Notes under the pieces: generated by a model
Told to the model about the DNA's origin: nothing
The model's database searches: none
What the model saw: the letters and a program-made list of their open reading frames with translations, nothing else
Shown here: piece after piece, positions 1 through 64,000 of the stretch
How positions within the stretch are numbered: the stretch's first letter is position 1
How the letters are laid out: the number at the start of each line of letters is the position of its first letter
Source of the DNA: Gautieria morchelliformis
Taxonomy: Eukaryota > Basidiomycota > Agaricomycetes > Gomphales > Gomphaceae
Length of the DNA stretch: 64,000 nucleotides
Assembly (NCBI GenBank): GCA_015179125.1
Contig: WHVA01000330.1
Location: forward strand, 62,001 to 126,000
Direction of reading: 5' to 3'
Made by a program: the position numbers and the translations under genes

Positions 1-10
1 ATTACCTACC

Positions 11-1382
11 ATGGATAATGAGACACAGGTAGATGCAGATTTCTTCCTGTGCTATACCATACCGAACCGGCTACCCACATTTCAGGATCTAGTGTTATCT
101 TCTCTGCGGGATCTCGAGATGCTCGGACAGGGTATTGACACGTCAGGCATGTTCAGCACTAATGAGTCGCTGGAGGATCTCGCCACACGACACCTGCCTT
201 ACTTGTTGGTGAAATATGTTGCAGCCGAAATGGAGAGCAGAATAAAGACTACGAATCGCGAGGAACGTATGAAGAGGCTTGGGAACAGCCAAGTGCGCTG
301 TCTGACTGGTATTCCTAACGAGATAATGACATTGAACTGTTTTGCCATGAGTAGCGGGACTTGCAATCGTTTCTTCATTGGGTGCACCAATACGACATTA
401 TCTCAGAAGAGCAGCAGAAGCTGTATTTCAGGAAGTTAGCTGGCATCAGAGACCCTGCAAAAAGACGGGAGTTAAAGATCACACAGTTCAAGGCGGAGAA
501 AGAGCTACGTAACAGCCTAGAGGCAAGTCTCGCTTCATCAGGCCAATATGCCCTTTATTTATATGCTATGGATATGTACAGGTAATTTGCGCACGTAAAG
601 GGCGGTCTAGCGTGGATTTAAGTGATCAGTTTGGTTTAGTAGCATCAATGTTACCGCTCCCCGACGCGTCCGAAAGGGGACAGCAGGCTGATGACGACAA
701 CGACGACGACGAGACCCTGCGTGACATATATCTACTCGTTATTCGACTCGTATGGGTACAGGCGCAGTCTCAACTCGAAAGCATGGAGCAGGAGTTGGAG
801 CTACTACATAGCGCTCCGCCGTTAGAATCAGAACAGCCCCAGACAAGAGCCCATGAGGATGAGACATGGAGACTGGATCTCCCCGTTAACACTAACATAG
901 GTGGTTCGGACGGCAAAGGGCCATTAATGGATTCCCGTGGAAGGGTAAGAAACAGATCAGCTTGCGAGTGACGTGATATGGCTCATTAGACAAGCAGCCT
1001 CTCCGCCCCTTCACTATTCTTCCAGCAGGCACATCTTCGGATAGAGTGCGAATGCAGGCGGAAGTGTTTCGACCAGATCACAGACTACCTACTATGACCA
1101 TGGACGAGTATCTCGAAGAAGAGAGGCGTAGAGGCAACATCATCACCGGAGGAGGGTCAGTACGCCACCAACAGGATCGCATTCAGTTAAACAATTGTTT
1201 TTTGCAGACCACAATCCCAACATGCTCCAACTCGCACTGAACAGCTGACGTTGGATTCTGAAATGGATGGTACTGGCGAAAGCGAGCTGAAGGCAGAAGA
1301 AAAGAGACAAGAAGAAGAACGTTGGGCTCGGTACACAGACATACATCCGAAAGGAGAAGGAAATACAATGAATCGAGGATGA
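11..1382 (+). CDS. TAP42: TAP42/alpha4 (IGBP1) family PP2A-associated regulator
   Basis: TAP42-family proteins bind catalytic subunits of type 2A phosphatases and connect them to TORC1 signalling in the cytoplasm. The N-terminus has the family pattern ESLEDLATRHLPYLLVKY. An intron at about 293-354 joins in phase to RDLQSFLHWVHQYD. The helical core continues through KRRELKITQFKAEKEL and ETLRDIYLLVIRLVW, with an acidic low-complexity stretch between. The C-terminal part has the conserved KQPLRPFTILPAGTSSDR and MTMDEYLEEERRRGNIITGGG, and the protein ends in GEGNTMNRG before TGA, matching the usual HRRGEGNRMNRG-type terminus. At least four introns are present. The start at 11 is the first ATG and fits family length, although only 10 bases of upstream sequence are visible. 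The next gene starts 72 bp downstream on the same strand. Confidence 0.93.
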
Positions 1383-1454
1383 CCAATGTGACCATACTTG
1401 GTGATGTACTGTACCTAGGTAGTTGTGTATCGTTGTGTACGCGTCTTCATCGAC

Positions 1455-4400
1455 ATGAAACGAGCAACAGACACTCGCGGTGGGGAAGGTGCTTCGGAGA
1501 GGCCTTCTAAACAACTTCACACAGAACAAGTCTTCTCGACAGTGATGGCTTGCTTCACCGACGAATCTGACGTCAGAGCAAGCGATCTTACCGATAAAAA
1601 AGAACTCCCTGAAGACAGGCATATCTTCGGTCAGATATTCATGCTATGGCCCGTTATTAACAACAAATGTAAAGTGCAACTTAAAACTGGGTCTGACACT
1701 CTGGATCTTGTGTTTGAAGGGCCAAGCGTGCAAAGTCTTGGGTTCATGGTGAAGGACATGGTACGGATCGCGCTAAAGGGTGCAAGAAAGGAGGCCAAGC
1801 CAGCGGGGAGTTCTAGGGCATTGCCCTTCAAGCTCGTTTTCTCCAATGGTGCAATTGTACAACTGCTTGCCTCCCAAAAACGCGAGAAGGATGAAGTAGT
1901 GAATTTGTTTAAAGGTCTTTGTCGTTATGCATCTCCTTCTCGCACTAACCATCTTATGAACTTCCATAGTTATCGAGGAGAGCAAAAGAAGAGCAGACGA
2001 GGAGTGGTTCAACCCTCCCTCTGCAGTGGACCTTCTTCCTGAAACTGCCAACGAAGTTCCGTCCCAAGACAGTGAGGTTAATAAACCTCAGATCCACTTC
2101 CATCACAGCATCGATTCAGTTCCCAGAGATATATCCCTTGATTCGGCTCCCAAAGATACTCCCCTCGAACAACCTCCACGTCATAAGGACAAGCGGGTTA
2201 AGAAACGGGACACGAGGCGTGCTCGGGACTCCAGCAATAGGGCTACTTCGGATACTTCCACGACAGACCCAAAAAATCCGGCCCGATCAGATGTACTGGC
2301 GAAGAAGGCGAAGAAGAAGAAACAGGCGGCGAAACCTAGGAATGCTGAAGCACCTAATACCTCCATCCAACCCGTCCCCATGCCTTCGCCTCCCCGGGAT
2401 CCTGCGCTCGACTTAGTTGCCGGATTCCACTCTAAAAAGGTGTGTCCGACAAAAAAGTGCATCATTACGACCTTTGGTGATTCTGATACCGCCTAGGGAG
2501 GACAATATACCCCTATAGCACAAGCCACTCATGGAATGGCCTGTTCGCTTGTAGGTATTGTGGCGGACGTGGGTGAGACCAAACCAACCCCAACTGGCGG
2601 TGAGCTTATACAACTTCGTCTGGGCCCACGTGCTCCCCGTAGAATGACAATATGGTCATAGAGCGTAGCAAGCGGTTTAATCTTGTCGATCCTTCCTCAT
2701 CCTCTGGAAGTGGAATATCTGTGACCATATTTATTGCGGCACCAGACGAAGAGCTTCTACCCTCTGCGAGGTTGGGTCAGGTCCTATTACTCCGAAATGT
2801 CAAAGTGAGCCCCAGCATTACATTTCTCAGATGACTTTAGCTCGTACAGGTCAAGGACTTTGCTGGAAAACCACAAGGAACATGCTACAAAGATTCATTT
2901 CAATGGTGTGGATATGATCCGGCCCAAGGGAAGCATTTTTACACATCAACAAGGAGTTCATCTTCCCCCCTTGGGCCATCGTCTGTTAGGGGTTCGAACC
3001 ACGATCCTTTCTTCAAGGTTTCTGCAGCCGAACTAGAGTATTTTGTCAAGATTTCTGACTGGTGGAGAGCACTCAATGAAGCTCAGCAACGCAATGTCGT
3101 TGATGATAGCCAGGGAGCTGGTAACATCCACCTCATCTTACAGCCACGTCGTAGCCGTCAAGTGGCCACCATTTCGGAATTTGAAGTGGGTGTATTTGTC
3201 GATTGTGTGATTGAGGTTAGTCAGGTGGGGTTGTGGGGTTAAAGCACACGTCAAGCTCACATTCGCGCATAGCTTCTAGAGGTTTGGAAGGGCGACATAA
3301 ATTCAACTATTTATGTCACAGACTACAGTGAAAACGAACATCTTTACGATCAAATTGATGCACAGAATTATCCCATTGGTCAAAGAACATTAGTTGTCAC
3401 CCTTTGGGATGGGCCACATGCTATGGCGGAAGACTTGGAAGTCAAAAGCTTTTATCTCCTCGAGAACATCAAAGTCAAGGTGGGGAGGACTGGCTACCTC
3501 GAGGGTTCGATAGGATATCAGGACAGGGGAATTCGAAAAATAGGACCAGGATCAACCCAGAAGAACTTCGCTGAACTCCTCCTGTAAGCCATCTGTTGTT
3601 GTACTCAGTGTCCAACCCTGTTGATGCATATATGAACTCAGTCGGAAGAAAGAATATGAAGAAAATCCACACCATTCACGAATTAAATATAACGAAGAAC
3701 ATGCCCAAGTACCGGAACCAATGCAGCAAGGTCATCAAATTACTGTGGCTAAAGAGCCTTCAAGTTCTCGAAGCAGTGCGTCACCAGCCGATATGCCCAA
3801 CATTGCCTAAACCCGTAACAACAGACAGTGCTGTAGAATGTTTGCACACGGACCAAAAATGCAGCTCGATTGCCGAGCTGACGCAGTGCACAAGATGCCC
3901 CAATAGGTTCCGCATTCGAGCTCGAATCATTGAGTACTATCCCCGGGACATTAAAGACTTTGTGAGAGTCGAATGCAATATGTGCCATAGAATGTACGTG
4001 ACCGGGCCATGCATTCAATGTTACGAAATCTTCTCATTGTATATCAGTCTGGATGATCGGTACAACCTGTGTCCAGACTGTGGAGACCTAGCCGACAGCT
4101 CGAGGACTGTGAGATATCAATTTGCGATTCGCGTAGCCGATGAATCAGGAGAACTGAACGTTAGCGTGAGCAACGCGGAAGCGGTGAGTCGGATCGAAAG
4201 TGGGTTGCAGTTGATCTGATGATATATTAGGACCTTTTCTTTGGTGGGCTAAGCGCCAGAGACGCCAGAGATGATACCGAGGCTTTGAAAACGCGACTTT
4301 CGCCGCTGCTTGGTCATTTGTACAAGTGGCATGAAGAATTCGACGACAAGGCCAAGAATGACCCTGGACGATGGTTAGACTTGTGTGTCTACAGCTGGGT

Positions 4401-4464
4401 TCCAGACGTGGATGAGACGTTGCGACTCTACAAGCTTTTCGGATGCCGCCTGTGTAAATTATAA
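1455..4464 (+). CDS. POT1: POT1-like telomere single-strand binding protein
   Basis: POT1 caps the telomeric 3' overhang and regulates telomerase. The Telo_bind OB-fold is visible at about 2530-2900 (LVGIVADVGETKPTPTG, then SVTIFIAAPDEELLPSARLGQVLLLRNVKV). A second OB-fold follows at about 3170-3580 (ATISEFEVGVFVDCVIE, LLEVWKGDINSTIYVTDYS, FYLLENIKVKVGRTGYLEG). The C-terminal part has clustered cysteines typical of the third, zinc-associated OB-fold (CTRCPNRF, CNMC, CIQC, CPDCGD). The last exon starts at 4231 after an intron at 4183-4230 and ends LFGCRLCKL. An extra N-terminal region (about 1590-1910) looks like another beta-rich OB-type domain and is joined to Telo_bind by a basic, Ser/Pro-rich linker. 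ATG 1455 was chosen because the frame has no earlier ATG; only a GTG lies at 1425. Exon joins in the linker are uncertain. Confidence 0.87.
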
Positions 4465-4566
4465 ATACTTATGTATCCAGCTTACGATCGGAAATGGTAG
4501 CCGAGCGCGGAGTCAAACTTACGCTGCATTGCCCCGAAGTTGGTGCGCAGCGGCACCCTGCTCACC

Positions 4567-7442
4567 ATGCATCTTCCACTTCCGCCATGGCTGCCTATAG
4601 GGCTACTTCTCCCTCTCTTTGTTTCTGCACAGGTAATACCCCACACCCCGCAGTATTCTACTCACAATTATTACGTCCTTGAGCATGACCCCTCCAGTCT
4701 CGCTTCCGTGGCTGATGCTGCACACGCACTCGGTGTAGACATAGTTCAACAGGTGGGTGAGCTGCGCGACCACTGGCTAGTGCGCACGCCCAAGTCCGCC
4801 AAACCCGGCCATGATCCAGTACTCTCCAGCCACCGTGCTATCCAAGCTAGAGCTGCCTCATCCCATCACCTCGCGACCCGATCTGTAGAGGCACACCGGG
4901 CACGACATTTATCGTCTTCCATTCGTTCACTCCTTCCTCAGACCGTTCGACAGCGCGTCAAACGAGATGGCTACCTGGCGGCGCGGGCGCCCCCTCCAAT
5001 CCGTCCCACTGCTGACAAGAACAATTCCTCACCATCCATTTCCCCCGCCCATGCACTGGCATCAAGACTGGGAATCGTTGACCCGATCTTTCCAGATCAG
5101 TGGCACTTGGTTAATGAGGAGTTCCCAGAGCACATGATGAATGTGACCCCAGTGTGGGAGGAACTCGGAATCACTGGCAAAGGTGTTTATGTTGCAATGG
5201 TAGACGATGGTGTGGACCACAATCACGATGATATCAAGGATAATTTTGTGAGCATTTGAGGGAACTCTTCTTGAGGGGACTACTGACAATCTTGTTACCA
5301 GTTTGCGGAAGGATCATATGACTTTAACGACCATGAACCTCTGCCAACGCCAAAGTTATTTGACGACCATCACGGGACACGCTGTGCTGGGGAAATATCT
5401 GCTGTTAAAAATGACGTATGTGGTGTAGGTATTGCCTACAATGCAAAGATAGCTGGATTGCGTATACTATCTGGGCCCATCTCTGATGTTGATGAAGCTC
5501 TCGCCCTCAACTACGGCTATCAGAACACGTCAATCTACAGCTGTAGCTGGGGACCGCCAGATGACGGTCTTTCCATGGAAGGCCCTTCCTATCTGATTCA
5601 GAAAGCTGTACTGGAGGGGATACAGAATGGCCGCGGTGGAAAGGGTTCCATATTCGTGTTCGCTAGCGGAAATGGCGCTGCTTCCGGGGACCAGTGTAAC
5701 TTCGACGGATACACGAACAGCATCTTCTCTGTTACTGTTGCGGCGGTCGACCACAGAGGTCTTCATCCCATCTATTCAGAAGCTTGCGCCGCCAACATGG
5801 TCGTGACATACAGTTCTGGCGATGGGAAGAGCATTGTGTGTATATTGTATTTGGCACTATTGCTTAACACCAACACCCATGGTGCATCATTATAGCATAC
5901 CACAGACGTCGGGAAGGGCAAATGCACTTCATCTCACGGAGGCACTTCTGCAGCGGCTCCAATCGCATCAGCGGTGTTCGCGTTAGCACTTGAAGCTCGG
6001 TAGGCGATCTGTGGTGTGAAACGCGACGACAGCTGACACGGAGACTATGTCAGCCCGGATCTAACTTGGAGAGATATTCAACATCTATGCGTTCAGACGG
6101 GATTGAACATAAACCCCGAAGACCCAGACTGGGAGAAAACTGCGGCCGGACGGCCATATAGCTACAAGTACGGCTACGGCAGACTTGATGCTTGGCAATT
6201 CGTAACAGCTGCGAAAACCTGGAGCCTTGTGAAGCCTCAAGCTTGGGTTGAAATGCCCATTTCTGAATTAGGCGGCGGCATGGTTGATTCGAATGAAGCG
6301 ATGTTGGGCGGGCTACCCATCGTGCCTGGGGGCGTCGGAAGCACTATGTCGGTCTCTCACGACTTGCTCCTGGAGCATAATTTCGAGAAGCTGGAGCATG
6401 TTACAGTGACAGTGTGGATTAATCATACGACTCGAGGTGATGTCGAAGTCGAATTGCGAAGTCCGAATGGCATTCGAAGTGTGCTGGCTGGGCGCCGTCA
6501 GCATGATACCGACTCTACCGGATACCCAGGGTGGAGGTTTATGACTATCAAACATTGGTCAGTTAATTCGGTTTCGCCTGGCTTTTCCGTGCCCTAACAG
6601 GAACTTTTAGGGATGAGAATCCAATAGGAAACTGGTCATTACGTGTTTCCGATCAAAATGTCGAAGGGAGGTCTGGTAGACTACTTGGTTGGACTATGAC
6701 TATGTTTGGGTCATCCATTGATGCATCCGCAGCTGTTCCTTATTCCCTGAGCCCCGTCTCTGCGTCACCCGGGAACCCTCTACCACCCGTGTCACCTAAT
6801 GTGACCCAAGGGGGGACCAAGACTCACCCAAAGCCGACTGCACACCTTCCTGGCAGTCATGGGGCGGGGCTAGGGGAGGCCAGCAAGCCTTCATTTGGTC
6901 AAACAGACGACGCTGAAGCACCTTCAATTTCTACGACCCCAGATGAGGGCTACTTCAAGGGGATGTCCCATCTCCTCTCGAACACGACATGGCTTATAGG
7001 CGCGTTCGGGGCAGTGATCTTGTTTAGCATCGGTTGTGGGCTTTTCTTTTGGCGTAGACGAGTTCGCCGGAATAAAAACAAGCCGCAGTACACTAGTATT
7101 GCTCAGGGCGAAGACGTGCCGATGATGGATCATGGCAGTCGCACAGGAACTCGCGGTCCTGATGGGGGGCGAACAAAGGAGCTCTATGACGCGTTTGGTG
7201 AAGATTACGATGAGGACGCGGATGAAGAAACGGGTTTACGAAGACCTATGGATTCCAGCGGTCTCGAATTTCATTCGGGCTTTCTAGAGGACGATGATCC
7301 TCAATCTGCGACAGCGTCGGTACCTTATAAGGACGAGCCAGAGCAAAGCGATCCTCAGGAGCCTTCCGGACGCTCAGGGACGCCTGGAAGTGGCGATGAT
7401 GGGAGCTGGGAACATGCGTCACAGCAAGCGCGCATGGAATAA
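4567..7442 (+). CDS. KEX2: Kexin-like proprotein convertase (KEX2 family)
   Basis: A calcium-dependent subtilisin-like endoprotease that cleaves secretory precursors after dibasic sites in the late Golgi. ATG 4567 begins a signal peptide (MHLPLPPWLPIGLLLPLFVSA), and a propeptide follows. The catalytic triad is intact: Asp in VAMVDDGVD (about 5200), His in DDHHGTRCAGEI (about 5370) and Ser in GGTSAAAPIAS (about 5950), with oxyanion Asn in FASGNG (about 5670). The P/homoB domain runs from about 6250 to 6710 (WVEMPISELGGG, NPIGNWSLRVSDQN). After a Ser/Thr/Pro-rich stalk comes one membrane segment at about 6985-7050 (TTWLIGAFGAVILFSIGCGL) followed by RRRVRR. An acidic cytosolic tail ends at 7442. 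About 890 residues, a normal length for the family. Introns near 5248-5301, 5836-5894, 6000-6050 and 6558-6610. Confidence 0.95.
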
Positions 7443-7602
7443 CGGATGTAACATTCAGTAACTTATATTTTGATTTTGTCATGCACAAGTGTGGGTGAGA
7501 AGCATCTTGGAGATTATAGACCATTCATTACAAGATACGTACGTATACAGGCGTACAACACAAAGCAATACAGCAACAAAACATTTAGGAGGTATAAGGC
7601 TG
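7443..7602. other. Convergent intergenic spacer KEX2/MCM7
   Basis: This 160-bp AT-rich spacer lies between two convergent genes and must hold both 3' ends. I see no gene in it. No clear fungal polyadenylation signal can be assigned by eye. Confidence 0.7.
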
Positions 7603-10336
<2,734 letters not shown>

Positions 10337-10505
10337 CGCAGAGTGACAGAAGTATGTCGCGTTGGGTGGATGTAGAGAAAAGACGCGCCAAGCGCCGCTC
10401 CAATTCCATGTGAATTTCGCTTACCCACCCTTCGCCCAGAAGTAGTGGTACCCATGGCTCGTTCTTCTCACGTTTTACGATCTTTTTAACGCTATTGTGC
10501 ATAAT
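10337..10505. promoter_or_regulatory. Bidirectional promoter MCM7 / DNMT
   Basis: This 169-bp region separates the divergent ATGs of MCM7 (10336, minus) and the DNA methyltransferase (10506, plus). An ACGCG core, as found in MluI cell-cycle boxes of replication genes, is at 10383-10387, inside a GC-rich patch. Assigning it to MBF-type control is inference from family knowledge; no binding data exist here. Confidence 0.45.
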
Positions 10506-13500
10506 ATGACTCCCAATAAGCGCAAGAAGTGCGTTCTTGATGACGACTCACAGACTGAATCCTCAAGAGCACATAAAGCAAAACGATTGAACGAGGTACT
10601 AAAATATCCACGTAAACCAGTGCATGGCCTTATTACCTTTCAGCCACGACAAAGATCGAATTCCATTGACTCGCCGAGTGAATCCGAAGATGCCTTTGCA
10701 GTGGGTCCTAGAAGCGATATACCTAGCAGAACCACAGCCCGTACGCAGTGTAGTACCTCTGCAACACAGCGATAATCTGACACTTTATAAGCCTATACCC
10801 GTTCCTTTTTGCCCTTGAAGTCTCCCCACCGCAGGTCACTCTCTGTCGATTCTGTACCAGACAGCAATCAAAGAGCGAATTCCATTGAGTCGCCGAGTGA
10901 ATCCGAAGATGCCTTTGCAGTGGGTCCTAGAAGCGATATACCTAGCAGAACCACAGCACGTACGCGGTGTAGTACCTCTGCAACACAGCGATAATCTGAC
11001 ACTTTATAAGCCTATACCCGTTCCCTTTTGCCCTTGAAGTCTCCCCACCGCAGGTCACTCTCTGTCGATTCTGTATCAGACAGCAATTTTTCAAATGACG
11101 GTGGTACACGGTATACGCAGGCTTTTAAGCCCTTCCCGATTTTTGAAGGCGTCGTAATAACCCCACATTCGCCCCTCGATATTCCTGGTGTGTAATGACG
11201 TGATTGACGATGCTATAACTGACGTATATACCTGTTCAGCAGATCCAGTTTATACTCCATTCATCGACGAGATACCCGAGACGCGTGATCTTCACATTTC
11301 AGGGGAGACCAAGCCAAACCGCTGGACACTCCCAGTGCGACTCTTGGACCATTTCACAGTCTACGATGAGAATGGGATGTACTTACCTTTCGCTCTAGTC
11401 GCCGCAAGTCTGATATCGAATACCTCACAAAGACAGATTCGTGCCTCCGGACTGGTGTCTCGATGTCTTGAAGATTTGGAAGATAGTGACTCAGATATTT
11501 CAGAGGTGGACACTCAGCCTCTAGTATCTTTGCAACCACTCAAGGACTTCTGGACGGACTACAACACTGGTCAATTGTAAGTCCTGGATGTTACAATTTC
11601 GTAATGAAAAAAAGGCGGAAACAAAGTCCCTGACCACACCATCAATACAGGGATGGCGTCTGGGGTGCACGGACAGTCGGTGTTGCAACTAAGCATGGAT
11701 GGTACATCCTCCGGCAACCCGCACCATTATACACGACGTATTATCAGCCGTTCTGGTCATCCCATCATTTGACGTGGCTCGCGGCCAAAGCCATTCGACA
11801 TGACCATGGTTTGTCGTTTAAAAGTTTTTGCCGACAAATGGAATGTCGGGAAGATGATGAGGCCGTTTTGATATTGGGAAGAAATTTGGTAAAAGAGGAT
11901 ATAACTGCTGATTATGTGGTGTGTGGTGTGGATGCGATGCTGCAGTCCTAGCCTGGCTTGCACGAGCTCACAGGCGATGTTTTTATAGACTCTTTATCTG
12001 AAAGATCAGCTTTCATCTAAAAAAAATGTTCACGATTGCACAAAGTTGCTCAAGTCTCCCCTGCTCCGATACATCGTCCACCGTGCAGATATCATTGGTC
12101 AATCTTTGCATCAGTTTTTGAATCTGGAAGTGTTCGATGGGGCCATTTCAGCCCAACATGTTGCAGAAGAAAGTGTTGTCGTTCCCGACAAGGCACTCAC
12201 TATCACGATGCCATTTGTACACGAGCTCACCACCGGATTGTTCCTGAAATCGTTGCTCAAGGCTGGGAAGACGCTGGACAGCCATGACCGCGGCAATATA
12301 CTTATTCAAGTTCCTGATGTTCCAGATATACTTCATCCGGATCGACCAACTAACATCGACTGGGAACAGCCCGTCAGCGGCTACCCCGATTATTTTAGTA
12401 AAGTTTATTTGGACGGGGAAGCATACATGGTACATTGTATTTCTTAAACACGAGTGTCTGCTTATCTGCTTATTCTAACCTAGGTCGGTGACGTCGTCAT
12501 GGTGCATTTTTTGCCCTTACCTCCTGCTGGATTATTAACGTGTGGCAGGTCAACCCAGGTAAAGACGACCAGACGCATAGGGCGAAGAGTGCTCTAGAGG
12601 CATGTTCACAGTCTCGCAAGAATAAATTTGTCAACAACGTCTGGTATGTCTCCTGGTCACTTCTACTGACTTTAGATCATGTCGTCCCGTTGCATCCCGC
12701 AGGTTTTGTCAAATTATCTACATGTTCAGAAAGACTGCTTCATCTAAGATGCGGACCACTGAGCCAACAGCTCATGTGCAGTGGTATGAGCATGGTTCTA
12801 GGACCATTCTTCAAGAGACCGCGCATCCCTATGGGCTATATAGTCTCGCTGAGTGCACGGACATCCCGCTTGGGTCGATCCTTGGACCTTGTGTTGTACA
12901 ACACCTCAAACCTGGTGACGAGGAACCGAATGATTATCACTGCAGGTACTTGTTTCTTCACACTCAAAGTGCCATCCACAATGCTGACAATGTACATAGC
13001 TTCTTGTGGGATGTTGCTGAAGCCCGCTTTCTTGATCAAGCGATTCTCCAGCAGCCTGGTCATAACCGAGGTCCCCAATGCCCTTGCTGCGCTTTTAACG
13101 ACAGACGCGACCGAGATACAATTCATGAGAGTTTTATTCACTCTGAAACCTCTGGTGAAGTCCAAGGAATCGAGTATCACAAAGATGACTTTGTCTACAT
13201 TGCGGCCAAGCCTGACCAACCATACTTGATTGGACAAATTCGTCGTTTCATTGTCGATCGGGAGCTCACAGTGCAGAACTCCAAAGTGGAATTAACGCTG
13301 CTCGGTAGGTTCGATGATGTTGCCCGTGCTATGGAGGGATCCGGGGCTCGACAGGATGAGGTGAGAAAATTCATGGGAGGGATAGAGTAATTGATGTTCA
13401 ATTCGTGCAGGCCCGGTTATTCTTGACCGAAGAAGTGAAGGCTTTCTCTCTATCTCTTATTGAAGGGAAATGCTTTGTCGGCAGCAAGGACCTAGTGACT

Positions 13501-15913
13501 TCACAAGATTTAGATGACCATTTCTATGTTGACCGATGGGCTTCATCGCTCGGTGTTCGTAGCCTCCAGGATCTTAGCCCTATTGAGCACTCCAAGCTTG
13601 CTGTTTGTAAGTCATGTTTTCGCGCCGCAAAGCAAGAGCAAGAAAATGCTCGAGCCTATAAAACTTGCAATGCGCCTCTTAAGACGATGGAGCTTTTCGC
13701 GGGTGAGTTTACTGTTGAATTTTTTCCAGCTTTGCTTATTGCCGCAATAACGTTGTGCTTATAGGCGCGGGTGGTCTCTCAACCGGACTCGAACAAAGTA
13801 AATATGTCCAGACATTGTGGGCCGTGGAAATCTTGCCTGGTGCAGCAGCCACTTTCCAGTCGGTTTTCTCCTTTCCACGTGTTGCCTGCCGTCTTAGAGT
13901 CCTTTCTAGAGCCAACCATCCAGCAGCCATCGTCTACAACCAGGACACTAACATGTGCCTTCAAAATGCTATAGATGCTCGTGTGGGCAAGCTATGTGAG
14001 CCATTGAGAAGTATCTCTGATGGGAAGGAGCTCCCCCCTATGCCCCAGCGCGGAGACGTTGAACTTATTACTGGTGGATTTCCTTGCCAGTCATTTTCTG
14101 CCATGAATCATCAACGCCATAAGAGCCATGAGGACATCAGGTAGCTTATATTTAGTTTTCTTCAGTGTGCGTGTTGTGCAATATTAATGCATAGGACCAC
14201 GTTGGTGGCAAACATGCTTTCCTATGTCGAATTCTACGAGCCTCGATATGTCCTCATGGAGAATGTAAAGGGCCTCCTTCAACATCACAGCTTGCGCTCT
14301 GGTTCTGAATTGGGTGGCGAAGAAGACGAAGAAGACGAAGAAGACGAAGAAGGCAAGACGGTCAAGATGTCAGTACTGAAGTTCGTGCTGCGAGCATTAC
14401 TTCGTCTTGGGTTTGTCCACCAACCTTGTGCTTCTTTGTGGTCCGTTTCTTTCGTCTGATGCATGAATTGAGCAGCTATCAAACACAGTTCAAAGTGCTG
14501 CAAGGTGAACAAGCCAGTTATACCGGTTGTTCGTTACATTGACCAATTAACGTGGCTGACCAGCCGCGGACTACGGTTCACCACAGCGTAGAGAAAGGGT
14601 CATCTTTTGGGCTGCACGACGTTCCGAACTACTTCCTGAATATCCTTTACCAACACACGTAGCCTCCCAGTTTAGGAATCATGTACTTTCCCTCCCCACG
14701 CACGACAAACTTTATCCTGTCCAGCGCTCCGATCAGAATTGTGCTCCATTCCGTGCTCTCGTTGTGGCAGACGCCATATCTGATTTGGTATGTTCTACAA
14801 CCGGCATACAGTTGGTTATTCATCTCAATCATGGTTCCAGCCCGGATTTGACTGGAAGAACCCTCAAGTTATATGCCCGGAAACTGATTCAGAGGTTGCA
14901 GAGACAAAGCGAAGACGTAAGAAATACTCGGAGCGCTCCGCCGTCTCTTCGCCACTGCGCACACTCGTTGGCTTTCTGGAACCGGTTAGTTATTCCACGT
15001 CTCCTAAAACTAGGTACCAGCGGATGCTTCGGGGCAACAATGAGCAAGTCACCCTTCATTGTTCACGAACTTTCAGTGCGCCCATCGTCGAAAGGTGAAT
15101 ACCGTGCATAAATAACATACACCGACATCTCTCAATTACCATGTACAATCAGAGTATGGCATGCTTGCAGTCACAATGTGAATGGGCCTCACGGTAAGCT
15201 TCCATAGTCATTGCATCAGAGCTAGTATTATGAGCTTAGTTTACCTCCTCGGTACTAGATCTTCCCCATGAACTATGGACCCCGGCGTTACTTAAAGTAT
15301 CCAAAGATACAGTACAGCTTAATACCAAATGGCAGCGTAAGTAATTCTATATACATTGTGATGAATGCCTCGGTAAACCGAATATACAGAGCAATTCAGC
15401 CGACTCAAATGGAAAGAACCGTTCAACACGGCACTCACGAGCTGTCGCCCCTTCAATAAAGGCAGTAAAGTCCTACATCCAACGGTGATGGCACTATTTA
15501 TGACCCGCTTGTGTATTGACTGAACTTGCGTCTGATAGCAAAAGCGGATTATCACAGCCCGGGAATGTGCGCGTTCTCAAGGCTTTCCCGACTCTTATGA
15601 GTTTGTTCAGGACACGAAGGATGAAGATGGTGGACCGGCAGCTTGGGTGAAACTGTTGGATACTGTATGTCCTGCCATTATGTCGCGTGTGCTTTTTGAC
15701 TGGGTTCTTATTTAATTCCAGATACATAAACAAATCGGGAACGCTGTACCTGTTCCACTTGCTCACGCATTAGGGAAATCTTTAGGTAAAGCCCTTGTTG
15801 ACCAGTGGCTACAGGCGGGTACCTGTAACGACCGGGAGGACTGTAAGAACACTGTCGCTGATGACGATTCTGATGGTCAGTCCTCGACACGTCACCATGA
15901 GCACTCAGACTAG
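10506..15913 (+). CDS. DNMT1-type DNA (cytosine-5) methyltransferase
   Basis: Likely a maintenance-type 5mC methyltransferase acting on DNA in the nucleus. A basic Ser-rich N-terminus holds a duplicated exon/intron unit. An RFTS-like segment follows at about 11240-11950 ([20 protein letters not shown], then [20 protein letters not shown]). Two BAH-like modules are at about 12360-13400. The catalytic domain starts near 13680: motif [12 protein letters not shown] across an intron at about 13703-13764, motif [11 protein letters not shown] (PCQ at 14082-14090), motif VI LMENVKG (about 14255), motif [20 protein letters not shown] (about 14565-14615), motif [17 protein letters not shown] and motif [15 protein letters not shown] near 15740. 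All core motifs are intact, so activity is plausible. An acidic Glu/Asp insert follows motif VI. ATG 10506 was chosen because the only earlier in-frame candidate is GTG. Confidence 0.92.
10651..11088 (+). repeat. 219-bp tandem duplication containing an exon and intron of the DNMT gene
   Basis: Two nearly identical 219-bp units run from 10651 to 10869 and from 10870 to 11088, with only a handful of substitutions. Each carries a GTGGGT donor and a 120-nt intron (10701-10820 and 10920-11039) ending CTTGAAG. A 99-nt exon (10821-10919, 33 codons, phase 0 on both sides) lies between them. Reading through both introns as spliced keeps the N-terminal frame open; read unspliced, each copy stops shortly after the donor. 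Confidence 0.88.
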
Positions 15914-16031
15914 TCAGGAACCAAATGGTATCAGTGCAACTCGAAGTGCAGGTGGATAGTAGGCATTACCAGTGGGCTTACACGAATGCTATATAGGAAG
16001 CCCAGTGATAAGTACTATATTATAGACAGTG
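15914..16031. other. Convergent spacer DNMT/ECM15-like
   Basis: This 118-bp spacer lies between the stop codons of two convergent genes. I see no other feature in it. Confidence 0.6.
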
Positions 16032-16639
16032 CTACTTCTCGAGGCGTAGAATGTCCTCCACCCTCTTAACCTTGTCTTCGTTGCCTTGACCATCCGTGAT
16101 TTCCCTATCAATGCGAGTACCGATTCTGATATCCGTGGCAATGCGAGGTGCCCCTTTAGCATGGACGGCGACATGGCAAGCATGTATCGCATCAGACACG
16201 GCAGACTGATGAAGAATGGAAAGCAGAACCTTGAGCAGCGATAGACTAAGCTAAACAAAAGCATCGACGAACCCATGGCCCTTCGATGTTTGTACCATAT
16301 CCGCTTCCAGACACTAAACATGGGTTGGTATAATGCAAAGTGGACGCTTACTGCATCTGCAGTGCCGCCATGTCAACAAGTCCGCAAAATGACAAAACAG
16401 GACTTACCTTGTATCTAACACCAGTCTTCTCGAGTACTCGCTGACACTCGGCTATGTATATCGCGACCTAGAGGATATGGTCAGACATCCGGCGGAGTGC
16501 CAGCCTGGGTACTAAACAGACGAGTCGGACAGTCCCATGGGAATGAGACAAAAATCTGAAAAATTCATCAAGAAAGATTACGTCGAGCTCCTTGGAGATT
16601 CAGACCTGCTGTTGCATAAAGATATGTCGACTCGGCCAT
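16032..16639 (-). CDS. ECM15/MTH1187-type thiamine-binding-fold protein (UPF0045, DUF77)
   Basis: A small, about 113-residue member of the UPF0045 (MTH1187/YKOF) family, which includes yeast ECM15; members are reported to bind thiamine. Starting at ATG 16639 it reads MAESTYLYAT then ADFCLIPMGLSDSS across a 50-nt intron. It continues VAIYIAECQRVLEKTGVRYK, MHGYGTNIEGPW, a segment with HAKGAPRIATDIRIGTR, and ends EDILRLEK at 16032. Family landmarks (early IPMG, GTNIEGPW, APRIATDIRIGTRID) are all present. The gene is cut into small exons. Keeping both frame and the conserved MHGYGT block requires a 5-nt exon ATGCA at 16352-16356. Its start lies 56 bp from the divergent IRS4-like gene. The molecular role in fungi is poorly defined. 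Confidence 0.82.
16352..16356 (-). other. Putative 5-nt micro-exon of the ECM15-like gene
   Basis: On the minus strand the sequence is CTGCAG / ATGCA / GTAAGC, a 5-nt exon between a CAG acceptor and a good donor. The next exon begins CGGATATGG after a GGAAG acceptor. Only this combination yields Tyr-Lys-Met-His-Gly-Tyr-Gly in frame. Skipping it, or using the nearer TTTAG acceptor, breaks the frame. Confidence 0.65.
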
Positions 16640-16695
16640 CGAGAGGATGAGGTCACGGTGACATAAGCAGCCCGTCACAACCTCTTGCTATTACG

Positions 16696-18154
16696 ATGGC
16701 GCCCTCGGCGTCGCTGCAGTCGCGCATCAGTGCGTTTGAGACACTTGATTCCGGCATTAACAATGGGTTGAAGGGGGGGTTCGACTTGCGTCTTTGAGTA
16801 TACCTCGCAAACCTGTTCAGCAAAATATCCTGGACTCCGACTCGACATCTCCCACTGCTGACGCTCTTTGTGCCATTCCTCCAATACAGCCTGTCGCAAC
16901 ATCATCAAGGCCATCTTCGCCTGTTGCTCTTGGACGCAAGTCATCTCTCATTGACTTCAGCGAACTCGTGTCTCCGAAGCTTAAACCGGTTTCAGTAGAT
17001 GGAACGGGATCGACTAGTAGCACCATGTCCTCAACTTCTACGTCGGAGTCATCAAGAAAGCCTCAGCAGCTTTCCCGGGCGCCACAGCTTCCTCCCTTAC
17101 CGCCTCGAAAGCCGTCTTTTACATCACTGAAAGTCCAGCCATCGACCATACCTACGATGATACCCCCGCCTCTTCCCAAACGCCACGCCTCTTCTCCCGT
17201 GTCGTTACCGGAGTCCAAATATCCTGGCAATTCTTCCCTTCTCAACGCGCCTCATTCACATACTTACCCACCGGCATCGCCTGGACGTGGTTCGTCCCCG
17301 GCGTTCCAAAGTCGGCATATGCCTAACTCTTCCACCTCGTCCTTCCATTCCGTATCACTGTCATCCGACGGCGGTGACACTAGGGAGTCTCTTGATGGCT
17401 CATATGAGGCCGTGAGCTCTACGGCTGCCACGAGCCCAACCACATCGATGCAGCATGACTGGGAATACAACTTAAACCTCACTCCGAAGTTACCCCAGCG
17501 GCAGTGGCAGAAGCAGGCCACACCTTCTTCCATCACTCCGATGATCAACCCATCACCCGCGACAGCCCGCCGCCGGCCGCCACCACCACCGCCACAACGG
17601 CTGCCTGTGAAAAATCCATCTCTACCACCGGTAGCTTTAGCGCACTACCGTCCAGCACCTCTCCCTCCGAATGCTAGAAAACGATACGACGCTCTGTTTG
17701 AACGAAACTTGCCCCAAAATCCCCGCAAGGGACGTGCTTCTGGTTGGCGAGGGCTATCGGTGGACCTTCTCACGAATGGAGAGAAGTCTAACTTTATGGA
17801 AGATTCCTCAAGGGAGGAGAGACTAGACGGCAGTGTCATCAAATCCATTTGGAGTTGCTCAAAACTTCCGAGGGTTCGATTACGAGAGATCTGGTGAGTG
17901 TGTTTCTCCTCTGCCACCCCTCCCACACGTTGCATTGACCAATTACTAATAGGATGGAGTGCGACCCGGATGGTCTTGGCTCCTTAGATCGAGACGCATT
18001 TGCTAAAGGGATGTGGCGAATCGACGAGTTGCTAAGTCGTGCACACCAGCAATTACCGAAGGCGACATTACTTTCATCCAATTCCATTCCTTTATCATAT
18101 GCTCCTCGTGCTCCACCCGCGCCTTTACGAAAACCGACCTTTCTTCTTCGATAA
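16696..18154 (+). CDS. EH-domain protein of the IRS4/Tax4 type
   Basis: IRS4/Tax4 proteins bind the inositol 5-phosphatase Inp51 through an EH domain and influence phosphoinositide levels, cell wall integrity and autophagy. The C-terminal EH domain is clear: KRYDALFERNL at about 17680, DGSVIKSIWSCSKLPRVRL before an intron at 17893-17952, then ECDPDGLGSLDRDAFAKGMW with calcium-loop-like acidic residues. The protein ends at 18154. The long middle is disordered and rich in Ser, Pro and poly-Pro, with possible SH3 ligands. ATG 16696 gives MAPSASLQSRISAFETL, a plausible start. It joins the main frame only through a 32-nt GT-AG gap (16767-16798), unusually short, or else a frameshift exists there. 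A downstream start near 16794 would avoid this but is not an ATG in this frame. Confidence 0.78.
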
Positions 18155-18300
18155 ACGGTTTCTTTTGTAGACCTTATATCATGTTGCTTGCTAAAGTCTT
18201 ATCATTTCCTGCGTCGTTCGCCTTCACATCACATCATTCATACACCACGTCCGCCTCCCTGGGGTCCAGTCGAGCTTATATACAGCCTATGGTTCAATTA

Positions 18301-21300
18301 CTACAATACTGTCCGCCCCTGGTCGTATATCTGAGCCAGGAGTCCTAAAACACCAGCATCCCGAAGCTCATCATCGTCCTGGCGCTCTGAGCTGACAGGT
18401 AAAAATGTCTTTCCAGTCTTTCTCATGGAAATCTCATCAACATAAGAGTCGCCAAGCTCACTCCCCACCCCACCGTCGGGCGCACGATCCTCATCTCGCA
18501 CTGCAGCTATGGACACGGACTGCACTGGCGTCTGATCTGCGGATCTGGCAGGATCTCTAGGTAACGTTCGGGAGGTGACCGCGGATCGTCGTCGTGCAGC
18601 TCCCCTTGCAGTGGTCTGCTGCAGAGCCCGGTCGTAGTCCTGCGCGCGGTTGATACCAGTTTCACTCCCGTCGAATCGACCGTGCGAATGCGACCGTCTT
18701 CCAATTGCCGTGCGGTGCGCTACACCATAGTCGGCCAACTTACTGAGATAGAGAGACCCATTTGGATCGGTCGGATTCCATTGTGGATTAGCAGCCTGCA
18801 GCCACACGGTAATTAGTTTGGATGAGAGACACAGGGCAAGTCATACCTTGAAATTGAGGAATGACTTCTCCATCTTACCCTCTTTGGACATGAAGCGGTC
18901 CTCGTTAGCCTCTGTTGGAGCACCGTACTGTAAGAGAGGACATCAACGACTCGTACTCAGTGGAACCATATATGGTCGCCACCTTTACGTTACCGTGTCG
19001 CTTGAAATCAAACACGGCGAAGCTGCAAACGTAATCCAAGCCATCGATATGTACCGAGAACTCGCGGAAGAAATCCACAATGGCCGGTGCGCATGGTGGG
19101 AGGGAATACCATAAAATAAATGGGGTCAACACTACAGAGAGCAGCTCCTGTGCGAAGATAACCACTTTCATCTGGAATAACTGTCCAAACTCCTTGTGCA
19201 CCTTAACGATGGGCCTATTAAATGTAGCTCTGCAGGGAAATAACATTCATACCGACTGAGAGTGTAGTTTCCCTTTCCATTCAGCCGGCATATAGTGCGT
19301 GTAATGAACAACCTCCGTCATTAGCAGCTCAGGATCAAATACCATGTTCTCTTCTGGTACCATGCCTCGTGCAACTGCTAGCACAGATCCGAATACACCA
19401 ACGTAGAACAAAACAGTTCTGTGAGGGGTGATTTCGAAACCTAGAAATAGATCTGGGTCGATGACTGAGGCTAGTAATAGGACAGCAGCAAATGAGCCTG
19501 CTATGAATGCCACGAATCTATTGCAGTATCAATGAAGAACTGGGAGGTAATTATAAGTCTTTACCTCATTACTATCGCCACTTTCTCATTTGGGAACTGT
19601 CCGATGTACATACTTGCAGTAGGATACGATTCTGCCAGGCGTCGAGCGAACAAATGTGGCAACTCGTTGAACTCGCGAAATTTCCATTCCGCAAAAGGGG
19701 TGTACTTTCGTCCACTAAGTGACGAGGGGTTCTTGTGATATTCCTGATAGAAAATTGCTTGAGTGAGCGGTCTGTGCAACTATAATATGTTCTCACCTCG
19801 AAATAGCGGAAAAAAGAGTGCAAAAGAATGTAAGGGACGATGAAGGGTACTGAGATCGCGTTCAAAATCCCCATGAAAATGAAACGCCGTTTCAATCTGG
19901 ACAAAAATCACTGGGAGGCCAACACAAACACTTTATGCTGTACACACGCACTGTTCGATCAGTGCCAGGCGGTTTCTTTCTTTGAGGAAAACTCGGTTGA
20001 CTTTGCCACTCCTGTCGAATAACCACCCCAACAGACAAAAGCGAAGGTTCCACTCAAGAGCTTGGGTCAAAGTGTCCCCCTTCCCTTCGCCATGTATACT
20101 CCCACCCCCGTGAATACGTAGCATACGTGCTAGATACCTTGGAATGGGCGATCGTAGATCCAAAAGTTCCTTATTAAACAACGCGATCAGATAGTTCTCT
20201 TGCCGCATGATGCGATTCGCAACGTCGTGAGCATCAAGTTTCGCCGTGAGGGGAGAGAAGCCAGGATTGGAGTCGCTAGCAGAAGACATTGCAGTAACAG
20301 GGTTTTCGTCGCGTATAGCACCAATACGACGGACGATCTCCGGCCAGGAAATGGTTTGGATATCCGCCTTCACACAGAACAAACGTGGCGCATGAGCGTT
20401 TGGACTCGGACGGGACGAACATGAAAGCACCCACATCGGGGATGCCTAAAAGATGAGTATAAAACCGGTACATATCTACCAGTCGTAAAACGTGAAACAC
20501 GAATTGTACGACCTGCCAAATATAAAAGGTGCCGAAGAAAAAAAAGAACAGCGAGGAGAAGCCTGAGAACCTGACAGGGCCATATCAGTCTGTGCCGTGC
20601 TATGAAAGGTGAGGATTCACTTCGTAATACATTGAGCCACTACGACATCTGAGAGCCGTGACATATGCTCTCGCTCGTGGCGAATGCGAGAGTAGTCGAC
20701 ACAACCCAGCAAAAAGGTGGAAAAGGCAATGACGAATCCAAATGTCCTGAAATTCAGAGATAAGCGTGTTGTACTATGACAGGACTGAAAAACAGACAAG
20801 AGATTGAGTCCCTGCGACAGCGCAATACAATAAATACCTTTCCCTTCGTAATAGGAGTACACTTCTTGAAGATATAGGTCAAGATTATAGACATTAACCC
20901 AGTTCCAAAGCGCACGCTCATAGGCGTCGAGCCCCCTCATGGGCTTTGGGGGGTCCACTGGACGCACCTCGGTGGTTGGAGGTGCATTCAGGTCTGAAGG
21001 TTTGGGAGGCATAGATACGTGCACTGGATGGGTAGTGGGGAGAACGCTTGAGGGAAGTCGTGAAGATCTCGAGTTTCGGGAGCCAGCTTGTACTTTGGAT
21101 GGCGCGGAGGCTTCAAACATGAGACTCTGAGGGACTTCATCGTCGTCTGAGGATGGATCGTCATTGTGTTTCAGCACATTCAACTGTGAGTCCGCATTCC
21201 ACGAGACGTGACGAGCTGAGCCAGATGGAAATATAGAACCTTGATATGCCTGCGGTGTCCCCTCGTCCTCATCTTCTTCCAGCAGTGACGCGGCCTGAGA

Positions 21301-21441
21301 GTAACCTTGGTAGTGACGGCCCATGGGATTTAACAAACCAAGGAAGGGACGTGATGCTGAGGGAGAACGATACCCAGAGGCGCGTAAAGATTGCGACGTT
21401 CCATGAATATTACGGGTCGAGCGAGGAACTAAGTCTGACAT
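18301..21441 (-). CDS. ATG9: Autophagy membrane protein ATG9
   Basis: ATG9 is the multispanning lipid scramblase of small vesicles that seed the autophagosome membrane. From ATG 21441 there is a long Ser-rich disordered N-terminus. Then comes the conserved entry to the Apg9 domain, [20 protein letters not shown] (about 20860-20920), and a membrane segment [20 protein letters not shown] (about 20680-20740). More exons follow across 18850-20450, including membrane stretches such as [17 protein letters not shown] (about 19460-19510) and [18 protein letters not shown] (about 19370-19425). The C-terminal tail (18301-18800) is variable, with [10 protein letters not shown] near its start. The gene is split by many introns and the order of domains is normal. 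Some exon joins were not resolved by eye. It is convergent with the IRS4-like gene. Confidence 0.9.
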
Positions 21442-21574
21442 GAAACCAGGGAGCTGCTTTCGTTACAGAACAAACGCACACATACGCATGCCTACGTAAT
21501 CGAGGGATTTCTACAGATCTGATACAGTACAGTATCGTGTAAAGGTTCTTGTACCTCTACTGCACAGTAAATAG

Positions 21575-23451
21575 TTAAGACCTGCTGTCCTCGTCAATAA
21601 AAAACAACTTCAAAACTTGTCCAAGCGTTTTCAGAGCCCTTTCTATGGTTTCATCTGTTCCCACAAACGTCGTGCGGAAATAGGGTTGCTAGTAAGTAAG
21701 TTAATAAAGATTATTGTGTGGCGCTAGTAGTAAGCCAGCTCGGATGCTCACATCTAATATGTGATTGGTGCTTGAGGCCTGTTCTGCGATAGAAGTGTCC
21801 GTAGGCAGCATAGCGAACAGCACCCCTGGCATAATCAATAGGCTATGATTAAAGCACATCTTGAATAGCTCATCCAAAAGCTCCCTCGTGTTTGTCTTTG
21901 GGCCTGTCTGTGGCCCAGGATCAGTCTGAATAAAGCGCGGATGCTTGGCGATATGTATTCTGATGAAGAAAAACATCCCTGCGATGGGTAGTTTAGTGCT
22001 CGCAAGTCCGTGATCCCCTATCTCGCGCTGGAATGTTTCGAAAAAGAGGTTGCGCCTCCGCTCATACTCGTTGCGAAGTCCCCATAGCCAGCGGAAGTAA
22101 CCATCCATGCCCCACCCAGATGGCGCTAGTATCTCGGCCATGAGTGATTGTCCAAGTCCATTCGGGTGTTGGGTACTGTTATCTGTCAGGATTTCGAGCT
22201 TGCGCGAGAACAACTGATTGCTTGTGATCCATCCGATACGCATATTCGGAGCAATTGTCTTGCTTACTCTGATCCGGATAAGGTCTCAGCGAATGCAAAA
22301 GAGCCACTATGCGAGTAGACGTACGAATCGATACGTATGACTCGGCCGTCGACATCCAGGGAGAGAAAAGAAGGAACTAGACTGTCCAAGAAGCTCGAGA
22401 TAATAAGTGGTGTAACATCGCTTGCAGACTGGCGTGCCGAGGGTAAAACGGTACTGTCGTACTGAAAAAAGTAATACGGATCTAGGTGATGTTGGGTATC
22501 TCATTGACTGATTATTTTTATTTTAGTTGACAGACATCATACCATCCTCGAGAATAACGACATCATATTTCTGTGCTATGGCATATATCGCATGACGTCG
22601 TTCTAGTGGAAGTGTTGCCCCTGTAGGGTTTTGACCAGTGCTATTGATGAGTTAAGGTCAGTATGAAAATCTTCGCAACAGCGAGTTTCGCAAGAGAACA
22701 ACACACGGGATGCAGTAAAGCACATGGGGCCGCCTTCCCCTGACTGCTTCATCCCATGTACTTAATATAGCCTCCATATCATCCGGAATAAGGCCCATTT
22801 CGTCGATTTTGACAGGCTGCCAGCGCACACCCTGTGCAATCGGTGCATTAGTCAGACCGCAAAAGGAATATTCTTCCACGAGGAAGGTATCTCCAGGTGT
22901 TCCCAGGAGACGATATAATTTAGTGACGGCGTCGGCATTGCCCAATGTCAGTGTGATGCTTCGTGTCGTAGCATGCGGGGCGTGCAGGTGTTCATTCAAT
23001 TTTGCGAATTGCTCTCGAAGTGCGTCTAGGCCCAAGCCTGTGCCGTACTGCATAGCTACCGAGAGATCTATCGCAGAAGAACCTTTTCCGTTGTAAGCAC
23101 TAAGTTTCTCGGTTGGAGCGGAGTGATCAAGCCAAGATGAGACGGAGCCCAATGTTGACAGGGCTGGGACGTGAAAATCGACTTGAGCCAGTGGATACAG
23201 CGCTGGGTGAGGGTCACCTATGGTAAGTATATGATACCTCGTACTTGAGAAGTATAATATTCTAAATGCCATATTGACACACCATTGGCAAGGGATGTCA
23301 TTTGAGGGCCAGCGTCGTATAGTGAGCGAATAAATGTCTTCATAGCGTTAGGAAGTCTCTTCTGAGCTTCAGAAGAAAGATGATGAAACAAGTCTGGAGT
23401 AGCTCTTGCAAGTCCCTGATCTGCTTGCTCCATCTGAGAGGGCATGACCAT
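21575..23451 (-). CDS. Aromatic amino acid aminotransferase, PLP class I (ARO8/ARO9-like)
   Basis: Likely a cytosolic aminotransferase using aromatic amino acids or 2-aminoadipate with 2-oxo acids. From ATG 23451 the N-terminus includes [21 protein letters not shown]. Then come [14 protein letters not shown] and the co-substrate segment [44 protein letters not shown] is the phosphate-binding region (about 22890-22960) and [18 protein letters not shown] follows. After splicing at about 22282 the PLP lysine motif reads [16 protein letters not shown] (Lys near 22260). The last exon ends [19 protein letters not shown], typical of the family, with stop at 21575. It has several short introns. Specificity for aromatic substrate versus aminoadipate cannot be decided from sequence alone. 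Confidence 0.88.
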
Positions 23452-24113
23452 GATGAACGTTAGCAGGCAGTGTTATGTAACTAGTAGCTTGTGAGCTCGC
23501 GATAAGACAAATCCTGGTACTTCGAGCGAAATCAGGAGCATGGCAGGAAGCAGCGGTGTACTACTGATAACGGCAGGTCACAAGGGGAGAGAGCGTAGCG
23601 CTTACGGTATCGAAGCGCCTAGCGCATCAGCTCGGTGGACCGCTGAGTAGGCCCAAGCTTCGCGACAGTGTGCTGGCAGGTCTCTCGCTGATCAGCTGTG
23701 TGAAAATCGGCACAACTAATCAGCTCGAGTGGGACCGCTACGCAGTAGGCTCGAGTCGTCACGGCATCTCCGGGGAGAGCTTCGCGACAGTAGAATTGAA
23801 GTGCTCGAAGTGCACTATAACTACACAGCTATCCTATACTACGTAAGTTCGAAGAGGGAGTGGCAGGAGAAGTGTGGAAGCGGTCACAAGGGCATCCCAA
23901 CTGCTCCATTACGCGTTACCAACTAACTTACTAAAAACTTTCCAAAAATTCTTTCAAGTAACTTACTAATTATACACAGTGGCGCAGATAAGGAACTCTA
24001 TGGCGCAACCATAGACAATAGTTAGATGTATATAGAAATACAACAATTCAGAACCAACATATATCACTGGTCAGTTACTTCCAAAATTCCAGCGGAGCGT
24101 ACCGCTGGGGTTG
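23452..24113. other. Intergenic region with relict repeat motifs
   Basis: This 660-bp gap separates the starts of the aminotransferase (23451) and the end of Mif2 (24114). No convincing gene is present. It contains two imperfect copies of a block centred on ACCGCT...AGTAGGC...CTTCGCGACAGT (about 23628-23672 and 23732-23793). The second copy shares GCAGTAGGCTC and TCTCCGGGGAGAGC with the direct repeats of the tyrosine-recombinase element at 49.0-49.5 kb. This suggests an old terminal fragment of a related element. The rest (23930-24050) is AT-rich. Confidence 0.5.
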
Positions 24114-26320
24114 CTACTGCAAAGACTGCTTTGGCGATACGCCATGAGATGTTAACCGTGGAGCTGTTTGAGCTCGTGAAGGGGCCGATGCCTTGGAGAG
24201 AATCTCGGGCATCACTTCCAGGTCACTCTCCTCTATTTTGCGCGCTTGGGCAAAGAAAATCTTTACCTCCCGTTTGCAGATATTCTTGATATAATACTGA
24301 TTACCTGTTCAACCGTTAAGATTCTCACTTCGAAATTTACATACGCGTGAACTCACCGCGAGGGACCATAAACATACCGCCTGTCGCCAGGACGAAGCTG
24401 GCGCGATGCACTTTGCATTCTACTGCACCTTCAATCACATAGAAGATCTGAAGCGTACGGTGAGAAGCTATGTGATCACGGTGAAGGAATAGGCCCACAT
24501 AAGTGTTATCTTTGGCCGGCTTCGGAGGTTTCTCCTCTCCGGGTGGGATTATTAATTGTCCAGCTGCAAAGAAATTTCCATCACCAAAGACCTTTTGGAA
24601 CGAGTACTTGTTGGCTTGTGCTGCCCTTGGAGAAATCATTTTTGCCGTATACGCTACACCTGGAAGGAGAAAAAATTATTGTTAAAGCAATCAAATCGGC
24701 GTAGCGCAATTGAAGCTCACGTCGTTCCACCTCAGTCTTAGAATACCAGTCAAGGATAATCCCGTTTGAATGGGTGTCATCGTCCCAGCCAATCTCTGGG
24801 TTGTCAACCGCCAGCACTCCTACTGGCTCCACCGACGGGTTTGGAGATGTAAATGTTCGACTCTTACTCCTCGGGGCGCGCGTTCCTGCCCGTTTGCGCT
24901 TTTGTGCTCGCAAAGGCTCGGGGTCCGGTTTTGGTATTTTGATGATTTCTTTAATAACAGGGACAACTGAACGACCATTTTCACGTCGTCCCCAAACTAC
25001 CTTCTCTTGCCGCCAATACTCCAATGGGGGATAATGTCGGCGCTTGCTCCGGCGTAGGCCATCTTCATCAAGAGTGTCTACAGAACGTAAAAACTGAGAG
25101 CATGTAATTTTGAGGCAAATTACCCATATATGGTCTTACCATACATACTGATCCGAGGTTTTTTTTTGGTCCGCTTGGGTTGTACCTTCCTGGAGGGTTT
25201 ATTTGGCGGCTCTGAGTCGGAAGTAGACAAGTCTTTGTCTATCCGAGATTTCTTCCTACTTGGCCCAGGTTCGTCTTCGTCTTGTTCTTCATAAACATCC
25301 TCAATTTCCTGAAGGCCAGCGGCAATTTCTTCTTCTATTCCAGCATCCTCTTCACCAAAATCCTGTACTTCTGCACGTCTTTTGCCTTTGTCCGCGCGCG
25401 AGGAAACAGGGGACTGATCGTCTTCTTCTGAAACTTTGTCGTCATCTTCCTGAGCCAAGGCAGTAAAGCTGACGTTACCCCGAGAACTTGGAGATGGGCT
25501 ATCGTTCTCAAGGAGGTCGTCGCCGCCAGGATATCCCGTATTTTCATGGTCATGGCCGATGCGTGTGAAAATGCCTCTGCCTGAACCTGTGGTGGGGCCA
25601 CGGTCATTGTCTTCATCATCTTGTACCTCCTTGCGGAGTCTACTAGGGTGCCGAGGTTGGAATTTTCCTCCTGAATGAGTTGAGCTATGACGCGACACCG
25701 GTTTTGGGGACGGCACTTGATCATAATCTACGTTAGAGGCACGAGGTAATGGGCGTGACAAGGATCCAACGCGTCCCGGACTAGATCTTTCGGCTGAGAA
25801 AAGATGCAAATTAATCATGAGTTCTTATGCCAGGCAGCGGCATTACGACTCACGAGCAGTCGTATTTTTGAAATATACCGATGGGCTACTGTGTGCTTTA
25901 GTCCAATGTCAACTTCTGGTAGTCGCATTCTAATGGGAACCACTCACTGCTATCAATGTCCATGGATAGTTCACCGGAATCATCAATATCACGCTGCAGA
26001 GGAGGCTGACTTCGATGGGAATGTCCATTCACAGCATTGGATTTCTTATTGGCCGGTCGAGGTAAATTGTCACTTTTGTACGCTTGGTCGAGAACTTGTT
26101 CAAAAGGCTCGAAATCGTCTGCATCTCGTGAGACTTGATTCACAGTCTTTCCTGTCTTCCTTAACAGTGCAAATTTAAGGTATGTTACGACATGTCTTTC
26201 GATACACGAAGATAGAGCATACTTTCCGTGCTCCAGGTCATCCCCACGGTATGGTATATGTGCCTTCTGGGGGCCTCTTCTCGAGCTCAACCCCACGCTG
26301 CTCTTTCTTGACGTTGACAT
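24114..26320 (-). CDS. MIF2: Inner kinetochore protein CENP-C/Mif2
   Basis: CENP-C binds the CENP-A nucleosome and nucleates the inner kinetochore. ATG 26320 starts MSTSRKSSVGLSSRRG; a GTG lies further upstream, and the ATG is preferred. The N-terminal Mif2 segment reads HIPYRGDDLEHGK, then after an intron KTGKTVNQVSRDADDFEPF. The middle is acidic and disordered. The CENP-C motif region is RRSKRRHYPPLEYWRQEK (about 25000-25060). The C-terminal cupin dimer domain has LFLHRDHIASHRTLQIFYVIEGAVE and ATGGMFMVPRG (about 24360-24500). An intron then leads to NQYYIKNICKREVKIFFAQAR and the stop at 24114. All expected parts are present. The start is 141 bp from the divergent thiouridylase gene. Confidence 0.92.
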
Positions 26321-26461
26321 CGTAGTGGAGAGAGCGCGCGTCGCCACGAAGATAACGCGAGCCTTTCAGATTCTTGGTGAGAGTTCAACGTGTGTCCAAG
26401 GTTTCGTTGTTTGATCACGTGACTAACGTTTGTTTCCAACAATGATGACCAGAACTCAGCT

Positions 26462-27991
26462 ATGGTTCGCCTCTCATCATTTCGCTTCTCGTTCTATAAT
26501 TCGTAGGTATACTTGGAGCCCAACTACATCTAGCCCAAGCAAAGGAGACCGGGGTGATTGGTTCTGAGTGTATGAGCTTCGACCTAATCCGATTGATACA
26601 TGGTTTTGTAGTGGTAGTGGCTATGTCAGGCGGCGTTGATTCGTCAGTGGCAGCCATGCTACTTGCTCAGAAGGTTCTTTGCCCCTGTCCATTTGGACAA
26701 ATCTGACTTCAAACATCAGGACTATGACTTGTCAGCTGTCTATATGCGCAATTGGGACACGCGTGACGAGTCCGGATCTGATATAGGTTGTCAGTGGGAA
26801 AAGGATTGGGAAGATGTACAGCAGGTGTGCAGGCGTCTCGGTCTTCCTTGCGAGCTTGTATGTGCTTTGGCGTATATTACTTCTTTCGTAACCTCTGCTG
26901 CAGATAGACTTGTCAACCCAATATTGGGTGCATGTTTTCGAGCCTGCTCTCAAGGACTGGGCAGGTGGTCGGGCGACCCCTAACCCTGATATCTGGTGTA
27001 ACAGAGAGATAAAGTTCGGGCTTCTCATGCAAAGAACATTATGGGGTTCCAGACAATGGTTAGCCACGGGCCATTACGCCAATATTGCTTGGTCCCAGGA
27101 CAACCGACCACGGTTACTGCGTGCCAGAGACCGTAACAAAGACCAAACATTTTTCCTGTCATCAGTCTCAGAAGCCAGTTTGGGGAGGGTGTGGCTTTCC
27201 ATCCTGATTGCCAGTGCCTAACGAACGAGATTTATAGGCTATATTTCCATTGGGCAACTTGCTAAAGTCTGATGTCCGAGAGATGGCTCGCAAGGCTAAC
27301 CTGCCTACCGCCAGGCGGGAAGAAAGCATGGGACTCTGCTTCGTTGGTGAAAAGCGGCGATTCAGTGATTTTCTTTGTCAGTTTTTAGTCTGATTCCTCG
27401 CCACGGATGATCTCACGACACCACCAGCTCAATATCTCCCTCCAGAGCAGGGAGACATCATAAGCCTGGAAGGCAAGGTATTGGCCAAACACCAAGGGCT
27501 CTGGAGATATACTATTGGCCAAGGTGCTAGAATCCAGGGCATGCACGAACGTATGTTTGTGGCCTCAAAAGACCCAAGGAACAATCAGATCCTAGTTGTA
27601 CCAGGAGCGTAGGTATTACTGATGTTCTCCTCCACCACGTTCTAACTCACACATAATAGCAACCACCCTGCATTATTCTGCGGCTCCATCACGCTACACG
27701 ATTGGAGATGGATATCGCCCGAGTTTCACATTCCTCACAATTTTCACGCTAGTGTAAAGGTTCGACATTTAATGTCTGCAGTCCGCTGCGAAGTTGAAGA
27801 AAGGTGTGCAGCCTTGTATTGTCCCCTATGTGCATCGCGGTCTCAATCACACCATTCCAATTAGCTCCCCTGGTATTGTAAAAATTACATTTTCGCACCC
27901 GGAGAAAGCTGTCGCTCCTGGGCAAGTGGCCGTTATTTGGGACCATGACTGGTGCCTTGGCTGTGGTACAATAGCCGAAACGTTCCCTTAA
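26462..27991 (+). CDS. SLM3: Mitochondrial tRNA 2-thiouridylase (MTU1/SLM3, MnmA family)
   Basis: MnmA-family enzymes adenylate and thiolate the wobble uridine of Lys, Glu and Gln tRNAs; the eukaryotic form is mitochondrial. The first exon (MVRLSSFRFSFYNS) is basic and Ser-rich, fitting a targeting peptide. After an intron ending near 26609 comes the PP-loop VVAMSGGVDSSVAAMLL. Then DYDLSAVYMRNWDTRDESG, the segment TPNPDIWCNREIKFG with the first catalytic Cys, and LATGHYANI. RDRNKDQTFFLSSV leads to RREESMGLCFVGEKRRFSDFL with the second catalytic Cys, and HQGLWRYTIGQGARIQGM. The C-terminal beta domain ends HPEKAVAPGQVAVIWDHDWCLGCGTI at 27991. The gene has many short introns; all active-site motifs are intact. 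Confidence 0.92.
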
Positions 27992-28331
27992 GATATTCAG
28001 TTTAATGAGTTCAATACTTGTGGCATACACCACAGGCGCGGAAGGGATGGTAGCTACTAGTCAGAAGCTCGATAGCGAGGACAAAAAGACAGAGAGGACG
28101 AGGCATCTCCCGTGAAAACCAACGTCTGCTGGAGATAGAAGAGCGCAAGGACCGTATGGTGCATCCTCAGCTTCTATATCACCGTAGGCGAATGCGCCAA
28201 GAGGGGGTGACATCAAGCACAATGACAGCTGGCGCCTGGGTCAAGAAGGCGCACGACCCACGGTCATACCATGCTACCAGCATGCAACATGCAAGAAAAC
28301 ATCACCTTATGTCAGTTCGCTGACCCAGCGT
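27992..28331. other. Convergent spacer SLM3/UPF1
   Basis: This 340-bp spacer separates two convergent stop codons. I see nothing gene-like in it; frames are broken and no known motif appears. Confidence 0.6.
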
Positions 28332-31300
28332 TCAGAACACAGTCACACCAGACTGTGTGCCCGCATACTGAGACTTCACGTCGTCATCAACTGCGTCGTC
28401 CTGGCTCTTGTAGTCAAAGGTGGAGAGGCTGCCCAAGTCTGAGGCACCAGCCAAGGAGGAATACGACAAGCGGCGACGAAGGCGATCCGATTGCGAGTAA
28501 GCCATACTGCTCGCTCTCTCCGAGGGCACTGCACTGCCAGCAATGCTGGCTGCGTCGGTAATGCTACTAGGCCCTGCATCCTGAGAGACGATAGAGCTGG
28601 CATAACTTCCATAGGTACTGCGCTTCGTGCCACTCGATGTTCTTTGCAGGCCTTGACCAAAAGGTCCATTGCTACCAGTGAACATGGGTAGCCCAGACGA
28701 ATATGTTGCTTGTGATTTGAGAGACTGTACATCCGAAGGAATGTAACCGAGAGGGTCGTGTGTTCTGTAAAAGCTTGCATCGAAACGACTCGGAGTGCCG
28801 GAACGTCGACCTTTGCAGATACATTAGCAGTGTGATGGGAAGAATCAAAAGTCATACCATCAAGAAAACCTGAAGTACTTAGAGCTTCCTTGGCATTCAC
28901 CTCGTGGCGACGGAATTGGTCCATAGACTTCATCAGAGTGCGTCTAGGCTTGCTGAACTGAATCATGCTTGCTTGGAGGTTGCTAAGAGGGCCTTCGACC
29001 AGACAGTTCTTCTCCTTGTAGTGTGTCAATAGATAATGCCACAATGGATGCTGTTTCTAGAGTCAGCACAGCAGACATGATGACTACAACCAGACATACC
29101 TTGCTTAGAACCTTGGGATTGCCCAGAATCACCACACCATATTTGGCACGTGTGAGCGCAACGTTCAATCGCCTGGGATCATTCAAGAACCCAATGCCCT
29201 GATGTTCGTTGCTCCGAACGCAACTCAAAATGATGTAGTCTTTCTCCCGTCCCTGGAACGCGTCAACGCTGGCTACCTCGATCTCCTTATATAGGTCCTT
29301 CTTCAGAGAGCCGTTGAACTGCATGTAATTGACAATATAGGAACGTTGACCCTCATAAGGGGTGACGACCCCAATTTGACCGGGAACAACGCCCGACTTG
29401 AAGAACTTGGTAACGATCTTTTCGACATTGGAAGCTTCCGTCCTGTGAACGACTATCGTGAATAACAATCCGTAACAACGCAAAAACTGCACGTGCCTAT
29501 TGAGGAAGGAAGTTCCACTGGAAGATATTTCTTCTTGACCCAGATTCTGATAAAAGAACATTGGCGTATCTGGAAGTGGCCAAGGAAAATCAACGTTCTT
29601 TCTCAATCGTTCGGGAGCTGTGACTCCATTCTGAAGAGTCCCCTCGTAAAACATATTTGACGGGAATTCGGACAAGCATGGGTGCATCCGATACTGGACT
29701 TGCAAACGAATAGGCCGGTTGCCAAGAACGACAAGGCGTTCGAAAAGGGACTGCGTTAATCCTGCGCGGGCCGCCTTCTTGTTCATAATGACTGGTCCAA
29801 GCTGTTGATGGTCCCCAACAAGGACGACTTGTTTGCAGCCAAGTACCAGAGGTATCATACATTCTGGCGAGCCACTGGTTAAAGACATGTTCGATAGAGC
29901 TCGATGGAGAAAACAAGTCATACCAGGTTCAGCAGCCTGAGTCGCTTCATCGATAAGCACGGTCCTAAATTTGAATTTACTTAGCCTCGGATCACCTGTG
30001 CCAACACAAGTGCAGCAGATTACATCTGCCACACTTAGAATTTCCTTTTCGCAAGTTCTGATCAAAGTCTTGTACTTCCTTTCGTCATTCGAGCTCAATT
30101 CTCCTTGTTCATTTTTGAGCTGAATAAGCTTCTGTAATTCCACATGTGCAGTATTGTTTGCGACTTGCTTGTGAAGCGTCAGAAATGAAACAGAAGAATC
30201 TAGCGCTTCGCGTGACTTTGCCGTTAGCCGCACAACTTTGAGACCGGTTGCGTGTATCTTCTCGGTCAATTGATCCACCGCCACATTTGAGGGTGCGCAG
30301 ACTAAAACTTGGCCGGGGTTCATCTTCGCTAAATGATACACGATGGATGCAGACGTCACAGTCTTGCCTGTACCCGGAGGTCCCTGCAAAAGGGTGTCAC
30401 TGGGACAGCAAAGGACCATATAGAAAGCAACACTCGCCTGAATGAGACTGATAGGCTTCTGCAACACACTTTTGACGGCATACATCTGGGAGTGGTTGAG
30501 CTCCGGTAATCCGGGCGCGGAAAACCTGCCCAAAAGATCAATGATCGACAAAAGATAATGAGCCTGCGCAACTAACCTCTTCGGCATTTGCGTCTTCAGT
30601 ACCTGTGGCTCGAGCTCATGCCCTAAGAGTTTGTGATACTGAAAGTGTTGAATCTGTGAGCGCTGTACAACATTACAAGCATGACTTACGATGTAACCAC
30701 TGACACTCTTCTCATCTACCGCGAATGTCTTCATGGCAAGCTGCATTCGATCGAAACTAGTACTTTTCCAGACGAAGTCCGCAGAGAAGTTGTGGGTGCA
30801 TTCAGAGGGGACACCTTCGGCGCGCCTCAGCTCAAGCCCTATCTCGTCCGACACATCTGGGCTGTTTGTCAATAAACTGCGATGAGTCAGTTAACAGTGC
30901 ATGCATACTATTCGGGATCTTGATGACGTGTCCAACTCCTTCCCATGCTTTGTGCATCTCGCCGGCGTATCTGAGTCGGAGCTCGTCCCCTACAGCCAGC
31001 CGTACTTCACCACTTTCGAGCTTGGGTAAGTTAAACCATGCTACCCTCTTTTGGTTCAATCCAAGGTCCCATCTAACGGTGATGTCCGTCTGCGTCTGAC
31101 TCTCCTTGAGACGTTTATCATAGTCCGCTTCAATCTTGACAAGCGGACCAAATATGTTCTGATATTGGTATGCATCCTCATATCTAACAGGATAACCTTG
31201 AGAGAGTGACCAATGCCGATTGAAGACAAATCTCTAACCTTACGAGGATAGGCTGCGGCTCGTCATCTACTCCTGGCTTCTCGAGATCCTCGAGGGTCGC

Positions 31301-32141
31301 ACTAGGCTGTTCGCGCCAGAGATCTTCAAGTCGGTTGATTTGAGCAAAGGATATCTGGCGTGACCTAAGTTGTTCAGTCTCGCTGGGTGGCTTGACCAAC
31401 CACGACAAGAATGAGCGATCATCGATGAGGGGTGCCCAAAGAGATGCGTTCCAAGAAATGTCCTTCGAGATGGCTGCGCAGGGTTGGCTGTACCAATTCT
31501 AAGGACAGGATACTAGGAATCATAGAATTGGCTCAACTTACCGACAAAGCAACACGACAACGGTGTCGCTTTTGGCTGGAATGAATCCCAGCATGAAGAC
31601 ATTCTTGCTCCCACAGTTATAACATTCGGGGGTAGTCTCTCCGAGAGGACTTTCGGAGTGAAGGATGACTTCTTTGTGCTTGGCACGGACCAAGTGGTTT
31701 ACTATGTGCGAGGCAGAAGTGTTGCCCCGAGAGTTACAAAACCATTTGGAACATATCAAGCATTTGACAACTGAAGCCGGAGAGTGGATGCCACAATAGC
31801 TTATCGGAAATATTAATGCCACCTTGACGCCACCAGAACGCGCCGACTCACCTGCAAGCGTGAGGCGGCAAATCGACTCCACCATCGTCCTTCAAGTCAT
31901 CCAAAACGCCATCGAAATCTTCATCTAGGACCTTGCCGGGGTGTGATTGAGATTGAGTGCCTTGAGCGTGTTGGTTGACGTTAAGATCCTTGTCGCCTGA
32001 TATGGATAGACTGTCTAGCTCTAGTTGTGGCAAACTCTGGGTATTTGTCGTATAACCGGAAAGCATGGAAGCAGTATCATCGGCGAGACCCGACGCTCCA
32101 TACTGTGAAGCTGAATCTCGATAGTTGTCGAAACTTTCCAT
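28332..32141 (-). CDS. UPF1: Nonsense-mediated decay RNA helicase UPF1/NAM7
   Basis: UPF1 is the ATP-dependent SF1 RNA helicase at the centre of nonsense-mediated mRNA decay. ATG 32141 ([15 protein letters not shown]) starts an acidic, Ser-rich N-terminus. The Cys/His-rich UPF2-binding domain follows: [42 protein letters not shown] and [12 protein letters not shown] (about 31550-31870). The helicase core has the conserved [21 protein letters not shown], then [15 protein letters not shown] after an intron at about 30640-30690. Walker A is QGPPGTGKT (about 30370-30395), motif [13 protein letters not shown] (about 29935-29970), later motifs [20 protein letters not shown] and [24 protein letters not shown], and [13 protein letters not shown]. 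The C-terminal tail is Ser/Gln-rich and ends at 28332. Length and motif order are normal for the family. Confidence 0.95.
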
Positions 32142-33792
32142 GATCTGATGCAAGTACTCGTAGCGGAGAGGTAATCCAGCGGTAATGTCCGCCTTGCAAC
32201 TCCGCTGGAAACTAAACCAGTCGGTATGGTTACATAAACTTTCGGATTACATACACAGCCCTCGTGGCAAAGGGTGAGAAAATTGGCGCCAAACAGGTGG
32301 CTCCTGAGAATCTTGGTTGCTATCAATAAAAATTGGAAGCGGGACCTTCTTACCTGAGGGAATGTGGCCATCCTGTGGCGCAGAAGCCAGTTCAGATCTC
32401 GAAGTCGGAACATCAGTGGACACGGTCTGACCGACGCCAGATTTACGCGTGGGGAATCTACAGCAAAGCTGTTCCTGATTACATGTTACCCGCCGGTGCA
32501 CGTACATGCTTAAGGGCTTCGCAAGTGGAGCTGCAGTCGCTGCGACACCGCCATGCATGCGCGCGCCATACGTCCCGCGATAGCATATGCGGACACGCCA
32601 TCTTTCAAATTTTACATAACTTTTCCTCGAGCTCCTTCGTGTGTAATCACCATCCTGAGTAATCCACTCGACCCGCCGGGTGTGGGTAATATCGGTGCAC
32701 GCGTGTCCGGCAACATGCACGTTCAGCCTGCACGTCTCTTTTCAGGGTATCGGGATCGACGATCTCGCTGTGGAGAGGCGTGTGTCGTGCACTAATGCCG
32801 CGCCATACATGTGATTGTATATTAGTGCGCGGCCCTGGATTAGTCGCAGTACTTCAAGTCAGAACATAAGTTGACACTCTCCATGTCGTGGATACTTGCG
32901 CTTTCTTTCTAGATGACTGATGCTTCAGGCCCGCCTTGGCTCTGAGGCCTCACTAGTTACGCCATTGACCGTGGCTGTAGGGTACAGTAACAGGCACTAA
33001 TTCCAGTGTACAGGGTCGCATTGGAAATCTTATTATCACTGAGCACACCAACAACAACATATGTACAACTGGTGGACGCCGTGGGGAACTGTGGAAACGT
33101 GCTGTGGATGCGACTCGCCAAACGTTTTTGAGGCCTGGATGCTTTCGGAGGAACCGGGGGCGCCTCTCAGATCTCAGTTATCCATCAGTACTGCCGGGAC
33201 CTTGCCCATAATGCAGGCCGCAGACTTTTCAACTTTGCACCGCGTGAGCGCGCTTCTCGCGTACATAAAATACCACGAGAAGCGCCGCCTGACTGCAGTG
33301 CCAGCAGAGTACGAGGAATCTCTTTCCAATGGACGAATCCGCCAGTGGCACCTCAGTCGAGCATCACTCGTATGCTCCGGAATCTCACCCATGACAGGCT
33401 TCTGATCCATATCTTTTATTTGGGCTAGTACCTGCTCGTACATCCCGCCGGAGAGCCAACTCCCTGCTGAGCTCCACGTTCTGACTGGTCCACATTGGCT
33501 GGCAACATGTGCGAATGATCGAGATTTAGACTCGCCTGAAGCAGCCTGGGCAGTGGCAGGGTCGGCGCGCAGCTTATTAGCCTCGTTGGCCAAGATCATT
33601 CCTTAAACTTTTTTTCCAGCCATCTACTCGGTGAAAATGGAAACCTTCGCTCATTCTAATCGAGATCTGCATAGCACGTTAAAAGCCCCATAACATGCAA
33701 CACTACGACTATAAGAGGGCCACCGTCCCACCGCTGCTACCTCTGTACGCAAGTCATCCAACTTGATCCTTCGCCCGACCTCACTCGTTATA
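32142..33792. other. Gene-poor gap upstream of UPF1
   Basis: This region of about 1.65 kb lies between the divergent starts of UPF1 and the UbiA-type gene. It must contain both promoters. Two modest open frames exist: 32247-32720 minus, about 157 codons but not starting with ATG in a convincing context, and 33174-33599 minus, described separately. No repeats or RNA genes were recognised. The stretch 32760-33050 has no open frame of interest. Confidence 0.5.
33174..33599 (-). CDS. Hypothetical protein, low support
   Basis: An uninterrupted 141-codon frame starts MILANEANKLRADPATAQAA and stays open to 33174. The first 65 residues, Ala/Ser-rich then GSWLSGGMYEQVLAQIKDMD, look protein-like; the later part is Arg-rich and looks like chance coding. 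I do not recognise the family. A real gene might use only the first exon of this frame. It lies between UPF1 and the UbiA-type gene without a visible partner. A frame on the opposite strand (33061-33402) overlaps it, so only one can be genuine, possibly neither. Confidence 0.25.
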   Translation of the reverse strand: MILANEANKLRADPATAQAASGESKSRSFAHVASQCGPVRTWSSAGSWLSGGMYEQVLAQIKDMDQKPVMGEIPEHTSDARLRCHWRIRPLERDSSYSAGTAVRRRFSWYFMYARSALTRCKVEKSAACIMGKVPAVLMDN

Positions 33793-34972
33793 ATGGCAAC
33801 ACTTGTCTCCCACCACAAAACACTCTCATCTAGCAAGTCTTCCCTCGCTTTTACATATTTGACCCGATCAACTGTCTCCCCTCCCTCCCCATTTTCGACA
33901 CTCTCCTTAACTCAGGAATGCCGGAATCATTTACACCCAGCTTTGGATCTATTGCTAAACATACAGACATTATATCTCTTCACAAAATCAGATTTCAAAA
34001 CAGTTTTATTACCCGTGGTATGTCTTGATGTCTATATCCATGCACGACGCTGACAACCTCTCTATGTGTTGGAAGACTGTCTTTGCAAGCATCATGGCAC
34101 CGTTAAATCGTGTACAATGTCTTCCGCGCATAGTGTTCTGGATTTGGTTACACTTGTTGCAGTTCTGCGTCTCTAACCAGTGCATAAATCCCGAAGAAGA
34201 CGCGGTTAATAAGCCGTGGCGACCTATTCCAGCAGGTCGCGTCACAGTCTCCCAAGCACAGAACCTCCGATGGGTTCTTGTAGCTGCATGCCTCGCATTA
34301 TCAATCTATCGTGGCGTCCTCCCGGCGAGCATCCTTCTATGTTCATTCACCATTGCGTACAACGACCTCGGTTTGCATCGTCATATAGTAATGCGCAACG
34401 CTTGCAACGCGGTCGGGTATGCGAGCTTTGAATTAGGTGCCACACAGCTAGCTGGTATGCTTTCAGGTCGCATACATCGTGGATTTCATGCTAAGTGAAG
34501 AGGCGAAGCAGGCAACTCCTACGTCTGTTCATCTGGCGTCGTGCCATTGATAGCCAGTGCGCTTATTGTCTTCACCACGATACATGCTGCCGACTTCCGC
34601 GACGAGGAGGGGGACAGGTTAGAGGGGAAGAGGACCCTGCCTATATCTTTTCCGGAAGGATCTCGGATCGTAATGTTGGCCTCGCTGGTGCTGTGGTCAA
34701 GCGCATTAAGTCTCTTTTGGAATCTCGATGCCATCCTGGCCTCGGTACTCCTGATCACGGGCGCCGCAGTAGGATTGCGATTTATATACCGAAGGAACGC
34801 TGCGGCCGACCGGATGTCATATCTCCTGTACAACGTGCGTTCGCCCTGCCATCCTGATGATTCTGACTCACACGAAAGTAAACCCGTACAGGTATGGCTA
34901 TCACTCGCGCATATCTGCTTGGGTGTAGGCCAATATCGCGGTCGGGGCATGACGGCCTTCGCCATACAATGA
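33793..34972 (+). CDS. UbiA-superfamily membrane prenyltransferase or terpene cyclase
   Basis: A multispanning membrane enzyme of the UbiA superfamily. From ATG 33793 a Ser-rich N-terminus leads to LYLFTKSDFKTVLLPV, an intron, and TVFASIMAPLNRV. The first aspartate-rich site is VSNQCINPEEDAVNKPWRPI followed by PAGRVTVSQA (about 34165-34260). The second is HAADFRDEEGDRLEGKRTLP (about 34585-34650). Hydrophobic segments fill the rest, e.g. MLASLVLWSSALSLFW and ASVLLITGAAVGLRF. The last exon, VWLSLAHICLG, ends at 34972. The NQ...ED..NKPWRPIPAGR form is common in fungal UbiA-type proteins near secondary-metabolism genes, including the membrane-bound terpene cyclase of the fumagillin pathway. No other pathway genes adjoin, so substrate and product are unknown. 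Exon joins at 34012-34072 and 34455-34545 are approximate. Confidence 0.75.
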
Positions 34973-35398
34973 CACATTTCCCATAGACGATATCCTTATT
35001 GGTTTTAACCCTGTTGCATGTGTCCGTGTACCAATGTACCATGCAGCATCCATGCAGCATCTATGATCCGACTGATGCTGCGTACAGCATATTTTATTGA
35101 CTTAATGGCAATGCTCTTCTAGTCTACGGATCGGATGCTCGGCCTCAGAGACAAGCGGGGATAGTCTCGCGTGGGCACTGGACGTACGTCGGGGCACAGT
35201 TGAGCCTTGTATATATAATAGACCATCATATTTGCAATTGGCAATTGCTATAAGATATTCCGACAAATCCCGGAGCGGATCCTCAAAAACAGAAAATGAA
35301 TGCAGCCTCGGCCGTGCAGAAGCCTCATGAATTTGCGTTCTTGACGGAATGTTTACGATTTAAGTAGTTAGTTCAAGTTTGATTCATAGAATCAGATT
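34973..35398. other. Intergenic spacer before element A
   Basis: Between the UbiA-type gene and transposon element A lie about 425 bp without a recognisable gene. The sequence ends in the TA dinucleotide (35399-35400) that flanks the transposon. A short ATGCAGCATC-type repeat occurs at 35041-35063. Confidence 0.5.
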
Positions 35399-35400
35399 TA

Positions 35401-35747
35401 CAGCCGTTTGCAGTCAAGTCTGGACTCCGACGCGCGTCGTACTTTTTCAGCCGCTTTATAGCTAAACACACCCCCTGATTTTTCCTTTACAACTAGACGT
35501 TATCTCAGCTAGCTTCCTTAATAAAAAACACTCAGAAAATCAACATCTAGCCTCTCACGAAGAGCTTTTAGCTCGGGAGGTCGCCGTTCATTGGGGGCCG
35601 CAACCAGGCCTCTTGCGGCCCTTGGGGGATTTTTCCAAAGCTCCTACGCCATTTCACCACACCGGCCCTTTTAGAAAGTGAAGTCCCGGTCCTGACTGGA
35701 GCTATCACGAAGAGTTTTTGCCGGTGTCTATTTTCTGGTGAGTGGAA
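35401..35747 (+). repeat. Left terminal inverted repeat of element A
   Basis: 347 bp, matching 38829-39175 in inverted orientation with a few mismatches, e.g. near 35443 and 35472. The outer end is CAGCCGTTTGCAGTCAAG. The inner end contains a GGTGAGTGGAA block close to the start of the transposase gene. Confidence 0.92.
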
Positions 35748-35820
35748 CCGTGGTTTATGGGCTCGAGTGACATTCTCTAAGTGTTCCCACGCCTTGCGTT
35801 GTTTCGCAGCTCCGCCCACC

Positions 35821-36995
35821 ATGCCCAACGGGATTCGGGTGTCTGAGGACTTATGCTGGGCGATTATTCGTATGCTTTCAGTACTCCCTATCGCCGAGGT
35901 TTCTGCATACAGTGGAGTGAGCGTTAATAAGATCAAAAGCATCCGGGCTTTGCATCATCGAACCGGTGAGGTTGTCAACGATTATGGATCGAGGAGGAAG
36001 CGGAGGGCCTTGAGGACAGTGGATATTGAGGTGCGCGTCTTCAATGTATTTCTTGGCTAATGCTCACTATTGGATTACAGCTACTCCATGGGTGCTTGCG
36101 TCAAAACTGCGACACTTATCTGGATGAATTACGGGCGGCTTTGCGAACCATTCATGGTGTTACTATATCTCTCGCTACTATATGGCGATCATTACGGGCA
36201 TCGGGTTTCTCAATGAAGAAGGTGAGTAAATGTTATCTCTGCAGAGCTTTGGAGGCGCTGTTCTGACTGCGTAAAGCTCACACGGGTGGCTGCGGAGCGT
36301 AGTGCACTCAAGCGTGCAGATTTTGTGGCAAGGATAGGTAAGTATTCGCGAGAACAGCTGGTATTTGTGGATGAAAGTGCGGCCGATCGTCGGACAACTT
36401 ACCGAGGGAGGGCATGGGCCATTCGAGGTCAGCGTGCATTGCGGAAGGCTTGTTTTGTACGAGGCAAGAGGTGAGTGATGGCAATTAGTGGCGTGCGAGG
36501 GGACTAGCTGAATGGGTACAGGTACTCGATTCTTCCGGCACTCACGATCAACGGGATACTGTATGTTACGATTCTGGAGGGGTCATTCACCTCGGCCACC
36601 TTCGCACAATTTATTGTGCAGTTGCTGGACCAAATGAGCCCGTATCCGGGACCCAATTCTGTCATTGTGATGGATAACTGTAAGATTCACAAGTGCCCAG
36701 ATATTTTGGAAATGATAGTGGAGCGGTATGTGCGTATGTACTTTGGCAGCTCGCGTATTGATTTTATTGTCACAGGGGTATGCGGTACGAGTTCTTACCA
36801 CCATACTCGCCGGATTACAATCCTATAGAAGAGGCATTCTCAGCGATCAAAGCCCACCTCAGGCGCGATGGTGACTTGGTTCGGGTAGGCATGACACAAC
36901 AAGACGATACGGATGTATATGTACGTTTGCACAACGCTGTGTGGTCCATTACAGCCAAGGATGCACAAGGCTGGTTCAGTCATAGTGGATATTAG
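35821..36995 (+). CDS. DD34E transposase of element A (IS630/Tc1/mariner superfamily)
   Basis: Cut-and-paste transposase. From ATG 35821 the N-terminus, ISEDL-like then [20 protein letters not shown], is a helix-turn-helix DNA-binding domain. A second one follows ([20 protein letters not shown]). The catalytic triad is intact: Asp in [15 protein letters not shown], Asp in [14 protein letters not shown], and Glu in [20 protein letters not shown], with 34 residues between the second Asp and the Glu. Four introns with standard borders (about 36031-36080, 36222-36276, 36472-36521 and 36727-36777) keep the frame. The protein ends WFSHSGY at 36995. No stop or frameshift was seen, so the gene could encode an active enzyme. 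It is convergent with the second gene of the element. Confidence 0.9.
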
Positions 36996-37042
36996 GTATA
37001 GGAGTGTATCTACTGTATTTCTAACAAGAAGGCAAGCTTCGC

Positions 37043-38765
37043 TCAATGATACCTACCACGCTTGGCACGGTGTTTCTCATTGGCCTCATGCTTGCGTATT
37101 TTAGCTACTTCTTTCGCTGCCTGCTTCAAAATTACCTTGGCGGTTCCTTCGACAAGGCCTGGACAATGTGTGAGCATCTCAGGGACGGTGAGCCCATCTG
37201 CCAGCTGTGAGATCCTAATATAGCCTTGTCCTCGGAGTGGCAGGGCATGTGGCATGAAGACATGCCCATCTTGACCGAGTGGACCCTGCTCCAATTTAGC
37301 TAGCCATTCTTCGACACGGGGGAAGAGCGTGGGATCCTCAATCTCCTCCAGATCGGAACTTGGGTTACTTTCCCACGTGCGCGGTGTTTGTGCACTGGTC
37401 CGTGGCTCTGAACGTGGGGTCTGTGGATAGTGGCCATAATATGGTGGCGGGGGTGGTGGTGCCCAGTAATGATATGGCACTCCCCCTGGAGGCAGATTGT
37501 ATGGCGCCATATCAGGTGCATGTGCAGGGGGAGCTGGAGCTGGAGCTGCGGCTGGTCTTCCTCTTCCTCGGGCTGGCACTCGGGCATCCAGCGGCCCAAT
37601 GGCCGGGGGCAATTCTTCCAAATCCTTGTCAGCTTTGCCTCGTTCCTAGAATAAATGATCAAACTCGCCCTGCAATAAGTTGTGTGATTTACTCACAAGC
37701 AACAAACCCCACAAGCTCAAATCACTGGATTTTAACTTGTTATGGACACCGCCAAAGCCAATCTTGCAGTATTCCCCACCATGCTCCTGGCAAGTATATT
37801 TCTGTTGTAAAGCAAGCACCCAATGTGCCTGATTCGAACCATTGCGGCCTTCCTCCGGCCCATGGGTACTGTTTCTATCACTGTCGCTGTTATCATTCCC
37901 ATGCTTGCGCTTCTTGCTCAAGTGATCGCCTTTGGTCTTTGCTTTACCCTTCACCTTCTCCTGTCCATGCTCTTTAGGCCGTAAGTCAAATAAAATTACC
38001 TCAAAATCCTTGAGTTTCTTGCTGCGTGCTTTTGGAACCTTCTGTTGAAGCAGTTCCTCATGTACTGCAGTTGCCCTGTCCTTTAACTCAAGCCAGTGAC
38101 CAAGCGTGTTCAAGAGGCGTGCGGGTGCATCTTTTGTTTCCGTGCTGAGCTTGTAAGACAAATCCAGCCGCTTCATGGCTATATCCATTTTGTCTGCGAT
38201 GTGGTATTGTACGCTTGTCCAGGATGCATCAGACGTGATCTTGAGTGTGTCGATTGTCTTTGGGCCTGTTGGCACCTGGAATGGTATATCCCAGACTATA
38301 CGACATGAGCAAACCGCTCATGTCAGTTCGAGAAACCCCCTTACCAGGTACTTCTACCGCCGACTCATCCTCATCCTCGTCAAATGAATTAATTGACCCA
38401 TGTACAGACTCGGCCCCCAGCTCCATAATATCACTGTCTAACTCTTTTGAATCGTTGTCCATCGCCCTCGCATCACTTTCCAGCTCGGCCTCTATACCCT
38501 TCAATGTCGTCCTTATCGCACTCGCCGAACTCGCATTTCCATCACCTTGCAGCAAAGACAACAAGGCCTCCCCAGCTTGAATTTCAGCGTTGGTGTTTGT
38601 GGTGACTGATGCCCTAGCAGATTCCCATGTCGGTTGTGGTCTAGCTCGTGCTACTGGTCCCGACACCGGTGGCTGTGGCCGCAACATCGTAGTGTCCATT
38701 CCCACGTTCTTCAGGCTCACCGGGACCTTGGCAGGACGGCCCTTTTTTCTCTTTGCTCCCAACAT
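37043..38765 (-). CDS. Element A accessory protein: AT-hook-like N-terminus, CHCH knuckle, SAM-like C-terminus
   Basis: I do not recognise a named family. ATG 38765 gives MLGAKRKKGRPAKVPV, an AT-hook-like basic start. An acidic Ser-rich region follows. Next is a segment (TLKITSDASWTSVQYHIADK, then TLGHWLELKDRATAV and KDFEVILFDLRPK) that could be ubiquitin/PB1-like. A basic patch SKKRKHG may be a nuclear signal. Then comes a C-x2-H-x4-C-x7-H motif (CQEHGGEYCKIGFGGVH, about 37730-37785) with DLSLWG after it. After an intron there is a Pro-rich stretch and a SAM-like end: FPRVEEWLAKLEQG, YIRISQLADGLTVPEMLTHC, AKVILKQAAKEV. The tail KHRAKRGRYH is basic. The same order occurs in the accessory protein of element B, so it is a conserved transposon partner rather than cargo (inference). 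Confidence 0.7.
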
Positions 38766-38828
38766 AGGACAGAGCAATTCTAGACAAGCTTACTCACATG
38801 AGACGCCAGAAAACCACTCAAGAGGACT

Positions 38829-39175
38829 TTCCACTCACCAGAAAATAGATACCGGCAAAAACTCTTCGTGATAGCTCCAGTCAGGACCGGGACTTCACTT
38901 TCTAAAAGGGCCGGTGTGGTGAAATGGCGTAGGAGCTTTGGAAAAATCCCCCAAGGGCCGCAAGAGGCCTGGTTGCGGCCCCCAATGAACGGCGACCTCC
39001 CGAGCTAAAAGCTCTTCGTGAGAGGCTAGATGTTGATTTTCTGAGTGTTTTTTATTAAGGAAGCTAGCTGAGATAACGTCTAGTTGTAAAGGAAAAATCA
39101 GGGGGTATGTTTAGCTATAAAGCGGCTGAAAAGGTACGACGCGCGTCGGAGTCCAGACTTGACTGCAAACGGCTG
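38829..39175 (-). repeat. Right terminal inverted repeat of element A
   Basis: Inverted counterpart of 35401-35747. It ends at 39175, followed by TA at 39176-39177. It lies directly upstream of the PRP45 start codon (39244). Confidence 0.92.
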
Positions 39176-39243
39176 TAATTGGAAAGATGTGACTCTGCGT
39201 TACACACTTGTCACAGAGTTTTACGGTGACCATCCATCTGAAT

Positions 39244-41264
39244 ATGGCTACTGCTCTAGCGTCGTAAGTATCAACCATGTGGCCACAGACTTGATGTATG
39301 TTTTGACGTTTTTCATTTTCAAGTTCTCTGCCGAGGCCAATCCACTCGCGGACGGATGACGAAGAGGAGGCGGATAGCTTACAGGCGGAACCATCTCGCG
39401 CAGTAGTATCACGCAGCGCCGTACCGCCTTATGGACAGCGACGGACGTGGAAACCGCTGAGTCTGGAGGATTATGGCGATGGCGGGGCGTATCCAGAGTG
39501 TCATGTTGCGCAGTACCCTCTTGACATGGGCAAGAAGAAGGTAAGCACACTGTCGCTCACCTGCGCCAACGTAGCCTCATATATGATGCCACCTTGAGGC
39601 GTCGTCTGGAAACACGCTTGCATTGCAAGTCGATAGCGAGGGCAACGTCCGCTACGACGCCATCGCGCACCAAGGACATCGCGAAGGACGTGTCATTCAA
39701 TCCCAGTTCAAGGACTTGGTCCCGATCGCTCATCGCACTGATATCGATGATTCAGAGCGGGCAATGGAACGGCCATCTGAGGAGGAGGTCCAAGCCACTG
39801 CAGACCGTACGCGAGCGGCGCTTGAGAAGCTAGTCAACGGAAAGATCAAAGCTGCACAACCTAAGAATGTCCCCGACAGTCAAGGGAAGACGAGTTTTAT
39901 TCGGTACACACCCGGCCAGCAGAGCGGCGAAGGTGGTCTCAAGCAGAGGATCATTAAGATGTCGGAGGTTGTCGAGGATCCTCTCGAGCCGCCCAGATTC
40001 AAACACAAAAAAATTCCCCGGGGACCTCCTAGCCCGCCACCACCGGTCTTAAGAAGCCCTCCCCGAAAGGCGACTGCGCAGGAGCAGAAAGAGTGGATGA
40101 TTCCGCCTTGCATTTCAAATTGGAAGAACAACAAAGGGTTCACCATTCCACTGGACAAGCGATTGGCAGCTGATGGCCGTGGCCTACAAGACGTGAGTCG
40201 TATGTTGCGGCTAGGGTTTTACTTATGTTCCCTTTTATTTAGGTACATATAAACGATAATTTTGCCAAGTTCTCAGAAGCGCTGTTCGTCGCCGACCGCC
40301 ACGCGCGTGAGGAGGTTCGTCAGCGGTCACTGATGCAGCAGAAGCTTGCGCAAAAGGAAAAGGCCAGCAAAGAGGAGCATCTCCGTACACTCGCGCAACG
40401 AGCGCGAGAGGAACGAGGGGGCATTGTTGCACCAGGTGCCGCAAGCAAGCCGTCCGTCGAGGGACGAACTGCTCTGAATACGAGTCTGGCTGCTTATGGA
40501 AGCGACAGTGGAAGTGGAAGTGAGGATGAAGATAGTGCGGAGGATGAGGAAGCGAGAAAAGTGAGAGATGAGATGAGGCAAGAGAAGAGGCGTGAGAGGG
40601 AAAGAGACATGAGAATGAGCAACATGGGTACTGAACAAAGAGCGAAGCAGTTGGCTAGGTACGGCGTGGATCGGTTCAATGGGGCTTTCGTCTACTGACT
40701 TTGGGTATTCTAGGCAACAACACAGAGACATCTCAGAGAAAATCGCTCTGGGTCTAGCTAAGCCCACGCTTTCTAAAGAATCTATGCTCGATTCGCGGCT
40801 ATTCAATCAAGAGTCACTCTCCACCTCTTTTGGGGACGAGGAGTCGTACAGCTTGTACGATCGGCCGCTGTTTCATGGATCGTCTGCTGCTGCTGCAATA
40901 TACAAGGCGCGTGGCAATATCGCAGAGGGGAACGAGGAGTCCTTTGGTGGAGGGACGGAAGAGGGCATTGGAAAGGCGTTGGGTAACGATAGGTTTGGCT
41001 TGGGGGAGGCGCGGGTTGGGTTCGAAGGGGCACAAGAACAAGAGGTGCGCGAAGGGCCCGTACAATTTGAGAAGGACACGGGGGATGTGTTTGGTCTGAA
41101 TCAATTTCTGGACGAGGCAAAGAGCGGTAGAAAGAGGGGGTTGGACACAGACGCGTGAGTGCCGTCAGCGTCGATAGTTTTTGATTTACTGATGCATGGA
41201 TCACGTTTTCAGGAGTGGGTCTCGCAAACGCCAGCAGCTGGATAAGGCGGGGGAGCGAGATTAG
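39244..41264 (+). CDS. PRP45: SNW-domain splicing factor PRP45/SKIP
   Basis: PRP45/SNW1 is a component of the activated spliceosome and a transcriptional coregulator. ATG 39244 begins MATALAS; a first intron (39264-39321) restores SLPRPIHSRTDDEEEADS. The SNW hallmark follows: WKPLSLEDYGDGGAYPECHV then AQYPLDMGKKK, and LQVDSEGNVRYDAIAHQGH. The core includes IPPCISNWKNNKGFTIPLDK and RLAADGRGLQDVHINDNFAK across an intron at about 40193-40242. Then a charged helix, REEVRQRSLMQQKLAQKEKA, and the acidic tract GSGSEDEDSAEDEE. The C-terminal part, RDISEKIALGLAKP then SLYDRPLFHGSSAAAAIYK, ends after a last intron in QQLDKAGERD at 41264. The start codon lies only 68 bp beyond element A, so the promoter must overlap or include the transposon end. 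Confidence 0.93.
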
Positions 41265-42610
41265 TCGATACTTGGACAGCTGTATGATTATATTATACGT
41301 CTAGAGAGATTTATGCGCGAGTACGCCTTTCCCACTGACGCATCATCAAAATGCTCCCCCCGCGGGCTCTTCACTGTGTGCAGCTCAGCTGATGGCGTGC
41401 TAACCTTGATTAATTGATTCTTGCATCTCCGCAGTAAGCTCGATCTGTATAAATGACAGTCAAGTCGTCGGGCAACTATGGCCATTGCAGTGTATGCACT
41501 CGGCCGCTGGCCTTTAAGCTTTAAGCTATGAAGGTTGGAGAGCTCTCGATCATAGTCGATCGTGTGTCCCGAGCCGACGCCGATCGTTCGAACGCTGATC
41601 TGGATGGAAATCAGGGCAAATGGTGCGCAAGGGTCGACCCCTTGCTCTGGAAATACACCGGGCAAGTGGCACGGAAACTATGAACAAGTGCCTGGGTGAG
41701 ATCCAAATTCTATTATAAGTTGGCCCTTTGTGTATGCAAAATATATTATATTGAGACCAGAACTCGCCATATAATACTCCAAATACTCAGCCCTCGAAGC
41801 ATTAATCGGCGATTTTGCCGCGTTGGTGTAGTCTCAATTGTCTGGCGACGTCCAGCGGGTGCGGGGAGTATCTGGCCAGAGTCAGTTATACTACTTTGAA
41901 TTCAGTTCCAAAAGCATCAAACTTTCCCCGTCAGAAACGAACGTGCTGGGCGACCCAACATGCTTCCAGGACAGTCCTCTTTGCCATGCCCAATATTACA
42001 GTAACACATCATTTCAGGTATTATATCACCCCGCATATCGGGCCATATATGTATATGGCATGGACGCCTCATGCCGACCAGTCAATCAATCGGGCCGATA
42101 TTCCCAGCCTACCAGCATGCAGGGGAGGTCGAGGGAGACCGAAGTTGGATCCTCTCCCGCTCACAGATGACGCCATCACTTTGCGTGACGAACTGGTCAC
42201 AGAAGGTCACCTCGTGGCTATGGTGGCAAAGGACTAAGTATGAAACCATCCCTCCTCCATATAATAATAATTCCCATTAGCTCAAAAATTTACTACGAGT
42301 AGGCTACAACACATAATGGTGAATCCTATATTTTATAAGGCTTTTAGGCAATCTTTGGCCTTGCACAATTAGGATAAGTTGTACGCGCGCCAAATAATTA
42401 CATAAGTGCAATCGAGTTTGATTGGAAAAGCTTATTTAAACGCGCGTGGCGGCGTGATGTTGCGAAATGTAATAAAACAAATTTGCACGGGAGGTTGCGA
42501 GTGCCTTTCAATAATGTTGACAACATGCCTACAGTACTGAGCAAAAGCACTGTCGTCATGCTGGCCCATACAGGCGGTGCTGTTGTATTTATGTAAGATA
42601 AGCTTTATTA
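41265..42610. other. Intergenic region PRP45 to element B
   Basis: About 1.35 kb without a recognised gene. A 41815-42237 plus frame ends in SLPACRGGRGRPKLDPLPLT, which contains an AT-hook-like GRGRPK, but it lacks a supported start and any recognised family. A minus frame at 41288-41665 is equally unsupported. From 42240 the sequence is AT-rich. It ends with TA (42609-42610) at the edge of element B. Confidence 0.45.
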
Positions 42611-43100
42611 CAGCTGTTTCGGGTACATAGGGCGGAGTCTGAAATACATGCCGCCCGGTGCCGCTCGAAAAGATCAAGCTGTATCTCCACAGCAATTGAT
42701 GATTAAGGGTTGGTACTTTGTATATATTCTGTACTATGTAGTAGCTACCCTCTGATATACAAAACCTGGCTTATTCTGAGTTATTGAATATTTGGATAAT
42801 TTCACTTATATGCATCATTATGCACTCAAATTCTTTCAGTAAGGTCTGTAACTTTCTCAGATTATAGTAATATACATGTATAAATGTTGGAAATAGAAAA
42901 CAATGATGTAATCTCCAGGTTATGGAAGGGGGGAGGGGTGCATGTCTGTTTGCCTTCTCCCAGCCTTTTTAGCCTTCTACATAGCCAAAGCCTCAGGTTT
43001 AAGGACTTAAATATAATATAACCTCTATATATACTCTAATTACAATGATGTGACACTATATTTCTTCATCTGCAAGTCTTGCCGGCATGATGTCATGACA
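42611..43100 (+). repeat. Left terminal inverted repeat of element B
   Basis: About 490 bp, matching 48520-49009 inverted. The match is near perfect in the outer 450 bp and degrades at the inner edge (TTCTTCATCTGCAAGTCTTG region). The inner edge runs into a 20-bp palindrome at 43086-43105. Confidence 0.88.
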
Positions 43101-43105
43101 TCATG
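43086..43105. promoter_or_regulatory. 20-bp perfect palindrome upstream of the element B transposase
   Basis: CATGATGTCATGACATCATG is a perfect inverted repeat without spacer, followed by GTCACGTGAC, another perfect 10-bp palindrome, at about 43115. It sits at the inner edge of the left terminal repeat, just upstream of the transposase. A binding site for the transposase, the accessory protein or a bZIP/bHLH factor is possible (inference). The right-hand counterpart is only partly conserved. Confidence 0.4.
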
Positions 43106-43280
43106 CGCGACCACGTCACGTGACAGGCGTTACATGTTGTACCTTGTGCCATCGATGCCTAGATACATCCCAGAACACCTACGACAATGACAAACGTACT
43201 CAGAGGATCTACGAAAACGTGTTATATATCAGAGGTATACACACGAAAAGAAGATTGCTGATATCGCAGTGGATCTCAAC

Positions 43281-44380
43281 ATGTTGCAACGCGTCATCGA
43301 ATGCATTCTGCAACTATGGCGCACTACCGGTGAGGTTATGCCACCGGAACCCGGCAAGAAGGGTAAAAGGAGAAAAATCATGGATCCTGAGGAAATGCAG
43401 GTAAGCAAGCAGCGAACCTTGATGATACCGGATTACGCTGACTCTTATCTGGTTTCTCTCCTAGTTCCTAATTCGGCTTGTAGAACACTTCCCGGACCTC
43501 TACCTTGACGAAATACAGGGTGTCATGCAGCATCTATATGGAATAACTGTTGGAGTTAGCACTCTCTGGGATACAATGACAGAACTTGGGCTCACATGGA
43601 AACGAGTATGTCCTTTTTTTTCTTGTGATTCTTCAACTTATTTACTCCCTCGTTAGTTGTTAAAGGTTGCTGCGGAGCGAAATGAAGACCTCCGACAGGT
43701 TTTCCGTTTCCGAATTGGTCATGAAATCCCCAGCCGTCTTGTATTCATTGACGAGAGCCGGATTGATTGCCGCACCTCATATTGCTTGAACGGATGGGCG
43801 CAGAAAGGGAAAAGAGCAAGATCAAAGGCTAGGTTTGTGCGTGGCACAGGGTATGTCTCCTTCCATGTCTTACTTTCCTCTAATATTTACATCAGTGTAG
43901 GTACTCCCTTCTACCCGCCCTCTGTGATGAGGGGATAATTTATTCCGATGTCCGCGAGGGATCATATGACGCCGACACCTTCCTGACATTCATCACGAAC
44001 CTCATGCCATATCTGAACCAATGGCCCCAGCCGCGCAGTGTCTTGGTGATGGACAACTGTGCCATTCACCATGGTCCTGAGGTTGCCGCAATTTGCCAAA
44101 AACAGTAAGCAATCCTAACAAATTTCCCAAGTAATCTCAAAAATATCTGTTACGCAGTGGTGTGCGCCTCTACTACTTACCGCCATACTCCCCTGACATG
44201 AACCTGATTGAGGAGGCCTTTTCTTACCTGAAGGCATACCTTCACCGCCATGGCACAGAATTTCGGCAAGCGGTAGATGGCAAAGATGAGATGGCTATTT
44301 TGTTATTCCTTCACACTGCTATGTCTTCAATATCAGCTGAACACTGTAAAGGTTGGATGACACATTCAAGGTACTTGTAA
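43281..44380 (+). CDS. DD34E transposase of element B, N-terminus doubtful
   Basis: Same family as the element A transposase. Helix-turn-helix segment: ADIAVDLNMLQRVIECILQL; then after an intron HFPDLYLDEIQGVMQHLYG, ITVGVSTLWDTMTELGLTWK, and KVAAERNEDLRQVFRF. The triad is intact: Asp in LVFIDESRIDCRTSY, Asp in SVLVMDNCAIHHGPEV, Glu in YLPPYSPDMNLIEEAFSYLK, again with 34 residues between the last two. It ends GWMTHSRYL at 44380. The expected N-terminus is visible upstream as YSEDLRKRVIYQRYTHEKK. However, the only ATG in that frame (43155, MPRYIPEHLRQ) is followed by TGA at 43188. Either an unrecognised intron or alternative start exists, or the gene is damaged. ATG 43281 is the first in-frame start after the stop. 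Confidence 0.75.
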
Positions 44381-44463
44381 ATGTACACATCTGTCCTATC
44401 CCTGTACCAGCAGCTAGTGTCAAATATTATGACTATGCTATTCCCACAGCTCTGCACTTTGTG

Positions 44464-44835
44464 GGTGATGTGAGTGATGCAGGGGAAATAATGGAAGCCA
44501 TGAATGAAGTGGAAGTGCAGGGATGTGGGTGATGCAGGGGAAATCATAGAAGCCATGAATGAAGTGGAAGTGCAGGGATGTGGGTGATGCAGGGGAAATC
44601 ATAGAAGCCATGAATGAAGTGGAAGTGCAGAGATGCGGGTGATGCGGGGGAAATCATAGAAGCCATGAATGAAGCAGAAGTGCAGAGATGCGGGTGATGC
44701 GGGTGATGCGGGTGATGCGGGTGATGCAGGTGATGCAGGGGAAATAATAGAAGCCATGAATGAAGTAGAAGTGCAGAGATGCAGGTGATGCGGGGGAAAT
44801 AATAGAAGGCATGAATGAAGCAGAAGTGCAGAGAT
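44464..44835 (+). repeat. About 55-bp tandem repeats interleaved with 9-bp units
   Basis: Units of about 55 bp (GTGATGCAGGGGAAAT, then ATAGAAGCCATGAATGAAGT, then GGAAGTGCAG) occur about six times with small changes. They are joined by short runs of GATGCGGGT. Confidence 0.85.
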
Positions 44836-45400
44836 GCGGGTGATGCGGGTGATGCGGGTGATGCGGGTGATGCGGGTGATGCGGGTGATGCGGGTGATGC
44901 GGGTGATGCGGGTGATGCGGGTGATGCGGGTGATGCGGGTGATGCGGGTGATGCGGGTGATGCGGGTGATGCGGGTGATGCGGGTGATGGGGGTGATGGG
45001 GGTGATGGGGGTGATGGGGGTGATGGGGGTGATGGGGGTGATGGGGGTGATGGGGGTGATGGGGGTGATGGGGGTGATGGGGGTGATGGGGGTGATGGGG
45101 GTGATGGGGGTGATGGGGGTGATGGGGGTGATGGGGGTGATGGGGGTGATGGGGGTGATGGGGGTGATGGGGGTGATGGGGGTGATGGGGGTGATGGGGG
45201 TGATGGGGGTGATGGGGGTGATGGGGGTGATGTGGGTTGATGCGGGTGATGCGGGTGATGATGTGGGTGATGCGGGTGATGATGCGGGTGATGTGGATGA
45301 TGCGGGTGATGTGGGTGATGCGGGTGATGAAATAATAGAAGCCATGAATGAAGTGGAAGTGCAGAGATGTGGGTGATGTGGGTGGTGCAGGGGAAATAAA
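44836..45400 (+). repeat. 9-bp minisatellite (GATGCGGGT)n then (GATGGGGGT)n
   Basis: About 16 copies of GATGCGGGT (from 44836 to about 44985) switch abruptly to about 27 copies of GATGGGGGT (to about 45232), then return to mixed GATGCGGGT/GATGTGGGT units and one 55-bp unit. All frames appear open because the unit is a multiple of three; these are not genes. The G5-TGAT array meets the consensus for G-quadruplex formation on the plus strand. Confidence 0.95.
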
Positions 45401-45427
45401 AGCTTCTGTCACCCGCATCACTGCATG

Positions 45428-45660
45428 CCATGTGTTCAAGGAAGGGTGCAGTTCATGGTGTTGGTTTTGGCATGAGAATCAGCATCAATCCATGCACCAA
45501 CTGTCATGGTCTGGGAATGAGGATGTGCCTCAGTAGCAGCTGTGGGTCTTTGGGTAATGTAGAGACTTCTGTGGCAGGTGAAGTTGACATGTGTTGCCAG
45601 GGAGCATGTTATCCTCTGTCAAGTTGTTGTGAATTTTCTTTGAATGGTGATGCAGATGCA
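45428..45660 (+). repeat. Direct repeat copy 1 between minisatellites
   Basis: This segment of about 230 bp, starting CATGCCATGTGTTCAAGGAA and ending TTCTTTGAATGGTGATGCAG, recurs at about 46066-46330 with indels. It is unique sequence rather than a simple repeat, so a block duplication separated the two minisatellite tracts. Confidence 0.8.
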
Positions 45661-45669
45661 GGTGACAGA

Positions 45670-46060
45670 AGCTTTTATTTCCCCTGCACCACCAGCATCA
45701 CCCGCGTCACCCACATCACCCACATCCCCTGCACCACCCGCATCACCTGCATCAACCCACATCACCCGCATCAACCCGCATCACCTGCATCACCTGCATC
45801 ACCTGCATCACCTGCATCACCTGCATCACCTGCATCACCTGCATCACCTGCATCACCTGCATCACCTGCATCACCTGCATCACCTGCATCACCTGCATCA
45901 CCTGCATCACCTGCATCACCTGCATCACCTGCATCACCTGCATCACCTGCATCACCCGCATCACCCGCATCACCCGCATCACCCGCATCAACCCGCATCA
46001 CCCGCATCAACCCGCACCTGCATCAACCCGCATCACCCGCATCATCACCCACATCACTGC
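45670..46060 (+). repeat. 9-bp minisatellite (ATCACCTGC)n, opposite polarity
   Basis: About 21 copies of ATCACCTGC followed by ATCACCCGC variants. This is the same family as the 44.8-45.4 kb tract, but the C-rich strand is now on plus, so the array is inverted. Long open frames here are products of the repeat. Confidence 0.93.
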
Positions 46061-46065
46061 ATGCT

Positions 46066-46330
46066 ATGTGTTCAAGGAAGTGTGCAGTGCAGTTCATGGT
46101 GTCAGTTCATGGTGTCAGTTCATGGTGTCAGTTTCAGCATGAGAAATCAATCCATATGCTGACTGTCATGGTCTGGGCATGAGGATGTGCCTCAGTAGCA
46201 ACTGTGAGTCCATTGGGTAATGTAGAGACTTCTGTGGCAGGGGAAAGGTCGACATGTGTTGCCAGGGAGTGTGTTAGCCTCTGTCAAGTTGTTGTCAATA
46301 ATGGCCTTTTCTTTGAATGGTGATGCAGGT
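46066..46330 (+). repeat. Direct repeat copy 2 between minisatellites
   Basis: Second copy of the 45428-45660 segment, starting TGCATGCTATGTGTTCAAGG. It has an extra local triplication of TTCATGGTGTCAG at about 46093-46131. Confidence 0.8.
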
Positions 46331-46437
46331 GATGCAGAAGTGCAGTGATGTGGGTGATGCACAGTACTGTGTTGAATTTTGCCAATGGCACAAAATATAG
46401 ATTGATATGAGTACCACTCCTAATTATCTATGCTGTT

Positions 46438-48424
46438 CTAGTGGTGTCTAGCCTTCTTGGACCTCTTCTGCCCACCTCCCACTCCAAAACCATACCTCTT
46501 GCCAGCCTCTTCAAGCTGCTCTATCAGAAACAATGCATCTACTACTTTGAGCTCAAAGGATATCTTCAGGGTCTCCAGAGACATCCATGCAATGCATGTA
46601 AGGGTGATATCGAGGCATTCCTCAGCTTCAAATCTGCTGCACAGAAAATCCCACCTGGTGTAATGACTGAGCTCTTGCTTGCCCTTCAACTCCATGAGCC
46701 AGTCCTGAATTGTTGGTACAACCTGTGCATGAGTATCAGCATTACCAGTGGTACTCATTGTGGACGCCGGCGAATGAGATCGTTTTGCAGGTTGTGAGGC
46801 AGCGCGAAATGCCTGAAACACTTCCGGTGGGAAGTTGATATTGATGGCAGGGGTGGGGGTGGGCTGTTGCAGGGGCTCAGTGCTAGTGTACCTCATTCCA
46901 CCGCGATGTGCGTGGTCAGATGCCACCGGGTTCGCGCTGTAGTGAAAAAATCTGAAATACTCCACATTTGGCGGCCTGTTGAGATCAACGCCCGGTTTAT
47001 GATCCATCTATTGACAAATAGGTGAGTATACACATGTTATGGAAAGAAAACACAAAACTATACCAATTATAATACCCACACCAGCTCCCCTTCATTGCTG
47101 ATAACCTTATGGTGCCCATTGAGGGCACGCGCCATGCAAATTGACCCGGTGTGTTGAGCGCAAGTCCAGACGTCACGCAGCTTCTCCAGCTGCGCTTTGT
47201 ATCCGTCCAAGTTTGTGGCATTGAGGGCTCGCCTGTCCACGACTTCAGGTTCGACCAGGTCTTTCTGCGAAAGGAACAGGTTGACGAGTTCTTTCTTTTT
47301 AGTCTTTGGTTTACCTGTGGTGCCAGTCTGTGCTTTGACCGCCTCTTCTAAAAATTGAAAGAACTGTGAATTAGAGTATATTAGTTTGAATCAATGATGA
47401 GAAAGAAAGAAAAGCTGACCTTGGGGGGAAGAACGATGTCGATACAGGCTTCCACGCCCCTCTTCGCCACCTGATTTACCCACTCGGCCTTCAAGGCCAT
47501 CCAGTCGTCCTCAGTCTCCAGTGCAAAGCAGCGCTTTGCTGGGTCCTTGTAGAAATGAGTTACGAGGCCGATCCTTTTCTCTTCGGAGATCGCATACAGG
47601 CCGAGTACGAAGTGGAGTGTCCCCTTCACCTCGTCAAGAGTGCTCATCGGATTGACGAGCTGCGTTTTGAGCAATCACCCTGATTTGGTTACGGAACTGT
47701 ATAAGAAATTTCATTTCTATGAAAAAATTAGTCAGTAAGCATAAAATAAGAAAAGAAAAAAAGGAAACACAAAAGAAAGAAAAATACGCACGGGCAGGCA
47801 AAGGATCCTTTGCCACTGCATTGGCTTTGCTCACAGCCTTGCCCTTCTTCTTTGGAGCTGGAGGTGGAGATGGCGAGGGTTCCGTCATACCGTCGCGATC
47901 ATCATCGCTGCTAGACACTCCCTCCTCATCCACATACTCAATATCATCATCACCGATGTTGAGTATCTCAGCGTATCCCGGACCATTGTTCGCAATGGGG
48001 ACGTTGGGCTCGTCCTCATCGTCCTCTGGCACCATGCTGAGGTGCGTCTTGCCTGCGATATCAGCGGCCTGGCGCATTTTCATGGAGGTGGGTTCTTTGG
48101 CTGAGTACTGGATGCTTTGGATGTGGTGGAGAGAGTAGCGGTGGGGACTTTAGGTTTGGTGTCGGCCCTGGATTTGGCCGTTGAATGCGGTTTTGACCCA
48201 GCCTCAGTGGACGCATTGATGGCGCCATTCCTCTTTGATGGAGGAGGTATCTTGATAGGAGGTATGCTTCCCTCACGCATTCGAATGGAGGGAGTACGGC
48301 TGCGCCTGCCTTCGATGATAAGGGCAGTGTCAAGTGTGTCGCGCTGACGACTTTTGGGGTTGTTTTCAGGGGGCGGCTCCAAAGGAGTGAGAGCTTTAGC
48401 AGTTTTCTTCTTGATACCAGCCAT
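46438..48424 (-). CDS. Element B accessory protein: basic N-terminus, CHCH knuckle, SAM-like C-terminus
   Basis: No named family is recognised. ATG 48424 starts MAGIKKKTAKALTPLEPPPE, a basic N-terminus with SKRNGAINAST further on. An acidic, Ser-rich linker (EDDEDEPNVPIANNGPGYAE) is followed by APKKKGKAVSKAN. A ubiquitin/PB1-like segment has ALETEDDWMALKAEWVNQV and EACIDIVLPPK (about 47430-47500). The knuckle is CAQHTGSICMARALNGHH (about 47100-47160), C-x2-H-x4-C with His 7-8 residues later, followed by LVWV. The C-terminal part has a Pro-rich linker and a SAM-like module: VPTIQDWLMELKGKQELSHY, DITLTCIAWMSLETLKISFE, LKVVDALFLIEQLEEA. The tail QKRSKKARHH is basic. Gene order and motif order parallel the element A protein, though sequence identity is low. 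Introns near 46990-47075, 47345-47420 and 47640-47790 are approximate. Confidence 0.7.
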
Positions 48425-48519
48425 AATGAAGTGATTAGAATGAAGCTTAGTATGTGTTGAACGCAGCGATGGAGGTCACTACATGGCGCGTAGCGGTCAT
48501 GTGACGGCAGTCATGCAAC

Positions 48520-49009
48520 TGTCACGATATCATGCTGGCAAGACTTGCAGATGAAGCAAGGTACTGTCACATCAATGTAATTAGGGTATATATAGAGGTT
48601 ATATTATATTTAAGTCCTTAAACCTGAGGCTTTGGCTATGTAGAAGGCTAAAAAGGCTGGGAGAAGGCAAACAGACATGCACCCCTCCCCCCTTCCATAA
48701 CCTGGAGATTACATCATTGTTTTCTATTTCCAACATTTATACATGTATATTACTATAATCTGAGAAAGTTACAGACCTTACTGAAAGAATTTGAGTGCAT
48801 AATGATGCATATAAGTGAAATTATCCAAATATTCAATAACTCAGAATAAGCCAGGTTTTGTATATCAGAGGGTAGCTACTACATAGTACAGAATATATAC
48901 AAAGTACCAACCCTTAATCATCAATTGCTGTGGAGATACAGCTTGATCTTTTCGAGCGGCACCGGGCGGCATGTATTTCAGACTCCGCCCTATGTACCCG
49001 AAACAGCTG
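48520..49009 (-). repeat. Right terminal inverted repeat of element B
   Basis: Inverted counterpart of 42611-43100, ending CAGCTG at 49009 and followed by TA. It lies about 95 bp upstream of the start of the second gene (ATG 48424, minus), so it probably supplies that gene's promoter. Confidence 0.88.
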
Positions 49010-49043
49010 TAATGCTCGACGTTATGTGCATCACCAAATCTGC

Positions 49044-49131
49044 AGGTTGAGACGCTGCGCAGTAGGCTCAAAACGTTGCGGTGTCTCTGGGGAGAGCGCT
49101 GTGACTATATGATTGGTGCCGGAACACCGTA
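49044..49131. repeat. Split direct repeat copy (distal)
   Basis: Starts AGGTTGAGACGCTGCGCAGT and ends GGTGCCGGAACACCGTA. It is about 85-90% identical to 49456-49544, in the same orientation. CGGTGT near the middle can pair with ACACCG near the end, so a conserved hairpin is possible. Confidence 0.85.
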
Positions 49132-49455
49132 CTGTAAAATACAAGGAAATCTGGGGAGGGAGAACAGGAGGGTAGACGAAACAAATACAGCGGTGGTGAA
49201 AAGAACGCTTGAGACAATACAATGACTTTTTCTTACTTATATCATTGAGAGACAAACAGGGGCAGGAGAGACACACATGACTAATACAGTCGATTCTGCT
49301 CTGCGGGCTGCCCTGAGGCTGTCAACGCATGAGCTGGTGCCTAGCCAACCGCGGACGGTTCATGAAGGCAAAGAGAGAAGGGAGCGCAGGCTGGCAGGTC
49401 CCTCTACGGTTAGATGCGTGAAATTCATAGATTTAAATCACAACTAACCGATGAG

Positions 49456-49544
49456 GTTGAGACGCTGTGCAGTAGGCTCAAAAACATTGTGGTGTCTCCG
49501 GGGAGAGCGCCATGACTATAGGATTGGTGCCGGAACACCGTAAA
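49456..49544. repeat. Split direct repeat copy (proximal)
   Basis: Starts AGGTTGAGACGCTGTGCAGT and ends GGTGCCGGAACACCGTA. It lies 87 bp from the recombinase stop. About 325 bp separate it from the distal copy. Confidence 0.85.
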
Positions 49545-49631
49545 AGTGCTATAAGAGTAGGGTGTGTGAGGTGAGTGGGGTGAAAGAAGAAAGAAGGGAG
49601 GATGAGCGCGCCAGCTGCGACGTGGACGGCA

Positions 49632-50470
49632 TCAAGCCTCGTGAAGGTCTTGAATATTCTGGAGAACGGGCCTCCCCCAGATAAGGGCTTGGAGCAAGAA
49701 GGGATTCTTGCGGATGTAAGCCTGGAAGGTGTTTGAGGACCAACGACCGGTGGCTTGAATTCCGTCATTGGGAACTCCAGCTAATGCAAGTGCGGTAGCT
49801 CCTCCTGAGCGGATGGATTGGCCGCTTATATGGGGAGGGAAGTGGCGACGGAAATGATGTAAGAACCACTTGCGTGTGGGGATGGATCCGTCAGAGCGTA
49901 GCCACAGTTCAGGGTTTCCTGGGAAGAGCGTGTCGCGAGAAGAAAGGTAGTGAAGGAAGGGGGAGAATGGGTCAATGGCAGTGTTGGTCTTTTGAACGAC
50001 GATGTGATTCCCCTCGAATATCTGGTCAGTTTTGGTGCAAGGGAGAGTATAAGAGTAGTGGTCATCGTTCCAGGTAACGGAGTGATGGAGGGGGACTGAC
50101 TGATGCGACTGCAATTTCTTGCTGTCAGGCCAGACAAGTTCGCTGAGGTGGTTGAGTGTGGCGAAGCCCGAGGTGACCTGTGCTAAGGAAAGGCGGTTGT
50201 CGTGGAGGTCAGAGGGTCCGTAAGTTTGTACAAGGAGCTGCACAAGTGCGGGTTCCAGGGGGCTTTTGCATTTGACTACCGAGCCACAGACACATTTGCA
50301 GCCGTGCAAGGTTCTGGAGGCGAGAGGAGAAGTATGGGTTCTGCAGACATTGGGAAAGTAAATTTCAAGTTGGTTCTGTATTCCTGACAGGTAAGAGATG
50401 ATGGAAGAGGGTTTGATGTGATAGGACATGTAGACGGCGTAAAAGCTAAGGGTTTCTTCAGTTGGATCAG
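49632..50470 (-). pseudogene. Tyrosine recombinase domain of the retroelement
   Basis: The frame from 50429 reads MSYHIKPSSIISYLSGIQNQ, and codons for TEETLSFYAVY lie directly upstream, so the ATG is internal to a longer domain. The catalytic part has GQSIRSGGATALALAGVPND (Arg box) and GRWSSNTFQAYIRKNP with the nucleophilic Tyr. A CKCVCGSVVKC segment lies in the N-terminal half. The recombinase itself seems intact, but upstream frames towards RNase H are interrupted near 50480-50490 by a homopolymer-rich shift. Confidence 0.8.
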
Positions 50471-50803
50471 TGTCGAAGCAGTGTTTTTTTCAAAAAGAAA
50501 GATAGGAATGCAAGGCAGAGGAGTATGTCGAGGAAGTGGAGGTGGCTAGAGCATGAGCGAGGACGTAAGTGCGCATGCGAATCAATTTTTCGCGTGACCA
50601 GACATTGCGCTGAGGTTGCCTGGTGTGTGATTGGTCGAAGTTCATCGGCGCAACACCTCATCCAGCATGGGAGGAGGCCTGTAGGGGAGGAATCCCATGG
50701 AAGGGTGGGTCCGTTGAAGGTAAGCAAACAGACGGCGAGAAAGGGCATTGGCGATAGTGTTGCATTCGCCGGGAATGTGATAAACACGGAGATCGATATT
50801 GTG

Positions 50804-51460
50804 TCAAATGAGGAGATCCACAACAAATTGGAGGAGGACGTTGTACTCCTCATGAGCTTTCATTGTGTTGAAAATCTCAACGGTGTTCAGGTTGTCTGAA
50901 TAGATGGTGAGGCGATGAATAGGAGGATGAAGGGTGGAAGCATAGTGGATTGCACAGCAGATGGCATAGGTCTCTAAGAAGAAAATAGAGTTGGAGGCGA
51001 GGATTGTGGGAAGGGGAAAAGAGAAGCCTGTGTTGAGGTGTGGTGCCCAAACTCCTAAAGCGATAGATGATGCGTCAGTGAAAAGAACGAGGTCAGCATC
51101 TCTGGTGTTCCAGGCAATGGCGTCGAGCAAGAAGATACCACTGCCGGCTGCGAAGTGGTGAGCAAGCCACGGACAGGTCTTTGACAACCTGCTGGTTGAT
51201 CCACAAGAGCTGGTGTGGTTGATCTTTGCCGGCCATCTTTGGGTACAAGGAGGCTAGACTGGGGCGAAGGCGAGGCTGAACGTTGAGGCCCCAATTGATC
51301 CAACCTGCCATTCGCTGAAAATCTTGCAAAGAACGACGGCACTCACCATGAATGAACACATGAATAGCTTCTAATAAGCTTTGTTTGCTCTCGGTGTCCA
51401 TAGAGATTGTCATGGCTGAGACATCGACTTGGTAGCCAATGATTCTGAGTACAGCGCCGA
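50804..51460 (-). pseudogene. RT C-terminus and RNase H fragment
   Basis: Frame one (51460 to about 51200) has AVLRIIGYQVDVSAMTISMD and a thumb-like MAGWINWGLNVQPRLRPSLA. Frame two (51187-50804) has the RNase H pattern VLFTDASSIALGVWAP, ETYAICCAIHYA and IYSDNLNTVEIFN with Asp, Glu and Asp visible. A frameshift between them near 51200 breaks the gene. Confidence 0.78.
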
Positions 51461-51674
51461 TGTAAATAACCTATGTATCTACATGTACACTAGTTATTAC
51501 ATAATCCCAGTGGGCCCCTTAGGGACCCACTGTATAGTTTATGCGTGGGAACCGGTCAGTGGTTCCCATCGCATCTTACTCTTACCTGTCACTACGTAGC
51601 ATTCAGAATACCACTCATTGGTCAAGTTCTGTTGTGCCCTTGTGATACAAGGTCTTAAGATCGATATCTTTACA
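51461..51674. repeat. LTR-like insertion within the RT remnant
   Basis: A 214-bp sequence bounded by TGTAAA and TTTACA, with internal hairpins at 51505-51531 (CAGTGGG...CCCACTG) and 51542-51565 (TGGGAACC...GGTTCCCA). RT-like codons (KSKPTAYNSCPLHTSG) resume on the right side of it and AVLRIIGYQVDV on the left. The flanking tetramers CCGG and TCGG (minus sense) are a possible imperfect target duplication. Confidence 0.5.
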
Positions 51675-51739
51675 CCGGAAGTGTGTAGAGGACAGGAATT
51701 ATAGGCAGTAGGTTTGGACTTGGTGCTCAAAAGAAGACT

Positions 51740-52071
51740 AGAAATTAATTCACTATAGGATTTCTAGGTCAAAAAATCGAAAAGAAACAAGACTAATTTA
51801 CTTGCCTCTCTCAGTGAATTTAGTTGTCACTGAGAGAGGAGGGAAATGTGTCTCATGCGCATGTACTACTAGCCGGTGCTTTAGCGCCTGTGAGGCCATG
51901 GTGTGCCATGCTAAGTGCCCATAGAATGTAGCGCGTTAGTGAACAGCCGCAGCTCAAAAAGGAAACTTGTCCACAACCACCCACAAAGGGTCGGTTGGAC
52001 AGAACATGAAAAGAAGTAGAAATACAGCTTCGAAAAATCAAAGAAAAATTTGACAAATCATAGAATGAATG
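51740..52071. other. Unassigned spacer with a hairpin
   Basis: No gene is visible. A perfect 13-bp stem (CCTCTCTCAGTGA at 51805-51817 with its complement at 51827-51839, 9-nt loop) stands out. It could be a terminator-like structure or an end of an unrecognised element. Confidence 0.5.
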
Positions 52072-53910
52072 TCAGCATGGTTTCAAGTCAAAATCAAAAG
52101 AAATATGAATGGTGGAATCTATTTGGCTTGATTTTGGTGCAGGAGTATAAATGCACCCAACAAAGCACGCCAGCTCTTGATTGAGCTGAGCGTGGGTGAG
52201 TGGTCGTGGCACCGCGGCCCTCACGTGGCTGGCCTTGAGGACCTTTTGTTGGCCCTCCTGAGCAGTGGCACTGAATGCCGCGCCGGTGAGGCTGCGTTGA
52301 ACATAATGTTCAATGCGCGCCGCTCGTTCGTGAGTGACGCTGGCGTAGCGGGCCAGCCATCGCGCGATCTCGGCGAGCAGAATGCTGGGGCCGGCTCGGC
52401 CTCCCACGGGATATGGACCCATGATGGATAGCCGCAGGCTGGTGCTCTGTGGTGTCAGGCATTCCCTGGCATCGACGAGGCTCGACCATTGGCCGGTCGA
52501 GCTGAACAAGTCGAGGAGTCTCAACTTGAGAGGTGACGCGACCCCTTTAACTCGGGGCGTGAGTGCCTTCAACCACATCCAGACGTCCATGTCATCTAGG
52601 TTGAAGGTTCCATCCACGTTGTCACAGATGGCAGATGGGATTCCTTCAGGGTTGTGTATCCAACCCCTTAGGATGGCGGCGATGTTGTGTGGGGTACCGC
52701 TCGCTATCACGAGACAATCCCTTTTGGGATTGCGAGCGCGCTGCTCATGCTCGATGCACTTGAACACGCTGATCATCTTGTGCATGCGCGTGAGTTGCGG
52801 CGTGTCTTTTGCATGCGCTAGGAGCTCAACGAAGTGTGGGTCGTCGAGTGGGCAGACGTTGTACCATTGAGTACGACGCTGCTGCGCCTTTCCTACCGGT
52901 TGTGGTAGGAGGCCCATCTCGGAGGCCGGTGGGACTCCGAGTGGTATGATCACTCCCTCCCCTGGGTATGGAGGGTGAACTGTCCCCGCTGGTGGTGGTA
53001 GGTCCACGTGAGGCCCGATGTACTGGGCCTTGACCAATGCTACCTGCCGTTGTAGGGCGGGGTCATTGATTGTGTGTGACGGTGACGCCACCAGGTATGC
53101 GCTGATCACGCTTTCCCTTGCAATGGCTAGACCATTGACGGTGTTGGGGGTGCCGTGCAATTTCTTGCGCTTCTTTTTTGGCTGCTCAGCCAGACACTGA
53201 GCTCTGTCCGGGTCGTACGTCTTCCAGACGGAGGAGTCAGACTCCCATCCCTCTGGGACACCGTACGCTGCGTCGGATGGCGCGCTCCACCCCCTGTCGT
53301 CGTCGGGGTGGGGGCGAATAATTGGGACGCTAGCCCCGATGATGCGCGCACTGGCAAGGGTGCCAGTGCATGAGGTGATGAGGGCCCGGCCACTGGGTCT
53401 GCGGCCGGGTCATGGCGCGGCCTTTTTGAGGCTGCATGGGCGAACTTTGGCGTGCTCGACTTTGAGCGTGCGTTCCAAGTCCTTGACCTCCTTTTTGAGG
53501 TCATGGACGTCCTGCAGGGGCTCCTCCCGCACGTCACATGTGATGCCCCTTGGGAGCCATCCCCAGGCCGCATTGACGGCATCGCCGATGTCTTCATCCC
53601 GCAGTTTTCCTTTGTGGGTGCCTGTCGCGGCCCGTAAGTGCGCGGCGTAGTCCACGCAGGTGGCGCAATCGTCCGGGTGGACGATTGCTAAGGCGTCTTC
53701 CCATCCTACAATCATCCAGTTTTCCTGGTTGACTAGGGCTTGTAGGATGTCTGCGCCCCGCTGTCTCGGGGCTGTTGCGTGTGTCGTGGACGTTGATGGA
53801 TCAACGTCCATCCCATCTTTGGTGGGTATTATCTTCGTGGGGAGATGATGGTGGTTTGCTTCCAAGAAGCGATGCACCCTCGGAAAGATCTGAGGCAAAA
53901 ATTTAACCAT
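52072..53910 (-). pseudogene. Degenerate gag-like or mobile-element-associated gene
   Basis: ATG 53910 opens MVKFLPQIFPRVHRFLEANH; about 165 codons follow, including a coiled-coil stretch LQDVHDLKKEVKDLERTLKV, then a stop at 53410. Protein-like sequence continues in a second frame (53450-53165, Pro/Thr/Ser-rich) and returns to the first frame at about 53160. It then runs to 52072 with PPYPGEGVIIPLGVPPASEM, SVFKCIEHEQRARNPKRDCL, LDDMDVWMWLKALTPRVKG and FFVGCIYTP-like C-terminal residues. The pattern suggests two compensating indels, or short introns at these points. I do not recognise the family; its position among retroelements suggests an element-encoded structural protein (inference). Confidence 0.5.
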
Positions 53911-54000
53911 GCCGTGGCCGGTGCATCACATGGTGTGCACGTGACAGATGCGTCTAGTGACGTCTGGGGAGGTCGTGTAGCTTGCCCACCCCCCGGAGCT

Positions 54001-54096
54001 CTAGATAGCTATCTAGGGCTTCATGATCCTTGCACGATGACATGGGTTCCCATGTCACATCGCCTAGGGTCCAGCGGACCTGGAACTCCAGGTCCG
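54001..54096. repeat. Cluster of three perfect palindromes/hairpins
   Basis: CTAGATAGCTATCTAG (54001-54016) is a spacerless palindrome. TGACATGGG-TT-CCCATGTCA (54038-54057) is a 9-bp stem. CGGACCTGGA-AC-TCCAGGTCCG (54075-54096) is a 10-bp stem. They lie in the gap between two degenerate element genes. Confidence 0.8.
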
Positions 54097-54109
54097 TCGA
54101 GTTTATCCA

Positions 54110-55604
54110 TCAATAGGCAATAATCTCGTCGATGAGCCACTCCTCGTCATCATTCGCTCCAAAGTCATAAAACGACTTGGCCTCACAACGAGGGAACAAT
54201 TTGTCATTGTTAGCCTCGTATTGTTGTACGAGGCTTGAATGGAAGACCAGTGATATGTGACGGCGTTTCAGCTCGTCGGGAAGCTCAAGGGTCACCGTTG
54301 AGGCGTCGTTATGCGCCTCGACGACGCGGTATGGTCCAATGTACCGCGGGATGAGTTTTCTGGCTCTTCCTTTCAGTAGAGTTAGGTTTTGGGTCAAGAG
54401 GTAGACACGGTCGTTGGCCGTGTACCTGTCACTCGCCATACATTTCTTGTTTGCTTGAAACATTTGTGTCACTCGATGCTCAATGATTGCATCGTGTGCC
54501 ACCATCAGGTTCCATCTTGCCTGATGTGCCAATCGGGCTACCCCTTAAACGGGGTGCGGCTATGGGGAGATCCGAGATGTGGCGCTTGGCATGTGGGGTG
54601 TTGGCACCGAGTCTGGTTGGGAGAGTTAGGTTTTGTGTCGAGAGGTAGACGCGGTTGGCCGCGTACCTGTCACTTGCCATACATTTCTTATTTGCATGAA
54701 ACGTTTGCGTCACTCGATGCTCTATGATTGCATCGTGTGCTGCCATCAGGTTCCATTTTGCCTGATGTGCGAACTGGGCTACCCCCTTGAACGGGGTGTC
54801 CATGGCTATGGGGAGGTCTATCCGCGGCATATAGCCGTGGTTCAGCTCGAAAGGTGCGAACCCCGTGGTCGTGCTGACGTTGCTGTTGAGGGCGACCTCA
54901 ACCATTGGGCATTTAAATGCCCAATCCTTTTGATCGTCTCTGACGACCGCGCGCAATATCTGGCCGATCGAGCAGTTTGCCCGCTTGGTGGCTCCATCCG
55001 TTTGGGGATGGAAGGCAGTTGACATGAGGAGCTTAGTCCCCATGAGTCGTTGTAGTTCACGCCAGAAGATCGACGTGAACTTCGAGTCTCTGTCCGAGAT
55101 GATGGATTCGGGAACTCCATGGAGTTGAACGACCTCCTTCAGAAACAGCCAGGCTACTCCCTTGGCTGACACGCTCGTCGTGGTTGGTACGAGGTGTACG
55201 AGCGACATTAGTCAGTCGATGACTACCATCAGGTAGTCACAGTCATTGGATTTGGGCAGGGGCCCCATGAAGTCGATGCCAATCGACTGCCACGGCCTAT
55301 CTGGAATGGGTAGGCTGTGTAGTAGGCCTTTGGGCCGTTGTGGCCCGGTTTTCGTCATCTGACACCTTGCGCACGATGTGCAGAACACTTCTATGTCTGG
55401 GCTCATGCCCGACTTCTGTCCCAATGGAAATGATTCCCAGCCAATTCCCTCTGCTGGCCGGCCAACCTCTTTCTGAACTTGACTAGTTGCATCCCGTGCA
55501 CTGGAGGATGGGGAGGCTGGGTCACTGGGAGCGGGGTGAGTAGATTGGGGGGCGTGTAGTAGAACAACCTCCGAAACCCCACCGGTTCTGGCCCGGTCCT
55601 TCAT
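54110..55604 (-). pseudogene. Ty3/gypsy integrase remnant
   Basis: Reading leftwards from about 55460: CTSCARCQMTKTGPQRPKGL, SIGIDFMGPLPKSNDCDYLM with the first catalytic Asp, a TGA after VVID, then IISDRDSKFTSIFWRELQRL with the second Asp. HPQTDGATKRANCSIGQ follows, where Lys replaces the expected catalytic Glu. The C-terminal part, LIPRYIGPYRVVEAHNDAST then HISLVFHSSLVQQYEAN, ends at 54110. A block of about 190 bp is present twice (54379-54571 and 54622-54812). It is non-functional by stop codon, lost Glu and duplication. Confidence 0.85.
54379..54812 (-). repeat. Imperfect tandem duplication in the integrase remnant
   Basis: 54379-54571 and 54622-54812 both encode KWNLMxAHDAIIEHRVTQ-type sequence and share long identical stretches. 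They are separated by about 50 bp of rearranged sequence. The copies differ mainly by transitions. Confidence 0.8.
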
Positions 55605-55700
55605 TAACCTGACTTGGGGACTTCTCTGAATCTGGGTGTGTTATTAGCTTGTTGCTGTAGAGAGAGTTATTCACTAATGAGTTAGTGTCAGAGATACTGG

Positions 55701-56061
55701 ATGATAGCACAGGTGTCGTTCACGGATAGAGACTCGAAGTTTACGTTGATCTTCTGGCGTGAACTACAGCGACTCATGGGGACCAAGCTCCTCATGTCGA
55801 CTGCCTTCCATCCCCAAATGGATGGAGTGACCGAGTGTGTAAACCACTCAATCGGACAGATATTGTGCACGGTCGTCAGGGACGATCAGAAGGATTGGCA
55901 TTGAAATGCCCAATGGTTGAGGTTGCCCTCAACAGCAACGTCAGTGCAACCACAGGGTTCACACCCTTTGAGCTGAACCATGGCTGTATGCCACGGATAG
56001 AGACGATGGAGTCTGGGACTCCATGAAGTCGAACGATTTCTTTCAGAAACAGCCAGGCTAC
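55701..56061 (+). pseudogene. Inverted Ty3/gypsy integrase fragment
   Basis: Plus-strand copy of the region also present on minus at about 54790-55160. Visible: DRDSKFTLIFWRELQRLMGT, AFHPQMDGVTECVNHSIGQ, DDQKDWH then a frame break, MVEVALNSNVSATTGFTPFE. It ends abruptly at CCAGGCTAC, where the LTR at 56062 begins. The catalytic Glu codon remains but neighbouring residues are changed by CG to TG/CA substitutions. Confidence 0.8.
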
Positions 56062-57092
56062 TGTCAGGATTGGTTTTTAGGCGTTAGTATTGTGTATTAG
56101 TGAACACAGCGAATGCCCGAATAGCTTGTGCGAATAAGTATGCCGTTCGGCGAATACGTGAACCAATGAATGTTCACAAGATAGGAGGGTTGCTTGAACG
56201 GGGCTTGCCCTATCTACAGTCGTAGCGAAATGGCCCGTGGCACCTGACGATACAACGTGCAAGGTGTCATGGAAGGGCTGTCTAAGTAGTGACAATCCCT
56301 TCGCCGGCGAAGGTGCTCCTTCGGAGCCCTTCGCCAACAGCGCAAAAAATAGTTCGAAGGCTAAGGTGTCGAAGAGGAAGTATGAGAACTCACCAGTGAT
56401 GCCTAAGTCCTCTGCTGGTCGAAGATAGAAATCTCCAAGAGAAGGCTCAATACAATGATCACAGCGAGGTCAAGTTTGCACAAGATGGACGACGTATGAT
56501 AATTGAACTGGGGAATATACATGTGAATGCAAACTACTTATATCGAATGCTTGTAAGGTATTAGTGAATAGGAAAGGGGCCGTCGTGAGTCAGGGTCGGA
56601 TAGGGGTGCGCAGTCATGATACTAAGTAGATGGAATAAACATACAATAGAGTGAGGGAAGAATGCGAACATGAAACGACGGAGAATAAAGGTGGCGAAGG
56701 CACTTATGGACAAAACCATGTCATGGGACCCGCATACATGCTACCCTGCACGGACTCTTCGTCTACTGGGTTGATCCCGCACGACCTATGGAAGGGACGT
56801 CCTGCGAACACACTTTGGCCATACGAACACCCAATGGGGTTGGATTAAGAAGATGATGGGGTTAATGATGAACCATCATGCCGGGTAAATGGTATCGATC
56901 ATATTTGATGGCGTGCCTGCTGGCGAAATGCGCGAGCAGCGAACAGCAGTTCAGAGAATGGGGTGAACAGCGGGTAGAGTGGATGTAGAGGGGGAGTGGT
57001 CGGTGGGTGCGGCGAAGTCTGGTGAGGATGCTAGGGAGTGACGAGAGGGAACATAGAGACAGTGGGGTAAGAGAAATAGACAGGTCATGACA
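56062..57092 (-). repeat. LTR 1 (3' LTR of the minus-strand chromodomain element)
   Basis: 1,031 bp, beginning TGTCAGGATTGG and ending GGTCATGACA. It matches 61413-62449 over its length with many transitions. The ends are the inverted pair TGTCA/TGACA. A purine-rich tract on the minus strand (complement of 57094-57107) abuts its right edge, marking it as the 3' LTR of the element read on minus. It interrupts the integrase fragment to its left. Confidence 0.82.
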
Positions 57093-57110
57093 GTACCCCC
57101 CTCCTAGCTT
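57093..57110 (-). promoter_or_regulatory. Polypurine tract of the minus-strand Ty3/gypsy element
   Basis: Read on the minus strand the sequence is GCTAGGAGGGGGGTAC directly before the LTR TGTCATGACC. This is the expected primer site for plus-strand DNA synthesis in LTR retrotransposons. Confidence 0.65.
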
Positions 57111-57349
57111 TGGAGTCCAACGACGCTGCATCCTATGGTGGGGTGGAACTGTTAAAGACGTAATGGGTCCCCCAATGGGATCTCTGAAGCCTGGCCCTGC
57201 GTAGCTGCGTGGCCCGTGCATGACTTCTTTTTTTTAAAAAAAACGCGGCGTGGAACGGGGTTATGGGACCCAACTAAGCACCCCAGCCAAGCGTACTGCC
57301 CCTATGACGACACCTGGGTACTCAGTTCTCCTCGATTGATCGCAGGTCG

Positions 57350-58043
57350 TGTCGAGGGTTAGGCTGGAGCTTCAGGGAGAGTCGCGAGGGGATGTAGAGC
57401 AGTGGTTGGTCAATGTGGCAGGAGTTCAAGTGAGTACCGGCCTCTTTCTTTATTAGCTTTCATTCGCTCAATGATGAGGTCTAGGAGGAGCTTCAGAAAA
57501 TGCTGCAGGCCGAGGAGGTGGTTGACCAAACGTTCGAAAGACTGTCCGAAGTAGACGAGCTGACGAAGGAGATCCAGAAAGCGAGGGTGTGGTTAGAAAG
57601 TTTGGCATCGACGTTGGAACCGGTACCCACAGAGGTGGATATTGATTCGACTCCGGCTCCGATCTTTGCGCTGACACCGAAGGGGTGCGAAGGAAGGGAG
57701 GTGACTAGGAAGGACCCAGAAGGTATAGTTTTCTCATGTATTCTTGTGACGACTATGCTAACTCGGCGATGCATTCGGCGAAGTCCCCTACTCTGATTTG
57801 CAGTCGGCCGGGGGTATGCCTGGGTCGGCGAAAGCTGCAGAGCCTGTCACAGTGAGACGACTGCGCATCTGCTTCGCTCCTGATGGTGAAGGTAAGAGGG
57901 CACGGATAGCAAGGGGTATGGTCAGGACGATGGCCAAGCATGATGCACAACCCTCGAGTGCCCTTACTAGCCATCGAGGGGGGGGGGCGAAGAGGTTGAT
58001 GGGGAGCTTGGAGCGTCTGACGAGGCGTCGGTTACAGGTGTAG
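57350..58043 (+). CDS. Antisense-oriented small gene inside the Ty3/gypsy element, unknown
   Basis: A plus-strand coding series lies between the polypurine tract and the chromodomain end of pol, which runs on minus. Exon-like pieces are RLELQGESRGDVEQWLVNVA (57360-57428), then after a GTGAGT donor at about 57431 and an acceptor near 57483, EELQKMLQAEEVVDQTFERL and SEVDELTKEIQKARVWLESL (coiled coil). Then comes APIFALTPKGCEGREVTRKD and, after another likely intron (57723-57799), AAEPVTVRRLRICFAPDGEG. It ends TRRRLQV at 58043. The upstream start is not resolved. I recognise no family. It could be an extra gene carried in antisense by this element or chance coding; the splice signals and coiled-coil composition favour a gene. 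Confidence 0.4.
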
Positions 58044-58151
58044 AATGAGTCGAAGGGAGTTGGGTGAGGATTGAGAGGAGATTAATTAAGGGAGTTGAAT
58101 TTATAGGTAGAATGTGAACAGAGTGTCGTTTTCTTGGGGTTTGGTGAACAT

Positions 58152-60153
58152 CTAAGCCTTGGGTTTCTGGGGGTACTTTGCATGAAATTCGGTGAGTCTG
58201 CGAGCAGAATTAGTAACATTCGAAGAGGGTTCCCAAGACGTAGCTTCGGGAGTGTGTTCGTATCCCTTCCACTCCACTAGGTATTCCAATCGCTTCCGGC
58301 GAATGCGACTATCGAGGATCTTCATGATCTCGTACTCGTCGGCGGAGTCAATTTCGATAGGAGGTGGGGGGTCTACATATCGACCTGCGATGGTAGATGT
58401 CGTGGCGGGTTCGAGAAGGGATACATGAAACACAGGGTGGATCTGGCAAAGGTCCAGTGGTAAGCCTAAGCGAAACACATGAGAAGATATTTTAGCCGTG
58501 ATAGGATATGGGCCAAGTCTTCGGTGGTCGAGTTTCTTCGAAGGTCATTTTGTGCAAATATTTCGCGAGTCGAGCCATACTCTGTCGCCGACCTGAAAAT
58601 CAGGGATCGGAATGTGGTGACTGGTTGTGGCCGAAGTGTACTGGATAATTGATTTCTTGATTTGATCTCGAAGGTATTGGTGAAGGTCCTTGAGGTCTGC
58701 TGACTGGCGATAAGCGTCCTCGGAAGCGACCGAAGTGAGCGATACTTCGAGCTTTGGATGGAAACCCTTGTTGGCGAAGAAGGGTGTGACCTGGGTCGCC
58801 GAATGGGCTGTGTTGTTGTAGGCGAATTCGGCGAGAGGCAAAAGGTCGACCCAATCATCCTGCTGGTAGTTGATATAGACTCGGAGATACTGCTCGAGGA
58901 TCTGGTTTACTCGTTCGGTCTGGCCATCGGTTTGGGGGTGGTAGGCTGTAGAAAGATTGCCCCTGATGCCGAGGATTTCGCAGAGAGAGGTCCAGAATCG
59001 AGATGTGAAGTGCTTCCCTTGATCGGAGATGATGTTGCTGGGGCTACCGTGTTTAGCGAATATGTGGCGAAGGAAGAGCATGGTGACGTCCCCTGAATCG
59101 ATGTCCGAGAATGTCGGAATGAACAGGGCCATCTTCGTTAGCCTGTCAACAATGACGAGGATCATATCGTGCCCACCCGACGGTGGGAGTCCCTCGATGA
59201 AGTCCATGGAGATCGAATCCCACGGTCGTTGGCTGATGGGCAGAAAGCGAAGAGGACCGAAGGGTTTGTGATGAATGGATTTAGCATGGCGACACTTGGA
59301 ACAGGAGCCGATATAGTTGGTGACGAAGGTGGACATGTTCGGCCAATGGTACTGTCTCCGAATGTTCTTCATCGTTTTGCTGATCCCTGGGTGGCCTGCT
59401 AACTGATGATCATGCAGCGAGCGAAGGATGTCCAAGCGAATATCATTATGATCGGGGACATACGTTCGCTGTTTGTACAACAGCATTTTGCTATCCTCTC
59501 CAAGTGACCAAGGGTCTGGCTTTGCGTTCAGAAGGAGGACCATCATCGACTGAGACTGAAGACGGGTGATGTGGGCTGAGGACAAGGGATCAGTCGACTG
59601 GCCCTGTTGGATGGATTTCAACAGTGATGCAGAGTCAAGGGTGATGGCGTGAATGAGTTGCCCGGTTTTAAACATCGACTGGAAGTTGTGGGGATTCGCC
59701 AATGCATAAGCACCATCCCCCCCTTTAGGGTACACGTCGCCCTGATGGGTCAATGCATCCGGCTTTGTGCCAAGTCGCCCAGCTCGGTAGCGAATGATGT
59801 AGTTAAACCCTGACAGGTGTTCGGACCATCGTACCTGTCGTCGGGTCAGCTGCTTTGTAGTTGCAAAGTACTCAAGGTTCTTGTGATCAGAGAGGATGAG
59901 GATGACGTGGGATGCCCCTTCGAGGTAGTTTCGCCATTGCTTGAAGGCACAAAAGATGGCGAGTAGCTCCTTGTCATAGATCTCATAGTTCATTTCGGCA
60001 GGTGCTATTCCTCGCGAATAGAAGGCGATCGGGTGGATATCACCATCGGAGGGGGTGATCTGGGAGATGATGGCGGTGATGGCGTAGTCGGAGGCGTCTG
60101 TCTCGATGATGATCGGGTTACTCGGGTCGAAGTGGATGAGGACTGGGGCCTGT
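58152..60153 (-). pseudogene. Ty3/gypsy pol fragment: RNase H, integrase, chromodomain
   Basis: One minus-strand frame runs leftwards from 60153, where it is cut by the LTR of another element. RNase H: IIIETDASDYAITAIISQIT and YDKELLAIFCAFKQWRNYLE. Then the integrase zinc domain with HLAGHPGISK-type His residues and CSKCRHAK. The integrase core has SISMDFIEGLPPSGGHDMIL (Asp), SNIISDQGKHFTSRFW (Asp) and YHPQTDGQTERVNQILEQYL (Glu), all intact. A single TGA at 58545 replaces an expected CGA Arg codon in RNICTK-x-PSKKLDHRRLGP. After it the chromodomain reads EYEIMKILDSRIRRKRLEYL and VEWKGYEHTPEATSWEP, ending at 58152. Protease and RT are absent from the window. The chromodomain would guide integration to heterochromatin. 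Confidence 0.9.
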
Positions 60154-61281
60154 GTAAGAACCCGGCCTTTGGCCGGTTACTTACCGGTATAACTTTCTTC
60201 TGAGCCCGAGCCTTGTGATACTCGTGCCCGAGTACATATGATTCTTATCCTGCGCCCGAGCCCGAGCCCGAGCTAGAGCTCATATCCGACCTTGATCCAT
60301 GCCCGTATCCCCTTAGTTACTGATTCCGCTCCATCACGCATCATTCATATATTACCTTGCCCTGACCTCGCTCCCCTGACCTCGCCCTGACCTCCACTAA
60401 TATGTTCACCCCTGACTCGTACCCTCGCTCATATATAAACCCCCCTGTATGCATTCCTACTCCTCAGTCTGAAAATCAACTATTGTATAACTTCGATCCC
60501 TAGTTAGTTTCTAAGCCTCGCCTCTTAAGCCAAACCTCGCCTCTTATTCGTTTGCCTCCGAAGTTGGGACTCGTGCGTAGGGTCGGCGCAGCACATAAGC
60601 TGAAGCCTAGTCCCTCTCCGACTTCCCCATGTTACGACCGTTCATTTCTGATTTCCGACCTTCAGTTCCGCAACACTTTCCGCCCCTCCGATATTTCCGA
60701 CATTCCGCCCATTGTTCTATTCCCTTGTTCTTTTGACTCGATTACTTGGACCCACCGGACCCGCTTCATCGTTCATCAAGACCATATGTCCGGCCCTCCT
60801 TGTGCTTCATTGTCAGATATGTTTTCCAACCCTTGTTCTTTGCCATTGTTTTACCTTACCCTGAACCCCCCTTGTAGTCCCATTGTTCCCAATTAGTTAG
60901 TTCCCACGCATTGTCTACTCGACTTCCGCTTCCCCCGGAATTTGCTTAGTACTACCCCATTACCTGTTGTCTCAGCTCTTTGTATAAAAGCCTGTCATGT
61001 ATGTCTGTTATTCTGCAATCAGATAATCGCCTTCGATACTTGATTTCCTTCGCTCCATCTCCTGTTCTTAGCACAGCAAGTCTAGCAAAGCCTCAGTCTC
61101 TCCGCCTTCCGTTTCCGCCTCAATTCCGCCCCAAGTTCCGATGAGTCTTCAATTCAGTACATTCCACCTTCCGACCCATTTTCTGAAATACCTAGGACGA
61201 TAGTTCATTGGGGGCGCAGCCTACAAGTTGAAGCCGCTGTCCTTTCCAGTTCCGACTTAGCGGAAATCTCGATACATAACA
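60154..61281 (+). repeat. 5' LTR of a plus-strand Ty3/gypsy element
   Basis: About 1,128 bp from TGTAAGAACCCGG to CGATACATAACA. It contains imperfect GCCCGA repeats (about 60206-60275), TATA-like motifs TATATAAAC at about 60431 and TATAAAAG at about 60983, and C/T-rich promoter-like sequence. It interrupts the RNase H coding region of the minus-strand element at 60153. Gag starts 33 bp downstream. The partner LTR is outside the window, so the exact ends are inferred from TG...CA and the break in the older pol frame. Confidence 0.7.
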
Positions 61282-61314
61282 GTATTATCTGATTCCCACC
61301 CGATAACTATCGCT
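61282..61314 (+). other. Leader between LTR and gag
   Basis: This 33-bp leader follows the LTR. The expected primer-binding site should start within a few bases of the LTR end, but no TGG-type tRNA complement is evident here. Confidence 0.4.
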
Positions 61315-64000
61315 ATGCCTCCTCGTACCACAGCTACTTCAGCTCGAGCAGGAGCTGTCGAAGCTCTCTCTTATTTTGGCAGTCTTATATCCGCAGCACC
61401 AAGACATGCAGATGTCAAGATTGGTTTTCAGGCGTTAATATCGTGTATTAGTGAACACAGCGAATGCCCGAATAACTTGTGCGAATAAGTATGCCGTTCG
61501 GTGAATACGTGAACCAATGAATGTTCACAAGGTAAGAGGGTTTGCCTAAACGGGGCTCACCCTATCTACAGTCGTAGCGAAATAGCCCATGACTCTTGAC
61601 GATGTAACGTGCAAGGTCTCATAGAAGGGCTGTCTAAGTCTCAACAATCCCTTCGCTGGCGAAGGTGCTCCTTCGGGGCCCTTCACCAACAGCCCAGAAA
61701 ATGGTTTGAAGGCTAAGGTAACGAAGATGAAGTATGAGAACTCACCAGTGATGCCTAAGTCCTTTGCTAGTCGAAGATGGGAATCTCTAAGAGAAGGCTT
61801 AAGATGATGACCACGGCGAGGTCAAAGCTGCACAAGATGAATGACGTATGATAATTGAACTGGGGAATATACATGCGAATGTAAACTACTTATATCGAAT
61901 GCTCGTAAGGTATCAGCGAATAGGAAAGAGGCCATCACAAGTCAGGGTTGGATAGGGGTGCGCAGCCATGATACAACATAGATGAAATAAACATACAATA
62001 GAATGTGAGAAGAGGGAGAACATGAAACGACAGAGAGTAAAGGTGGCGAAGGCACTTATGGACAAAACCATGTCTTGGGAGTCCCGCATACATGCTACCC
62101 TGCACGGACTCTTGGTCTACTGGGTTGATTCCGCACGACCTATGGAAGGGATGTCCTGCGAACATACTTTGACCATACGAATGCCCAATGGGGTTGGATT
62201 TAAGAAGACGATGTGGTTAATGATGAACCATCATGCCCGGTGAATGGTATTGATCGTTTCTGATGGTGTGCCTGCTGGCGAATGATGCGAGCGGCGAATA
62301 GCCATTCGGCGAAATGCAAGGAAGGGCGAACAGAAGTGACATAGGGGAGGAGAGGTCGAGGTGGAGGGTGAAGCCGAGCAAACACTGAGGAGGAGTAGCG
62401 AAAGGGAAAATGGGGATACCAAGGTGCAGGAGATACACAGGTCATGACAACCCAACTATTAGAACACCATCGGAAGAGGGTCGAGCAGAGGAGGTGGTAG
62501 GCCCAGTGATGACTGCCGAGTCAGTCCCAAGACGTCGATTGTGCGTTTGACGGCGCGGCTATGGTAGTTGGCACGAACAGCGAGAGTTGGTCGCCGAACA
62601 TGACAATGGTGATCGGAACGAACACAAAGGTGGGGTGAGAAAATAGGAAAACTGAGCTTCTGAGTATGGGAAATAAATGCGTCATGACAGCGGAACCCTC
62701 CGGCAGCTCTTGTGCCGACGATGAGCTCTCCGATGCTATTCCGCAACGCTTCGAAGAAGTTCCCGATGCTAATCCCAACGACAATCCTGACTATGATGGA
62801 AACTCGACAAGTAGCAGCGGCGAACAAACAGCAGCGTCATTCCGACGCCCAGCTCCACCACCACCACCTCCAGGCGGCCCTCCAGGCGGTCCTCACGGTG
62901 GCCCACCAGGTGGTCCCCCCGGCGGTCCCCCCGGCGGTCCTCCACCTCCAATTCCACCTCAGATTCCCGCCAACCCAGTTCCACCCACGCCAGTTCCGGA
63001 TCTTGCACAAGCCATCGCCATGCTAGCCGGACAACTTCAGCGCCCGGCCCAAGCACCACCACGCCCCAAGACAAAGGTCCGCGAACCAGATCAGTTCGAC
63101 GGTTCCGACCCCAAGAAGCTCCAGCCATTTCTGGTCCAGCTTCAGCTCAACTTCCGCGATCGTCCCGACGCCTTTCCCGACGACGAACGAAAGGTCAATT
63201 ACGCCCTTTCCTATCTCCGAGGCACGGCTCTCGACTACTTTGAACCCGCCCTCATGGATCCGTTCGCTCTCATCGACTGGGCTGACGATTACCACAACTT
63301 CGTTTCCGAACTCCGCAGCAACTTTGGACCATTTGATATGGAAGCCGACGTGGAAAATGAACTCGATAAGCTTCGTATGAAAGACACTCATAAGATAGCT
63401 AAATATATTGTCACATTCCAGCAGCTCGCTCCTCGAGTCCAATGGGGAGAAGCCGCACTCCGACGCCAGTTTTACATGGGCTTGCCATCCCGGATCAAGG
63501 ATGAAATTGCCCACGTCGGAAAACCCGCCACCCTTACCGACCTTCGCAATTTAGCCCAATCCATTGATTCACGCTACTGGGAAAGACATTCCGAGATCGC
63601 TCGCGAAACTTCCACCCAGAGCAAGAACGACAAGTCTTCCGACAAGAAGTCTGACAAAGACAAGAAGAAGACTAATTCCGGAAACAACAACTCCGGAAAC
63701 AACAACAACAACAACAGTTCGGCTCCAACTCCGGCAACCGGAACAACAACTCCACCCCTCGCAACAACCAGGCCTCTGGTTCCAACACCAACGCCCGGAA
63801 GAGCACTCCGGACCTTTCTGACAAACTTGGGAGGGACGGAAAACTAACCCCTGCACAACACCAGCGTCGCATGGACAACAACCTTTGCCTTTTCTGCGGC
63901 AAAGGCGGTCACATCGCTCGCGATTGCACCCGAGCTTCCGCTTCCGCTACTAAGGCCAAGGGCCGTGCGGCAAAGATGGAAGAGAAATCCGAAGCGACTC
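61315..64000 (+). pseudogene. Ty3/gypsy gag, interrupted by an LTR insertion, running off the window
   Basis: ATG 61315 opens MPPRTTATSARAGAVEALSY and proceeds to RHA at 61410, where an insertion (61413-62689) begins. The frame resumes at 62695 with EPSGSSCADDELSDAIPQRF. A Gly/Pro-rich tract follows, then the capsid-like domain: REPDQFDGSDPKKLQPFLVQ, VNYALSYLRGTALDYFEP, FVSELRSNFGPFDMEADVEN, QFYMGLPSRIKDEIAHVG (62980-63600). An Asn/Ser/Lys-rich linker contains AAC microsatellite; there the frame must shift by one base near 63715. The zinc knuckle LCLFCGKGGHIARDCTRA (C-x2-C-x4-H-x4-C) lies at 63886-63935. Otherwise well preserved. The continuation lies beyond 64000. Confidence 0.85.
61413..62689. 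mobile_element. LTR insertion in gag (same family as LTR 1) with a short tail
   Basis: 61413-62449 is a second copy of the LTR at 56062-57092 (TGTCAAGATTGG to GGTCATGACA). A 240-bp tail (62450-62689) follows and also ends GTCATGACA; its last part resembles the LTR 3' region loosely. The whole is flanked by GCAGA (61408-61412) and GCGGA (62690-62694), a near-perfect 5-bp target duplication, and removing it restores the gag frame. It is probably a deleted element: one LTR plus the end of the other. Confidence 0.75.

Follow-up and report, generated by a model that had tools for sequence, protein, structure and literature searches.

The window analysed here, a 64,000-nucleotide stretch of the genome of the basidiomycete Gautieria morchelliformis, holds two transposons, elements A and B, each with a transposase gene and a second gene that faces it. 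We asked whether the product of this second gene, the partner, belongs to the transposons, and what it might do for them.

Results

Elements A and B are IS630/Tc1-type transposons with a convergent second gene

An earlier note on this DNA had described TA flanks, long inverted repeats, a plus-strand DD34E transposase and a convergent minus-strand gene in both elements, and all of these were confirmed from the sequence (Table 1). The inverted repeats extend for 350 nt at 99% in element A and for 494 nt at 98% in element B, and the terminal sequences of the two elements are CAGCCGTTT and CAGCTGTTT. Both elements are DD34E transposons of the IS630/Tc1 type, with a duplicated TA, long inverted repeats and a partner gene that converges on the transposase gene.

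Table 1. Features of elements A and B, in positions of the window
Feature	Position	Strand	Details
Element A	35401..39175 (3775 nt)	.	flanking TA at 35399-35400 and 39176-39177
Left terminal inverted repeat, element A	35401..35747	+	99% complementary to right repeat
Transposase A, DD34E	35821..36995	+	exons 35821-36030, 36081-36221, 36277-36470, 36522-36725, 36776-36995
Partner gene A	37043..38765	-	3 exons: 38765-38345, 38295-37697, 37645-37043
Right terminal inverted repeat, element A	38829..39175	-	99% complementary to left repeat
Element B	42611..49009 (6399 nt)	.	flanking TA at 42609-42610 and 49010-49011
Left terminal inverted repeat, element B	42611..43100	+	98% complementary to right repeat
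Transposase B, DD34E	43155..44380	+	exons 43155-43400, 43465-43605, 43657-43850, 43901-44104, 44158-44380
9-bp unit GGTGATGCG, head-on arrays	44467..46060	.	between the two genes of element B
Partner gene B	46438..48424	-	~4 exons: 48424-47792, 47716-47420, 47363-47076, 47007-46438
Right terminal inverted repeat, element B	48520..49009	-	98% complementary to left repeat

Transposase A has an open frame of 322 aa across five exons, as predicted by reading the sequence, and partner gene A is open for 540 aa, with the zinc-knuckle-like motif in exon 2 and the SAM-like helices in exon 3; element A looks intact in the window copy. Element B is decayed in its window copy: the transposase, also of five exons, is broken by an in-frame TGA at codon 12, and the partner gene, compared with the copy on contig C133, falls out of frame at two points within exons 1 and 2. 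The region is rich in repeats, with minisatellites inside element B, and we assign no role to the arrays of B.

Both transposases matched Pfam DDE_3 over its cut-off (E 3e-30 for A, 4e-27 for B), and those of A, B and a third lineage, C, scored 149.5–152.1 bits against NCBIfam transpos_IS630 (cut-off 100). No match to a MULE-type transposase was observed at E up to 1 in the Pfam and NCBIfam scans. The second D and the E are 34 residues apart in all seven transposases measured (A, A2, B, B2, B3, B4 and C), and identity among the lineages is 38–54%. An IS630-type DDE transposase, DD34E spacing, TA duplication and terminal inverted repeats place the elements, as judged from their sequence, in the IS630/Tc1/mariner group.

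We found no convincing motifs repeated within, or common to, the terminal repeats of A, B and C; outside the ends the repeats share few 9-mers (0–3), so common binding sites were not seen. At the inner edge of the repeat, element A has a splice-donor-like GTGAGT that was not seen in A2, so that a donor at this position is a feature of A only.

A third lineage joins the partner proteins

The earlier note had reported that the two partners keep one motif order, W-x2-LK, C-x2-H-x4-C-x7-H and P-x-[VI]-x2-WL-x2-L, and end in RYH or RHH, and we read the same order and the same tails from the minus-strand, convergent frames. The partners of A and B hardly align directly. Global alignment of partner A with those of B and B2 gave z-scores of -1.0 and 0.1, no better than shuffles, and the direct A–B profile comparison was marginal (E 1.3e-4, 34 columns, prob 54) and was dropped as a link in favour of a chain via lineage C, which is needed to join the two. 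By profile, the B and C partners aligned with E 7.7e-10 over 317 columns, and the A and C partners with E 1.8e-5 over 179 columns; global alignment of the B3 and A partners reached a z-score of 10.1 against shuffles. The proposed relationship of the partners thus holds through lineage C and is weak when A and B are compared directly.

Lineage C has the same partner order together with a FunK1 kinase, and measures ~8.7 kb in the single full copy seen (C220). A tblastn search of the lineage C locus with partners A and B found no partner, which was recognised by reading frames. The kinase, in its L076 reading, scored 61.4 bits against FunK1 PF17667 (cut-off 24.1). The partner is present in all three lineages and the kinase was noted in C only; the description "two-gene family" is therefore too narrow.

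The Cys and His positions of the putative zinc knuckle, C-x2-H-x4-C-x7-H, are kept in the A and B types and variant in the C type. Protein search identified relatives of partner A (P0001–P0004), and we used the model of P0001, an A-type partner with a mean pLDDT of 42 over the whole protein, in which the C-terminal domain alone is confident and the zinc-knuckle-like part lies below 50. Residues 441–520 (block pLDDT 73–84) resemble SAM domains and RAD51 N-terminal parts equally in VIA-align, a comparison in which even unrelated helical bundles can score a middling Z. The SAM-like C-terminus proposed earlier agrees with this model, but RAD51 N-terminal parts match alike and there was no Pfam SAM match; the C-terminus models like a SAM-like or RAD51-N-like bundle. 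The region upstream is conserved among the partners; by eye it might be a beta-grasp or PB1-like domain, which is a guess. Pfam scans gave the partner family no match and recognised no enzyme domain in it, and a sequence search of the PDB gave no credible match. Three protein searches, two of which scored 7,998 and 8,000 candidates, returned 12 different named relatives, 11 from Gautieria and one from Ramaria rubella.

Partner and transposase genes co-occur across the genome and move together

Genome-wide, a listed DD34E transposase lay no more than 8 kb from at least 116 of 183 partner loci (~3% expected by chance), compared with 0 of 40 loci of an unrelated repeat, and 113 of the 116 co-located pairs were convergent. 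The partner loci came from three lists of 15, 65 and 103 rows, mostly one row per place with extra exon rows dropped; the transposase loci came from two lists, 30 rows of a third, and 83 of 150 and 29 of 150 rows, the remaining rows appearing to fall on loci already included, and were merged into 233 loci. All of these lists hold best candidates, so the counts are of matches listed. A narrower count with 188 transposase loci placed 99 of the 183 partner loci near a transposase, 98 of them convergent. One transposase may pair with two partner loci (C632, A type), and these two C632 partner loci and one on C160 were counted as near at ~7.6–7.8 kb at most. In this one genome, then, partner homologues do not lie mostly away from transposases, and the recurrence of the same arrangement at many loci is more than chance. 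Among the matches listed, no transposase lay within 8 kb of 67 of the 183 partner loci, and 116 of the 233 transposase loci were without a listed partner. Inspection of unpaired loci centred on the A type, where four of seven were ~1.5-kb deletion derivatives, bounded by repeats and still containing remnants of the partner gene; only C-terminal partner fragments matched in them.

Empty sites were found for four of nine insertions tested. These sites lack the whole unit, so the two genes travel as a block; the target lies within TTAA, and TA only is duplicated at the two aligned empty sites and ends read. Between diverged copies, the dN/dS of the partner was as low as that of the transposase in two comparisons, with dS saturated or undefined for many pairs, including A versus A2 (~2). 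Co-movement and low dN/dS together lead us to infer a role for the partner in transposition or in controlling it.

Discussion

How might the partner act? We consider it somewhat probable, from the sequence evidence, that these IS630/Tc1 cut-and-paste elements have become two-component systems in which the partner aids the ends or integration. Judging by position, both genes would be transcribed from promoters carried by the paired long inverted repeats, so that transposase and partner would be expressed together. The partner may use its zinc and basic regions to bind DNA close to the ends, self-associate via the SAM-like domain, and help to assemble the two ends or integrate the element, by analogy with mudrB of maize MuDR; in lineage C, the target modified by the kinase might be the partner, the transposase or some factor of the host. 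A more specific version is possible and decidedly tentative: a MuDR-like machine of independent origin within fungal IS630/Tc1, in which the partner would polymerise on the ends and be required for end pairing or integration, repeat-borne promoters would co-express both genes, and the FunK1 kinase of one lineage would control the reaction.

The partner, with the kinase in lineage C, could instead act on the host, countering silencing or altering cell state for element expression. SAM domains often mediate protein-protein contacts, which would suit such a role, and FunK1 also occurs away from elements, with 52 of 83 kinase loci (83 of 118 matches used) lacking a listed transposase within 8 kb among the matches listed. 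In the available text of PMC12730594, TET/JBP dioxygenases, taken as anti-silencing, and alpha-kinases are found in further DNA transposons of fungi. Yet the partner, unlike the kinase, is in all of A, B and C, which suits a core part over an optional host-directed one, and no enzyme domain was recognised in it; we regard action on the host as rather unlikely. Less likely again is a partner with which the element represses itself or regulates its own copy number, for instance by interacting with the transposase, or antisense control through overlap of the convergent transcripts. The gene ends in A are ~48 nt apart, and deletion derivatives with repeats and partner remnants do occur, which speaks for regulation of this kind; however, listed matches of the two genes in B and C are mostly ~0.5–5.5 kb apart, so transcript overlap is not general, and the derivatives matched C-terminal partner fragments only.

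Capture of genes is frequent among DNA transposons generally, and the partner might be a host gene hitch-hiking as passive cargo. Its presence in three lineages with 38–54% identical transposases, the orientation common to 113 of the 116 co-located pairs, the low dN/dS and the origin of the 12 named relatives found, 11 from Gautieria and one from Ramaria, argue against this, making it very improbable. That neighbouring repeats or nested insertions were misread as single elements is scarcely credible: the region is rich in repeats and B contains minisatellites, but both genes sit inside one 98–99% inverted-repeat pair, the whole unit is missing at empty sites, and the arrangement recurs.

Tc1/mariner elements are the textbook one-gene transposons, and a second conserved protein would offer a natural comparison for accessory roles in DDE transposition if the reaction is partner-dependent or partner-controlled. 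The kinase-bearing branch represents one route for FunK1 spread in fungi, and transposons would be one FunK1 vehicle if the MuDR-like reading is true. With the unnamed partner family to hand, annotators would also be able to assign some "hypothetical proteins" to transposons.

MuDR/Mutator elements have a target duplication of ~9 bp and a transposase superfamily unrelated to that of the present elements, which gave no MULE match and duplicate TA only. MuDR is nevertheless the closest in architecture, with two genes that, as in the present elements, both start close to the repeats: by the available account, it encodes the mudrA transposase and a novel mudrB needed for integration, and its 200 bp terminal inverted repeats are promoters (PMC8224964), a use predicted from position for the present elements. 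Dependence on the partner, or control by it, would offer a case in which convergence with MuDR can be tested. Fungal IS3EU elements carry TET/JBP and alpha-kinase genes, with transposase and kinase in opposite orientation; they differ in transposase superfamily and kinase family, and the available text of PMC12730594 contains no such partner.

The earlier view of canonical elements as having just a transposase is correct yet incomplete, because extra genes are known in ciliate TBE and in Fanzor-bearing Mariner elements. The fungal Tc1-OP1 and Tc1-MP1 have, in the portion of PMC9977792 available, one ORF and inverted repeats of 169 and 141 bp; Tc1-OP1, with sites written TACA|..|TGTA, is 5,659 bp long, and that paper names it as the largest member of the group to have been reported up to then. 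They share the IS630/Tc1 DDE transposase, long inverted repeats and fungal hosts with the present elements, which have separate partner genes and reach 6,399 nt in B and ~8.7 kb in lineage C. Ciliate TBE/Tec elements likewise combine a Tc1/mariner DDE transposase (PMC4724952), of DD34E type (PMC7325037), with extra genes; the kinase of lineage C is a fungal FunK1, and its recruitment to control the reaction would parallel the zinc-finger kinase described for TBE. Going by the available text (PMC3627910), Mariner elements that carry genes for Fanzor1, an endonuclease or a methyltransferase share the transposase type, TA duplication and possession of accessory genes; the partner, lacking any Pfam match, showed none of these domains. 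We found no description of the partner or of a FunK1-bearing Tc1 element in the available portions of the literature on fungal and Tc1 elements.

Structure of the window elements

The ends of both window elements, A and B, were read between TA dinucleotides with inverted repeats 98-99% complementary, and DD34E spacing was present in all seven transposases measured, bearing out the earlier note's description of TA-flanked, inverted-repeat elements with a DD34E transposase. The transposases of A and B scored above the cut-off for both Pfam DDE_3 and HTH_33, and those of A, B and a third lineage, C, scored 149.5-152.1 bits with NCBIfam IS630 (cut-off 100). Exons read from the sequence gave an open 322-aa transposase (5 exons) and an open 540-aa partner (3 exons) for A. 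By contrast, the window copy of B has an in-frame TGA at codon 12 of the transposase, and its partner gene shows two breaks in frame when compared with the contig C133 copy; A thus looks intact and B decayed.

AG dinucleotides directly precede each ATG of the two genes of A. CTGGTGAGTGG, at both inner repeat edges of A, is a possible splice donor common to both genes; this splice-donor-like sequence was not seen at the repeat edges of the related copy A2 (locus L077). Downstream of element A, an interval of ~70 nt (window 39176-39243) separates its right end from a possible first ATG, placed by reading, of a gene with a SKIP/SNW domain (PF02731, E 9e-48). Head-on arrays of the 9-bp unit GGTGATGCG lie between the two genes of B. 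Adjoining the right end of B are stretches of ~30 nt and ~62 nt, each present twice at 410-411 nt spacing, and nearby is an ORF of 265 aa that, judged by eye, looks like a mobile-element tyrosine recombinase; a Pfam scan gave no match for it.

Coordinates of the elements, their derivatives and neighbouring features
Feature	Position	Description
Element A	window 35401-39175	between TA dinucleotides; inverted repeats 350 nt, 99% complementary
CTGGTGAGTGG	window 35725-35745, 38831-38851	inner repeat edges of A
SKIP/SNW ORF	window 39623-40252	beside element A
Element B	window 42611-49009	inverted repeats 494 nt, 98% complementary
Arrays of GGTGATGCG	window 44467-46060	within element B
Paired stretches	window 49044-49542	adjoining right end of B
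265-aa ORF	window 49632-50429	minus strand
Lineage C element	C220:171687-180349	pieces L079, L076, L078; inverted repeats 668 nt (95.5%) at 171687 and 180349; kinase between transposase and partner
Short A derivative	L019 1084-2584	both ends and partner-gene remnant
Short A derivative	L022 1083-2590	both ends and partner-gene remnant
Short A derivative	L024 551-2056	both ends and partner-gene remnant
Short A derivative	L026 about 602-2066	both ends and partner-gene remnant

Pairing of partner and transposase across the genome

Genome searches with the A, B and C partner queries gave at least 15, 65 and 103 partner loci, and five transposase searches gave at least 233 loci, counting the best candidates listed. 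If the two genes belong together, as the earlier note had held, partner homologues should sit near DD34E transposases, and genome-wide they do: among the matches listed, a transposase lay within 8 kb of 8/15 A, 42/65 B and 66/103 C partner loci, compared with a chance expectation of ~3% per partner locus and 0/40 loci for control, unrelated repeats. These pairs were convergent in 8/8, 40/42 and 65/66 cases, respectively. Seen from the transposases, 117 of 233 loci had a partner within 8 kb among the matches listed; at the remaining 116 the partner may be absent, truncated or outside those matches. We also observed a further, very uniform transposase group (e.g. C437:330627, C347:48294 and C1083:14347), with a last exon ~84-86% identical to that of lineage C; these three loci had no partner within 8 kb among the matches listed.

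Seven A-type partner loci have no transposase within 8 kb among the matches listed. Four are ~1.5-kb derivatives with A ends on both sides and no transposase match, and L029 retains transposase remnants and one A end. For L014 and L025, neither transposase remnants nor A ends were seen within the 3.3-3.6 kb examined.

Lineage C and the FunK1 kinase

Lineage C, an abundant DDE_3 lineage, had been taken as partner-free when tblastn saw no partner, but reading the frames of the copy on contig C220 revealed a minus-strand kinase with a partner gene beyond it. Long inverted repeats enclose all three genes; GGGTGC-rich arrays occur within their inner parts. The partner has W-x2-LK, VDIVL, a variant C-x4-C-x4-C-x7-H, HGVTLKVPP..FEDFHY and P-x-I-x2-F-L, and is broken by frame breaks. 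This is the one C copy in which the partner-side end was observed directly; in the other copies the spacing is near-constant (2756-3008 nt, 5th to 75th percentile), which argues that they share that end and likewise enclose the partner.

The C220 kinase scored 61.4 bits on PF17667 (FunK1; cut-off 24.1). A genome-wide PF17667 search listed at least 83 kinase loci, and among the matches listed a transposase lay within 8 kb at 31/83 (31/31 convergent), a same-strand C partner within 4 kb at 28/83, and both within 4 kb at 23. The FunK1 loci of this G. morchelliformis genome are in part transposon-borne. The other 52 had no transposase within 8 kb among the matches listed, and many of these may be host genes.

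Relationship of the partner proteins

The earlier note's view that the partners of A and B form one alignable family held through lineage C and was weak in direct comparison. Profile comparisons, in which some alignment rows are composite, aligned B with C over 317 columns (E 7.7e-10, prob 96.5) and A with C over 179 (E 1.8e-5, prob 78), whereas A and B aligned over only 34 columns around the zinc motif (E 1.3e-4, prob 54). Global alignment z-scores were high for B3-A (10.1), A-C (7.9), C with the Ramaria rubella relative (20.3) and B-C (17.8), and low for A-B (-1.0), A-B2 (0.1) and Ramaria-B2 (3.8), B2 and B3 being further B-type copies; the shuffles preserve composition and not local clumps, which makes these scores generous where sequences are as biased as here. 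Based on these alignments, the A and B partners are joined through C. Transposase and partner identity correlate over 21 pairs, which are not independent (Spearman 0.72), and small trees of the two proteins, with long branches, agree where resolved (A with A2, B-types with C).

Movement as one unit

For nine insertions, we joined 100 nt from each side with one TA and searched the genome. Contiguous matches spanning the junction were found for four: L072 (C1093, C171), L073 (C726), L074 (at least 36 places) and L077 (C1, 200/200 nt at 97%). Base-by-base alignment of two empty sites showed TTAA, with the element absent. No empty site was found for the window A and B insertions, L019, L022 or L024, which says little because scoring covered the best 40 of 1681 candidates. 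T precedes TA in 30/30 ends found by pattern, whereas 21% of all window TAs have a T before them, indicating that the insertion target is TTAA, with TA duplicated; the C220 element reads TTAACCCG at its left end, which this pattern does not match. We conclude that the whole unit moves together with both genes.

Role of the partner and comparison with known transposons

A partner that travels with the transposase could be passive cargo. However, Nei-Gojobori dN/dS between diverged copies was low for the partner as well as for the transposase: 0.13 and 0.08 for A versus A2 (dS ~2), and 0.19 and 0.23 for L072 versus L073, two B-type copies. Deeper B-type pairs gave partner values of 0.13-0.20 at dS > 2, with transposase dS undefined in 4/10. 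The window B copy versus L072 gave higher values (transposase 0.61, partner 0.38), in keeping with its decay. The low values speak against passive cargo. The partner would bind element DNA and self-associate, helping to pair the ends or integrate the element, a proposal that we favour slightly as a whole; our confidence in transposase and partner as a structural unit is much higher.

In A the two genes start 74 and 64 nt past the inner repeat edges, and in B 55 and 96 nt past them; a TATA-like stretch lies upstream, within both repeats of B. In these two elements, at least, both genes are thus probably driven by promoters in the long repeats. Gene starts in the C220 copy lie several hundred nt further in.

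Among the papers listed by literature searches, no title or opening lines of an abstract described this partner or an element of this kind with FunK1; as the searches did not extend to most subscription papers or to Repbase, this is weak evidence that the partner gene and the FunK1 kinase are new within IS630/Tc1 elements. Elements with extra genes are already known: fungal IS3EU elements carry an alpha-kinase in the orientation opposite to the transposase (PMC12730594). The fungal Tc1-OP1, with one ORF and 5,659 bp, has been called the largest of its group (PMC9977792). MuDR is described as having 200-bp repeats that are promoters for mudrA and mudrB, and mudrB is required for integration (PMC8224964); long repeats acting as promoters of both genes, described there, are what we predict for A and B.
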